Assembly (NCBI GenBank): GCA_002717835.1 | Contig: PBBV01000008.1 | Coordinates: 1 to 51,136 of the forward strand | Length of the DNA stretch: 51,136 bases | DNA from: Methanobacteriota archaeon | Lineage (GTDB): Archaea; Thermoplasmatota; Poseidoniia; Poseidoniales; Thalassarchaeaceae | Direction: 5' to 3' | Shown: in pieces, positions 1-51,136 of the stretch | Layout: every line of letters begins with the position of its first letter | Numbering within the stretch: the first letter of the stretch is position 1 | Translations under genes and position numbers: made by a program | Notes under the pieces: generated by a model | Told to the model about the DNA's origin: nothing | What the model saw: only the letters and a program-made list of their open reading frames with translations | Databases searched by the model: none

Positions 1-345
1 GAATCTCAAAAACTCATCACGGAGTTCTTCGTCGAGGCCCACAGCGCCGTCATTGAAGTGTACGAGCCCTCGAGCAATCGCAGTTCGGATTGCGTCGACC
101 TGACCCATTATGCCTCCTCCAGTCACATCTACTGTGATATCAACTGTGGATAGTCTATTCATTGCCTCGGCTATTTGCACTGGCTCTAACACCTTCCTGC
201 GTGCCAACTCTGGCTCTATTATGTGGATTGGCTTTGAATTTACTCTGATTCTTCCATTTCCTTCTCTGACTGTGGCGCGAGCAACCGCTGTTTTTCTCTT
301 GCCGCTCGTTTCCACGGTCTTCTTCTTCTGCTTCTTTGCCATCAT
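1..345 (-). CDS. rps9: 30S ribosomal protein uS9 (S9), 3' end cut by window edge
   Basis: The reverse strand reads [20 protein letters not shown]... and continues through the uS9 core ([33 protein letters not shown]) up to base 1, so the C-terminal tail that reaches the ribosomal P site is missing. About 115 of roughly 130 residues are present. It is absent from the ORF track because no stop lies inside the window. Two adjacent ATGs (345 and 342) could start it; the first overlaps the uL13 stop as ATGA and has a GGAG six bases upstream, so I chose 345. It follows uL13, as usual in archaea, and is probably translationally coupled to it. Confidence 0.95.
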
Positions 346-827
346 ACATCACTCCAACGAGATGTCTTCGCACCCAAGTGCTTGCTGATGTCTCCGAGGC
401 GTACAAATCGGTCCGGGAGAGGGCGATCTATCTTGCTCGTGTCGCCCCATTCGTGTCCATCCGGGAGTGCTTCTCCCTTGAGGTTGGTGGGTGTTCCAAT
501 CATGACTCTGAGGTCTTTGACCGCCTGTCTTCCGCTGGACTTCTTCTGATATGGAAGCATGCCACGAACGGTCCTCTTGAGGATCATGTCGGGCATGCGA
601 GGGAAGAACGGACCCTTCCTCGGATGGTTTAGCTTGTACTTACGATCATAATCAGCCAGAATTGTGTCTTTCGCACCTGTTACTATGGCCTTCTCAGCGT
701 TGATGATGATAACGCGCTTTGGATCGCCCTCTCGGCGTGTGACCAATAGTGTCCTAGCAACATGGCTAGCGAGACGGCCCAAGACTTTGTCCTGAGCGTC
801 GAAAACGAGTGTGCCTGTTTCAGCCAA
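342..827 (-). CDS. rpl13: 50S ribosomal protein uL13 (L13)
   Basis: This 161-residue protein matches archaeal uL13: an N-terminal [16 protein letters not shown] segment, then [11 protein letters not shown] and the basic [27 protein letters not shown] stretch that contacts 23S rRNA. It is an assembly protein of the large subunit. The start is a TTG, not an ATG: TTG GCT GAA lies five bases after a GGTGAG motif and overlaps the eL18 stop by eight bases, and no ATG exists nearby in frame before the conserved N-terminus. The order eL18-uL13-uS9 is the conserved archaeal cluster, so co-transcription is very likely. Confidence 0.96.
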
Positions 828-1185
828 GAATTCTCACCCCCTTTCCATTTGGGTTGTCGTTCATCAGATCGCGGATCGACATAACTCGTCCGCCTGCGGC
901 TTCAATCTTAGAGCGGGCACCGGCGCTTACACTGTATGCGGCGACGCTTGGGGAACCAATGATATCACCACTACCCAGAAGCTTGCCTGGGACGAGAATT
1001 GTCTCGTTCTCCCCTGCGGTTCTAGATAGTCGGCTCAAATTTGGCTCGGCCCAATTACTTCGACTGGCCTCCAGTCTTAGTGCGACGTCTCGCCACAATG
1101 CAGCACCAGTCGACCTGCTCTGTGCCTTCAGGTCGCCAATTAAGGCGATTAAGGCATCATTGGTCTTCTTACTGTTTCTACTCAT
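820..1185 (-). CDS. rpl18e: 50S ribosomal protein eL18 (L18e)
   Basis: The product (121 residues from the chosen start) is the archaeal/eukaryotic large-subunit protein L18e, related in fold to bacterial L15. Visible family features are MSRNSKKTNDALIALIGDL at the start, the W-R-D-V-A segment, the VPGKLLGSGDI turn and the VAAYSVSAGARSKIEAAGG core. The ORF track begins 20 codons earlier, but the ATG at 1185 has a GGGAG motif six bases upstream and matches the usual family start. It is first of the ribosomal cluster; the 109 bases between it and the giant surface gene probably hold the promoter, although I cannot pick out a clear TATA box. Confidence 0.95.
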   Translation of the reverse strand: MSRNSKKTNDALIALIGDLKAQSRSTGAALWRDVALRLEASRSNWAEPNLSRLSRTAGENETILVPGKLLGSGDIIGSPSVAAYSVSAGARSKIEAAGGRVMSIRDLMNDNPNGKGVRILG

Positions 1186-1294
1186 AATGACTCCCTCGAC
1201 GTTCTCGGGTAGGCGGGGCACCTCAGGTCCTGTTAAGAACCCCACGGGCGAAACAACACCCTTCTATGGGGCGATGTGTCCCGATATGCACGCC

Positions 1295-4200
1295 TCAGAT
1301 TTTGAATCCGACCTGCTCTTCAGAGCCCTCATCAGTACCTGCAATCCGCACTTGGCCTTCAGAGTCAACAAAAGTGCCTGCCTTGGTAGAAGCACCGTAC
1401 ATCGAAATTCCTTCCGACCTGATTCGGCTCAACATGCTCTCTCCGAGTGACTTGGACAGATGACCTATGATGTTCTGAAGTGCTACTATCGCCCTATCTC
1501 TTTGGTCTGCGCCAATTTCGTGGTCCGAATATCTAGCCTCTTCGAATATGCTAAAGAATTCTGAAAGATCCTCTGGAGGTGCTATGCCTCCCAGCATCTG
1601 ATTGACCGCATGTTCGAATTCCCTGGTTGTCTCGTATACCTTCTTCATGGCACCTCTCTGCCTGAAGAACTTGACAAGATCCTTGTAACAATTGAAGATG
1701 GTCTCAATGTATGAGTTTCTTCCTTGTAGAGCCCACAAAGAATCTGTGAGGATCCCTCTCAGGATTTCAATTCGGCGTCGTTCAATGTAGTTCCTATACA
1801 TATATGCTGCGAGGAGTAGCGTGGATACCGCAATTAGAGAGAGGATTGTTAATACTCTGGCTGTGAAAAAGCTCTGTTGGTCCACCTCTGCGGGATCGGC
1901 AAGTCTGATTCTAGGAGTGTTGTCTAAGTCCGAGCTTACGAATCGGTAATCACCTTGGAACTCAACTTCAATCCTCCACTCACCATTCACTGCACGAGGT
2001 CCGCCAAGGTTGGCTGACTGTTCGCCAGGGAGGTCTTCGCCTGTATATTCAAAGCTGAAGTTAGCAACTCCTTGCTCGGATGTTGTTGTGAAGTAGACCT
2101 TGAAAAGTTCCCAACCTGATCCGTTGTTGTAAAATTGGTTGAAAACAACTGTTTGCCCCTCGACGGCAAGGTCTATTCTATCTCTCAGGATTGCTACTGA
2201 GCCTTCTACTATTTCTCCAACCTGATATCCTTCTGGACGTGCCCATTGCTGGCTGAGTAGTATGTCCACACGGCTTTGAACTAGAATCTCCACGTCTACG
2301 AAAGAGCCGTTAATCACAGGGGCCGTCTCGATCTGACACCCTCCCGGAACTGATCGAGTTGGCTCATATGCGATTCTAACTGTCCTGAAGCCCTCGAGCT
2401 GATCACCACTTGGATCTACGCCGCGCTGACTTGGATTGTCTTCTTTGTCGCCGGAGAACCACTCTACTGAACCTGTACCGTCATTGGTACGGGCAGTGGC
2501 GAATGGTCTCGTATTTGTCTCGGGATCTAGATAGACGTTCAGGCATTTCCCTCCAACAGGGTTACCATTCACCTGAGTTAGTCTGGCATCGAAGTGGAAA
2601 GACTCTTTCAGATACAAAATGGGGAATGTGCTGCCATTGGCGAATGTGTACGTATCAACGTCATTTCTGAAAGGTCCTATCTCAATCATCTGAAGTGTTG
2701 AATTGGAGTACACTGGGAACAACATCGTCTTGGTCGCGTTGAGGTATCTGTAACGATCTGCATTCTCCCAAGAATTGTATCTGACTTGGACTTTCGCTTG
2801 GCCGGCTTGGACGCCCTCCAAAGAGCACATTATCTCAAAGAAGCCGTTTATGTCTGTAGTCCCTGGCAGACAAGTTCTGATTCCAAGTTGGCTGCCTAGC
2901 ATCTCATAATCTACTTTGACGTTCCTAAAGCTCAAGTTACGTCCTAGTTCGTCTACCAGTTGCCCTGTTACTATCATTGGTTTTTGTATCGATTCGCCTG
3001 TTAGAGGGTCAGCCTCTGAGGTGTAGACAACTTGCTCGTCGACGCTCAAAGAGGTCTCACCGAGAAGATAGAATCCTTCTTCTTGGAACTGGAGGACCCT
3101 GCGATAGTGGTCGTTGTACAGGTCTTGTGTACATTCATCCCACGCACCGGCAATTTCAAGCGCGTTGGGCCCCAATGGTCCGCAGCCCTCATGGGGTAAA
3201 TTCTCATTAAATCTGAGAATCACATTAACCGGCCCGAAACCATCGGGAAGGAAAGATTGAGCATCAGACGTGAGTATCTCAGGATCGAGGGTCATCTGAT
3301 GGGTTATCGCGCCTGCGCTTGGACAAAGATTGTCAACTATTTTTCTGTGGACGCGGTCTTCGAAGTCTAATCCTTCAAGTATGAGGGTCACAATGCCTCC
3401 GTTCTCGCCGCATCCATCTAGCGCCTGACCGGAATCCTTCTCAAATGCTGTACGATTATCGTCAGTCACCTGAGCGGTGAAATACCAATCTTGCCCACTC
3501 ATTAGGGGTCCTGAAACACTGGATTGCAGATCGATATACGTGCGAGAGACCACCCAGAGGTCTGTTTGGCCCTCTGATGATTGATGCAGCATATCTCCGG
3601 AATAGGTGTATGAGAGGGTGAATGCCCCCAGAGGATGGTCCTGACCGATCGTAAGGTTCACTCTGAATATTCCATTCTTGTCCGTGGAAGTGAGGCCGTT
3701 TGATCCGTCTGCGTCCCATGAATAAGTGACTGGCACCTCCCTAAGCGGCTGTAAGGAGTTGTCGACGAGTCTGACTTCGACTGTCCGATTGACGCCCCTG
3801 TATAATCTAGCATCTTCTACAGGCAAGAACTGGCTCGTTCCGATGACTGTGACATTCACATAAGCTCCGGTTGATGACAGTATTGAAGATTGATTTCCAG
3901 TGAAATAGAAGTTGGAGTTGGTGAAATCCGCTTTCACGCCATAGGTACCAGCAGCATATTGAGAATACCACGACCAATTATAGTCGAACTGCGCCTTGCC
4001 ATCTACCATGTTGGGAACTCTTGCAAAGCCGGTTTCTTGGGCTCCTGCGAAGACGAGGTTCTGATCTAGGTCGACCTGAAGAGCAATGGCATCCTGAGCC
4101 CATGGTACAAATGTTCTATTGTACACCTCTCCTACGACTCTTAGAGACTCTCCTGTGAAGAGTTCAGGTATGATTTCACATCTGATGGGGCTGAATGGAT

Positions 4201-7200
4201 CCGTTGGGTCAGCTGGTCCGCAAGGTGGAGCATTGAAGTCTCCTCCATTCTGCATTGCCACAGACCAGTGCGTGAGATTTGCCGAAAGGAATGGCCTGAG
4301 TTTGGCAGCTTCTCCATCAAGCCCGGAGCTAGTGCCATCCCAGAGTAATGGATACGGCTTACCCAAACTGGCTTCTTCGTATGCTATTCCTGCGCTGTTC
4401 AAGGAGGGTGCGTGGAACAACGCCCTCCACGCCCCGAATGAAGATCCTGTGAATTGAGTTGCATCCCAAAAGTAAACCGGTCTTATCGAAGTAGTATACA
4501 TGACGGCTTCAATGTACATTCTGTGCATTGAGCGAATGTAGAACGTTTCTGACTCGCTTCCATTCAGATATGGGAATGGCCATTCAGCACCTAGATCTGG
4601 GCGTGAAAAGCCTATGAATTCGTAATCACCGACTGGAAGAGAGGTGTTGGTGTATGTGTATCTATCAACTACCTCATGTCCCTTGGCGTTGTCATCCCAT
4701 ACAATTTCCTCATAGCCGCCACTTGGTTGGCCTACGCCGTTGTCCATTGTCGAATTCCAACGAACCTGCTTCCAGAAGCCCTGTGCGCCCTGATCCTGGA
4801 CGAATGTAAGGGATACCCACCCATTCGAATCAGCTCTGTATCCGAATCCATACCCATCGAACAAAGTGGGCACTGATCTGTTTCCGAATGGGCCTCCAGC
4901 TACAGTAAATGAAACTGGGGCGTGTTTGATTCGATTGTCGAAGATTCCTCTTTCCCAGTCTGCGTGATAGTGAACCTTGTAATCAACAAATAATGGCTGT
5001 TCATCGCTTCTGAAATAAGTCCACGAGACGTAATCAACAGTAGTATTTGCCCTTACCTCGAGCGGTGCGGGTGTGGAAGATGATCCGTCATGAGCAAACA
5101 TCTCGATAACATCCGCTCGAAGATTATATCGCGTAGAGGGGCCTACCTCAATGTCCTCGGGATAGAGATACTGGCCAACCGTGAAATTTCCTCCCTCATC
5201 TGTGAGTACTTCAACAGTCCTGAGCGTCTCTGTGGAGTTTCTCTGGTATTCGATGACTATTCTCACCGGCAGATCCGAACCGGGGACGAAAGCTCCTGTC
5301 TCGAGATCTAGCACATCCACCCTACCGGTGAATACTGCTGGAAACTGTGCGTCGAGCCAAACAGTCTGAATTGGATTTAACGTAATGCGGGTCGGTGGTT
5401 TGTCATCAGCGTCTAGGACGCAATCATTGTCGTTATCCCAGTCGCTGGCAGGGTACTCGGCCCCGCTGGAGTCCGTGCATGTAGCACCCTCTTCTAGATG
5501 GTCCCAATCAACATCGGGAATACCGTCTGTATCATCATCTTCATCGAGGCTGTCGGGCCCTGTTGATGCGTTCGCTGGATTGTGCAAACCTGCACCAGTG
5601 CCGTAGTCATCATGATCCCATGGATTGGTCGAATTCGTTCCGTATCTACTTGGCCAAAGCATAACTTCGTCTTCATCATTCATTCCATCTTCATCGTCAT
5701 CGAGATCTATGTCATCACGGAGGCCATCGTTATCGTGGTCCCATGGGGCTACAGGATGGGAAGATCCTCCTCCTGCTTGCTCTATCGTGTTGGATATCCC
5801 ATCTCCATCCCAGTCAGTGTCTGCCCAATCAGGAATTCCGTCATTGTCGTGATCCCAGGGGCTTTGTTCTTCGCCCCTGAAGCATATCAACTCTTGATCC
5901 GCATCCAATACACCGTTGTTATCATCATCTGGATCTTCGCCGTCGGGTACTCCATCGTTATCGTTGTCCACGTCATAGTATTGAGGGAATAGGAGGCCTT
6001 GACCGAGCCTACCTCTGTCCCAAACGGACTGGTACCAACCATCTCCATCAGGATCTGTATCTGTACCATCATCATCGTGATCATCGCAATTATATCCTGT
6101 GAAGAAGTTCCCCGGCGGCTCTGTGTTAGAATCGTCATCGAGATCGTCATTTACATCGATCTCAAAGAAATCCCATATGCCATTGTTATCGTCATCGACA
6201 TCCCAGTGGTCGTAGACTCCATCGAAATCGTCATCTAAATCAGCAGTGTCATTCGCCATACAAGACGGATTCAAAGTTCCAGTTACAGGGGCACCACAGT
6301 CGTCGTCTGGGTCCACGTTGTTATCTAGGAGGTCTGCTACTTCGTCTGGAAACAGGTTTCCGTTGGGGTCTGCAACCCATTGGAAGAATCCGAAGTTGAT
6401 GCCTACGTAGGCCGTCCAAAGATCTCTGTTATTGATCATCTTATCGAACCCAACGGCAGCAGAGGGGCCTGCATCTTGATTCCCAAGGAAGTCGAAGTGA
6501 AAGCAGTTCTGTTCGCAGGTGAAGTCGTTTATTCCAGCGGAATTCTCACCACCATATGGGCCGTCAGTGTAGAGCGGATCTGGCCTTGATGAATAAGGCA
6601 GGGTAAATGGGACTCCGTTTACCGAGCTAGCGTCTGCCAGAGGGAATCCATATAGCCATGCGAGGGCGATTCCGCAGGCAGTTGGGCCCGCGGATAGCCC
6701 CAACAAGAATGCCATCGAAATATCGCATTCCCCGTCATCAAGAGACCCGCCATATGCAGGGTCGTTGACATCATAACGGCCGTCTGATCCCTCATCACGG
6801 TCCCACCAATTGGGCACGCCATCTGCATCCATGTCAACATCGACGCCGTTGACAAGTGAATCCCCGTCCATATCGATGTCGAAGTAGTTGTTGCCATTCC
6901 AAGGGCTCCATTTCATCATCACATGCCAATACATTTCCGGGACATTCCCATTAGATACAATCGTAGGCGGGCCTAATGTGAAGTCGTCTTGGTAACCGTT
7001 GTACGGGAGGACGAAGCCATGCTCTTCGAAAAATGGACTGAAGTGCCAGAACATATCCCAATGAAGAGTGCCTGTTCCGGTGTATAGGCCGCTGTCCGCG
7101 GATCCATCTATGGCGTCTCCGTCTTGTTGGGAGTACGAATTGTCGAACTGATCGGTGTTGTCGTTGTCAACAATCCCACAATTTCCATCATCGGGGTCAT

Positions 7201-9262
7201 ATAAATCGGAAATTCCATCGTTGTCGTCGTCCCAGTCCTCATCATTGGATAGCCCATCGCCATCGATATCAGTGTCAATATAATTCAAACCGTCGTCCCT
7301 GTATCTTGATCCATTTAACAGATGCAGGTCATTATCGTCATCCAAATCGCAATTCTCATCGATATCCAACCAATCTAAAACTCCGTCATTGTCGTCGTCT
7401 ACATCTTCCCAGTTAGAGAAGCCGTCGCCGTCCCAATCATTGTTCCCAGTGTGTGATTTCCTTTCTGTAAGACAGCGTGGGTCTGGATTTATCGGGTTTG
7501 GATTCTGAAGCGTTTCGCAATTCCAGGAATCCAGTGTTGAAGTGGGTACCATTGGATATGGATCATCTTGATTTGGGATTCCATCATTGTCTAAATCGTA
7601 CGGGATATCGGCCAGATCGACTCCGGGATTACCGAGAAGGTTGTCTGCTGGGTCAGCAGCTCCAAGATCTGTGTCCTTCCAATCCCAGACGAGGTCATAA
7701 TCTGCGTCTATGGCTCGATATGCGTCGTCATCAGCATCCCGATCATAATCAATTTCGCAATCTACGCCTGGAACTTGACCGAACCAGTCATTGAATCCGT
7801 CTAGGTACTGGGACAAATCGCTTAGAACGTTTAGACAGTTGTCTGGTATGCCATCATTATCATCGTCAATGTCCCACATATCCAAGAGTCCGTCATTGTC
7901 ATCATCTGTATCTGCAGAGTCTGGCGTTCCGTCATTGTCATTGTCTGGATCGATGAAATTAGGAAGTCCGTCGCCATCTAAGTCCCCGTCTACGATCTCA
8001 TTAAACGAGGGATTGCGAGGATGCCAAAGGTTCTGTTCCTTAAATGCGAAGTCAAGCTTGTCTTTTCCGTAGGTGTCAAAGTCTAGATTGAATGCATCGG
8101 GGAAAGGTTCGCCAGTGGCAGCGAGGACGGTAATAATTCCATCACCTACTCCCCCTAGAACGGTGTCCGAGTATCTCCAAGTCCCTTCGGAATCGAATGT
8201 ATGGCTGAATGATTGGCCTGTGGTCAATGTTCCGCTGTCGAAGGTTCCATCGGCTGAAACCGCGGAATGATTTTCTGTATCGTCATTTGTCCATGTGACC
8301 GTGTCCCCCACTTCGATCTCAAGGTCTGTATCTGAATATCCTGCAACTGTAATAGAAATCTGATGTGTCTTGCTGGAAGCCCATGGGATCGCATCATCCC
8401 AAAAAGTAGCTGTTCCGGTGATATTGGACGTCTCGGAAGGATCCCAGGGGTGAGTGTCCCAAAGATCGATAACTCCATCGTTGTCATCATCTGAATCCCA
8501 ATAGTCTTGCAGTCCGTCGCCATCGAAATCACATGGCCAAACGAATTGGTCGATGCGGGCATCGTTATCATCGTCCTCGTCATAGGAACCCTTACCGGAG
8601 CCATCGATATCTTCGTCAGTGATTCCATCATTGTCATGGTCCAGCGGGTTCTGATCGACTAGGTATCCAGACCCGAGTGCGAGACCTGTCCATGGATGCA
8701 AGATGCTTGGTTGTACGTACCGATCTGAGGTGACGTTCCACGGGTCTGTACCTTGTGAGTAGTCGATCGGTCCCTCGAGAATCCCGTCGTTGTCATCGTC
8801 GAAATCAAATTCATCTTGAACTCCATCGTTATCATGGTCGTAAGGATCTGTTCCGTAGCACCCGTCGAATCGTTCGATTAAATCGGATATGCCGTCGTTG
8901 TCATCGTCGAGATCGTCCAAATCGTTGATGCCATCGTTGTCGTGATCTTCGGTCTCTGTCTCTTCGACCATGAATCGATAACCACCCTCAAGGAACGAAG
9001 TATCTGTTATTTGCCCGTAGAGTATGCCGGGATCAGACCAAGACATGTCTTGGAAGGCGGGATGGTCTGGGAGTAGCATGTGTTCGAGTGCTGGAAATGA
9101 AGAAGTGTCAACATCTGATGATTGGATTTGCTGTTGAGTCGGTGTATCCCCTGTTCCATTATCGAATGGTCCTGACTGGTCTCCGACCGCTATCATCGGC
9201 ATCTGTACGCTAACCACCATCAAAACCACCAAAAGTAGGGATTTTGTGGTCCTGTTTCTCAT
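1295..9262 (-). CDS. Giant exported surface protein with thrombospondin-type-3-like Ca2+ repeats and a DUF4129-like cytoplasmic tail
   Basis: A 2655-residue protein. It opens with a signal peptide (MRNRTTKSLLLVVLMVV...). Residues about 30-1350 carry Asp-rich repeats of the DxDNDGxxD type (DNDG occurs at least fifteen times), as in thrombospondin type 3 and dockerin-like calcium sites. A plastocyanin-like domain lies near residues 300-380 but lacks copper ligands. The second half is beta-rich, with probable Ig-like or carboxypeptidase-regulatory-like domains (SVDEQVVYTSEADPLTGESI region). One membrane helix (VLTILSLIAVSTLLLAAYMY, near 2470-2490) precedes a helical tail of about 165 residues resembling DUF4129 (RGAMKKVYETTREFEHAV, FEEARYSDHEIG). 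The ATG at 9262 is preferred over 9280 because GGAGAT lies eight bases upstream. It is probably an anchored calcium-stabilised cell-surface protein; its ligand is unknown. The architecture is read directly; the role is inferred. Confidence 0.85.
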   Translation of the reverse strand: MRNRTTKSLLLVVLMVVSVQMPMIAVGDQSGPFDNGTGDTPTQQQIQSSDVDTSSFPALEHMLLPDHPAFQDMSWSDPGILYGQITDTSFLEGGYRFMVEETETEDHDNDGINDLDDLDDDNDGISDLIERFDGCYGTDPYDHDNDGVQDEFDFDDDNDGILEGPIDYSQGTDPWNVTSDRYVQPSILHPWTGLALGSGYLVDQNPLDHDNDGITDEDIDGSGKGSYDEDDDNDARIDQFVWPCDFDGDGLQDYWDSDDDNDGVIDLWDTHPWDPSETSNITGTATFWDDAIPWASSKTHQISITVAGYSDTDLEIEVGDTVTWTNDDTENHSAVSADGTFDSGTLTTGQSFSHTFDSEGTWRYSDTVLGGVGDGIITVLAATGEPFPDAFNLDFDTYGKDKLDFAFKEQNLWHPRNPSFNEIVDGDLDGDGLPNFIDPDNDNDGTPDSADTDDDNDGLLDMWDIDDDNDGIPDNCLNVLSDLSQYLDGFNDWFGQVPGVDCEIDYDRDADDDAYRAIDADYDLVWDWKDTDLGAADPADNLLGNPGVDLADIPYDLDNDGIPNQDDPYPMVPTSTLDSWNCETLQNPNPINPDPRCLTERKSHTGNNDWDGDGFSNWEDVDDDNDGVLDWLDIDENCDLDDDNDLHLLNGSRYRDDGLNYIDTDIDGDGLSNDEDWDDDNDGISDLYDPDDGNCGIVDNDNTDQFDNSYSQQDGDAIDGSADSGLYTGTGTLHWDMFWHFSPFFEEHGFVLPYNGYQDDFTLGPPTIVSNGNVPEMYWHVMMKWSPWNGNNYFDIDMDGDSLVNGVDVDMDADGVPNWWDRDEGSDGRYDVNDPAYGGSLDDGECDISMAFLLGLSAGPTACGIALAWLYGFPLADASSVNGVPFTLPYSSRPDPLYTDGPYGGENSAGINDFTCEQNCFHFDFLGNQDAGPSAAVGFDKMINNRDLWTAYVGINFGFFQWVADPNGNLFPDEVADLLDNNVDPDDDCGAPVTGTLNPSCMANDTADLDDDFDGVYDHWDVDDDNNGIWDFFEIDVNDDLDDDSNTEPPGNFFTGYNCDDHDDDGTDTDPDGDGWYQSVWDRGRLGQGLLFPQYYDVDNDNDGVPDGEDPDDDNNGVLDADQELICFRGEEQSPWDHDNDGIPDWADTDWDGDGISNTIEQAGGGSSHPVAPWDHDNDGLRDDIDLDDDEDGMNDEDEVMLWPSRYGTNSTNPWDHDDYGTGAGLHNPANASTGPDSLDEDDDTDGIPDVDWDHLEEGATCTDSSGAEYPASDWDNDNDCVLDADDKPPTRITLNPIQTVWLDAQFPAVFTGRVDVLDLETGAFVPGSDLPVRIVIEYQRNSTETLRTVEVLTDEGGNFTVGQYLYPEDIEVGPSTRYNLRADVIEMFAHDGSSSTPAPLEVRANTTVDYVSWTYFRSDEQPLFVDYKVHYHADWERGIFDNRIKHAPVSFTVAGGPFGNRSVPTLFDGYGFGYRADSNGWVSLTFVQDQGAQGFWKQVRWNSTMDNGVGQPSGGYEEIVWDDNAKGHEVVDRYTYTNTSLPVGDYEFIGFSRPDLGAEWPFPYLNGSESETFYIRSMHRMYIEAVMYTTSIRPVYFWDATQFTGSSFGAWRALFHAPSLNSAGIAYEEASLGKPYPLLWDGTSSGLDGEAAKLRPFLSANLTHWSVAMQNGGDFNAPPCGPADPTDPFSPIRCEIIPELFTGESLRVVGEVYNRTFVPWAQDAIALQVDLDQNLVFAGAQETGFARVPNMVDGKAQFDYNWSWYSQYAAGTYGVKADFTNSNFYFTGNQSSILSSTGAYVNVTVIGTSQFLPVEDARLYRGVNRTVEVRLVDNSLQPLREVPVTYSWDADGSNGLTSTDKNGIFRVNLTIGQDHPLGAFTLSYTYSGDMLHQSSEGQTDLWVVSRTYIDLQSSVSGPLMSGQDWYFTAQVTDDNRTAFEKDSGQALDGCGENGGIVTLILEGLDFEDRVHRKIVDNLCPSAGAITHQMTLDPEILTSDAQSFLPDGFGPVNVILRFNENLPHEGCGPLGPNALEIAGAWDECTQDLYNDHYRRVLQFQEEGFYLLGETSLSVDEQVVYTSEADPLTGESIQKPMIVTGQLVDELGRNLSFRNVKVDYEMLGSQLGIRTCLPGTTDINGFFEIMCSLEGVQAGQAKVQVRYNSWENADRYRYLNATKTMLFPVYSNSTLQMIEIGPFRNDVDTYTFANGSTFPILYLKESFHFDARLTQVNGNPVGGKCLNVYLDPETNTRPFATARTNDGTGSVEWFSGDKEDNPSQRGVDPSGDQLEGFRTVRIAYEPTRSVPGGCQIETAPVINGSFVDVEILVQSRVDILLSQQWARPEGYQVGEIVEGSVAILRDRIDLAVEGQTVVFNQFYNNGSGWELFKVYFTTTSEQGVANFSFEYTGEDLPGEQSANLGGPRAVNGEWRIEVEFQGDYRFVSSDLDNTPRIRLADPAEVDQQSFFTARVLTILSLIAVSTLLLAAYMYRNYIERRRIEILRGILTDSLWALQGRNSYIETIFNCYKDLVKFFRQRGAMKKVYETTREFEHAVNQMLGGIAPPEDLSEFFSIFEEARYSDHEIGADQRDRAIVALQNIIGHLSKSLGESMLSRIRSEGISMYGASTKAGTFVDSEGQVRIAGTDEGSEEQVGFKI

Positions 9263-9379
9263 TGTGAGATCTCCAATCATGCCAACACCGGGTATCGAGT
9301 TGACGTGGACACATATTTCAATCGTACCCGAATGGGGGCGAAGCGAGTATCATGGATAGCATCAGAGTATCATCTCTGA

Positions 9380-9393
9380 ATGAACGCGTTCAT
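9380..9393. promoter_or_regulatory. 14-bp perfect palindrome upstream of panD, possible operator
   Basis: ATGAACGCGTTCAT is its own reverse complement. It lies in the roughly 180-base region between the divergent giant surface gene and panD, 50 bases before the panD TTG start. Such sites often bind dimeric regulators, but a 14-bp palindrome is expected by chance a few times in a window of this size, so the regulatory reading is tentative. The ORF-track start for panD falls inside it. Confidence 0.3.
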
Positions 9394-9442
9394 ATCTTAT
9401 CGATGTGGGCATCGTCTCGTGTCAGGCGGTAGGAGGACGCTG

Positions 9443-9802
9443 TTGAATGGCAAAATTCACCGGGCTACAGTTACACAGGCCGACTTGAATTATGTTGGTT
9501 CAATATCAATCGATGAAGATCTTCTGGATGCTTCGGGAATATGTGAATGGGAGAAAGTTGCAATACTGGATGTTACGAATGGTGCCCGTTTGGAAACTTA
9601 CGCTATAAAGGCACCAAGAGGGTCGCGAGAGATTTGCATTAATGGTGCTGCGGCTCATTTGGTACAACCCGGAGACCTAGTCATTATACTGTCATATGTG
9701 GAGATCGAAGAGAAGTTTGTTAGCATTCACACCCCGAGAATAGTACTTGTTGATGGTGGAAATAATATTTCAGAAATCGTATCAGATGAATCAAATTTCT
9801 GA
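9443..9802 (+). CDS. panD: Aspartate 1-decarboxylase, pyruvoyl-dependent
   Basis: This decarboxylates L-aspartate to beta-alanine for pantothenate and coenzyme A synthesis. The 119-residue product aligns with bacterial Pan[25 protein letters not shown] includes the Gly-Ser pair (GS in YVGSI) where the pro-protein self-cleaves to create the pyruvoyl group, followed by [10 protein letters not shown] and [17 protein letters not shown]. The track ORF starts 21 codons earlier, but AGGAGG sits six bases before a TTG at 9443, giving MLNGKIHR as in the family, so the TTG is the likely start. Many archaea instead use a PLP-dependent MfnA-type enzyme, so this is a bacterial-type gene, perhaps anciently acquired. 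Confidence 0.93.
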
Positions 9803-9812
9803 TACGGCTAAC

Positions 9813-10247
9813 TCATGGACGGTGGTAGGGTAAACCTCTGATTATGGTGGATGCGCGATACAACTGTTCCAGCAGAACTACCGCTGCAAGCTCATGAGGG
9901 AGTGTTATTCTGCCTAATGACAGAGACTCATATTCTATTCCCTCAATACCGAAACCACCAGGCGGGCCTACAACTAAATGGGTGTCATTCCTTTGCATGG
10001 ACCATTCGTTGAGACGCTCGGAATATTGCACGCTGTCAAGCTCTTCACCGCTTTCTTGGAGAAGTATGATGTTATGTCCGGGATACTTTTCTGAGATTTC
10101 TTTAAGGTACTTCTTCGGATCTGTTTTACTTCTATGCTCAACGAGCGTCACCCCAGAAGAGGATAATCGATTGGCATATTCGGATATGGAAGCCCGAAAA
10201 GATGCGTTTTTTGCTCGGCCGTGAAGATGGACAACGACTCGTCCCAT
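9813..10247 (-). CDS. rlmH: Ribosomal RNA large subunit methyltransferase H-like SPOUT protein
   Basis: From the ATG at 10247 this is a 144-residue SPOUT-fold methyltransferase of the RlmH family, which methylates N3 of pseudouridine 1915 in 23S rRNA using S-adenosylmethionine. The cofactor-loop motif appears as LVVGPPGGFG (around residues 92-100), followed by LSLGRITLPHELAAVVLLEQLYRA and the typical C-terminus YHRP. The family begins with a sequence like MGRVVVHLHGR, supporting this start over the track start 43 codons earlier, which would run through the neighbouring divergent gene. No clear Shine-Dalgarno is seen, so the message may be leaderless. It converges with panD, leaving only about ten bases between the stops. 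Confidence 0.88.
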   Translation of the reverse strand: MGRVVVHLHGRAKNASFRASISEYANRLSSSGVTLVEHRSKTDPKKYLKEISEKYPGHNIILLQESGEELDSVQYSERLNEWSMQRNDTHLVVGPPGGFGIEGIEYESLSLGRITLPHELAAVVLLEQLYRASTIIRGLPYHRP

Positions 10248-10305
10248 GGTGTATACTTTACAACAAGCGACTATAGCCATTTGTAATGACGGCGGTTCGG
10301 GAGAT

Positions 10306-10629
10306 ATGGGTTGGAAGTGGAGGTTCTGGCAAAAATCGAGTGGCAATATCGGTGATGGGCCCCACATCCTAGGCACCCGAATTTGGCTTCAGGAGTTACG
10401 AGAGCTCTGCGAGCGTTGCTTCGATAATCGAGAAGAGGGGCAGAGGCTTGTTCGAGAATTGCAAGTCGAATGGGGTGATGCTTGGAAGCGCATGGAGGTT
10501 GAGGAGTCATTGAAACAGGGGCTTGATCGTCGTGCATTGAGATTGATTAGAGCTAATGACTCAGAATGGTCGGATTGGCTAGACGATGAGCGTTTTTGGA
10601 TGCCAGGATGGAAAGGTGAGGGATCATGA
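10306..10629 (+). CDS. Hypothetical protein, small, tryptophan-rich
   Basis: I do not recognise this protein. From the ATG at 10306 it has 107 residues, with an aromatic start (MGWKWRFWQKSSG) and a helical charged middle (LRELCERCFDNREEGQRLVREL...). There is no signal peptide or membrane segment. The track start at 10246 would overlap the divergent rlmH start codon, so the later ATG, with GGGAG just upstream, is more plausible. Its stop overlaps the start of the next gene as ATGA, so the two are probably co-translated and may act together at the membrane. Coding status rests on length, the overlap and the lack of a competing frame. Confidence 0.65.
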   Translation: MGWKWRFWQKSSGNIGDGPHILGTRIWLQELRELCERCFDNREEGQRLVRELQVEWGDAWKRMEVEESLKQGLDRRALRLIRANDSEWSDWLDDERFWMPGWKGEGS

Positions 10630-11354
10630 TATGGTGGATCTTTCTTTTCTTAGGAATAGGTGGATCGTGTTTTTGGCTTTCTTGGCACCAGCCTTTCCCT
10701 GAAATCTCTAGAAGATTCGCATACTTGGTACTCATGGCGGGCAGTGTTTTGTTAATTTCAGAACAGGCGCCAAGAGAAACCAGCGAAACTGTTCCGATGT
10801 ATTTTGCACTCGGGCTCGGAGTTCTCGGGACGTTGAAAGGTTCCTGGGATATGACCAGAACGATGCGCGATGTAATTGTTGCTCCCTTCGCGGGAGGAAT
10901 GCTCTGCGTAGGCAGTGCTGCACTACTAGTTGGATGGTGGGATGAAGGGGGTACATACGAGCACATCAGTTCATTCATTCTTGTATCAGCATTGATCTTG
11001 ATGGAAATATATCTCGTTTTCAAAGGATTAATCATTGGTGTGCCTGGTTTGAGCTGGTCTAAAGCCGGACTCAGACAGATACAACGTGGATTGCTGGATG
11101 GGCCATCAGGAGCCATATCATGTTTTGAGAGATCCTGGGACGCTGATGAGGAATGGCTTGGGGCGATGAGTCATGCGGCCTTAATCCGTATTTACAATCA
11201 TCTCGACCAAGAAGAATTAGCGAACAACAGCGAGAGGTATCTTGAACAGTTTGGAGGTTGGGAGGTCGTTGATTCCGCATGGATAGAAGCGATAGACTCT
11301 GCATTGAATTCTATCTCAGAATCTGTGTGGTCTGAACCGATTGCTGATATGTAA
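10626..11354 (+). CDS. Hypothetical multi-pass membrane protein
   Basis: A 242-residue protein of no recognised family. Its first 140 residues contain about four to five hydrophobic helices (MIWWIFLFLGIGGSCFWLSW, FAYLVLMAGSVLLI, MYFALGLGVLGTL, LCVGSAALLVGWW, FILVSALILMEIYLVF). The last 95 residues are soluble and helical (QRGLLDGPSGAISCFERSWDADEEW, YNHLDQEELANNSERYLEQFGG), resembling a tetratricopeptide-like pair though not clearly one. It overlaps the small upstream gene by four bases, and the cobalamin adenosyltransferase starts 19 bases downstream, so the three may form one unit. Confidence 0.75.
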   Translation: MIWWIFLFLGIGGSCFWLSWHQPFPEISRRFAYLVLMAGSVLLISEQAPRETSETVPMYFALGLGVLGTLKGSWDMTRTMRDVIVAPFAGGMLCVGSAALLVGWWDEGGTYEHISSFILVSALILMEIYLVFKGLIIGVPGLSWSKAGLRQIQRGLLDGPSGAISCFERSWDADEEWLGAMSHAALIRIYNHLDQEELANNSERYLEQFGGWEVVDSAWIEAIDSALNSISESVWSEPIADM

Positions 11355-11373
11355 GAATTGTTTCGGAAGACAC

Positions 11374-11991
11374 ATGGTTCGTATCACGAAAGTCCACACT
11401 GGCGGGGGAGATGGTGGGGAGACCTCACTTGTTGATGGAACTCGGGTTGGAAAGGAAAATCCCAGAGTGTCGATTTACGGAACGATTGATGAGGCAAATT
11501 CCTCCATAGGCGTCGTCCGAATGGAGCTTGACAGGGCTCCAACCCATGCACCAGACGGCGGCCTGATGGCCGCACTTGTTCCCGTGTATGAAAGAGCTGA
11601 TCGAATGCTTGGCAGAATACAACAAGAGTTGTTTGATGTAGGGGCCGAATGTGCTTGTCCCCCAGGGGGCGTCCCTGCGCAGATGTCGATTATTGGCGCA
11701 GATGCAGGTGTTCGACTGGTAGAAGAAATGGACTCAATGTTGGAGGATGTGGAACCATTACAATCGTTCATTCTCCCAACCGGTAATCCCGCTGTAGCGA
11801 ATTTACACATGGCTCGTACGATCGTTCGAAGAGCTGAGAGAGAGGCCTGCAAACTGCGAGAGGAAATCAGATCCGAGGTAATTAGCTACCTCAACAGACT
11901 TTCAGATCACTGTTTTGTACTCGGACGGTGGCTCACAGCGAAGATGGGTGAAGATGAGACCCTCTGGACACCATTGGGAAAGAGGGTTTAA
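11374..11991 (+). CDS. ATP:cob(I)alamin adenosyltransferase, PduO/MMAB type
   Basis: This transfers the adenosyl group of ATP to cob(I)alamin to make coenzyme B12. The 205-residue product begins MVRITKVHTGGGDGGETSL, the ATP-binding signature of PduO-type enzymes (T.TGDGG), followed by GTRVGKENPRVSIYGTIDEANSSIG. A late RTIVRRAERE motif and NRLSDHCFVLGR complete the family pattern. The ATG at 11374 has GGAAG upstream and matches the family start; the track start is eleven codons earlier. Its likely client in this window is the adenosylcobalamin-dependent ribonucleotide reductase at 20330-23974. It converges with the Nudix gene with a four-base overlap of the stops. Confidence 0.93.
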   Translation: MVRITKVHTGGGDGGETSLVDGTRVGKENPRVSIYGTIDEANSSIGVVRMELDRAPTHAPDGGLMAALVPVYERADRMLGRIQQELFDVGAECACPPGGVPAQMSIIGADAGVRLVEEMDSMLEDVEPLQSFILPTGNPAVANLHMARTIVRRAEREACKLREEIRSEVISYLNRLSDHCFVLGRWLTAKMGEDETLWTPLGKRV

Positions 11992-12395
11992 TCCGCACTC
12001 AAACTTTCAATCACCTTTCTGGCGCTTGAAAGTACGTTTTTTTCCTGTTCAAACGTCAGTTGGTTAACCGCATTTTCGATATCTAGCCACAGAAAATTGG
12101 TATGCTCATGTGACAATTTCACCTGAAATTCATCGGTTGTGGCTAGATACCAATAGACCTGCTTCTGATTCGTAGAGCCCTTCCTGGAATAGGAATATTC
12201 AGTTCGATGAGACCATGACGGGATAATTCGTATCTTCTCAATTCCAGTTTCTTCGAGCAGTTCTCGCCTAGCAGTAGAATGATGATCCTCGCCCCCCTCT
12301 ACGTGCCCTTTTGGGAAGCTCCAATGTCCTTGCGGGTATTGCAGCAGAAGTATACTCCGATGATTGGCGAGTATGAATCCGCAAGATGTCTCCAT
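11988..12395 (-). CDS. Nudix hydrolase, diadenosine tetraphosphatase-like
   Basis: A 135-residue Nudix-fold pyrophosphohydrolase. The Nudix box GHVEGGEDHHSTARRELLEETGI fits GX5EX7REUXEEXGU in full, so metal-binding catalytic residues are intact. The start METSCGFILAN and the YPQGHWSFPKGHVEGGE context resemble asymmetric Ap4A hydrolases, which cleave diadenosine tetraphosphate to ATP and AMP; the exact substrate cannot be told from sequence. I use the ATG at 12395 because it matches the family start and avoids overlap with the divergent DHH gene; the track ORF begins 26 codons earlier. Confidence 0.88.
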   Translation of the reverse strand: METSCGFILANHRSILLLQYPQGHWSFPKGHVEGGEDHHSTARRELLEETGIEKIRIIPSWSHRTEYSYSRKGSTNQKQVYWYLATTDEFQVKLSHEHTNFLWLDIENAVNQLTFEQEKNVLSSARKVIESLSAD

Positions 12396-12471
12396 GTGGA
12401 CCGGTTGATAGAGGGTGGGAAGAACCCTTGGGAGGCGGAAGCGATACATCATGGTGGCTTCAGGAATAGCC

Positions 12472-13443
12472 ATGGCGGATGTCGACGGTTTGGAAATAAC
12501 AAGGATTCTGACGGACAGTGACCTTGATGGGGTCCTTTCAGGGGCGATTTTACTCAGAAGGTGGCCTGAAGCGGAGGTTGTGTTCGGTCATCCCGGCGCC
12601 TTGAAAAATGGCCTCTATGACGATTTTATCAACGGCGAAACTGCCATTTGTGATCTTCCCTATCATTCTAATTGTGGTTTATCCATAGACCATCATCTTT
12701 CCAACAAGCCAGATTCTGAAGGCGGGGTGCGTGTCTGGGAATCGGCACCCTCGGCAGCCAGAGTCGCAGCAAACCTCCTAGGCCACATTATCGACCTGGA
12801 GGATCTCTCAGAGGCTTTGAAATGGACCGACCGACTAGATGGAGGAAGGGTAACGAGAGAGGAATATCTCTCAGAAGAGCCGATGGTATGGATTGGACGA
12901 TCCATTGGTGTCGGAGAGGAAGTGGCTAGGACAGCCATGCATCTCTTTTCTTCCGGCCTCACGCCTTACGAGATATCGGAAACGAATGTCATAAAAGATG
13001 CTATTGCTCAAAGAAAAAGGGAGAATGAAATATTGAAAATAGAAATACAAGAACGGTTGGAAATTGTGGATCGTTTGGCAATTGTTCGTATGCATGGTTT
13101 AGGAATGCGGTCGAATGGGTATGCTGTGACAGCTTTTGCGGGGGATGCTTGCGATGCCTGTTTGATAACGCATGGAGACCTGGGGGTTTCCTTCGGGGAA
13201 GAAGATGGCTATCCCGTTTCTGCTTCATTCTATACGAATTCGTTTCTCCACAAAGATGGAGGGATATTCAACCTAACCACTCTTGCATGTCGATTTGATC
13301 CTGATGGTGGAGGGCACAAAGACGCATGCGGATGCCGCATAAAGGCGCTGGAAGGGTCATCTGTAGTCGATAGAGATGTTACAGTGGAAGACATTGAGTC
13401 TAATATCGAAAAATGGATTGATCTTTGGTCCAAACGAATTTGA
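12472..13443 (+). CDS. DHH/DHHA1 family phosphoesterase
   Basis: A 323-residue protein with the DHH superfamily metal ligands: a first motif TDSDLDGVLSG, the SIDHHLSN motif that names the family, and a C-terminal DHHA1 substrate-binding motif FDPDGGGHKDACG. Members include RecJ/GAN exonucleases, oligoribonucleases (NrnA) and pyrophosphatases; length and domain set fit a nanoRNase/RecJ-like enzyme acting on short oligonucleotides, but I cannot decide the substrate. The middle is a helical linker (ISETNVIKDAIAQRKREN). The ATG at 12472 has AGGA seven bases upstream and is preferred to 12415 or 12451. The PIN-domain gene begins about 45 bases downstream, suggesting a linked role in nucleic-acid turnover. 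Confidence 0.87.
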   Translation: MADVDGLEITRILTDSDLDGVLSGAILLRRWPEAEVVFGHPGALKNGLYDDFINGETAICDLPYHSNCGLSIDHHLSNKPDSEGGVRVWESAPSAARVAANLLGHIIDLEDLSEALKWTDRLDGGRVTREEYLSEEPMVWIGRSIGVGEEVARTAMHLFSSGLTPYEISETNVIKDAIAQRKRENEILKIEIQERLEIVDRLAIVRMHGLGMRSNGYAVTAFAGDACDACLITHGDLGVSFGEEDGYPVSASFYTNSFLHKDGGIFNLTTLACRFDPDGGGHKDACGCRIKALEGSSVVDRDVTVEDIESNIEKWIDLWSKRI

Positions 13444-13486
13444 TTTTTCTACGATGCGTTGATGTACGCTTCCTGACGGGGGATGG

Positions 13487-16400
13487 GTGTCGGAGCACCA
13501 CACCATGGAGAATCAACTTCTCGAATGTCTCGAAGCAATGTCCGCTGCAGGGGATGATGAACGTACACGCTTGAGCCGTGTCGCCCGGAATATCGGATAT
13601 GAAGAGCTCACGAAACCTTGGAAGGGGCTAGCAAAAATTGCCGCCTCCAAAATGGCGCCGAAAGGAGTGGAAGATACAGGGGGATCGAATAGATCTGTTC
13701 GACGTAGTGGAAGAAGAACCGTGCGCGATAGAAGGGCGCGCAATCCGGTCCAGGATGTAATCGACAACATGGAAGAAGAGAATGCTGGCTATCGTCTGTG
13801 TCGGATTCTCCTAATTGCAAATAACGACTCAGACGTCTCTAAATCCGAAGCTGAGTCAATCAGAAATGAGTGTGAGAAGGGTCTTCACCCCGTGTGGGAG
13901 CGGCTCGCCCGTGAAGCGCCCATATTTGCCGAATTGAGTAGGTTTCCCGTCAAACAGCAGGAACGAAATACAGGTGATATCAATTTCTGGTCCGAATCAG
14001 CGAGATTTGATCCCCTTAATCATATGGAAGTTGGTTCTTGGTTGAATATTGAGCCTCCATTCTCCCTGTCGAGCGGCCAAAGAAGAGCGTTGAATCTACT
14101 AAGAAAGGAATACTCATCGAAGGTCGTCGTAAAGAGGGTCAAAGGGTACCTCAGCAATATTGAGGGAGGGAACCAATTGGAAGATTTTCTGTACAGCATA
14201 ATCGGATCTTCGATAGGTGAAAATGTCGTAGAACGGCTTGAAAACGCTGTTAAAAATGATGGGATCAAAGAAGTCGCAGAGATGCACCTTGTTCTCAACA
14301 AAATGAGGTATGGAAATGGATCGAACGTAGCTTCGAACTGGATAGGAAAAGAAGATGCTGATCCCCTTGTTTCTTCCATAGTTCTCGAGGCTTGGAAACA
14401 CATTGACTTGGATGAGACTGATTTGGATATCAAGAGTCTTCTATCTGGAGGTAGCCTGCTAGATGTCCACGGAGAGCTATGGCCAAATGACCTTTCATGC
14501 AAAATTGTGAGTCTGCTGATTGAAGCTGAAAGATACGAGGAGGCTGCCAAAATATTGATTCAGAAGACAATCGATGCCAAGGAATGCCTCATTCTTGGAG
14601 CAAGTATTCCTCTGGAAGACTCTGCCCTTCAATCTGTCATACAAGATTCGGTCAAACGTTTGAGTTCCGAGGTGTTGAAGGAAATACTTGAGGATAAATC
14701 ACTGACTGTTGGCGTGAAAATATTAGTTGCACGGGCGCTCATAGAGAGAGAAGACGTTTCTTACGGTGATAGCAAACTTGCAGACGTCCTAACATTGGGA
14801 TGTGAAATTGAAATGCTTGCTAAGATACTCGTAGGTAGTGGAGAACTAGGGTCTCCCTTGAGGGGTTTGCTGGTTTGGCATCTACTTCCTGCTCATCTTG
14901 GTGTGAACCATTCTGACGAAATCCTGTCGCTTCGCAGAACATCTCTAACATCCCTAAAAATAATTGAAGATGAATGCATAAGCGATGTGTCCATTGCATT
15001 GCTGTCTGTGATGAATGGGTTCTCAAAAGATTTAGCTGCCCTTCATGAGTTGCTCGGAAGCAAAGGTGTGATAGAGTTGAATCAAACCAGGAGAGCTCTG
15101 CTTTCGGAAGGGTCTGGAATCGTCAAAGAAAGCGTTCTCGAGCAACTTTCTAGATCTTCGGAGGCGGCTAATATGAATGAGATCGAAAGAGGTCTGTTCA
15201 GATCGTTGATAATGTCCTTGAGGCTGAATCGTGCTCGTGTTGACCTGCACATGCAGACTGATGAAAAACGCGAGTCGGCGATATCTTCTCTTTCTTCAAT
15301 TATGCAAACAAGACCTCCTTCCATGGAGATTCTAATATCGATATCAGAAATTGTTGAAGAACACAGCCTTCCAATTCAAGAATTGGATGATTGGTATCGA
15401 AAATACGCTCCAGACACAATTTCTGCTCAAATAGCTAGGGCTGGGATTTGGTTAGGCAAAGGAGACCATCGGAACGCGGGTAGGGCTTTCAGGGAAGCTG
15501 CAAATCGCTCCAGTGGTTTCGAAGCTCGAACTGCATTGAATCGTAAGGCATTGATTCAGCTCGCGCACGCCAAGGCTTGGAAAGATGCTGTCAACCTGAT
15601 TGAAAGAAACGAAGAGTTACTAGCTGCCATAACAAAAAAGTTCCAACTGTTTCTCAGGGTGTGCAATGAATATGAAAATGGAAAGAAAGATTCGGCAACC
15701 GGTCTCATAGTGAATTACATCAAAAATTCTACACGTGACATGTCTGATGAAATTTCCAATTTAGAGGGGTACTCCTCTGAGTTGGGGCTTCCTAGCGAGC
15801 CGTTTGAAGGTAGATTGAAAGCGGCAGTGAAGCGTCTAGAACGTTCTGAGCGAAGGAGGGGGATTGGTCGGGAAGATGATTGGAAAGAGGCTCTTAATGA
15901 TGCAAAGACAGTAATCGATGTCGACGATATTGCAACTCAGCAGGCGGAATTGAAGCCTCTTGCGGGGCTAAGAGTATTCCAATCCGCGATTAGATCCGGA
16001 TTCTTCGATGATAAAGATGTCAAGAGACTTCGCGGAGTGTTGAGGATTAAATTTACAGAGTTAGAGAGGTCAATACCGATAAGAGATCGAAAGATATTCG
16101 AGATATCCGGACTGAAACCATTGGTTATAGTAGACACAAATATACTCATACAGGCATTCAAAGACGAGCTTCTCAGTAGAGTTTCAACCGATGGATTTGG
16201 ACAGCTTGTTTGGTCGATGGAACGGGCCTTCCAATGGGAATTGCGGCGAAGGGGAAATAGTGGTAACATAATGCTACACGTCCCATCCGCCGTAAAGGGA
16301 GAATTCGCCAACAGGACCCGGGACGTGAAGTCTGCTAGGAGTTTGTTCGACGGGGAATATCAAGATCAGGTCTTGTGGTCCAAAATAGAAGAAGGTGAGT

Positions 16401-16810
16401 TACAGGATATTCGGAGGAACGTTATCGAACTATTCGACACGGTTTCTCTTTCGTTTAAGGGGAATTCGGATTTAGAAATCGGATTGAGTGATTTCCTAAT
16501 CAAGCACGAGGGGATATTTGAGCGAATTGATGAGAGAAAGCGCATTCTAAGAGATGACGAGCCTGCGAGATCTGTTATTGGAGGGCGGGCAATATACCCT
16601 GAAACAGGGGATCTGAAGATAATGCTCGATGCAGCCAGTCTCGCATCCTACACGAGCGCTACGTCATCTAACCTGAAGAAAATCGGTTCGATACATGTAG
16701 CGACTCGTGATTCAGACTTTAGGATGATCAGAAGGTCGTTAGAAGAGACTTACGGTTTCAGTGTGGTGAGTGATGCTGGAGAAGTCTCAAAATTAGTGCC
16801 GTCTCAATAG
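13487..16810 (+). CDS. Large helical-repeat protein with C-terminal PIN nuclease domain
   Basis: An 1107-residue protein whose bulk I do not recognise. Residues 1-65 form a helical head, then a basic linker (SNRSVRRSGRRTVRDRRARNP). Residues about 90-800 are alpha-helical, with TPR-like repeats near 640-760 (GDHRNAGRAFREAANRSS, AKAWKDAVNLIERNEELL). The last 230 residues hold a PIN domain: VDTNIL (Asp about 882), VKGEFANR, DLKIMLDAAS and ATRDSDF give the four acidic metal ligands of PIN ribonucleases. The start may be the GTG at 13487 or ATG at 13505 (GGAG nine bases upstream). It follows a DHH phosphoesterase, and its end overlaps the convergent methyltransferase by seven bases. A helical-scaffold RNase is the most economical reading. 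Confidence 0.85.
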   Translation: MSEHHTMENQLLECLEAMSAAGDDERTRLSRVARNIGYEELTKPWKGLAKIAASKMAPKGVEDTGGSNRSVRRSGRRTVRDRRARNPVQDVIDNMEEENAGYRLCRILLIANNDSDVSKSEAESIRNECEKGLHPVWERLAREAPIFAELSRFPVKQQERNTGDINFWSESARFDPLNHMEVGSWLNIEPPFSLSSGQRRALNLLRKEYSSKVVVKRVKGYLSNIEGGNQLEDFLYSIIGSSIGENVVERLENAVKNDGIKEVAEMHLVLNKMRYGNGSNVASNWIGKEDADPLVSSIVLEAWKHIDLDETDLDIKSLLSGGSLLDVHGELWPNDLSCKIVSLLIEAERYEEAAKILIQKTIDAKECLILGASIPLEDSALQSVIQDSVKRLSSEVLKEILEDKSLTVGVKILVARALIEREDVSYGDSKLADVLTLGCEIEMLAKILVGSGELGSPLRGLLVWHLLPAHLGVNHSDEILSLRRTSLTSLKIIEDECISDVSIALLSVMNGFSKDLAALHELLGSKGVIELNQTRRALLSEGSGIVKESVLEQLSRSSEAANMNEIERGLFRSLIMSLRLNRARVDLHMQTDEKRESAISSLSSIMQTRPPSMEILISISEIVEEHSLPIQELDDWYRKYAPDTISAQIARAGIWLGKGDHRNAGRAFREAANRSSGFEARTALNRKALIQLAHAKAWKDAVNLIERNEELLAAITKKFQLFLRVCNEYENGKKDSATGLIVNYIKNSTRDMSDEISNLEGYSSELGLPSEPFEGRLKAAVKRLERSERRRGIGREDDWKEALNDAKTVIDVDDIATQQAELKPLAGLRVFQSAIRSGFFDDKDVKRLRGVLRIKFTELERSIPIRDRKIFEISGLKPLVIVDTNILIQAFKDELLSRVSTDGFGQLVWSMERAFQWELRRRGNSGNIMLHVPSAVKGEFANRTRDVKSARSLFDGEYQDQVLWSKIEEGELQDIRRNVIELFDTVSLSFKGNSDLEIGLSDFLIKHEGIFERIDERKRILRDDEPARSVIGGRAIYPETGDLKIMLDAASLASYTSATSSNLKKIGSIHVATRDSDFRMIRRSLEETYGFSVVSDAGEVSKLVPSQ

Positions 16811-17460
16811 TCTATTCTTGACCAGGTTGCTCTGTATCGTGTTGTGGAAGGATCGTCCTCTGGCAGTGTAGCTTTGATCATGCTCATTTGACCTAGCGGC
16901 TGACCTACGCTTTCGATGAATGCCCGCTTTAGAGGCCACGGGGGCCCCTCGTGTGGTGTGCCGTTTTCATCCAATCTGCCAATACAGACCAGATGCCCGC
17001 CATCGGCGACGAACAAGGGAAGTTTGCGTGCTGCTTCACGTCGAATGTTATCAGGAATTGCTTGTAAAATGTGGACTTCTAGGACCAATCCAAATTCGTC
17101 CTCCCAATCATTAGGAGGGTTGAGCAAATCCGCTACAATCCACTCAATGTTACTTTTTTCATATCTTTTTTTTGCCCACTCGACCGCAGATGGTGATATG
17201 TCAAACGCAACTACGTCCCATCCTATTTTATCGAGGAAAACAGCGTCTTCGCCAAGACCACATCCCACAACTAAAGCTCGACCGGGGGGCTTACCAATTG
17301 CCCATTCGACCACGAATGGATTAGGATGGCCATCTGACCAAGGTATCCATCTATCGTTGCCTTGGGCAGAGAAATATAGCTCTTCAAACCACGAGAGGGG
17401 GTCATTGGTAGATGCAGCTGCATCAGACATCTGCTTCAGTCTGATTCTTATTTCATCCAT
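16804..17460 (-). CDS. Class I SAM-dependent methyltransferase, thiopurine-methyltransferase-like
   Basis: A 218-residue Rossmann-fold methyltransferase. Motif I is RALVVGCGLGEDAVFL; the acidic end of strand beta2 is VVAFDISPSAVEWAKKRY; IEWIVADLLNPP corresponds to motif III. The arrangement with W-IPWSDGHPNPFV upstream resembles TPMT/TehB-like small-molecule methyltransferases. The acceptor is unknown. It is divergent from the proteorhodopsin gene with about 128 bases between start codons, and its 3' end overlaps the PIN-protein gene by seven bases on the opposite strand. Reading the fold is secure; the substrate is not. Confidence 0.85.
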   Translation of the reverse strand: MDEIRIRLKQMSDAAASTNDPLSWFEELYFSAQGNDRWIPWSDGHPNPFVVEWAIGKPPGRALVVGCGLGEDAVFLDKIGWDVVAFDISPSAVEWAKKRYEKSNIEWIVADLLNPPNDWEDEFGLVLEVHILQAIPDNIRREAARKLPLFVADGGHLVCIGRLDENGTPHEGPPWPLKRAFIESVGQPLGQMSMIKATLPEDDPSTTRYRATWSRIDY

Positions 17461-17544
17461 GCTATGCTCATTGGGTATCCGCTCAAATGTCCTTCCCTGA
17501 CTCGTGTTAGCATGCTATGAAGCCAAATTGTTTAACCAGGCTCA

Positions 17545-17551
17545 TATAAAA
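17545..17551 (+). promoter_or_regulatory. TATA box of the proteorhodopsin promoter
   Basis: TATAAAA lies in CTCATATAAAACC, 38 bases before the preferred ATG. Archaeal transcription usually starts about 26 bases after the TATA centre, predicting a start near 17574 and a 5' leader of some 15 bases containing GAAGGG. This supports the ATG at 17589 over the GTG at 17571. The position is read from sequence; promoter activity is inferred. Confidence 0.6.
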
Positions 17552-17588
17552 CCTAAGTGTTAAAGATGAAGTGCCCGACAGAAGGGCC

Positions 17589-18392
17589 ATGGAGCTTAAA
17601 CAACGTATTGACAAAAGAAAGACTGCGATCTTTGGCGGTTCTATGGCATTGGCTCTGTTAGCCTTGCCATCCGTGGCCGCTGAGACTCAGATACTTGCAG
17701 AAAATGACTGGGTGGGAATCAGCTTCTGGATAGCAACAGCAATGATGCTAGCCTCGACTGTATTCTTCCTAGTAGAAAGGCAAAATGTGCCTGACAAGTG
17801 GAAGACATCGATGACAGTGGCCGCATTGGTCACTGGTGTTGCATGGTACCACTACACATACATGCGCGAAGTCGCAGTTATGGATGGCGGTGGATCACCA
17901 CTTGTCTACAGATACATCGACTGGCTGATCACCGTGCCACTGCAGGTAGTAGAGTTCTACCTGATCATGGCAGCTATCGGAGCCGCGACATTTGCAATGT
18001 TCAGGAACCTAATGGTTGCATCACTCGTGATGCTAGTAGCAGGGTTCTTCGGAGAGTCTGGAGCTATGGACTCAGTAGTCGATCTAGGTGCAACAGTATG
18101 GTGGATCATTGGAATGGCAGGATGGGGTTACATCCTCTATGCCCTCTGGCAAGGAGACGTCAAGGAAGCATCTGCTTCTGGTAGCGACGGTGTCCAGTTC
18201 GCATTCACATCAATGCGATGGATCGTTACAGTCGGATGGGCAATTTACCCAATCGGCTACATGATGGGTAACGACATGATCAGCGGCTTCAATGCCGATG
18301 ACATGAACATCATCTACAACATCGCCGACTTGGTCAACAAGACCGCGTTCGGTATGATGGTCTGGTACGCAGCAACAATGGACGCCGAATAA
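17589..18392 (+). CDS. Proteorhodopsin, light-driven proton pump, predicted blue-absorbing
   Basis: A seven-helix retinal protein of 267 residues from the ATG at 17589. A cleavable signal peptide is likely (GGSMALALLALPSVAA). In helix C, YRYIDWLITVPLQVVEFY holds proton acceptor Asp111, Thr115 and donor Glu122, equivalent to D97, T101 and E108 of green proteorhodopsin, so it should pump protons outward. The residue matching spectral position 105 is Gln119, the blue-tuned state. The helix-B histidine (YHYTYMREV) is kept. Lys251 in LVNKTAFGMMVW would bind retinal as a Schiff base. It is a single-gene unit with its own TATA box and a terminator-like hairpin behind it; no retinal synthesis gene lies in the window. 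Track start 17571 (GTG) is less likely. Confidence 0.97.
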   Translation: MELKQRIDKRKTAIFGGSMALALLALPSVAAETQILAENDWVGISFWIATAMMLASTVFFLVERQNVPDKWKTSMTVAALVTGVAWYHYTYMREVAVMDGGGSPLVYRYIDWLITVPLQVVEFYLIMAAIGAATFAMFRNLMVASLVMLVAGFFGESGAMDSVVDLGATVWWIIGMAGWGYILYALWQGDVKEASASGSDGVQFAFTSMRWIVTVGWAIYPIGYMMGNDMISGFNADDMNIIYNIADLVNKTAFGMMVWYAATMDAE

Positions 18393-18426
18393 TCGGATAG
18401 TCTAGCTGATTACTGACAGACGTAAA

Positions 18427-18469
18427 GGACCGAGGTCGCTGAACGCGGCCTCGGTCCCCTAATTTTTTT
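18427..18469 (+). terminator. Hairpin plus T-run terminator after proteorhodopsin
   Basis: GGACCGAGG (18427-18435) and CCTCGGTCC (18449-18457) form a nine-base-pair GC-rich stem with a 13-base loop, followed within five bases by a run of seven T (18463-18469). It sits 35 bases after the proteorhodopsin stop and before the convergent icd gene. Archaeal termination mainly needs the T-run, so the strong stem resembles a bacterial intrinsic terminator or an mRNA 3'-end protector. Confidence 0.8.
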
Positions 18470-18485
18470 CTTTCATGTACATCGA

Positions 18486-19709
18486 TCACATGTGATGTGT
18501 GACTGCTTTGCCGAAATCACTGCATGATAATAGAGTGGCGTCGTCCATAAGTCGTTCGAAATCATAGGTGACTGTCTTTGCAGAGATGGCTCCTTCCATT
18601 CCCTTGACAATCAAATCAGCAGCTTCGAACCAACCCATGTGACGTAGCATCATCTCTGCTGATAGTATTAGTGACCCTGGATTTACTTTATCTTGTCCTG
18701 TATATTTCGGCGCTGTTCCGTGAGTCGCCTCAAAAATGGCTATGCCGGATTCATAGTTGATATTCGCACCGGGCGCGATTCCTATACCCCCGACTTGAGC
18801 AGCGAGAGCGTCAGAAATATAGTCTCCATTGAGATTCATTGTCGTAAGGACGCTGTATTCTCGTGGCCTTGTTAGAACCTGCTGAAGCATTGCGTCGGCG
18901 ATAACATCTTTGATTATAATTTGATTACCATTTTTGGGGTTGTTGAGAATGCACCAAGGACCGCCATCAAGCTCCTTTGCCCCAAACTCCTCGCGCGCAA
19001 TTTTGTAGCCCCAATCTCTGAATCCTCCCTCTGTAAATTTCATTATATTTCCCTTGTGCACGAGTGTTACACTTGGCTTATCCTCAGAAATAGCATGGTT
19101 GATTGCTGCTCGAACAATTCTTGCCGTGCCTTCTTTGCTGACTGGTTTGATGCCTATACCTGATGTTCCTGGGAATCTAATCTTAGTCACGCCCATCTCA
19201 GTCTCAAGAAAATTAATCACCTTCTTTGCTCCCTCGCTTTCGGCTTCCCATTCGATTCCTGCGTATACATCTTCACTGTTCTCTCTGAAGATGATCATAT
19301 CAACTGCGGCTGGATCCCTTACAGGGCTGGGCGTTCCAGAATACCAGCGAACGGGCCTTACACAAGCGTACAGATCCAGTTTTTGTCGAAGTGCCACATT
19401 CAGACTTCTGATTCCGCCGCCTACAGGAGTGGTCAAAGGTCCCTTTATCGAAACTAGTCCGTTTCTCATGGAGTTGAGTGTTGCTTCAGGCAGCCACTCT
19501 CCTGTTTTGTCAAAGGCTTTCTGCCCGGCTAAAACCTCTTTCCAAGTGATCTTCCTTTTGTCCGAATATGCCTTTTCTACGGCCTTGTCAACTACCTGCA
19601 TCATTACTGGACTTATGTCTACGCCTATTCCATCGCCCTCGATGTAGTGGATTATCGGGTCTTCAGGCACGAAGATGGTCTGTCCTTTTTTCTCAATTTG
19701 TGTCCCCAT
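18486..19709 (-). CDS. icd: Isocitrate dehydrogenase, NADP-dependent
   Basis: A 407-residue enzyme oxidising and decarboxylating isocitrate to 2-oxoglutarate in the TCA cycle. It resembles E. coli Icd along its length: HYIEGDGIG at the start, [13 protein letters not shown] with the substrate-binding serine, [12 protein letters not shown], and [33 protein letters not shown]. The Lys-Tyr pair in APKYTGQ is the NADP-specificity signature. The ATG start has GAGGGAAG just upstream. The neighbouring aconitase at 26323 catalyses the preceding step but is in a different unit. A 14-bp palindrome lies immediately upstream of the ribosome-binding site, hinting at specific control. Confidence 0.96.
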
Positions 19710-19724
19710 GCTCTTCCCTCAATC

Positions 19725-19738
19725 TCACTGGCCAGTGA
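19725..19738. promoter_or_regulatory. 14-bp perfect palindrome between divergent icd and osmC-like genes
   Basis: TCACTGGCCAGTGA is a perfect dyad 16 bases upstream of the icd ATG, adjoining its GAGGGAAG ribosome-binding site, and 50 bases upstream of the OsmC-like gene. Its place near the expected transcription start suits a repressor operator. Binding is inferred only from symmetry and position. Confidence 0.4.
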
Positions 19739-19740
19739 CT

Positions 19741-19764
19741 CCCTCATGAAGCCAACCCTCATGA
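19741..19764 (+). repeat. Two direct copies of CCCTCATGA upstream of the OsmC-like gene
   Basis: CCCTCATGA occurs at 19741-19749 and again at 19756-19764, a 15-base period, in the 78-base gap between icd and the OsmC-like gene. GAAGCC (19748) and GGCTTC (19768) also form a short inverted pair across the second copy. These look like regulator half-sites for the OsmC promoter, but no regulator is identified. Confidence 0.4.
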
Positions 19765-19787
19765 TAGGGCTTCGTTGAGGTTCACAC

Positions 19788-20177
19788 ATGCAGGGCATGG
19801 TGCGGTGGAAAGGAGACGGGTTTGAAGGTAAGACTGGGGGAGGTAAAGAGTTCTCTATCTATGACGATTCTTCGCCTAGCCCTATGGAGATGGTTCTCCA
19901 TGCACACGCAACATGCTCACTCATTGATGTTATTGGTGGGCTCAAAGAAAGACGTGCCGGCCTCAGAGAGGCTCGCATCGATATTGACTCTGTCAGATCT
20001 GAAAACTCTCCAAGGGTTTTCGAGAAGGTGCATTTTGTTTATGTAATCAAAGGAGACGTCCCCAAGACCCTCATTGAGAGGATCATACACCGATCCCATG
20101 AGTCCTTGTGTTCTGTCGGAATTATGCTGACTCGTGGTGGTTTAGACCTCACTTGGGAGCTTGATTTTGAATCCTAA
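19788..20177 (+). CDS. OsmC/Ohr-family protein (probable thiol peroxidase)
   Basis: A 129-residue OsmC-fold protein. The family signature SPMEMVLHAHATCSLIDVI carries the first reactive cysteine and SHESLCSVGIML the second, the pair that reduces organic hydroperoxides in OsmC/Ohr enzymes. The C-terminus (GGLDLTWELDFES) completes the usual half-fold. It is closer to the generic YhfA-like group than to Ohr, so its physiological substrate is uncertain. A GAGG lies eight bases before the ATG. It diverges from icd and shares with it a region with a palindrome and a direct repeat. Confidence 0.88.
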   Translation: MQGMVRWKGDGFEGKTGGGKEFSIYDDSSPSPMEMVLHAHATCSLIDVIGGLKERRAGLREARIDIDSVRSENSPRVFEKVHFVYVIKGDVPKTLIERIIHRSHESLCSVGIMLTRGGLDLTWELDFES

Positions 20178-20329
20178 ATTAGGTAAAGAGGTGTCTGCTG
20201 ATACTCCAATCATGAGTCGTATTGTCGTATCTTGGAGATTCTCCTAGAGAACCATTAAACACCCCCCAGTGTCGATGCTGAATCCCTCGCTCTGAATTTT
20301 CGGGGCGAGTGCGAGGAGTAGTTGATACC

Positions 20330-23300
20330 ATGCAAACAAGAACTGAGGAAGGAGGAGCGCATTCAGACGGGTCAATCGGAACAGGTCTAGTCATAGAACG
20401 TCGTTTCACAACGCTCGGCGAGGACCCATTCGATCAATTTGAATGGATTGAGATGGATGTCGAAATAAGAAATGCAGACGGTTCCCTGGCTCATCGTATA
20501 GATGATGTGCGACTGCCATCTGGTTATTCGGGGGTCCCAGGCAAGGTACTAGCACAAAAGTACCTCCGCAAGGCAGGAGTTCCGGCTATTTTACGAAAGG
20601 TAGCAGAAAAAGGCGTACCAGAGTGGCTTCAACGAAGTGAGCCAGATCATGAAAAGTTGCAGACGCTTGAGCCAAATCAAAGATACATAGGAGAGAGTCA
20701 TGGGAGAGAATTGTTCCGAAGGTTGGCCGGAACATGGACCTACTGGGGCTGGAAACACGGATATTTCGAGGCTGAGGCAGATGCTAGGGCTTACTTTGAC
20801 GAGATGTGCTTCCTAATCGCAAGTCAGCGTTCGGCGCCAAACAGCCCCCAGTGGTTCAACACCGGCCTTCACTGGGCATATGGTATCGAGGGGCCTGCTC
20901 AAGGTCATCGATACATCGATCCAACTTCAGGGGAGCTGATGACCTCAACAAACGCATACGAGCATCCCCAACCCCATGCTTGTTTCATTCAGTCCGTGTC
21001 CGATTCGTTAGTCGGAGGTAATGATTCTATCATGGGGCTTTGGAATCGCGAGGCCCTTCTTTTCAAATATGGTTCAGGAACAGGCTCTAACTTCTCAAAT
21101 ATTCGGGGTTCCGGTGAACCTCTTTCCGGAGGAGGAACATCGAGTGGTCTACTCTCCTTCCTCAAAATCGGTGACAGGGCTGCGGGTGCTATAAAATCTG
21201 GAGGTACGACGCGGAGGGCTGCGAAGATGGTAACGCTCGATCTAGATCACCCAGATATAGAGGAATACATCGACTGGAAGCTTTCTGAGGAGGAGAAAGT
21301 TTCCGCTCTGGTTATTGGTTCCAATCTACTTCAAAGGCATGCGAATGCAATAATGGAGGCGATATGGAGCTATGATGGCAAGGGGGATAAATTGGATGTA
21401 AATGATAATTCAGCTCTCAAAAAAGCAGCAGCGAAGGCCCTTAGAAACCATGTTCCAAATTCACATGTTAAGCGCTTCCTCGATCTCGCTGCTTTGGGTT
21501 GGAAATCTATACAATTTGAAACGATGGATACTGATTGGCAAGGAGAAGGGTACGGGACCGTTTCTGGACAGAACTCAAACAATTCCGTTCGAGTTCCTAA
21601 TTCATTCATGGATGCCTTGGAGAACGATGGTACATGGAACCTGTATCACAGAACCGAGCTGAAGAGCGCAAGTAATGAAGGACGCGAGCCATCTCCTTGC
21701 CGGTCTATGCCAGCGAAGGAATTGTGGAACAAGGTAGCGTATACAGCATGGGCCTGCGCTGATCCAGGTGTTCAATTTGATACAACCATAAACGAATGGC
21801 ACACCTGCCCTGAAGGCGGGCGGATCAATGGATCTAACCCATGCTCAGAGTATATGTTCCTGGATGATACAGCTTGCAACCTTGCCAGCATAAATCTTCT
21901 ACACTATTTCGATACTGGGGCACAAAAATTCGATATCGCTTCATTCCAGCACAGTGTCAGGCTTTGGACCATTACACTCGAAGTAAGCGTATTGATGGCG
22001 CAATTCCCCTCTGAACAAATAGCTAGAAAGTCATACGAATATAGGACTCTGGGACTCGGGTACTGTAACCTTGGCTCTTTGTTGATGCACATGGGTCTCC
22101 CTTATGCAGATGAGCGAGCATATGCCGTGTGCGGCGCTCTAACATCGATCATGTGTGGAGAGTCGTATGCAACCTCAGCCGAACTCGCAGGCACTCTCGG
22201 GCCATTCCCGAATTACGAAGAGAACGCAGAACACATGCTACGTGTGATGCGAAATCACAGAAGGGCTGCCTACGACAGCAAAGGCAGCGAATATGAAGGG
22301 CTCACAATAACCCCCATGGGGATTGATGCAAAGCGTTGCCCGGGCGATCTGCTAGATGCAGCGAAGTCGGCGTGGGATAGGGCTGTCCAGGGTGGTGAAG
22401 AATATGGGTACAGGAACGCTCAGACAACTGTAATTGCTCCTACTGGAACAATTGGCCTTGTGATGGCTGCGGACACAACCGGTGTCGAGCCCCAATTCTC
22501 ACTCGTTCAGTACAAACAGTTAGCGGGTGGCGGCACCCTTCGTATCATCAACAAAGGAGTTCCGAGCGCTTTGAAGCGACTTGGTTATTCCGAGGTAGAT
22601 GTCACCTCCATCGTTGAGCATATCATGGGTACTGGCCGCCTTTCAGGATGCCCTGGGTTAGATGCTGATCTCTTGCAAAAGAAGGGTTTCACAGAGGAGG
22701 TTATCGATAAAATTGAATCCTCGATGCCAGATGTGTTTGATATTCGATCTGCTTTCTCTCCATCGGTTCTTGGGACGGACTTCTGCACAACAATACTAGG
22801 ACTCACGAAAGAAGAATGCGGAGATGTTTTCTTCGACACACTATCCCATATTGGACTTTCAACGGATGAAATAGAACAGGCAAATGATGTGGTCTTTGGA
22901 TATGGTAGCATAGAGGGTGCACCTGGTTTAAAGGATGAGCATTTGGCAGTCTTTGACTGTGCTACGCCTTGTGGTAAACATGGGAAGCGCTCCATTGATT
23001 GGCAGGCTCACGTACTCATGATGGCAGCTGCGCAACCATTCATATCAGGAGCTATTTCAAAGACAATAAACATGTCAGGAGACGCTTCAATCGATGATAT
23101 ACGGGAAGCATATGAGCTCAGTCACAGCACCATGAACAAAGCTTGTGCGGTGTACAGGGACGGCAGTAAACTCTCACAGCCGCTGATGAGTCAGATCGTA
23201 GACACCTCGATTCTAGAGGATGAGGATGAGTCCGGCACTGTCGATGAGATGGTTAAGGAGGCTGTAAAAATTATACCGGTACCTGATGACTTAGCTCAGC

Positions 23301-23974
23301 CAATAGCGGAGAATCTTGTGCAGAGTTTCATCGCAACGAGAAAAGCCATGCCAGATGTGAGAGATTCACGGACCACAAAGTCGAGAGTTGGTGGACACAC
23401 AGTATACCTAACTTCAAGCGAATATGAAGATGGCAGGCTCGGAGAGATCATGATAACGACCTCGAAGGAAGGGGCGGCATGGAGGTCTATGTTGAATCAA
23501 TTTGCAATTGCGGTGTCCATTGGTCTTCAGTACGGAGTTCCTCTCGATGCATTCGTAAAGTCATTCACATTCCAAAAGTTCGAACCCAGCGGCATGGTTG
23601 TTGGTGGATCCGGAAGAGTGAGAATGTCAACGAGTATCGTAGACTATATCTTCAGAGAGTTGGCAATTGAATATCTTGGAAGAAACGATCTAGCGCATGT
23701 TTCTGAAGAAGATCTTGAAGCGACCTCAATAAGTCGGCCTGTTCCAACAGATGACGGTCTTCTTCGACATCAAGGAGAGAAGCGCGAAGTTCAGATGACT
23801 CTTACATCCTCAACGACCGAGCCATTTGAAGATGAAATAACGAAGACAAGGAGGTTAGCTCGGGAACGCGGTTTTACAGGAGATATTTGTGATGATTGCG
23901 GAAGCAGCCAGATGGTTAGGAACGGAACATGCCTGAAATGCAATGCATGCGGATCTACGACTGGATGCTCGTGA
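20330..23974 (+). CDS. nrdJ: Adenosylcobalamin-dependent (class II) ribonucleotide reductase
   Basis: A 1214-residue enzyme reducing ribonucleotides to deoxyribonucleotides with coenzyme B12 as radical source. Evidence: SQRSAPNSPQWFNTGLHWAYG in the long-type NrdJ N-terminus, ACFIQSVSDSL with a redox cysteine, the NPCSEYMFLDDTACNLASINL active-site loop (N-x-C-x-E radical-site motif), and VIAPTGTIGLVMAADTTGVEP. The C-terminus has a zinc-ribbon-like tail (CDDCGSSQMVRNGTCLKC, CGSTTGCS) supplying the shuttle cysteines. The ATG at 20330 is preferred over the track GTG 21 bases upstream because GAGGAG lies between them. A cobalamin adenosyltransferase in the same window makes the cofactor. No cobalamin riboswitch is visible in the short leader. 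Confidence 0.95.
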   Translation: MQTRTEEGGAHSDGSIGTGLVIERRFTTLGEDPFDQFEWIEMDVEIRNADGSLAHRIDDVRLPSGYSGVPGKVLAQKYLRKAGVPAILRKVAEKGVPEWLQRSEPDHEKLQTLEPNQRYIGESHGRELFRRLAGTWTYWGWKHGYFEAEADARAYFDEMCFLIASQRSAPNSPQWFNTGLHWAYGIEGPAQGHRYIDPTSGELMTSTNAYEHPQPHACFIQSVSDSLVGGNDSIMGLWNREALLFKYGSGTGSNFSNIRGSGEPLSGGGTSSGLLSFLKIGDRAAGAIKSGGTTRRAAKMVTLDLDHPDIEEYIDWKLSEEEKVSALVIGSNLLQRHANAIMEAIWSYDGKGDKLDVNDNSALKKAAAKALRNHVPNSHVKRFLDLAALGWKSIQFETMDTDWQGEGYGTVSGQNSNNSVRVPNSFMDALENDGTWNLYHRTELKSASNEGREPSPCRSMPAKELWNKVAYTAWACADPGVQFDTTINEWHTCPEGGRINGSNPCSEYMFLDDTACNLASINLLHYFDTGAQKFDIASFQHSVRLWTITLEVSVLMAQFPSEQIARKSYEYRTLGLGYCNLGSLLMHMGLPYADERAYAVCGALTSIMCGESYATSAELAGTLGPFPNYEENAEHMLRVMRNHRRAAYDSKGSEYEGLTITPMGIDAKRCPGDLLDAAKSAWDRAVQGGEEYGYRNAQTTVIAPTGTIGLVMAADTTGVEPQFSLVQYKQLAGGGTLRIINKGVPSALKRLGYSEVDVTSIVEHIMGTGRLSGCPGLDADLLQKKGFTEEVIDKIESSMPDVFDIRSAFSPSVLGTDFCTTILGLTKEECGDVFFDTLSHIGLSTDEIEQANDVVFGYGSIEGAPGLKDEHLAVFDCATPCGKHGKRSIDWQAHVLMMAAAQPFISGAISKTINMSGDASIDDIREAYELSHSTMNKACAVYRDGSKLSQPLMSQIVDTSILEDEDESGTVDEMVKEAVKIIPVPDDLAQPIAENLVQSFIATRKAMPDVRDSRTTKSRVGGHTVYLTSSEYEDGRLGEIMITTSKEGAAWRSMLNQFAIAVSIGLQYGVPLDAFVKSFTFQKFEPSGMVVGGSGRVRMSTSIVDYIFRELAIEYLGRNDLAHVSEEDLEATSISRPVPTDDGLLRHQGEKREVQMTLTSSTTEPFEDEITKTRRLARERGFTGDICDDCGSSQMVRNGTCLKCNACGSTTGCS

Positions 23975-23976
23975 AA

Positions 23977-25242
23977 TCATACGCCTTCTCTGTTCATAAT
24001 CTCTTTCCGTAGCAAACTTGCTTCGCTATCCGATGTTTCGCCAATTCGCCTTAGTGTAGCTTCAAAAGCCTCCATAGATATCTTTCGCTGCTCAGAAATT
24101 AGTCCCATGAGGCGTGTTTTGACGAGATCGCCGCCACTAGTCCATGCATGGCTCAATAGACCCTGTTCATCTCCTGGGTCACGATCCAGATATGTTCTGA
24201 AGCCAGATTCGATCAATCTTCTAATCGTGCGGTCATTTCCAATGGAAATGAGATAGGCTGCACGAGCAGGATATTCTTCAGGCCTCTGCGCGCATAGGGA
24301 AGCGAGAGTATTGGAAAGTATGGTGATCAAAGAAGTGTCATCAGTGACTACAAGCTTGTCATGTATCTCTAACGCTAGATATGGCATTCTTCCAGATAAG
24401 GAATCAAGGCGATCAGCGAGTAAATGGATTATAGAGCGATTTCCTGATTCAGAGATGGTCATCAGTGCTAGTCTTGCAGATTCGGGATCATGCGTTGAAA
24501 TCTGTATCAAGGCGTCCAAGCATCCAGAGCAATTGGATTCTGGATACCGGATTATGGCTTCCATTGCCCTCCTAGCTATTTGAAGTCTATATGCGGCCGC
24601 GGGATACATTGCCAGAGCGGGAAGCCATGAATTGACAGCTGCCATAGATTGTGGGTTGTCCATGGATTCCAGAAGAGAATTCACCGCGAGTACCCCTCGC
24701 GGATGTGGTATCCTTTCACCGTGATTTGGTATATCCATGCTTCCAAAGACCATCGCGAGTATCGAATTAGGCTTCTCAGTCGCTGCGAATGACCCTTGTA
24801 TAGTCCGGCCGACGAATGAGGTATAACCGAGATACCAGCGATCTGTATCTGGGTGGATTTCATCCAATGCCGAATTAAGCCAGTCGATGGCCGTCATTAT
24901 CGATATCTGATCTGCAATCTCATGAGCATTCTTGTGGAGCCATTCTTCCAGCCTCTCTTCATGATCGAATAAGCCTGGAATAGGACGATACGTCATCTCT
25001 ATAACATTCTCAAGTCGAATGTCGAAACCCTTTCGATTGGCTGCGTGTAATCCTGCTGCCTGTTGAGTCAGTTTGGAGGGGTTTGTCGGCCTAAGGGCAG
25101 GGAAATCTGGTAATTCATGTATGGGATCGTGTATGGTAACAGATGACCATGCGGCCTCAATAGCTTCATGGATCTGATTTCCGACTATCTCAAAGATGAG
25201 TGGTCGTGAATCTCTGCGGTGCATCTTAGCACCAGAATTCAT
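23977..25242 (-). CDS. Hypothetical helical-repeat protein co-transcribed with TFB
   Basis: A 421-residue protein of no recognised family. The sequence is almost wholly alpha-helical with repeated units near residues 190-400 ([65 protein letters not shown]) that look like HEAT/ARM-type repeats. There is no signal peptide or membrane helix, so it should be cytoplasmic. Its start overlaps the stop of TFB as ATGA, implying translational coupling to a basal transcription factor. HEAT-like proteins often bridge other proteins; a role with the transcription machinery is inference from position only. Confidence 0.78.
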
Positions 25243-26165
25243 ATTTCTAATTCGATATTCAGATTCTGGATTAATTCCTTGTATCTATTACGAATTGTGA
25301 CTTCTGTGACACCAGCGACCTCTGCAACTTCTCGTTGGGTGCGGCGTTTGCCACAGAGCACGCTTGAGATGTAAATTATAGATGCCGCGATTCCAGTGGG
25401 GCCGCGACCACTCGTCAACTCTTTTTCTTGGGCTTTGGCAATGAGTTCGTATGCTTTGGACTGAACTTCTGCATCGAGATCTAAGCCTGAACAGAATCTT
25501 GGAATATAGTCTTCTGGCTTGGTTGGGGGGATTTTCATTTTTAGTTCGCGGACCATGAATCTGTACGTCCTTCCTATCTCCTTTCGGCCAGTTCGGCTAG
25601 CTTCGCCAATTTCATCTAATGTTCTCGGGTTGTTACACTGCCGGCATGCTGCATACAACGACGCTGCAGCGACTCCTTCGATCGAACGTCCGCGGATCAA
25701 TCTCTTTTCTACGGCTTTCTTGTAATTCACTGCTGCAGTTTCACGAATTGTTTTCGGCAAATCTAACCTACTGGCCATTCTATCTAGTTCTGCAAGGGCC
25801 ATCGCAAGATTTCGCTCTGTTGCGTTAGAGACCCGGGATCTCTTTTGCCACTTCCTCATTCTGTAAAACTGAGACCTGTATCTGCTAGAAATTGTCTTAC
25901 CAGAGTAATCCTTGTTTTGCCAGTCAATGTCGGTAGAGAGACCCTTGTCATGTAGCATGACGGTCATTGGGGCTCCAGTACGTGCTCGCTGATCCCCTTG
26001 TTCAGGGCTGAAAACACGCCACTCTGCGCCTTGGTCGATTACTTTGTCCTCTAGGACTAGTCCACAATCGTCACATACCACTTCACCACGAGTTTCATCT
26101 CGGGTGAGGTTTCGACTGCTGCATTCAGTGCATTTTACGGTATCTTCGACCAAATAATCAGACAT
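25239..26165 (-). CDS. tfb: Transcription initiation factor IIB (TFB)
   Basis: A 308-residue archaeal TFB that links TBP-bound promoters to RNA polymerase. Residues 12-35 form the N-terminal zinc ribbon ([21 protein letters not shown]). The B-reader/linker follows ([31 protein letters not shown]). Two cyclin-like repeats follow from about residue 110 ([34 protein letters not shown]; then [61 protein letters not shown]). The recognition helix near the C-terminus contacts the BRE. AAGGTGAT precedes the ATG by five bases. It leads a two-gene unit and diverges from aconitase across an AT-rich promoter region. Confidence 0.97.
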
Positions 26166-26216
26166 TATGTATCACCTTTCATTACCATCAAAAGAGAAGG
26201 TATTATAATCTCCAAT

Positions 26217-26238
26217 AGTCATATTATTAAAATATATC
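26217..26238. promoter_or_regulatory. AT-rich bidirectional promoter region (candidate TATA boxes for tfb and aconitase)
   Basis: AGTCATATTATTAAAATATATC is the most AT-rich block in the 157-base gap between tfb and the divergent aconitase gene. TATATTTTA read on the minus strand would place the tfb transcript start near 26206; TTAAAATAT on plus could serve aconitase. Which TATA serves which gene cannot be decided by eye. Confidence 0.45.
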
Positions 26239-26322
26239 ACTTTACGAATAAATGCACTGCAATTTACATTTTTGCCGTTGGCATCATAACCTTGGGCCTC
26301 CTGATTGGTATTGGGGAGAACG

Positions 26323-28311
26323 ATGGGAGAATGGCCTCCGAGTGAAATAACTCTGTCCAAAAATGGGCGTGTTCTATTCCTAACAAAGGATCCTTCACTC
26401 ATCAAGGCACAGCTGTACGATGGCCTTGATCTCAAAATGAAAGATCTAGACGTTGCAGATTTGATGGATGATATCAATACTGATGTAATGACTCCTGCAT
26501 GGGTTTGTTTCGATCACGAGCCTGCTGTGATTGCGGAGAATGCTTACGCGGGTTTACTTCATGAGGGTGAGAGAGTATTTCGTCAAGGTGCACTGAAAGA
26601 AGGTGGTTTTGAGGTGATTGTGAGCGGTCATAGAAAGGGAACTGGCAGCAGCCGTGAAACGGCTCCACAATGCGAGAGGTGGTCTGGAATCCGAATAGTG
26701 ATTGCCGCTTCATTTGCCCCCATACACGAGCGCAATAACATCAATCTTGGCCAGGTAATGGGTAATCATGCAATGTTGGAAAGATTACAAGGTGGTGAAG
26801 TCATACCCCTATCAGAATTTACAGAAAGATATGATCCTGTGACTCGACTTATTCTGGAAAATGGAGGGATTCTGCCATTCGCAAAAAAATTGGATGCGGG
26901 GGGTGTAGTCCTACCTGCCATATCAACTAATCAAAAGCCTATGACTATGGCTGAGAAAATCATATCTAACAAATTGATCGGAAGAGGTTCCGCTCCGTGT
27001 TACGTATCGCCAGGCGATGCTGTACTCGCAACGGTAGATGGGGGATACAGTCATGAGTTCACAACAGCTCAAGTCCATAATTTCCTGAAGGATGAATATG
27101 GAGAAAATTATTCCTTACCAAACCCCCCAAAATTTGCTGTTTTTGAGGATCATTTGCTCTATGCACCAGGTGTTCCAAGATTTGGAGCATTCACTGACAA
27201 AATTCAGATCTTACGTGATTTGCAAGTCGTATTTCAACGTCATACGGGAGTTAGGGACTATTCTGCAAAGAATGGGGTGAGCCCGGGGATATGCCATCAG
27301 GTGGCACGAGAAGAATTCATTGATGTTGGAGATTTCATCCAAGCCACTGACAGCCATACATGCATGGGCGGAGCGTCTAACGCCCTTACTTATGGTGTAG
27401 GATCAACTGAATACGCGAATCTTGTACACAATCAATTTGCATTCGTAAAAGTTCCAGAAAGTATTCGTTTCGAATTAATCGGTTCGTTGAATCCCGGTTG
27501 TACTGCAAAGGATGTTATTTTACACATACTATGGCACTATGCCAAGCACTCTGATACTCTCGATCGTTCAATGGAATTTGGTGGTGCTGGCCTTGCTTCT
27601 TTATCCATGGATGAAAGAGCGACATTATGCAATATGGCGACGGAATGTAGTGCAAAAACGGGAATATGTGAGCCAGATCAACTGACAATCAATTGGCTGT
27701 TGGAACGAAGAGGCGATTTGAATGAGGAAGATATCCGTAATGCGTTTGTATTCCCAGATATTGATGCACATTACGATGGAGGCATACATGTAATCGACCT
27801 CGACGGGATACGTCCAATGGTCGCCCATCCGGGTAATCCTGATGAGGGCGTCCCTTCAGATCCTACCAATGGGGCTTACATCGAGGAGATCGGAGATGTT
27901 CGAATTGACATAGCATATGCAGGTTCATGTACTGCTGGAAAGGATGACGATTTTGCGTATTATGCTATGGTCACTAAAGCTGCCTTAGATAAGGGTATGA
28001 AAATTGCAGATGGTGTGGAGTGTTACATCCAATTCGGTTCCAAATCTGTAAAGGATCTATCCGAAAGAAATGGATGGAGTTCGATGTTCGAGAAAGCAGG
28101 TGTAAAATTGATTGATCCCGGTTGTGGGGCATGCATCGGGGCTGGTCCGGGGGTTTCAAATGATGTTGGTCAAGTTACTGTGTCTGCAATCAATCGAAAT
28201 TTTCAGGGCCGTTCTGGTCCGGGAAAGCTGTATTTGGCCAGCCCGTTAACAGTGATGGCTAGTGCTTTTACTGGGAAGATATCTGCATGGGATCCGGGAC
28301 TTTTCGACTAA
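26323..28311 (+). CDS. Aconitase-family hydratase with N-terminal swivel domain (probable aconitate hydratase)
   Basis: A 662-residue [4Fe-4S] hydro-lyase, probably interconverting citrate and isocitrate. The LeuD-like swivel domain comes first (residues about 45-190: INTDVMTP, GHRKGTGSSRETAPQC, SFAPIHERNNINLGQV), then a LeuC-like catalytic region (GICHQVAREEF, ATDSHTCMGGASNALTYGVGSTE). All three cluster ligands are present: Cys in AGSCTAGKDDD and two in DPGCGACIGAGPG. Swivel-first order recalls AcnB, but the AcnB HEAT domain is absent and the catalytic part is LeuC-like. Homoaconitase or isopropylmalate isomerase activity is possible; an icd gene in the window but no leu genes favours aconitase. 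The ATG at 26323 has GGGGAG four bases upstream, better than the track TTG. Confidence 0.82.
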   Translation: MGEWPPSEITLSKNGRVLFLTKDPSLIKAQLYDGLDLKMKDLDVADLMDDINTDVMTPAWVCFDHEPAVIAENAYAGLLHEGERVFRQGALKEGGFEVIVSGHRKGTGSSRETAPQCERWSGIRIVIAASFAPIHERNNINLGQVMGNHAMLERLQGGEVIPLSEFTERYDPVTRLILENGGILPFAKKLDAGGVVLPAISTNQKPMTMAEKIISNKLIGRGSAPCYVSPGDAVLATVDGGYSHEFTTAQVHNFLKDEYGENYSLPNPPKFAVFEDHLLYAPGVPRFGAFTDKIQILRDLQVVFQRHTGVRDYSAKNGVSPGICHQVAREEFIDVGDFIQATDSHTCMGGASNALTYGVGSTEYANLVHNQFAFVKVPESIRFELIGSLNPGCTAKDVILHILWHYAKHSDTLDRSMEFGGAGLASLSMDERATLCNMATECSAKTGICEPDQLTINWLLERRGDLNEEDIRNAFVFPDIDAHYDGGIHVIDLDGIRPMVAHPGNPDEGVPSDPTNGAYIEEIGDVRIDIAYAGSCTAGKDDDFAYYAMVTKAALDKGMKIADGVECYIQFGSKSVKDLSERNGWSSMFEKAGVKLIDPGCGACIGAGPGVSNDVGQVTVSAINRNFQGRSGPGKLYLASPLTVMASAFTGKISAWDPGLFD

Positions 28312-28519
28312 TTGCCACATAAGGTGGGATTCAACAATATCTCAGGGAAGGCCATAACGACAATTCTGGTCCTGGTGATTACAAGTTGTTCTTCATTGCT
28401 ATTTTACCTGCATTATGATGGGGCATGCTCTAAGTGCTATCTGTCATAATACTACGTCTACCGACAGGAGGCCCCATGTCATCAGGGCATAGGGAGGACC
28501 TTGTAGGACGGTGATCAAA

Positions 28520-30583
28520 ATGGACAAAGCGCAGAGGATTGCAAGCAAACAAAAGCAAATCTCGATAAGCGAATTCTTTGAAAAAAATAAGCATTTTCTT
28601 GGATTTGACACTCATCAAAGGGCCATTATAACTGCTGTTAAGGAGGCTGTGGACAATTCTCTTGATGCTTGTGAAGAAGGACGGATATTGCCTGAAATAC
28701 ATGTTGAAATAAAGCGGCTTGAAGGGGATCGATTGGAGCTTATAACCCAAGACAACGGTCCGGGGATACCAAGAGAATCGATAGCCAATGTGTTTGGTAA
28801 ATTCCTGCTTGGTTCCCGATTCCACGCTATTCGTCAGACCCGTGGTCAACAAGGTATAGGGATAACAGGAGTCGTAATGTATGCCCAATTAACGACTGGT
28901 TCCACTACTACTGTGATGTCAAAGATTGAAACAGAGTCAACAGCTGTCAGAGTTGATCTTGCATTAGATACCAAGAACAACAGGGCCTTGAAATCTAATG
29001 AAGATAGAATCCCCTTGGAAGAATGGTTTGAAGAAAGCGGCATGCAATCAGCCCATGGCCTAAGAATAAGAACGGTAATGGCTGCTAAGTACCAAAGAGG
29101 AAGGCAATCTGTTCATCAGTATCTGAGAATGACTTCCATTGTCAACCCTCATGCCACGATCAGACTGAAGGTCATTGGTAAGCAAGGTGAGATTATCGAC
29201 GAAGGAGAGTGGATAAGGACCACCAAAAAATTGCCAAGGCCTGTTGTTGAAATCCGCCCTCATCCCCATGGTATGCAATTTGGAACACTTCAGAGAATGT
29301 TAAAAAATACAAAGGAGAGAAATGTAAAATCATTTCTTAGAAAAGAGTTTGAGAAGGTGTCTCCACTCGTAGCCAAGAAAATTTTAGAACATGCAGAAAT
29401 AGATGAGAAAAAGAGGCCGTCTGGATTAAATGTAGAGGGAATTCAAAATTTGCTTTCTGCTTTCATGTCGGTGAAAATACAGGCCCCTCCAACTGATTGC
29501 CTCTCACCGATTGAAGACCTTCTGATAAAAAAGGGTCTTGAAAAGGCAATTGATTCGAGATATGCAGCAACAGTCACTAGAACTCCCACTGTGAGCCAAG
29601 GGAATCCGTTCCAAGTAGAGGTTGGGCTAGTCTTTGGTGGAGATCTTCCTTCAGATGGGGCTGTGGAAGTTCTGAGGTTCGCAAACAGGGTACCCCTGAT
29701 GTATCAACAAGGAGGATGTTTACTGACGAAGGGGATCGAATCAATAGATTGGCGGAGATATGGTCTTGAGCAGACAGGTGGAAAGGGAGTGCCCAAGGGC
29801 CCAGCTGCAATACTTGTGCATCTGGCTTCAACCAATGTTCAGTTTACTAGCGAAGCAAAAGAGGCTGTCTCGGAAAATGAAGAAGTTCTCGAAGAGCTGC
29901 GAAGGGCGCTCTTCGAAGTGGGGAGGGGGCTTCAAGGACATAGGAAAAGGATTGGTCAAAGAGAGAAATCTCGAGAGAAATTTGACTTGATCAATAAGAT
30001 ACTGCCAGAAATCGCTATCAAATCCTCATCCATGCTTGGACGTCCTGAGCCAGATCTGTCCCCAATAATAACCAAAATCATGAATGCCGTTTTTTGTGAG
30101 GAAGATGTGATATGGGATACAAAGAAAAAGTTGGCCAGATGCTCGATAAAAGTTTACAATTACACAGCAAGAGCAAGGGCGTATACCATTATTGTAAAAT
30201 GGCCAGAAAGAGATGGGGTTAGGCTGATCGAAAATGAAAGGGGAGGGCGTAAAGAAACTCGAGGGCTTTGGGCATGGCGATTGGATGCGATAAATCCAGG
30301 CAGTATGACTGAAATATCATTCGCAGTGGAGGGTCTGGCGCACGGAGATTGGAAAGAGGCAGAAGTATTCTTCCGAGGTAATGGGGAAATAATAGGCTCT
30401 GAAAAAATAGACGAGTCCTTGTTAGAAGAGATTCGAAAGCAAGAAGGTCTCAAAGGAGTGGTGGAGGAATTCGTAGAGGTGGCTCCTGTTCAGCGTCAGG
30501 TGATTGAGGTAGCGTCAGAGAGAGATTCATTCAACGAGGCGGATGAAAAAAAGGAGTGGAAAAGCGGTAATACGCTATTCTGA
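28520..30583 (+). CDS. top6B: DNA topoisomerase VI subunit B
   Basis: A 687-residue ATPase subunit of type IIB topoisomerase, which passes one duplex through another to relax and decatenate DNA. The GHKL ATP site is complete: EAVDNSLDACEEG (N box), TQDNGPGIP (G1), GKFLLGSRFHAIRQTRGQQGIGITG (G2 and lid). A helix-two-turn-helix region, a transducer domain (VTRTPTVSQGNPFQVEVGLVFGG, FANRVPLMYQQGGC, with the conserved switch-lysine region) and a C-terminal Ig-like domain follow. The ATG at 28520 has GGTGAT four bases upstream; the track GTG start is three codons earlier. The subunit A gene starts on the last base of this stop codon, so they are coupled. Confidence 0.97.
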   Translation: MDKAQRIASKQKQISISEFFEKNKHFLGFDTHQRAIITAVKEAVDNSLDACEEGRILPEIHVEIKRLEGDRLELITQDNGPGIPRESIANVFGKFLLGSRFHAIRQTRGQQGIGITGVVMYAQLTTGSTTTVMSKIETESTAVRVDLALDTKNNRALKSNEDRIPLEEWFEESGMQSAHGLRIRTVMAAKYQRGRQSVHQYLRMTSIVNPHATIRLKVIGKQGEIIDEGEWIRTTKKLPRPVVEIRPHPHGMQFGTLQRMLKNTKERNVKSFLRKEFEKVSPLVAKKILEHAEIDEKKRPSGLNVEGIQNLLSAFMSVKIQAPPTDCLSPIEDLLIKKGLEKAIDSRYAATVTRTPTVSQGNPFQVEVGLVFGGDLPSDGAVEVLRFANRVPLMYQQGGCLLTKGIESIDWRRYGLEQTGGKGVPKGPAAILVHLASTNVQFTSEAKEAVSENEEVLEELRRALFEVGRGLQGHRKRIGQREKSREKFDLINKILPEIAIKSSSMLGRPEPDLSPIITKIMNAVFCEEDVIWDTKKKLARCSIKVYNYTARARAYTIIVKWPERDGVRLIENERGGRKETRGLWAWRLDAINPGSMTEISFAVEGLAHGDWKEAEVFFRGNGEIIGSEKIDESLLEEIRKQEGLKGVVEEFVEVAPVQRQVIEVASERDSFNEADEKKEWKSGNTLF

Positions 30584-31704
30584 TGGTGGTTGTTGTGCAA
30601 GATAGAACTCGAAGCAAGGAAGAGACAGTAAATGCGCTTCATGCGGTTGCAGCGGAAATGCATGATAGAATGATGAGGGGGGAGCCACCAAGAATGACTC
30701 TGCCAGTTAGATCAAAGAAAAATATAGCCTTCGACGAGAAGTTGAGTGTGTACAAATATGGCAGTAAGAAGACGATTAGAGATGCAACCAGTCTAGGTTC
30801 TGCACATCAACTTCTGAGGGCACTGCATGTCACAGAATTCATGGAAGACATGATTGAAAGTAAAAAATCATCAACACTAAGGGAGATGTACTACATCTCT
30901 GAGGGTTGGGGATATGGAAAATTTAGCTCTCAAAACGAAAGTAACAACCTTGCTGAAGACTTGGAGATTGTGACAGGATGTCTTAGGGAGGATTTCAAAC
31001 TAAGGCCGGAAGAGGATGGCGCTAGAATAATCGGAAATCTTACGTTCCAAGAGAAAAATCGACGTGGAGAGTGGATGAGAATAAACTGCAGAGATGATGT
31101 CGGCGATTCGGGTTATGGAGTTCCGTACAACGTGGAATCTGAAAAATTACAATTGATAGAACACGATATTGATTTCATGATGGCAATCGAGACGGGGGGG
31201 ATGTTTGATCGGCTTGTAGAAAATGGATTTGATGAGTTGGCAAGATGTGGTTTGATTCACTTGAAAGGGCAACCAGCTCGTTCCACTAGACGTGTGATGA
31301 AGAGGATTAATGAAGAGTGGGGAATACCCATTGTTGTTTTTACTGATGCTGATCCTTGGTCTTTCAGAATATTTGCTTCTATTGCATATGGTGCGATTAA
31401 AACAGCTCATATTTCGGAATATTTAGCAACCCCGAGTGCAATATATCTTGGTATAGAATCTGGGGATATAGAAGCATATGATCTTCCATCTGATGAGTTG
31501 ACGCCCAGAGATATAGAGGCATTGAAAGCGGAGAAGAGCGACCCTAGATTTCAAAGTCAGGAGTGGATTGATCAAATTGATTTGATGCTTGATCTTGGAA
31601 AGAAAGCTGAACAGCAATCTCTCGCCAAGTATGGTCTTGATTTTGTCACTGACACATATCTTCCAGAGAAGTTACAGCAGAAACTAGGACTTGTCATCGG
31701 CTAA
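30583..31704 (+). CDS. top6A: DNA topoisomerase VI subunit A (Spo11-like)
   Basis: A 373-residue DNA-cleaving subunit. The 5Y-CAP domain has [13 protein letters not shown] with the tyrosine that forms the covalent phosphotyrosyl link to DNA. The Toprim fold provides the acidic metal ligands in [12 protein letters not shown] and [13 protein letters not shown]. The C-terminus ([24 protein letters not shown]) matches the family. It is the relative of eukaryotic Spo11. The ATG shares one base with the stop of top6B (TGATG), and both subunits act as an A2B2 tetramer, so equal expression is expected. Confidence 0.97.
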
Positions 31705-31735
31705 ACTCCAAATCAGAGCTTGTTGTGATTGGTGC

Positions 31736-32494
31736 ATGGCGCGTCTGAGCTATCCCCTCATTGCCCTCGTGGCTAGTCTTGTTTGTGTAGTCACATTCGC
31801 TATATCTTACTCAAATTTTGATGGTTATGGCGATCTTGATCCTGAGCAAAATAGCCTTAGTATAGTAGAATCAGGAGAATCATTTTCCATAGTCCTGAAT
31901 GAATATGATCAGATTTGGGTTTATTCTGAAAATAGTGAATCTTCCAATGCCAGCGTTACAATAAGAATCAATGGAACGGTTGTGAATGGCACTTCGCCAA
32001 AATGGTATGATACCTTTCTAACCAGTGAGGATGGGAAGAGAGTGTATGTGCCTTTAACTAAACTTGGACCGGGTCCAGAAGGCGATTATGTGTTTGAGAA
32101 TGATGGTTCATCCTTGTTGTATCTCGTAGATATGGTAGGCATAGGGGAAAATCTGTGGAAGGAGTCCTCTGTGCAAATCATGGCCGCCTCATGTTGCCTT
32201 TTTCCACTCATGGCAACATTGGGTATAGTTGGTCTATTTAGGTCTTCGAAATCTACCAAGAAAGAGCCTAAAATACTGATATTCGATTCTAATGTAGGTA
32301 TTCCAACGACTGAAGAAGTTTTCAGATCCGTGAATGACATATCAAAGGAAGAGGTGATTGTAAATTCTACCCCAGATCCGTGGAAGGAAGCGGTTTCTGA
32401 GGCTGAGGACATAGTCGAAAAAGTGCGTGATTCTGATGCAGGTTCTCGATTAGAAGAGGCTGAGGGTGATTGGCAAACCTGGGACGAAGGTTAG
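31736..32494 (+). CDS. Hypothetical membrane protein with extracytoplasmic domain
   Basis: A 252-residue protein from the ATG at 31736 (GTGAT seven bases upstream). A signal-anchor helix (LSYPLIALVASLVCVVTFAI) leads to an exported beta-rich domain of about 110 residues with several N-x-S/T sequons (NASVT, NGTVVNGTS). A second helix (QIMAASCCLFPLMATLGIVGLF) returns to a cytoplasmic tail of about 85 acidic residues. No family recognised. The track start would overlap top6A in another frame. It lies 31 bases after top6A and may share its transcript, though no functional link is evident. Confidence 0.72.
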   Translation: MARLSYPLIALVASLVCVVTFAISYSNFDGYGDLDPEQNSLSIVESGESFSIVLNEYDQIWVYSENSESSNASVTIRINGTVVNGTSPKWYDTFLTSEDGKRVYVPLTKLGPGPEGDYVFENDGSSLLYLVDMVGIGENLWKESSVQIMAASCCLFPLMATLGIVGLFRSSKSTKKEPKILIFDSNVGIPTTEEVFRSVNDISKEEVIVNSTPDPWKEAVSEAEDIVEKVRDSDAGSRLEEAEGDWQTWDEG

Positions 32495-32528
32495 ATTTGT
32501 CACGCATGGTTTATCCGGGTCGGCACTA

Positions 32529-32545
32529 ACCAACCTTTGGTTGGT
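32529..32545. promoter_or_regulatory. Inverted repeat operator candidate at the ArsR-family gene start
   Basis: ACCAACC and GGTTGGT flank three T's, a perfect 7-bp dyad ending six bases before the regulator ATG. Flanking bases (CT...AG) extend the match to nine of ten pairs. Its location over the ribosome-binding region and near the probable transcription start suits autorepression by the winged-helix protein encoded just downstream. Confidence 0.55.
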
Positions 32546-32550
32546 AAGTC

Positions 32551-33288
32551 ATGCCCGGGTTCGACGATGTCCTCTCAATTCTCGAAAATAAGTCGAGAAG
32601 AGAGATACTAGAATTGCTTACAAGAGAGCCGCACTACGCTCTTCAGTTATCTGACCTGCTTCAAATTAGCCAACAAGCCGTAGTCAAGCACCTTGGAATT
32701 CTAGAAGATGCTGGTTTCGTCTCAGTGGATACTGTTCCTTCAGAAAAGGGGGGGCCGCCCAAGAAAGTGTACAAGGTGACAGAGTCATTCTGTTTGCGTC
32801 TGGACCTTGGGCCTAGGCTGTTCAAAGCAAGTGGTAAAATGATGCCTTCTGGTGGTCCAATACGCCTTTCCTCAAAACTTCCAGAAGGTCTGGAAGATGT
32901 AATCGACACCATGGGAACTCGTCGTAAAATACCTATGAATGAAGCTATGTCAATTCTTTCAAAACTGCAGACGCGCCTTGAAAGGTTGGACGAGCAGCGA
33001 GATGCTTTAGTTGCCCTGCATCAACAAGTTATGATGAAAGTGGCGCCGAGTATCGAAGAGCTGACAGATAATTATGAAGAGCGCCAATTGGCTCATGCTA
33101 TGTTAGATCAGCCAAGGCGTCCTGTCGATCTTGATCTCTTCTCGCAGAGTATCAGAATTCAGTCCTCACAAGCTGAAGGCATCATGGCGGGCTTACGCGA
33201 TCGTCTAATCAGAGATCTAGCAAGAAGCAAAGGGAATGTTATCGCTGGAGGGGAGGGCACTCCTCTTCCCTGGTGGCTAGTACGTTGA
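32551..33288 (+). CDS. ArsR-family winged-helix transcriptional regulator
   Basis: A 245-residue DNA-binding protein. Residues 1-80 are a winged helix: SRREILELLTREPHYALQLSDLL, recognition helix SQQAVVKHLGILEDAGFV, then the wing SEKGGPPKKVYKVTESF. The rest is helical with a coiled-coil stretch near residues 130-160 (SILSKLQTRLERLDEQRDALVALHQQVM), likely for dimerisation. No metal-binding cysteine pair of classical ArsR is present, so arsenic sensing is unlikely; archaeal proteins of this type are general repressors with unknown ligands. A perfect inverted repeat sits directly before the start codon. The gene is convergent with the second giant surface gene, with no gap between stops. Confidence 0.88.
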   Translation: MPGFDDVLSILENKSRREILELLTREPHYALQLSDLLQISQQAVVKHLGILEDAGFVSVDTVPSEKGGPPKKVYKVTESFCLRLDLGPRLFKASGKMMPSGGPIRLSSKLPEGLEDVIDTMGTRRKIPMNEAMSILSKLQTRLERLDEQRDALVALHQQVMMKVAPSIEELTDNYEERQLAHAMLDQPRRPVDLDLFSQSIRIQSSQAEGIMAGLRDRLIRDLARSKGNVIAGGEGTPLPWWLVR

Positions 33289-36200
33289 CTAAAATTCCAT
33301 ATCTTCATCAGTATAGACCATCATACTCCTCTTCTGGGCGTATTCTTTCATAGCCTCTATTCTTCGGCCCCAAATGACGACTACAGCAACTCCTCCGAGG
33401 GCAATTGTTGCCCCGATGATAATCACAGGAACGGAGTAAGTTGCGACGGCCTCCAGTAGCGGGTCGAGGAATCGATTATTGGAACCCATCTTATCGGTTA
33501 GAGACCAGTAGTTGTTTGATTCATCGGACTCTATGATATTATTGTCTGGGTCTACATACACTATTACGTCCTGAGAGCCCGCTTCTACAATGTAAAGCAG
33601 AGATATTTCCAAGAGTTCTTGATTACTGGACTGAGACACCGGCATAACTGCCTCGATTAACTGCCTGTAGACGATGTTGTCCTCATCGCAGCCATTCTTT
33701 CGAATGTCGGATGGGCTCTGATCGGCACAAAGAATTACGCTGACATCTGTAGCGTGTATGTTTCCTATATTTTGTAACTTGACTGTCACAGAAATCATTT
33801 CGCCAACCGCTGCTCTGGACTGCGGGGCATCTGCTGACAGTATCTTAAGATCAGGTGCTCTAAGCATCAATTGGAGGACCTGCTCATTGGAATCGCATGC
33901 CGGTGGGTAGTTATCTGGAAGGCCGTCCTTATTCTCGTCAAGGGTGCATGAATCGTCCCATTCAGGAGTCTCGTCGAAATCGCCGTCGGTGGCAGCTGAG
34001 CCATGTATTGATGTTGCTTTTATTCCAATTAATCTGTCACTTAACTGTGCTTCGTCATCTATCGATATTATTGCCACAAATTGAATTGTTGTGAATGCAT
34101 CCATCTCAGGGAATGTTACGGTACTCGTTGTCGAAGTGTAACATGCATCCGGTTCTGGTGCTATGCTCGGCTCGGGAGGAAGGCATGGCGCCTCTTTTGG
34201 AAATTCTGTGTCGAAATCCTCTACCAGTGCGTAAGTGATCATCCATTTAGAAAGCGTATTCATTCCTGGAGTTGAATCCCAACCTCCCCCTCCACCTAAT
34301 TTTGTGTGGTTGTGCAGCATCGGTGTATCTGGAACGTTTCCGGCATTTGTGAGGTTCATCAGGAAGCGGACTGTTCTACCGGGAGCACTGGTCTTTATTT
34401 TGGATTCCATGGCAGGATCTAGCGTAATCCTAAGATCGTGAAATTCTGAGATTTCCACTTGTAATTCGATGTTCTCTCTAACTTTGGTACCCTCATAGGG
34501 TTCTTCGCTAAGTACGTTCAACACAACGCTGTATGTCCCCGCAAGTGTCTTTTCTGGGACGTTGATGATCAAATCAAATTCTTTTGATTCGTCCCTCAAA
34601 AGTTCTCCAAAGTAAACTCTTGGTATCTCTATATCCCAAATGTATGCACCTTCTGGGCCGGTAACTGACTCGACCGTGATGTCGAAACGGTCAGGCCCGT
34701 TGCCGATGTTCGTAATTTCGGTGGACAAAGGATATGCTTGCCCTGGGTAGAGTTCTAGGACATTAGAGTCGACTTCGGCTTCAAGATCGTAGACTTGGAT
34801 CACGTTTGTTAGAAGCAACGCAGAGTCCCTCACCTCTGGTGTTCCTTCGAGGTGTGCTTTGACCACGACGGATTCCCCGAAGCCGGCTGTTGCATTGTAA
34901 GGGGAACACATATTCGCAGTGACCACGTATGGATTTCCGACAACTGCCCAATATCTTGGAGCGTTTTCTGGTATTCCATTACCACCAGGTGCGCTTGAAA
35001 AATCCAAGTCTACGGTCCAATGATCGTACCTCCACACACTCTGAGAGATGTCTGACGGTCTCTCCGATGGTCCACCTGGCGTGGTGAATATCAAAGACCC
35101 TGGAGAGTAATTTTTTGTAACCTCTATGTCGAATTCAGCACAGTCACCGGGTAGGACGTTCAAGTTCGTACCATCTGGTATCTTGAAAACTATGTTTCCA
35201 GATGTCTTCACTGAGACGTTTATCCATAGACCGAGTACATCATATGTGCCATGATCGATTTGGAATATCGGTTCTCCAGTGGACCATCCTTTGAGGTATA
35301 TCACATAAGTTCCAGGGGTCTGTGAAGTTGGTATGGTCACTCTGAGATTCTTAGTCACTGCCTGGCCTGGATCGAGTGATACTTCCGTGGGGAAATCTAC
35401 ACCCCAACCGAATTGTAGGCCCCACTCCATTTGGCCATCAAGTGTGGATGGGTCATGGAAAGCAAACGTATCGTAAACGTTGCCTGTATTTCTGACAATT
35501 ATGGAGAAGGTACCTGAACCACCCTGCTCGACATCGATATTTTTGTTGATTGTTGATAGATCGATTCCGTGGACTACATCCATCAAGATCACGAGTTGCC
35601 TTTCATCGTCGATGGCTGGATCTTTGTATGAAACTGCTCTTACCTTGATCTCTGCTAATTGGTCACCTTCGGCTTGATATATCGTAGGAGCCCTTACCCT
35701 CAAGTAAAGAGGAACTAGGTTTTCTCCGTTAGAGTTACCCTTGAGATGTATGGGTGTGGATTCAAAAATCGGTGTGTGATTGGATGCGTAATAGAGAGTA
35801 GCGCTCCAATTCATAGGGACGTCCTCTACAGTGAGGCGGAATGTATCTGCCACGAGATCGGATGGGCCAGGTGTTGGATTGTCGATAGTTAGATTGTAAA
35901 TAGTGCTCTCACCCGGTTCAATTACGTGATAATATGTCTCAGAGGGTGCGAGTGCGACGTCGACAAGCCCTGTTAGAACGTGGACGTAGCACAACGTCTG
36001 TTTAGGGCTGTTTGCTTCTCCGCATTTGGTTGAGTCGGACCAAGCAACATGGGCTCCGCTTCCAAGGTCATTAGAAAATGCCGGAGGGTTCCCAAGTTGT
36101 GGGTTTCTAGGAGAATTAGGGCCTAGTTTACCAGATTCCCATGTGGATACCTCGAATATCTCCCACTCATCTAATACAGCTATAGCGAGATTGTTCAGCG

Positions 36201-38424
36201 TGGGGAACCCGTTGGGATATTGGTCAGTTGTGCTGTTGAGACGAGTATACATGATCGTCTCACCTTGGGATTTGTTGCTGTTATCGAGCCATGCGATGTG
36301 TATGTTGTCGAAGTCATCAACCAATATGCCTGGAAGATATGATGTAGCCTCATATGGGCCTCTGTCTGGGTTGTCGTCGAACCAATCCAATCCTTCGACA
36401 TTGGAAATCGCAGAATCCATGATTTGCTTGATACCAAACGCCGGTAATCCGTCGCTAGCCCCATCCCACTGTCCTGCACCCTTGAGTTTGAGGCGTGTGT
36501 AGAAAATCTCGTAATTGACATCTAATTCGAAGCCATAGGACCTCCCATCCATCCAGGCTATGTGCGTGTTACCTTGGCTATCAAGAGCGACTTGTGGGTG
36601 AAGGCTGTATGCATCTTGGAGTGTGACGCGCGTGTCGTTTACTACTACGAGATGTCCGTATCCTTGGAGATCGAGGGAGGGGCCTACGTCTTCGATGTAA
36701 TATCTACTCCCGGAGGTCGCTGAACACTGTGGTACGCAACGGGTAGCAGACTGACCGGGGGCGAAACCGACCCATGGGTTATCAAGAAGGGCATATGGAT
36801 CGAGTACTGAAATGAATATTTCACGAGAAGCATTTGTTGCCAAATATATGAGTGCCTCCACCATGAACTGGAGTTCAGCTGCTGAAGACGATCCTGTTGG
36901 GAATGCATAAACTGCTCCCTCGGCATGTGTTGTTCTAGGCGCTCCTCCAGGGCAATATCTAGCCACTGAAGGTGTTCCGGGCTGATTATTGGGGCATTCA
37001 GCAAGGTCTCTCATCTGAGAACCTACGCTACCATCTGCACCGGCCCAGAGGGGCACTGGAGATATTCCTGCTAGGACACATGCGTCGTGTGCCTCGTTCA
37101 CGCTTTCGCGATCAGTTGCGTCCTCCGGGGATCCGTCATTAGCATTCTCATCAGATATTGGTATGATGATCTTGGTAGCATTTGGATTCCATCGGTGGTC
37201 CTCTGTTGTTGGGGGGTTAGCAAGGTTACCGAGTCTTCCTTGCGCGTCTCTCCATGAGAGGCAGGACCATGTGGATGAGGGGCCCCAAGCTTCCGACCCC
37301 TGGCCTCCTCCATCGTAACTTAGTGATATAGCGGCGTTGTTCAGTACCGCGCCGGTCAGCTTTCGAATGCCTCCAGATGTATCTGCAGGAGTCTGGCCAA
37401 GGTGATTCGCGCGAGGCCCCTGGCTTCCTGATCCTCCTGTCTGGTATGCTGTGGTACAGTAGCCTGAAGTTGCAGCAGCAACCTGTTGTACCCCTCCAAT
37501 TCCGTATAGTGTTTCGAATACTGTCATGTTAGCTTGCTCCAACATGGGTTTGAGGCCGATGAAATTGCCGCCAGATGAGAATTGTCCTCCATAGAAGACT
37601 GTGCACATGTCTGCCCATTCAGTTCCCATCGATCCAGAGGTGTCGATTGGCACGACCATCTCGACTTTGCCTCCCCTCGTGTCGTCCCAAACCACCTGAA
37701 CGAAATCGTCGTTATCCACAGCGATATCTGGATGGCCCTTCATACCGATTATTGGTGTCAGAAGTGTTGCGTCTATCTTTGATTGGGCTTCCCGGCTAGA
37801 GGCGTCTATCTCAATCATTTCATAATAAATCTGAGTCTGTGAGTAATAGAGGTCCAACGGGTCATTGTTATCCTGCCAAACGATGTGTGCATTGTTCAAA
37901 GAGTCTACAGCCACAGCAGGCCAATCCCTATCTTGGCTCCCGGTTCTTATTTCATAATCATCAATTATGGAGATGCCGTTCAATCCATCAATTGCATTCG
38001 AACCGTCTTGTTCGTGCATTGCAGGGTCCAACAACTGATACCAGATTGTCCATTGTCCAGATCTGTCAGCCCAGACGATATGCACCTTATCCTCAGAATC
38101 GACTGCGACGTCTGGGTGCCATGCTTGGTGTGCCCCGGGATTGGAAATTTGTGTCTCAGAGATCAATGTCTCGCCGGATGGGCCTAACATCTTGTAATAC
38201 AGGTGCTGGGTGTTCCTGCTCCAAACGAAGTGTACGTTTCCCTCTGAGTCGGAGTCGACAGCGACCATCGAATCTGAATTTGATCCGCTGTTTACGATGT
38301 TAATTGCATCTGTAAGAACAATTTCGCTGGCTTGTACCGGGACTGCAACACCCATTGCAGCGACTATACTTGAAAGCATAAGCAAGGTCATCATTATGCT
38401 GGAACGCTTCTTTCTATTCTGCAT
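33289..38424 (-). CDS. Giant surface protein: beta-propeller repeats with vWA insertion, CARDB-like domain and membrane anchor
   Basis: A 1711-residue exported protein. A signal peptide (IMMTLLMLSSIVAAMGVAVPVQA) precedes BNR/propeller-like repeats, VDSEGNVHFVWSRN, VDSEDKVHIVWADR and VDSLNNAHIVWQDN. A von Willebrand A domain starts near residue 258 (VPIDTSGSMGTEW, an intact DxSxS MIDAS motif) and runs about 300 residues; propeller repeats then resume (LDSQGNTHIAWMDG, VDDFDNIHIAWLDN). Beta-sandwich repeats of the NEW3/CARDB class follow (VEQGGSGTFSIIVRNTGNVYDTF; a CARDB domain ending IIESDESNNYWSL). A membrane helix (VPVIIIGATIALGGVAVVVIWG) and short tail end it. ATG 38424 is chosen over the GTG nine bases upstream. 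It is probably a surface adhesion or scaffold protein binding divalent metal. Confidence 0.85.
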   Translation of the reverse strand: MQNRKKRSSIMMTLLMLSSIVAAMGVAVPVQASEIVLTDAINIVNSGSNSDSMVAVDSDSEGNVHFVWSRNTQHLYYKMLGPSGETLISETQISNPGAHQAWHPDVAVDSEDKVHIVWADRSGQWTIWYQLLDPAMHEQDGSNAIDGLNGISIIDDYEIRTGSQDRDWPAVAVDSLNNAHIVWQDNNDPLDLYYSQTQIYYEMIEIDASSREAQSKIDATLLTPIIGMKGHPDIAVDNDDFVQVVWDDTRGGKVEMVVPIDTSGSMGTEWADMCTVFYGGQFSSGGNFIGLKPMLEQANMTVFETLYGIGGVQQVAAATSGYCTTAYQTGGSGSQGPRANHLGQTPADTSGGIRKLTGAVLNNAAISLSYDGGGQGSEAWGPSSTWSCLSWRDAQGRLGNLANPPTTEDHRWNPNATKIIIPISDENANDGSPEDATDRESVNEAHDACVLAGISPVPLWAGADGSVGSQMRDLAECPNNQPGTPSVARYCPGGAPRTTHAEGAVYAFPTGSSSAAELQFMVEALIYLATNASREIFISVLDPYALLDNPWVGFAPGQSATRCVPQCSATSGSRYYIEDVGPSLDLQGYGHLVVVNDTRVTLQDAYSLHPQVALDSQGNTHIAWMDGRSYGFELDVNYEIFYTRLKLKGAGQWDGASDGLPAFGIKQIMDSAISNVEGLDWFDDNPDRGPYEATSYLPGILVDDFDNIHIAWLDNSNKSQGETIMYTRLNSTTDQYPNGFPTLNNLAIAVLDEWEIFEVSTWESGKLGPNSPRNPQLGNPPAFSNDLGSGAHVAWSDSTKCGEANSPKQTLCYVHVLTGLVDVALAPSETYYHVIEPGESTIYNLTIDNPTPGPSDLVADTFRLTVEDVPMNWSATLYYASNHTPIFESTPIHLKGNSNGENLVPLYLRVRAPTIYQAEGDQLAEIKVRAVSYKDPAIDDERQLVILMDVVHGIDLSTINKNIDVEQGGSGTFSIIVRNTGNVYDTFAFHDPSTLDGQMEWGLQFGWGVDFPTEVSLDPGQAVTKNLRVTIPTSQTPGTYVIYLKGWSTGEPIFQIDHGTYDVLGLWINVSVKTSGNIVFKIPDGTNLNVLPGDCAEFDIEVTKNYSPGSLIFTTPGGPSERPSDISQSVWRYDHWTVDLDFSSAPGGNGIPENAPRYWAVVGNPYVVTANMCSPYNATAGFGESVVVKAHLEGTPEVRDSALLLTNVIQVYDLEAEVDSNVLELYPGQAYPLSTEITNIGNGPDRFDITVESVTGPEGAYIWDIEIPRVYFGELLRDESKEFDLIINVPEKTLAGTYSVVLNVLSEEPYEGTKVRENIELQVEISEFHDLRITLDPAMESKIKTSAPGRTVRFLMNLTNAGNVPDTPMLHNHTKLGGGGGWDSTPGMNTLSKWMITYALVEDFDTEFPKEAPCLPPEPSIAPEPDACYTSTTSTVTFPEMDAFTTIQFVAIISIDDEAQLSDRLIGIKATSIHGSAATDGDFDETPEWDDSCTLDENKDGLPDNYPPACDSNEQVLQLMLRAPDLKILSADAPQSRAAVGEMISVTVKLQNIGNIHATDVSVILCADQSPSDIRKNGCDEDNIVYRQLIEAVMPVSQSSNQELLEISLLYIVEAGSQDVIVYVDPDNNIIESDESNNYWSLTDKMGSNNRFLDPLLEAVATYSVPVIIIGATIALGGVAVVVIWGRRIEAMKEYAQKRSMMVYTDEDMEF

Positions 38425-38493
38425 GGATACCACTCAGTATGCTGAATGCAACTCTAACCATACTTAATGTCGACCCACTCGGGTCAGATTTGA

Positions 38494-39126
38494 CTAGACC
38501 CACTCACTTGGATCGAAGCTCTGGCCGAATCCGGCTTGCTCATCGAAATCCACCTTAGCAGATTTTAGCGCTGAGTTTTGACCAGATCTGGATATTGGTT
38601 TCTTACCTTTCCAGTCATCTACCGGCCCGGGTTTACCTATTCCCTTGCCATAATCAAATTTTATTTGGTGTATTATGGAGAGTTTTGTCAGCCAGACGCT
38701 CCTCATTGTCTGCATAAGTTCATTTTGAGTGAGTCCATCAAACCAAATTGGACGTGATATATTGAACGCTTGGAGCGGTCCGGGCTTATTCTGTTCGTCT
38801 TCCTTGCCGACATGCAGGACCCAATCTAAAGTTGATCTTGTAAGATGCATTCTAATCTCATGTAGCCAACCTTTCCATCCGATTAGATCCTCGTCACCAT
38901 AGGTCACCATCTCGTCTTGTTGTCCCTGATCGACTCGAGTGATCGAGTACACCAACACAAGTGATCTCTTCTTTGGTATCACGATGTTGAAAACGTGGCC
39001 GTCTTTTGTAGGAGGATATTTGACATGGAGGTGCAATTGTGCTTTTCCGTCGTCAACAACCCTGTATTCGGAGTTCTCATCATCGAGCCACGTGCGGATA
39101 GCCGCAGAGGCATCCTTTGCATCCAC
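38494..39126 (-). CDS. DUF2299-like archaeal protein of unknown function
   Basis: A 210-residue soluble protein. The first 150 residues (IRTWLDDENSEYRVVDDGKAQLHLHVKYPP, FNIVIPKKRSLVLVYSITRVDQGQQDEM, FDGLTQNELMQTMRSVWLTKLSIIHQI) resemble archaeal DUF2299 proteins, whose function is unknown. A flexible basic and glycine-rich tail (KGIGKPGPVDDWKGKKP...) follows. The start is a GTG at 39126, 21 bases after the acyltransferase stop; no better start was found. It is the last gene of a five-gene minus-strand run. Confidence 0.75.
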   Translation of the reverse strand: MDAKDASAAIRTWLDDENSEYRVVDDGKAQLHLHVKYPPTKDGHVFNIVIPKKRSLVLVYSITRVDQGQQDEMVTYGDEDLIGWKGWLHEIRMHLTRSTLDWVLHVGKEDEQNKPGPLQAFNISRPIWFDGLTQNELMQTMRSVWLTKLSIIHQIKFDYGKGIGKPGPVDDWKGKKPISRSGQNSALKSAKVDFDEQAGFGQSFDPSEWV

Positions 39127-39147
39127 GACATGAATTTGTGAATCGTC

Positions 39148-40629
39148 CTATTTGAGGGCAACGAGATGCTCGTCCATCATAATGATGCTATCACGAAGAG
39201 TCTTGGCTGATGGACTTCGGATTAATGCAGCCCTTCTACGATCTCTTCTGAAATCATTTACAGAATCGTAACCCAGAGCCATCAAAATGGCTGCCAGGTA
39301 GAAAATGGGGAAGAGCACAATGAAGAACAGGGGTATGAATTGGAGTGGGAGGTTGTAGAATAAAAAGGCCGAAGCAGTCCACAGAATAGCAATCAATGGC
39401 CAGAAAAGGGGCAATGAAAACATCGCAGCCATCAGGTGGTATGTTGTTCTCGCGTCGATTCCTTCGTCCGTCCTATCTCCCAGCCACCATGCAAGTATAG
39501 CCTGAGGGAATGTACTCAATGTGAAAACTGGCATTGCTACTAACATGACAGAAGCCCCGAGAATCAGATAGAGTATGCTGGTTTTTTTCCTTATGATATG
39601 ACCCTCTGCATTCAAATCACGTGCGTCTAAGTCATGTTCATGTAATATTTTGGCTGCATTTACTGCCTTCTCTTGCAGTTCTTGGGGAATATTTCCCTCT
39701 CGCCATTCTTGTCTTATCTTTCTTGTTTCCAATACCTCCTGGTGGAGATCGTCAATAGGGGCCTGCGAGTTTCTGTGGGCCAAGAGTATCCATGCACGAT
39801 GTGTTTCCCAATCAGGAGCGTCAGGAACTGCTTCCTTGAGAATTGAGTATACTGAATCACGCATGGCGATAACTTCCGATTTGGGCGGTTCGACCCATTC
39901 TCCATTCAACAAAGATTGGGCCTGCTCCTGAGAATATGGATTTGGAATAGGTATCGGATCGAGGTACTCGACGTGATGGTCTGTTCTAAATTTTGTATGA
40001 TTTCTCCAGTGGAGACCAGCTGGTTGGAGATGTGGTTGGGGAAGATTTCGAATTTCTGCCAACGCAGCAGCTGCGAAAACCGTACGGAATGGCCCAGTTT
40101 TGAAACCGTGTAGAATTGGATCCTGATGTGAGGTCCCTTCAGGAAATACAACAGCAGAATAACCGTTAGAAATACAATTTGAAACGGTTAACATACTCCT
40201 CTTATTTATTTCTCCTGCGAAATCTGAATTAGTTATGCCTTCGTCCATCTCCGCTTTTCTCAAGATTGGTTGTATACCGAGACCTCGTGTCCACCAACCT
40301 AGTATCGGTCTTGTAACCAAATCATGACGCCCCAGCGCTGTAAATCTTCGATCTTGGCTGTGTACTATGACTAAAGGGTCCACTAATCCATTAATATGGG
40401 TTGATACTGATATTCTGCCGCCGCCTATTTCAGGTACTTCATCAGCCTTGGAGTTCCTGAAAATAATTCGATGGCCGATGGATATCATTGCTCTGAATAG
40501 CCACCACACAATTATCGATCCTGGGTGTTTTCCTGAATGGTCCCATGGAACCGATTTGAGCTTGCTAGTATCTATCCGCCTCGCGCTACTGGAAAGTTCC
40601 GGAGCCAAGGCCTCGGGCTTGCCGTCCAT
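39148..40629 (-). CDS. PlsC-superfamily glycerol(phosphate) acyltransferase, SCT1/GPT2-like, with C-terminal membrane helices
   Basis: A 493-residue acyltransferase. The catalytic motif is HINGLVD (His78, Asp84), an HX5D form as in yeast Gpt2/Sct1 rather than the usual HX4D of bacterial PlsC. FPEGTSH (from residue 162) is the glycerol-phosphate-binding motif. Residues about 340-460 contain three to four hydrophobic helices (ILYLILGASVMLVAMPVF, FIPLFFIVLFPIFYLAAILMAL). Family members acylate glycerol-3-phosphate or lysophosphatidate at the membrane. Archaeal membranes are ether-linked isoprenoids, so the substrate here is uncertain, though acyltransferase homologues are reported from marine Group II archaea. 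It sits 36 bases after the HIT gene in the same run. Confidence 0.85.
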   Translation of the reverse strand: MDGKPEALAPELSSSARRIDTSKLKSVPWDHSGKHPGSIIVWWLFRAMISIGHRIIFRNSKADEVPEIGGGRISVSTHINGLVDPLVIVHSQDRRFTALGRHDLVTRPILGWWTRGLGIQPILRKAEMDEGITNSDFAGEINKRSMLTVSNCISNGYSAVVFPEGTSHQDPILHGFKTGPFRTVFAAAALAEIRNLPQPHLQPAGLHWRNHTKFRTDHHVEYLDPIPIPNPYSQEQAQSLLNGEWVEPPKSEVIAMRDSVYSILKEAVPDAPDWETHRAWILLAHRNSQAPIDDLHQEVLETRKIRQEWREGNIPQELQEKAVNAAKILHEHDLDARDLNAEGHIIRKKTSILYLILGASVMLVAMPVFTLSTFPQAILAWWLGDRTDEGIDARTTYHLMAAMFSLPLFWPLIAILWTASAFLFYNLPLQFIPLFFIVLFPIFYLAAILMALGYDSVNDFRRDRRRAALIRSPSAKTLRDSIIMMDEHLVALK

Positions 40630-40665
40630 GCTAACCCCTCATGTGCCCTCTGATGTTGTAAGCAT

Positions 40666-41085
40666 TCACTCATTGATATCGAGTTGAATAGCAGCGGCAA
40701 TGGACTGCCCCTCAAGCGGCTCTAATGATTCTGGTTGCCATGTGAATGAGTGTTTAGATTCTGCATACTTCGGAATTATATGAAAATGAACATGCGGAAC
40801 GGTCATGCCAGCTTCCCTCCCGTTATTCTGAATGATGTTGTATGCGATTGCTCCCGTGGCTTTTTTGATTGCACGGGATAAGATCGGCAATGCTTTCCCG
40901 ATGGCCGCTGCGGAATCTGGGCTAAGCTGATCAATCGTGGGTGCTGGTTCCTTAGACACGAGTAGGGTATGTCCTTTTGCAAGTGGATTTATGTCTAAAA
41001 AAGCGAACACATGATCATTTTCATACAGTTTGTAGCATGGTATTTCACCTTCAATTATTCTGGTGAAAAGCGTGTGTTCACTCAT
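40666..41085 (-). CDS. HIT-family nucleotide hydrolase/transferase
   Basis: A 139-residue histidine-triad protein. TLFTRIIEGEIPCYKLYENDHVFAFLDINPLAKGHTLLV is the standard HIT N-terminal half, and the active-site motif HVHFH (residues 98-102) supplies the nucleophilic histidine that forms a nucleotidyl intermediate. Hint-type members hydrolyse AMP-lysine, AMP-NH2 or dinucleotide substrates; the exact one is unknown. The ATG at 41085, twelve codons inside the track ORF, lies four bases after the flavoprotein stop and matches the family start. Position implies co-transcription with the flavoprotein. Confidence 0.92.
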   Translation of the reverse strand: MSEHTLFTRIIEGEIPCYKLYENDHVFAFLDINPLAKGHTLLVSKEPAPTIDQLSPDSAAAIGKALPILSRAIKKATGAIAYNIIQNNGREAGMTVPHVHFHIIPKYAESKHSFTWQPESLEPLEGQSIAAAIQLDINE

Positions 41086-41089
41086 ACGA

Positions 41090-42496
41090 TCACATTGTGA
41101 ATGATGCTGCGATAGTGCCAAGATCTTGGACTCTCAAAGCTCCTATAATCTCCTGATTCATGACTCGCGTATTTGTTGTTGTTTTCACTGTGTTAACAGT
41201 TTTCTCTGCGATTTCGATCAAGGACTCAACAGTTGCACTGCCAGTTAAGAAAGACTTCGCCTGCCCTGTTAATTTTGTCTCGGCGGCGCCAACTGAGTCT
41301 CCTGATTCCTTGTATAAATCTTCAATTCTTTTGTTGGCCGAATCTACACTTTGGAGGATGTCCTTCGAACCTCCAAACTCACAGTTTAATGACCATTTTC
41401 CTGCCTCTCCTCCTGCTAATGAACCAGTATAAAGATTCTCTAACATGGTATTTCCTGGTAATATCGATGAGGTGTGAAACCCAGTGCTTGCAGATGGACC
41501 TGCTGCATAAACGCCTGTTGCCCACATCTTGCCTGACTCGATTGTGACCCTCCCTTTTTCGTCCACAGGAATCCCGCCGGTGGTTTCCATAACCTGATGT
41601 TTTACTGGAATTACATCAATGGAAGTATCCAGTCCTGTGGAGTCCAGAATCGTCTTTCTAATCGAATCGAACCAAATTGAATGTTGGTTATCAATAAATC
41701 TCATATCTACTACCGCATCTTCTTTATGGCTCAATGGGTCAATGTCTTCACCAGATTCAGATCTATATCTTCCACCGACATCCAGAATCTCGAAGGGGAT
41801 TGGAACGTTCGTTCCTCTGATAACCATGGGATGGAGAGGCACCTTCTGCAAATTCTGTGGGCTGATGCCCGCTCTTATTGCCAACGCAATCGCATTTCCT
41901 GAGCCGATAGAAGGATTGGACCACAGACCTTGGTAGCCCTCATCGGCCAATATTATTGCCTTGCACTGATATGGCTTTACTTTCCCATCAAGTAAGTCTA
42001 GCGCAACAATTCCTCGAATCTGGCTGTTGTCCATCACCAATGAGAGTGGAATGTGATTCTGTCGTCTTTGAATAGACCTCTTCAGAACCTGTTCATCCAG
42101 AATCTGTGTTATGTATCTGTTAGTAGCGTCCCCTGCGCCGGAAAGTCGAGGTACGGCGTGTCCTGGCACTGATGAAAGGTGGGGTAATCCACCTTTGTCC
42201 CTCCGTAGTATCATCCCCCATCGCTCTAGCTCAGAAAGAATCTCCACCGATGAAGAGCATGTTCTTCTAACAGCTTGTTCATTCGTACTCTCATCTCCTA
42301 GCGCAATCGTGTCTTCGATGTGGGCTTCAGGAGTGGTTTCCCCTAGAGATGCGGCAAGTCCGGCGGTGGATGGACTTATGATTGGGCCTGGGGATTGGTG
42401 AACTAAGACAGTATTGGCACCGGAATCGCTAGACTCAATTGCAGCGCGAAGTGCTGAAGGTCCGGTTCCTATGACCAATACGTCCCACGACTCCAT
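41090..42496 (-). CDS. FAD-dependent oxidoreductase of the SdhA/FrdA/NadB superfamily, catalytic residues altered
   Basis: A 468-residue flavoprotein. Residues 1-30 form the FAD-binding dinucleotide fold (VLVIGTGPSALRAAIESSDSG). STAGLAASLG, LHPMVIRG, TTGGIPVDEKGRV and GVYAAGPSASTGFHTSSILPGNTMLENL match the SdhA/FrdA/NadB plan. In active enzymes the last motif reads NRLGGNS and a GRD arginine lies before it; here the arginine positions read SSILPGN and SHKED. Succinate or fumarate activity is therefore doubtful. No iron-sulfur or membrane-anchor subunit gene is nearby. The C-terminal helical domain of SdhA is present but short. It lies between an unknown membrane protein and a HIT gene. Confidence 0.82.
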   Translation of the reverse strand: MESWDVLVIGTGPSALRAAIESSDSGANTVLVHQSPGPIISPSTAGLAASLGETTPEAHIEDTIALGDESTNEQAVRRTCSSSVEILSELERWGMILRRDKGGLPHLSSVPGHAVPRLSGAGDATNRYITQILDEQVLKRSIQRRQNHIPLSLVMDNSQIRGIVALDLLDGKVKPYQCKAIILADEGYQGLWSNPSIGSGNAIALAIRAGISPQNLQKVPLHPMVIRGTNVPIPFEILDVGGRYRSESGEDIDPLSHKEDAVVDMRFIDNQHSIWFDSIRKTILDSTGLDTSIDVIPVKHQVMETTGGIPVDEKGRVTIESGKMWATGVYAAGPSASTGFHTSSILPGNTMLENLYTGSLAGGEAGKWSLNCEFGGSKDILQSVDSANKRIEDLYKESGDSVGAAETKLTGQAKSFLTGSATVESLIEIAEKTVNTVKTTTNTRVMNQEIIGALRVQDLGTIAASFTM

Positions 42497-42549
42497 GTTG
42501 TTCAGTCAGCTCCAGACAAGTGTTCTGAATGAACATGACGCTTCGTTCG

Positions 42550-43977
42550 TTATCGAATGATGGTTCTAGTGATCATAGAATACACTTCTTTGATTGCATT
42601 TCTAATTGTACTGAATATGAATCCGTCTCCGTCTTCCATTATCGTCCACAATACGAGTGACTTGACTGTAGTTTCATTCTCCGTTAGAAGATTGACTTGA
42701 ACTGAACGGCCCTCATGTCCTGATTTATTCCACGCCATGCCGATCCAGAGAATGTGTGAATTGTCGATAATTTCGTTGAATCTGTTCCAACCATCTGTAC
42801 CGTCAGTTCTACCAGGCCTTACACTTCGATCGATAGGGGGAAGGCGAATTATCTGAATCTCAGGTTCTCCTTCAACGGTGATTATATCGATTTCAAACGG
42901 CCTGGAGGAATTCTGATCTGGGCTTGCTAAAACGAAAAGGTCGCTCTCACCATGCATTGCCCTCGGTGGAAGGTCCGCATCTAGTATCCATGTATCGGAT
43001 TTACGGGGTCTTGATTCTCTCTGTATTGTTCTAGACAAGAGTCGGAAAAGCCCTGGTTTCCTTTCAATGACGTGACTCAATAGCATTTCGAGTTGTTCAA
43101 AATTAAAAGGCACGTGTCTTTCTCTTAGACGTTCTACGGATCTGGAATTCAGGACCTCTGAACAAATCCTATCTTTTTCATTCTGTTCAATCTCTCCGAT
43201 CATTGAGAGGTAGATGGCTCTCAATACTGTTTCAATCGCATCTTCTGATTGCTGTTGTCGTCTTACCCCTTTACTTATTCTTTCCATCCAGAGGTTCCAT
43301 CTGCTAGAAGTTTCAGGGTCAAGGTGCGCATACACTAGATCGACTAGCAGAGGCTCAGCAAGAGTGTCGTGGAGAGATGGTGTGTGGAGTTTCAACAAGG
43401 GAGTGCTTCCAGTATCCATTGTTTTTTGATTTTCAATTGATAGTGTTGCAAATAGAATGACTATGGATAAGATGGCGGTCAGACCCAGAAGAGTTAACGA
43501 AAGATCTGTTTGAAGAGGAGTGGAAGAGATGGTTGAAGCGAGTACGAAACCCACTACAGCTGCAGAAACCCTGGTTCTCTCCCTGAGCTTATTCTCTTCG
43601 AGTTGATTCAATATTCTATCAACACCGACATATGATTCTCTGAGTGAGAATCCCTGTCTCCTAAGCTCTAACCGATCTTTGGCGGCCATTCTTGCATAAG
43701 AAGATGCAATCAAGGGGGGGACAAACAAAATGATAGAGATCAACCACATTATTCTAGAAGTGTTAAGAAAAGTTGAGTCCAAGAAAGTTGATGAGGCTAC
43801 GATAGATACTGGAAGAGCGAAAGCGAGCAAGTACCTCATAAAGCGAAGAACTGGATTCGTAGTGAGGTTTGTCCATCTTCCTCTCCATTTGTCCCTGGAC
43901 AATATTCTTCTTTCCATCGCTGAAGAAACCGAAGACTGTTTCTCTTCGGATTCGGCGTAAGGTGTTGGCAGATCCAT
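42550..43977 (-). CDS. Hypothetical membrane protein with large cytoplasmic domain
   Basis: A 475-residue protein of no recognised family. A charged N-terminus precedes two helices (FMRYLLAFALPVSIVASSTFL, IMWLISIILFVPPLIASSYA), a helical linker (LRRQGFSLRESYVGVDRILNQLEENKLRERTRV) and a second pair (VSAAVVGFVLASTIS, LTLLGLTAILSIVILFATL). Residues about 195-475 appear soluble and mixed alpha/beta (HIPFN-like segment FEQLEMLLSHVIERKPGLFRLLSR, EIDIITVEGEPEIQIIRLPP). It is first in the five-gene minus run; no Shine-Dalgarno is obvious before the ATG. The layout suits a membrane-bound sensor or transport accessory, but nothing fixes the function. Confidence 0.72.
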   Translation of the reverse strand: MDLPTPYAESEEKQSSVSSAMERRILSRDKWRGRWTNLTTNPVLRFMRYLLAFALPVSIVASSTFLDSTFLNTSRIMWLISIILFVPPLIASSYARMAAKDRLELRRQGFSLRESYVGVDRILNQLEENKLRERTRVSAAVVGFVLASTISSTPLQTDLSLTLLGLTAILSIVILFATLSIENQKTMDTGSTPLLKLHTPSLHDTLAEPLLVDLVYAHLDPETSSRWNLWMERISKGVRRQQQSEDAIETVLRAIYLSMIGEIEQNEKDRICSEVLNSRSVERLRERHVPFNFEQLEMLLSHVIERKPGLFRLLSRTIQRESRPRKSDTWILDADLPPRAMHGESDLFVLASPDQNSSRPFEIDIITVEGEPEIQIIRLPPIDRSVRPGRTDGTDGWNRFNEIIDNSHILWIGMAWNKSGHEGRSVQVNLLTENETTVKSLVLWTIMEDGDGFIFSTIRNAIKEVYSMITRTIIR

Positions 43978-44089
43978 ATGTGGTTCGGCCGACCCTTTTG
44001 CTGAATGTGTTTGAGGTCATCGCTCGTTGAAGCGAAAATTTGGCTATTCGATAGGAGGCTTTCTTGAATGAGGCGGCCTGGGGCGGAAC

Positions 44090-44164
44090 GGGCGTGTAGC
44101 ATAGCCTGGATAATGCACCGGCCTCCTAAGCCGGGGACCGCGGGTTCGAATCCTGCCGCGCCCG
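44090..44164 (+). tRNA. tRNA-Arg, anticodon CCU
   Basis: Read by hand as a cloverleaf. Acceptor GGGCGTG pairs with CGCGCCC (one G-U). The D stem is GCAT/ATGC, anticodon stem CCGGC/GCCGG with loop CTCCTAA giving anticodon CCU (reads AGG), and the T arm is GCGGG-TTCGAAT-CCTGC. G is the discriminator. CCA follows directly in the genome (44165-44167), so the 3' end may be templated. It lies between a divergently placed unknown gene and the convergent RFC-like gene, four bases from its stop. Confidence 0.95.
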
Positions 44165-44167
44165 CCA

Positions 44168-45301
44168 TTATGTTGTTATGATGCGGTTACGTCCGATTTC
44201 AGCGACGCGGTGTAGAAAATCTTCGAAATGGATCCGTGCATGGGTATGTAATTGGATATCTCTGCTGCATTTGGCTAGAGCCTGCAGTATCTCGCTTCTA
44301 AGTAAGTCATTCAGTGGGAGCCGTCGGCCGACGAGGGCTGAATGTATCTGATCGATGACATCTTCTGGCTCAAGGCCGTGATCATCCAAAAGACGGTCTA
44401 CTTCAGCAACAGCTCCCGTTCTTACTTTGATTCTTCTACCATTTCTATCTAACCATCTTGAGCCGACGACCTTGCCTTGGAGGGCCATCTCTATGATATC
44501 CCTGCCCGCCTTCATGGTGATTCCCTGAATTAAATCGTGAATTGATGATCGATCGGATAATTTGCCGTGTACCCAAAGCAATTCGAGCATGAATATGGCT
44601 CTGCGAATATTGCCTTGGCTGGTATATAGGATATCATCAATAATGCCATCTTCCAGGTCAACACCTTCAGCATCGATTATTGCTTCTAGTGTTTTCTTGA
44701 GCATTTTATTCTCACAAGCAGGCAGTCGAATCATCTGTGTTCTCGATCTTAGTGCGTCTATGATAGCAGATGGTGCACGAGCTGTAAATATGAATCTGGA
44801 GGCGGGGCCCGCAGTTTCTAGCATTCTCCGGAGATAGGCTTGCCGTTTCATACTCATGTGATCTGCGTCTTCCAGGATGATCAGCCGGCTCAGAGGTTGT
44901 GCACTTTTTGATTCGGTTTCTTTGCCGGCGGGCGGTGGGTCGTCATTGGAACTGTGTTCCCTGCGGCTGGAAAACGCTGCAAGAGACATCCTGCCAGCAA
45001 GAGTATCGGATGATTCTTTTCCTTCCGGCCGGAGGAATGTCTCAAACGATTCCATCGCGCCAGATTTCCTCTTCATGTCTCTAATGTTTCTAACATGAAC
45101 GGTCGAAGCCCATGTGGGGCCTAATACCTGACGCGCATAAAGACGCCAAAGGGCGGTCTTACCGCAACCGGGAGGACCTGTTATGAGGAGGTGCGGGGGT
45201 TGAGGTAGAAGCGACATTGCAGTTACACGCTCAACAACCCGGGGAGGGGCTGCAAACTGCTCAAAAGTTCGAGGGGCATGATCGACAAGCCAACCAGACA
45301 C
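44168..45301 (-). CDS. RFC small-subunit-like clamp-loader ATPase, divergent
   Basis: A 377-residue AAA+ protein related to archaeal replication factor C small subunit, which loads the PCNA sliding clamp. Walker A is GPPGCGKT (42-49). Walker B reads LIILEDADHM (141-149): the usual DEAD is EDAD. SRFIFTARAP is sensor 1 and ALRSRTQMIRLP matches the SRC arginine-finger region. About 35 extra residues (FLRPEGKESSDTLAGRM..., DDPPPAGKETESKS) lie between Walker A and B. The C-terminal helical collar is present (RSEILQALAKCSRDIQLHTHARIHF). It may be a specialised clamp-loader subunit rather than the main RFC. It ends the guaAA/Rpo12-like run. Confidence 0.83.
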   Translation of the reverse strand: MSGWLVDHAPRTFEQFAAPPRVVERVTAMSLLPQPPHLLITGPPGCGKTALWRLYARQVLGPTWASTVHVRNIRDMKRKSGAMESFETFLRPEGKESSDTLAGRMSLAAFSSRREHSSNDDPPPAGKETESKSAQPLSRLIILEDADHMSMKRQAYLRRMLETAGPASRFIFTARAPSAIIDALRSRTQMIRLPACENKMLKKTLEAIIDAEGVDLEDGIIDDILYTSQGNIRRAIFMLELLWVHGKLSDRSSIHDLIQGITMKAGRDIIEMALQGKVVGSRWLDRNGRRIKVRTGAVAEVDRLLDDHGLEPEDVIDQIHSALVGRRLPLNDLLRSEILQALAKCSRDIQLHTHARIHFEDFLHRVAEIGRNRIITT

Positions 45302-45337
45302 GTACTGTCTATTGTGGCTGGGGTCTTGAAGTCCGCG

Positions 45338-45643
45338 TTACTCTGCCCGTAGAGTTTTGATACCGTCGGGACCTTCTTTTCGGGGCTTCACGAAGATTCG
45401 ATAGCCGCACTTGTGGCAGGATTTGCCTGTGGTGCCTATCTCTATGAACTCGATATGGCCGCATCGGACGCATCTGTATCTGATATCCAGTGGGTCCATA
45501 GGGGATGAGCAGTGATTGCAAGTGGCAGGTCCTTCTGCATCGAAAGGCTTCCTGTCTGTTCGGTTGCAAGAACGGCACTTGTACAAAGTCATGCGGTTCG
45601 TCATAAGATGCGCCGGTTTGGCAGCCTTCTTCAACCTGCCCAT
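45338..45643 (-). CDS. Rpo12/RpoP-like protein with an extra N-terminal zinc ribbon
   Basis: A 101-residue protein with two four-cysteine ribbons. C58, C61, C76 and C79 with YRCVRCGHIEFIEI and CHKCGYRIFVKPR match archaeal RNA polymerase subunit P (Rpo12; eukaryotic Rpb12). A preceding ribbon (C23, C26, C42, C45: YKCRSCNRTDRKPF, CNHCSSPMD) and a basic head (MGRLKKAAKP) are extra, since typical Rpo12 has 45-65 residues. The added ribbon might bind RNA or the polymerase. The ATG at 45643 lies four bases after the GMP synthase stop; M-T-N-R-M and M-T-L-Y are other possible starts. If a normal Rpo12 exists elsewhere, this is a paralogue. Confidence 0.78.
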   Translation of the reverse strand: MGRLKKAAKPAHLMTNRMTLYKCRSCNRTDRKPFDAEGPATCNHCSSPMDPLDIRYRCVRCGHIEFIEIGTTGKSCHKCGYRIFVKPRKEGPDGIKTLRAE

Positions 45644-45647
45644 TGTC

Positions 45648-46268
45648 TTAGTCGGTCTTCCGGGCTCTATCGCATATGTTAACGAAGTTTCTGAATATTG
45701 TCTCGCCAAACTCGGAATCATTGACCTCTGGATGGAATTGGACCCCTAAACGATCGCCGGATTCATTCTGCATTGCCTGTACACGACAAGAGTCGCTGGA
45801 CGCGGTTATCCTGAAATTATCAGGTACATCCACCACCTCATCATTGTGACTCTCCCATACGATTTGTTCTGAGGGGGTGGATGAGAACAAGGGGCCGGGA
45901 TCATCTGAAAGTTTCATAGTCGCTGCTCCAAATTCTGGCTCATTGGCTTCTGCGGCTCTCCCACCGTAGAAACCAGCCATGAATTGGAGGCCTGCACATA
46001 TTCCAAGAATTGGGACCTCTAATGTTAGATATTCGGCACAACGACCTAGCTCCCCAGTTAACCCCACTCGTGCTGCTCCACCAGAAAGGATCAAACCATC
46101 GACGTCCCTCAATTCATCGAGCGGCGTGTCATTTGGAAATATCTTAGTATCAACGCCAAGATATCGAAGCATACGCCATTCTCTATGTGTCCATTGACCA
46201 CCATTATCTATGACATCGATGACGAGGGGGGGCTTCCTCATGGTAGAGTTGTTGTCTAGGCGGGCCAT
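45648..46268 (-). CDS. guaAA: GMP synthase, glutamine amidotransferase subunit
   Basis: A class I glutaminase of 206 residues that supplies ammonia to the separate ATP-pyrophosphatase subunit converting XMP to GMP in archaea. GICAGLQFM holds the nucleophilic cysteine, and GVQFHPEV holds the catalytic histidine and glutamate. The start VIDVIDNGGQWTHREWRMLRYLG is the family N-terminus. The ATG at 46268 or an internal ATG at 46241 could be the start; neither has a convincing ribosome-binding site, so a leaderless transcript is possible. The synthase (guaAB) is not in this window. It leads the run to the Rpo12-like and RFC-like genes. Confidence 0.92.
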   Translation of the reverse strand: MARLDNNSTMRKPPLVIDVIDNGGQWTHREWRMLRYLGVDTKIFPNDTPLDELRDVDGLILSGGAARVGLTGELGRCAEYLTLEVPILGICAGLQFMAGFYGGRAAEANEPEFGAATMKLSDDPGPLFSSTPSEQIVWESHNDEVVDVPDNFRITASSDSCRVQAMQNESGDRLGVQFHPEVNDSEFGETIFRNFVNICDRARKTD

Positions 46269-46345
46269 CAATACATTGCACTAGAATCGAAAGGTATGGC
46301 CGAGGGGCAGATTGAAAGATAATCCCCAACTCGCTCAAGAAGCAA

Positions 46346-46418
46346 GCCCCGATGGTGTAGTGGCCTATCATGCAGCCCTGTCGAGGCTGCGACCCGGGTT
46401 CAAATCCCGGTCGGGGCG
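46346..46418 (+). tRNA. tRNA-Asp, anticodon GUC
   Basis: A hand-folded cloverleaf: acceptor GCCCCGA/TCGGGGC, anticodon stem CAGCC/GGCTG with loop CTGTCGA giving anticodon GUC, T arm CCGGG-TTCAAAT-CCCGG, discriminator G. CCA is encoded directly after (46419-46421), followed by five further A's. It stands alone on plus between guaAA and a HAD phosphatase gene, both on minus. Confidence 0.96.
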
Positions 46419-46472
46419 CCAAAAAATGACTCTTCGTGGCCTTCTTGCTTTGCATTGTCGCCGTTTACCAGG

Positions 46473-47123
46473 TCACTGGATTTCAGGCGGTATAATCTCA
46501 TTTATGACCGCTGACAGCCCAATCTCCTCAGGGCATAACAGAGATCTGACCCCGAAAGCCTTTGCAGCCTCCATGTCTGAGAGTCTGTCGCCTACCATGA
46601 CTGAATCTGCCTCGGATGGTCTTTCAATCCAATCACCGGCAAATCTCATCGACAACTCGGACCATTTTTTAGCCGATTCTGCATGATTAATCAGCTGACG
46701 GGCCGCCTCCAACATGCCAGGATTGGGCTTTCTTGCCCACGCATTCTGATTTGGGAGATAGGGGCTGTGGAGTATCAAATCTAGAATCGCGTCTTTATCT
46801 TCTCGTAAGAGTAGATTCTGTATCCGGTCATGAATAAGTGCTAGATTTTCAGAATCCCAATACCCCCTGCCAATTGGAGATTGATTCGTTACAACAGCGA
46901 TTCGTATGCCAGATCTGCGTAATCTTGCGATGCAATTGGCTACATTTGGGAGCAAAATAACCTCTGAGGGGGAGTTGACATAATTTTCAGACCCGATATT
47001 CAGCACCCCATCTCGGTCAAGATATGCAATGGACCCAGACCATGAGGTTGAATCTGGAAGAGGGTGGAGCTCCAAGGGATCATCAAGCGGGACTCTGTCT
47101 CGGCATGGTAGATGCTGCGACAC
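46473..47123 (-). CDS. HAD-superfamily phosphatase, GmhB/HisB-like
   Basis: A 216-residue haloacid-dehalogenase phosphatase. YLDRDGVLNIG is motif I (two catalytic aspartates), VVTNQSPIGRGYW motif II, ARKPNPGML the lysine motif, and VMVGDRLSDMEAAKAFG the metal-binding motif. The combination with the RKPNPGM loop is typical of heptose-1,7-bisphosphate 7-phosphatases (GmhB) and histidinol-phosphate phosphatases. Archaea without lipopolysaccharide can use GmhB-like enzymes for surface sugar synthesis; which substrate applies is unknown. The start is a GTG at 47123, 75 bases after the purQ stop. An N-terminal extension of about 30 residues is unusual and may be over-extended. Confidence 0.85.
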   Translation of the reverse strand: MSQHLPCRDRVPLDDPLELHPLPDSTSWSGSIAYLDRDGVLNIGSENYVNSPSEVILLPNVANCIARLRRSGIRIAVVTNQSPIGRGYWDSENLALIHDRIQNLLLREDKDAILDLILHSPYLPNQNAWARKPNPGMLEAARQLINHAESAKKWSELSMRFAGDWIERPSEADSVMVGDRLSDMEAAKAFGVRSLLCPEEIGLSAVINEIIPPEIQ

Positions 47124-47197
47124 ACTCGTCGACTAGTCTGGTTATACAAAGCGCCTTCCTAAAAATGATTATTACGAGGGGGCCTCAAAATCTTCCT

Positions 47198-48022
47198 TCA
47201 GTTCTCTTTTTGATATTGGAGAGAATATTGTACAGCATTACGGAAAATGGTAATTGAAGGAGCTCTCCCATGATCAATCTCGTCATCTCTCGTCCAATCA
47301 GGCGAGAGCCATGTGCTGTGATATGCCTCTGGGTGTGGCATTAGGCCAAAGACGAGTCCGGTTGGGTCGCAAACCCCTGCGATGTTTCTCCAACTTTGGT
47401 TCGGAGAAATTGGATATGGTAGTACTTGATCAGTAGCGCCGGGATATTCTGTAGATGGATCGACATATCTGGCCACGAGTTGCCCTCTTAGCGCCCATCG
47501 ATCAAGCAGTTCTCGGTCATCCGTGACGAATTTGCCCTCTCCATGACGAACGGGTACTCTAATTCTTGTAAGATCTTTAGTCCAAATACAGGGGCTATCT
47601 GAATCAAACTCCAGTGTAGCCCATCGATTCTCGTAATGGGCGCTATCATTTAGTGCAAGTGATGCTGTTTGGGTGAGCGTTACTTCCTCATCACCTGGCA
47701 GAAGCCCCATCTTTACTAGAACCTGGAAACCATTGCAGATGCCGATTACTGGTTTGCCATCCCGCACGAAGCGTCTGACCTGATCACGAAGGCCGAATCT
47801 GAGTCTGTTGCCCAACAACCTGCCACTGCCCAGATGATCTCCGAATGAGAATCCACCAGGAACCGCCATGATATGATAATCATCTAGATTCAGATCACCT
47901 TTGACCAGCCTATTGACATGTACTTTTTCTGGGCTCCCTCCAGCCATCTCAAATACCGCCATGGTTTCAGTTTCACAATTAATACCGAAGCCGGATAGGA
48001 CGGCTATACGCACCTGGGTCAT
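47198..48022 (-). CDS. purQ: Phosphoribosylformylglycinamidine synthase, glutaminase subunit
   Basis: A 274-residue class I amidotransferase giving ammonia to PurL in step four of purine synthesis. RIAVLSGFGINCETET opens the domain. VIGICNGFQVLVKMGLLPG contains the nucleophilic cysteine, and VFGLMPHPEAYH the catalytic histidine and glutamate. AVPGGFSFGDHLGSG and PVRHGEGKF are further PurQ signatures. The ATG at 48022 overlaps the purL stop as ATGA and is preceded by GGAGGTG, the strongest ribosome-binding site I saw here; the track ORF begins eleven codons earlier. It is somewhat longer than the small bacterial PurQ (about 225). Confidence 0.95.
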   Translation of the reverse strand: MTQVRIAVLSGFGINCETETMAVFEMAGGSPEKVHVNRLVKGDLNLDDYHIMAVPGGFSFGDHLGSGRLLGNRLRFGLRDQVRRFVRDGKPVIGICNGFQVLVKMGLLPGDEEVTLTQTASLALNDSAHYENRWATLEFDSDSPCIWTKDLTRIRVPVRHGEGKFVTDDRELLDRWALRGQLVARYVDPSTEYPGATDQVLPYPISPNQSWRNIAGVCDPTGLVFGLMPHPEAYHSTWLSPDWTRDDEIDHGRAPSITIFRNAVQYSLQYQKEN

Positions 48023-51000
48023 TGTGGGCCACCTCCATCGAGGGTGTCTTTCCACTCATTTCGTAAAGCGCTCATCGAGGTGGAGATTAGTGCTGTTTCT
48101 CCTTGTGTTATTGTGATTATATCCCCTTGTTCAACAACCCCTAAAAGGTAACATGCATGGCCTGTCATTATATTTTCAAACATCTTACATTTATCGGGTT
48201 TCACACTGACGAGTATGCGGCCCAGCGATTCCCCAAATAACGCTCCCCACGGCTCTATCTGGTCGCAGTCGGACATGATTGGCGATATGTCCACGCGCGC
48301 TCCGGAATCTGAGCCAAAGCAACACTCTGAAATTGCTACTGCTAATCCACCATCACTACAATCATGGGCGCTCGCAACAAGTTCCTTCTGCATCGCATCC
48401 GTAAGGGCTCTGTACATGGCCATATTTCGAGAGGTGTCTATTTCTGGTACACGGCCTCCAATCCCAGATTTTCCTTGGGTCTCTTCTCTAAACATGAATG
48501 CGATCTCGCTAGCTCCGAGTTCTTGATGAGTCTCTCCGCACAAATATATCCTATCTCCAGGGAATTTGAAATCGCTTGACACGGCCTTTCGAACATCCTT
48601 ATGGTTCCCAATCAGACTGAATAGAATTGTTGGGGGAATGCTGATCTTCTCACCATGTATCTTAGCGTCATTTTTCATTGAGTCTTTTCCACTTATGCAT
48701 GGTAATTTGTAGGCTCTACATACATCGTCTAAAGCACGATTTGCACGGACCAATTGAGCCAGTTTATACCTGCCATCAGGGGTCTTTTTAGATTGTACTG
48801 GATCAGGCCAACAGAAGTTATCCAGACCGGCGATAAGGTCAAGATCGACGCCGACGCAAACCGCATTACGCAGAGCTTCATCGATACTGGCGGCAGTCAT
48901 TGCATATGCATCGATATCGGAATATCTTGGAATGATTCCATTGGATATCACAGCACCTTGTGTTTGGCCCTGAATTGGAGCGATGACAGCAGCATCACCA
49001 GGGGCGTCGTGGTTGACACCACAGAACGGTTTAATGACTGATTGAGCAATGACTTCGTGGTCATATGAACGAACCCCCCATTCCTTGCTGGCAATGTTGG
49101 GTCTAGCTATGAGTCTCGTGAGTGCTTTCCCCATCTGTGAAACTTCGGGAAGGATCATTTCGGCGTGTCTCGGTGGGAACCACTCAGACTCTAGTTCTAA
49201 TTGGGGACAGCCGTCATGGAGAAATGAAATGGGTAGGTGGGCCACTACATCGTTTCCCATTCGAACGACGAATGCCCCTGAATCAGTAAATTTTCCAACT
49301 GCTGTTGCTTCGACCTCGTGAAGCTCGGCGAGAGCCTCGAAGAAATCGCAGTCCTCTGGTTTTACACCTACAGTCATCCTTTCTTGGGACTCTGAGACCA
49401 ATATCTCCCATGGGCTCAGGCCAGCCTGCTTGAGAGGCACTACTGCGAGATCTAAATCTGCTCCACCAGTCAGTTCAGCCATCTCTCCGACTGAGCTTGA
49501 AAGGCCGCCTGCGCCATTATCTGTTATAACTTGTATCAATCCTTCGTCTCTTGCCTCGATTATCATATCGAGCATTTTCTTTTGGGTAATCGGATCGCCA
49601 ATTTGAACGGCAGAGCTTGGACTATCTTCTGTTAACTCAAGGCTAGAAAAGGTAGCACCGTGGATGCCATCGAAGCCGACTCTCCCACCAACCATGTAAA
49701 CGATGTCGCCAGGAGTGGGAGTTTTGGTGTGTGATTCCCTTCCATCAGAGAGGTTGCGGGGCATTATGCCTACCGTTCCGCAATATACCAACGGCTTGCC
49801 TAAGTATCTCTCATCGAATATAATCGCGCCGTTAACCGTGGGTATTCCAGATTCATTTCCACCAGCCCTGACTCCCGCGTGAACGCCGCGAAACACTCTG
49901 GAGGGGTGAAACAATCCCTTGGGTATGTTTCCTTTGAAATCGGGTGGGCCAAAGCAAAATACGTCTGTGTTTGCAATCGGTTTCGCACCCAATCCCGTAC
50001 CAAGGATGTCTCTATTGACTCCAACGATGCCGGTCATGGCTCCACCGAACGGATCTAAGGCGCTAGGTGAGTTGTGAGTCTCGGCTTTCATGCAGAGGCT
50101 CCAATTTTCATTCCAAGCGATAACTCCTGAATTATCGTGGAAAATCGATAGTAGCCAATCGACTTCCTTTTGAATGTCCAGAGTGGGTTTCATAATATGT
50201 GTCTTGAAAAGAGAATCAATTGTTGATGACTCGCCGGTTTCCATGTCTTTATGGTGGATTTTAGCTGCGAATATCTTGTGGGAACAGTGCTCGGACCAAG
50301 TCTGTGCTAAGCACTCTAGTTCGGCGTCAGTGGGTGCGTTTGGTGGTAGATCCAAATCCTGTCTTTTCTGTTTCACAACAGGATCTCTGTAGTGTGATTG
50401 TATTGCCTTCATCTCTCGCAGACTTAGGGCCAAGAGGCCTCTCTCGCTTATGTCAATAAGTTCCTCATCCTCAACCTCCAAGTCTATGGTTTCTGGTTTG
50501 CGTTTCTTCTGATCGGGGAGTATGGGAAAGGGGATCAAATTGTTCACTCTTTCATCTGAATCTAAAATGGCACATTGTTCGAGCATTGGATTGTGCAATA
50601 CTGCAATTATCGGTTCGATATCTGGGATATTGTTTACAAACCAAAAATGATATGATATCGTCGATGCAACACTAGTTTTCTTCCCTGGAAATAAAGTTCT
50701 GAGTCCATCTTCCGCGGCCATGGCTCTGTTGTCGGTTACACCTGGTTTGAAACCGACTTGAATTGTGATATCTGAAAGACCCATATCTGGAAGAATGCCC
50801 GCTGCTATCGTGCCGTCAAGTGAGTAATTTTCTATGATTGGATCTGAAAAAAGGTCCATTGCTGCGTTACTTCTTTCTTCTTGATTAAAATCACCTTGGA
50901 TGGTGTAGCCCAAGCTGGTCCTGATAGTCTTCACATGGGCTTCTATTTCTCTGGGGATTATTTTCTTCGTTGAAATCGCTCGGCTGTCGGTCAATCCTGA

Positions 51001-51045
51001 CCCTATTCTCGGAAGTACATCCACGCGCAAGACGTTGTTGTTCAT
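48019..51045 (-). CDS. purL: Phosphoribosylformylglycinamidine synthase, PurL with fused tandem PurS-like N-terminus
   Basis: A 1008-residue ATP-dependent synthetase converting FGAR to FGAM. The first 180 residues hold two PurS-like units (VLRVDVLPRIGSGLTDSRA and ITIQVGFKPGVTDNRAM), so a separate PurS may be unneeded. PurL proper follows: AQTWSEHCSHKIF with the catalytic His, ETHNSPSALDPFGGAMTG, GGRVGFDGIHGATFSS, VITDNGAGGLSSSVGEMA, then the second half with GKDSMKND and AHDCSDGGLAVAISE. Small-type archaeal PurL is about 720 residues; the additional part is the PurS pair. It is not the full large type because PurQ is separate. It overlaps purQ and follows the chaperonin gene by 58 bases. Confidence 0.95.
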   Translation of the reverse strand: MNNNVLRVDVLPRIGSGLTDSRAISTKKIIPREIEAHVKTIRTSLGYTIQGDFNQEERSNAAMDLFSDPIIENYSLDGTIAAGILPDMGLSDITIQVGFKPGVTDNRAMAAEDGLRTLFPGKKTSVASTISYHFWFVNNIPDIEPIIAVLHNPMLEQCAILDSDERVNNLIPFPILPDQKKRKPETIDLEVEDEELIDISERGLLALSLREMKAIQSHYRDPVVKQKRQDLDLPPNAPTDAELECLAQTWSEHCSHKIFAAKIHHKDMETGESSTIDSLFKTHIMKPTLDIQKEVDWLLSIFHDNSGVIAWNENWSLCMKAETHNSPSALDPFGGAMTGIVGVNRDILGTGLGAKPIANTDVFCFGPPDFKGNIPKGLFHPSRVFRGVHAGVRAGGNESGIPTVNGAIIFDERYLGKPLVYCGTVGIMPRNLSDGRESHTKTPTPGDIVYMVGGRVGFDGIHGATFSSLELTEDSPSSAVQIGDPITQKKMLDMIIEARDEGLIQVITDNGAGGLSSSVGEMAELTGGADLDLAVVPLKQAGLSPWEILVSESQERMTVGVKPEDCDFFEALAELHEVEATAVGKFTDSGAFVVRMGNDVVAHLPISFLHDGCPQLELESEWFPPRHAEMILPEVSQMGKALTRLIARPNIASKEWGVRSYDHEVIAQSVIKPFCGVNHDAPGDAAVIAPIQGQTQGAVISNGIIPRYSDIDAYAMTAASIDEALRNAVCVGVDLDLIAGLDNFCWPDPVQSKKTPDGRYKLAQLVRANRALDDVCRAYKLPCISGKDSMKNDAKIHGEKISIPPTILFSLIGNHKDVRKAVSSDFKFPGDRIYLCGETHQELGASEIAFMFREETQGKSGIGGRVPEIDTSRNMAMYRALTDAMQKELVASAHDCSDGGLAVAISECCFGSDSGARVDISPIMSDCDQIEPWGALFGESLGRILVSVKPDKCKMFENIMTGHACYLLGVVEQGDIITITQGETALISTSMSALRNEWKDTLDGGGPQ

Positions 51046-51103
51046 CGGTGGTTCCCGACTAGGGGTCCGGCGGGACGTCCATCAACGATGCGCATGAGTT
51101 GCA

Positions 51104-51136
51104 TCAGAAGTCCATGCCGCCCATGCCGCCCATGCC
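51104..51136 (-). CDS. Chaperonin (thermosome or GroEL) C-terminal tail, partial
   Basis: Only the last ten residues are inside the window, GMGGMGGMDF followed by TGA. The Gly-Gly-Met tail is typical of chaperonin C-termini that project into the folding cavity, in both thermosome and GroEL families. The gene runs off the right edge. Which chaperonin group it is cannot be judged from this fragment. Confidence 0.75.
   Translation of the reverse strand, partial: GMGGMGGMDF

Follow-up and report, generated by a model that had tools for sequence, protein, structure and literature searches.

A 51,136-nucleotide stretch of a Poseidoniales draft genome (hereafter the window) encodes a large protein whose C-terminal domain is supported, by structure prediction and residue conservation, as a PIN-type nuclease carried on an unrecognised helical scaffold. 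The protein is probably a scaffolded, metal-dependent endoribonuclease with a housekeeping role in RNA processing or decay. Poseidoniales (marine group II) rank with the most abundant archaea of surface ocean waters, and experimental studies of their RNA biology are scarce; keyword searches of titles and abstracts in the open-licence literature found no paper on the protein, a large conserved nuclease that is named in none of the family libraries searched. The host genome is a 1.2 Mb draft of 79% completeness, and a contig scan with the window sequence found its closest named relatives to be the "Euryarchaeota archaeon" MAGs UBA250, UBA52 and SAT1510.

Gene and domain layout

The open reading frame at 13487-16810(+) is intact, with 1107 codons from a GTG, and the opposite strand of the same interval holds no comparable frame. 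Most orthologues begin at the equivalent of methionine 7 (MENQLL or MEDYLL), so translation probably begins at the ATG at 13505, which would yield a protein of 1101 amino acids. In comparisons with two congeners, dN/dS was 0.094 and 0.080 for the whole gene, 0.078 and 0.059 for the PIN part, and slightly higher (0.098 and 0.086) for the helical part. Because these ratios are low and most genomes of the order carry the gene once and at full length, a chance frame is excluded and the initial annotation was right to treat it as a real gene.

Table 1. Features of the solenoid-PIN gene and its DHH neighbour in the window; residues are numbered from the GTG.
Feature	Coordinates	Strand	Basis
Standalone DHH-DHHA1 phosphoesterase, short C-terminus	12415..13443	+	Conserved motifs, PDB profile match
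Solenoid-PIN gene, probable ATG (residue 7 of the GTG-started frame) to stop	13505..16810	+	Open reading frame and starts of relatives
Arg/Gly-rich disordered tract, residues 69-85 (RSVRRSGRRTVRDRRAR)	13691..13741	+	Model and alignment
All-alpha solenoid, residues 87-870 (~785 residues)	13745..16096	+	AlphaFold2, alignment
PIN-type nuclease domain, residues 871-1107	16097..16807	+	AlphaFold2, alignment, sub-threshold Pfam matches

A full-length AlphaFold2 model built from 27 sequences (mean pLDDT 82) comprises a helical segment (residues 7-54), a disordered stretch (approximately 59-84, with pLDDT of about 31 at residues 61-80), an alpha solenoid (87-870) and an alpha/beta domain (871-1107). 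The Arg/Gly-rich tract at residues 69-85 is a feature new relative to the initial annotation. Its equivalents read RRGGRG in most relatives and occur in both families, its R73 is invariant, and it may resemble RGG-type RNA-binding segments.

The solenoid has conserved core motifs that include R126-C129-G132-H134-P135-W137, P457, W636, F719, L768-P769 and G775-R776. The initial annotation recognised no family in this region, in agreement with the finding that the whole protein has no match above threshold in Pfam, NCBIfam or PADLOC and nothing significant in a sequence search of the PDB. Foldseek matched the solenoid to generic solenoids alone (Ski3, Ctr9, IFT proteins, clathrin), at TM-scores no higher than about 0.2. 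The earlier description of TPR-like repeats is correct in a loose sense only: Pfam TPR matches are sporadic and sub-threshold, and self-alignment of a 42-sequence profile with hhalign detected no internal repeat, on which grounds a regular TPR array of tandem 34-residue repeats was rejected.

The C-terminal domain, modelled alone from 37 sequences, gave a pLDDT of 89.5 and a pTM of 0.89. All 42 full-length homologues, drawn from two families, have D883, T884, N885, E939, D1042, D1075 and D1077 unchanged, and the acidic set of the PIN superfamily (D, E, D, D) is found in order as D883 (codon at 16133), E939 (16301), D1042 (16610) and D1075/D1077 (16709 and 16715), complete as had been claimed from the sequence. 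The invariant residues are placed as would be expected of a PIN domain: they follow strand 1 (VDTN), sit in the helix behind strand 2 (xEF), precede the long helix that comes next (PExGD) and follow the subsequent strand (ATRDSDF). A helical insertion occupies residues ~947-1021.

The closest Pfam model is PIN_12 (PF16289), which aligns with one member along the entire profile (E=1e-4; segment residues 22-219 against 1-172) and scores at best 23.2 bits against a cut-off of 32. The PIN model (PF01850) matches 16 of the 37 members weakly, with a best score of 20.7 bits against a cut-off of 23.6. These matches are in the right register and all fall below the curated cut-offs; therefore the domain is called PIN-type and not assigned to a named Pfam family. 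When PIN_12 was searched in six frames over 48 whole genomes, two sub-threshold matches were obtained, in two genomes, both of them inside the solenoid-PIN gene. Alignment of the PIN-type profile with the Nob1 profile from the same genomes by hhalign was insignificant, which should not be taken as a negative, Nob1 itself being a divergent PIN. Foldseek found no significant match to the PIN-type model in the PDB, and the strands and helices of the model fit PIN topology; the fold assignment consequently rests on the motif, the predicted topology and profile matches that are weak but specific.

The weak nuclease-like Foldseek matches of the model were EXO1, FEN1 and 2qip, the last of which we take to be NYN-like. 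Since the PIN-like superfamily includes FEN1 and EXO1, the presence of both among these matches could indicate a PIN-like or FEN-like nuclease that recognises DNA structures in repair or replication, with the solenoid as its platform. This is very unlikely, given that the FEN1 and EXO1 matches are insignificant, that the Pfam likeness is to PIN and PIN_12 rather than to the XPG/FEN families, and that the Arg/Gly tract would suit RNA better.

Distribution and gene neighbourhood

As judged against the Thermoplasmatota genomes sampled, the solenoid-PIN protein is restricted to Poseidoniales. The window protein as query found matches in 106 of 148 genomes of its family and a profile search found them in 239 of 293 Poseidoniales genomes, while all 117 matches in a sample of 390 genomes from the phylum fell within Poseidoniales; the seven genomes listed for the third family of the class gave no match. 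Most genomes surveyed are incomplete drafts in which single absences carry little weight, and the 14 misses outside one genus (g11) are in drafts of 52-87% completeness and are not evidence of loss. Within g11 the gene is absent from 28 of 28 genomes and the DHH gene is kept in 26 of them. The g11 rows fall inside the family in the DHH tree, which marks the PIN gene as secondarily lost; one of them stands beside another genus, g7, so g11 is not recovered as a single clade there. At five g11 loci (L036, L037, L038, L039 and L069) the PIN gene has been lost and the neighbouring genes kept. The loss provides a natural comparison for finding partner genes that were lost together with the nuclease.

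A tree of the PIN proteins sets off the sister family, and likewise each genus, by a well-supported branch, the pattern that vertical inheritance would produce; the gene has descended vertically and is under strong purifying selection. This history bears on whether the protein might be a toxin or defence effector, its solenoid sensing a trigger and its PIN domain destroying cellular RNA. Large helical sensors with C-terminal nucleases do exist in defence systems and lend the idea its plausibility, but PADLOC gave no defence-family match, phage and viral collections contained no relative, the gene is vertical and single-copy at a fixed locus in most genomes, and no neighbour resembles an antitoxin. 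Such an effector is highly improbable.

The initial annotation placed a DHH phosphoesterase next to the PIN frame, and the neighbouring protein does carry the conserved motifs of the DHH-DHHA1 family (DxDxDG, DHH and a C-terminal GGGH). D34, D36, D38, D80, D92-H93-H94 and G298-G299-H301 are invariant in 21 sequences and G300 is present in 90% or more of them. The protein is found across Poseidoniales, with only weak partial matches elsewhere in the phylum. Its closest solved relative is PggH (PDB 7d62), matched by its profile over nearly the full length (E=4.5e-20). PggH is a pGpG-specific phosphodiesterase of Vibrio cholerae, and because the related enzyme NrN cleaves SAM-AMP instead (PMC10600005), the substrate of the DHH protein is not readable from its family alone. 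Short C-termini in clades of NrnB have been linked to a preference for short RNA (PMC12709177). The likeness to PggH fits a role in short-RNA turnover but does not tie the DHH protein to the PIN enzyme.

Fifty stretches, the window's and 49 from relatives, were compared. The usual order is PduO, NUDIX (minus strand), DHH, a membrane protein (minus strand) and PIN, with variable genes downstream. DHH lies upstream of PIN on the same strand in all 39 loci that have both genes. The two adjoin in six of these loci, and in 23 nothing but the membrane-protein gene lies between them; in the remainder other genes intervene, mostly in addition to the membrane-protein gene. This opposite-strand gene (L063:8620-9102, L049:9742-10317 and equivalents) lies directly upstream of PIN, in divergent orientation, in 35 of 43 loci; its product is a small, conserved membrane protein that contains His and has weak likeness to DUF4079/cytochrome b561. 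In the window's genus its best relative, of 27-31% identity, is on another contig, so the direct adjacency of DHH and PIN in that genus is derived. In g7, the distance between DHH and PIN is 9-12 kb in three genomes, and otherwise they are on different contigs.

The proposal that the two genes are an RNA-processing or decay pair thus holds for their order and strand, which are conserved throughout, but not for their coupling, since an opposite-strand gene usually lies between them and DHH is kept where PIN has been lost. Gene order as evidence of an operon was likewise rejected on comparison of the 50 stretches. The most fitting reading of their co-location is synteny conserved in a lineage that rearranges slowly, not an ancestral operon. 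A dedicated two-enzyme module of endonuclease and nanoRNase, which would be compatible with the endoribonuclease function favoured here, is for its part quite doubtful. That order and strand are constant in all 39 loci would accord with it, as would the order-wide occurrence of both proteins, PIN being absent and DHH represented by weak partial matches elsewhere in the phylum. Against this stand the intervening gene, the separation in g7 and the retention of DHH in most genomes of the PIN-less genus, and conservation is at least as high for other neighbours, among them the NUDIX gene upstream of DHH. As a caution, functional pairs should not be read from adjacency in one genome.

Several other genes are of note. 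In L057, L058, L059, L103 and L106 the NUDIX gene upstream of DHH falls in a separate cluster of mostly longer members, which may be an effect of clustering extended frames. Two genes downstream of PIN, at 17571-18392(+), is a bacteriorhodopsin-like gene (PF01036, E=3e-49) that, in the loci compared, is seen at this position in the window's genus alone. A 2661-amino-acid protein encoded at 1295-9280(-) is probably a giant surface protein; it has a hydrophobic segment close to its C-terminus and numerous acidic repeats of the DxDxDG type, which resemble the calcium-binding type 3 repeats of thrombospondin. The window also contains a frame of 1714 amino acids at 33289-38433(-).

Proposed function and related systems

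RNase P RNA (RF00373) scores above the cut-off in 69 of 79 genomes of the order, Nob1-type PIN_6 is present in 45 of 48 genomes and RNase PH-type exosome proteins in 48 of 48. Replacement of RNase P by a protein-only enzyme of the PRORP/HARP kind was rejected on account of the RNase P RNA, and replacement of Nob1 or the exosome because both are present, also in the three genomes searched from the PIN-less genus. Since these components are present separately, the PIN enzyme would add to the standard set; its single copy, vertical inheritance and purifying selection are as for a housekeeping role, and it is dispensable in g11, the whole genus having lost it. Most likely, then, the protein is an additional housekeeping endoribonuclease whose substrate is chosen by the solenoid and the Arg/Gly tract. 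The flexible tract near the N-terminus might hold RNA or an RNP loosely, and the solenoid might dock a specific protein or RNP partner and so select the site. In the PIN domain, D883, E939, D1042 and D1075/D1077 are predicted to bind Mg2+ or Mn2+ for an endonucleolytic cut of the RNA. The products could pass to general 3'-5' exonucleases such as the exosome, and enzymes such as the DHH-DHHA1 neighbour could remove dinucleotides.

In eukaryotic nucleases of the SMG6 type, helical repeats precede a PIN endonuclease at the C-terminus. The PIN chemistry proposed for the present protein could instead serve rRNA or tRNA maturation or ribosome quality control, the solenoid being dedicated to one defined RNP such as a pre-ribosomal particle and the enzyme having no general part in decay. 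Order-wide single copy under strong constraint, the Arg/Gly-rich tract and a combination of solenoid and PIN that recalls SMG6-type layouts would all accord with such a nuclease. It is nevertheless unlikely, because Nob1 and RNase P RNA are already there and because g11 has lost the gene without losing Nob1 or the exosome (three g11 genomes searched), which would be unusual for an essential maturation step. The preferred housekeeping endoribonuclease may also be elaborated into a lineage-specific hub of RNA decay, in which the solenoid, tethered by the Arg/Gly tract, would organise a degradosome-like assembly centred on the protein's own PIN endonuclease, a counterpart of RNase E or SMG6 that arose independently, and one genus would have rewired its RNA turnover so as to dispense with the enzyme; this is conceivable but tentative. 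The solenoid-PIN enzyme and its natural loss from one genus offer a tractable entry into RNA processing and decay in Poseidoniales.

Among known systems, the TPR/HAT scaffolds (Ski3, Ctr9, IFT proteins and clathrin) share a generic alpha-solenoid likeness with the protein, but the low TM-scores and the lack of a detectable repeat unit mean that the likeness is not specific. SMG6-type nucleases share its general layout, but the protein is archaeal and has no significant sequence or fold match to them, and its solenoid is presumably much longer than theirs. PggH and NrnB-like enzymes resemble the DHH neighbour in the near full-length profile match and the short C-terminus, whereas the neighbour is archaeal and has invariant C246-D247-A248-C249 and C305/C307. 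With PIN_12 (PF16289) and PIN (PF01850) the C-terminal domain has in common the acidic pattern and its order; it differs from them in its sub-cut-off scores, in a helical insertion of ~75 residues and in its fusion to a solenoid of ~785 residues.
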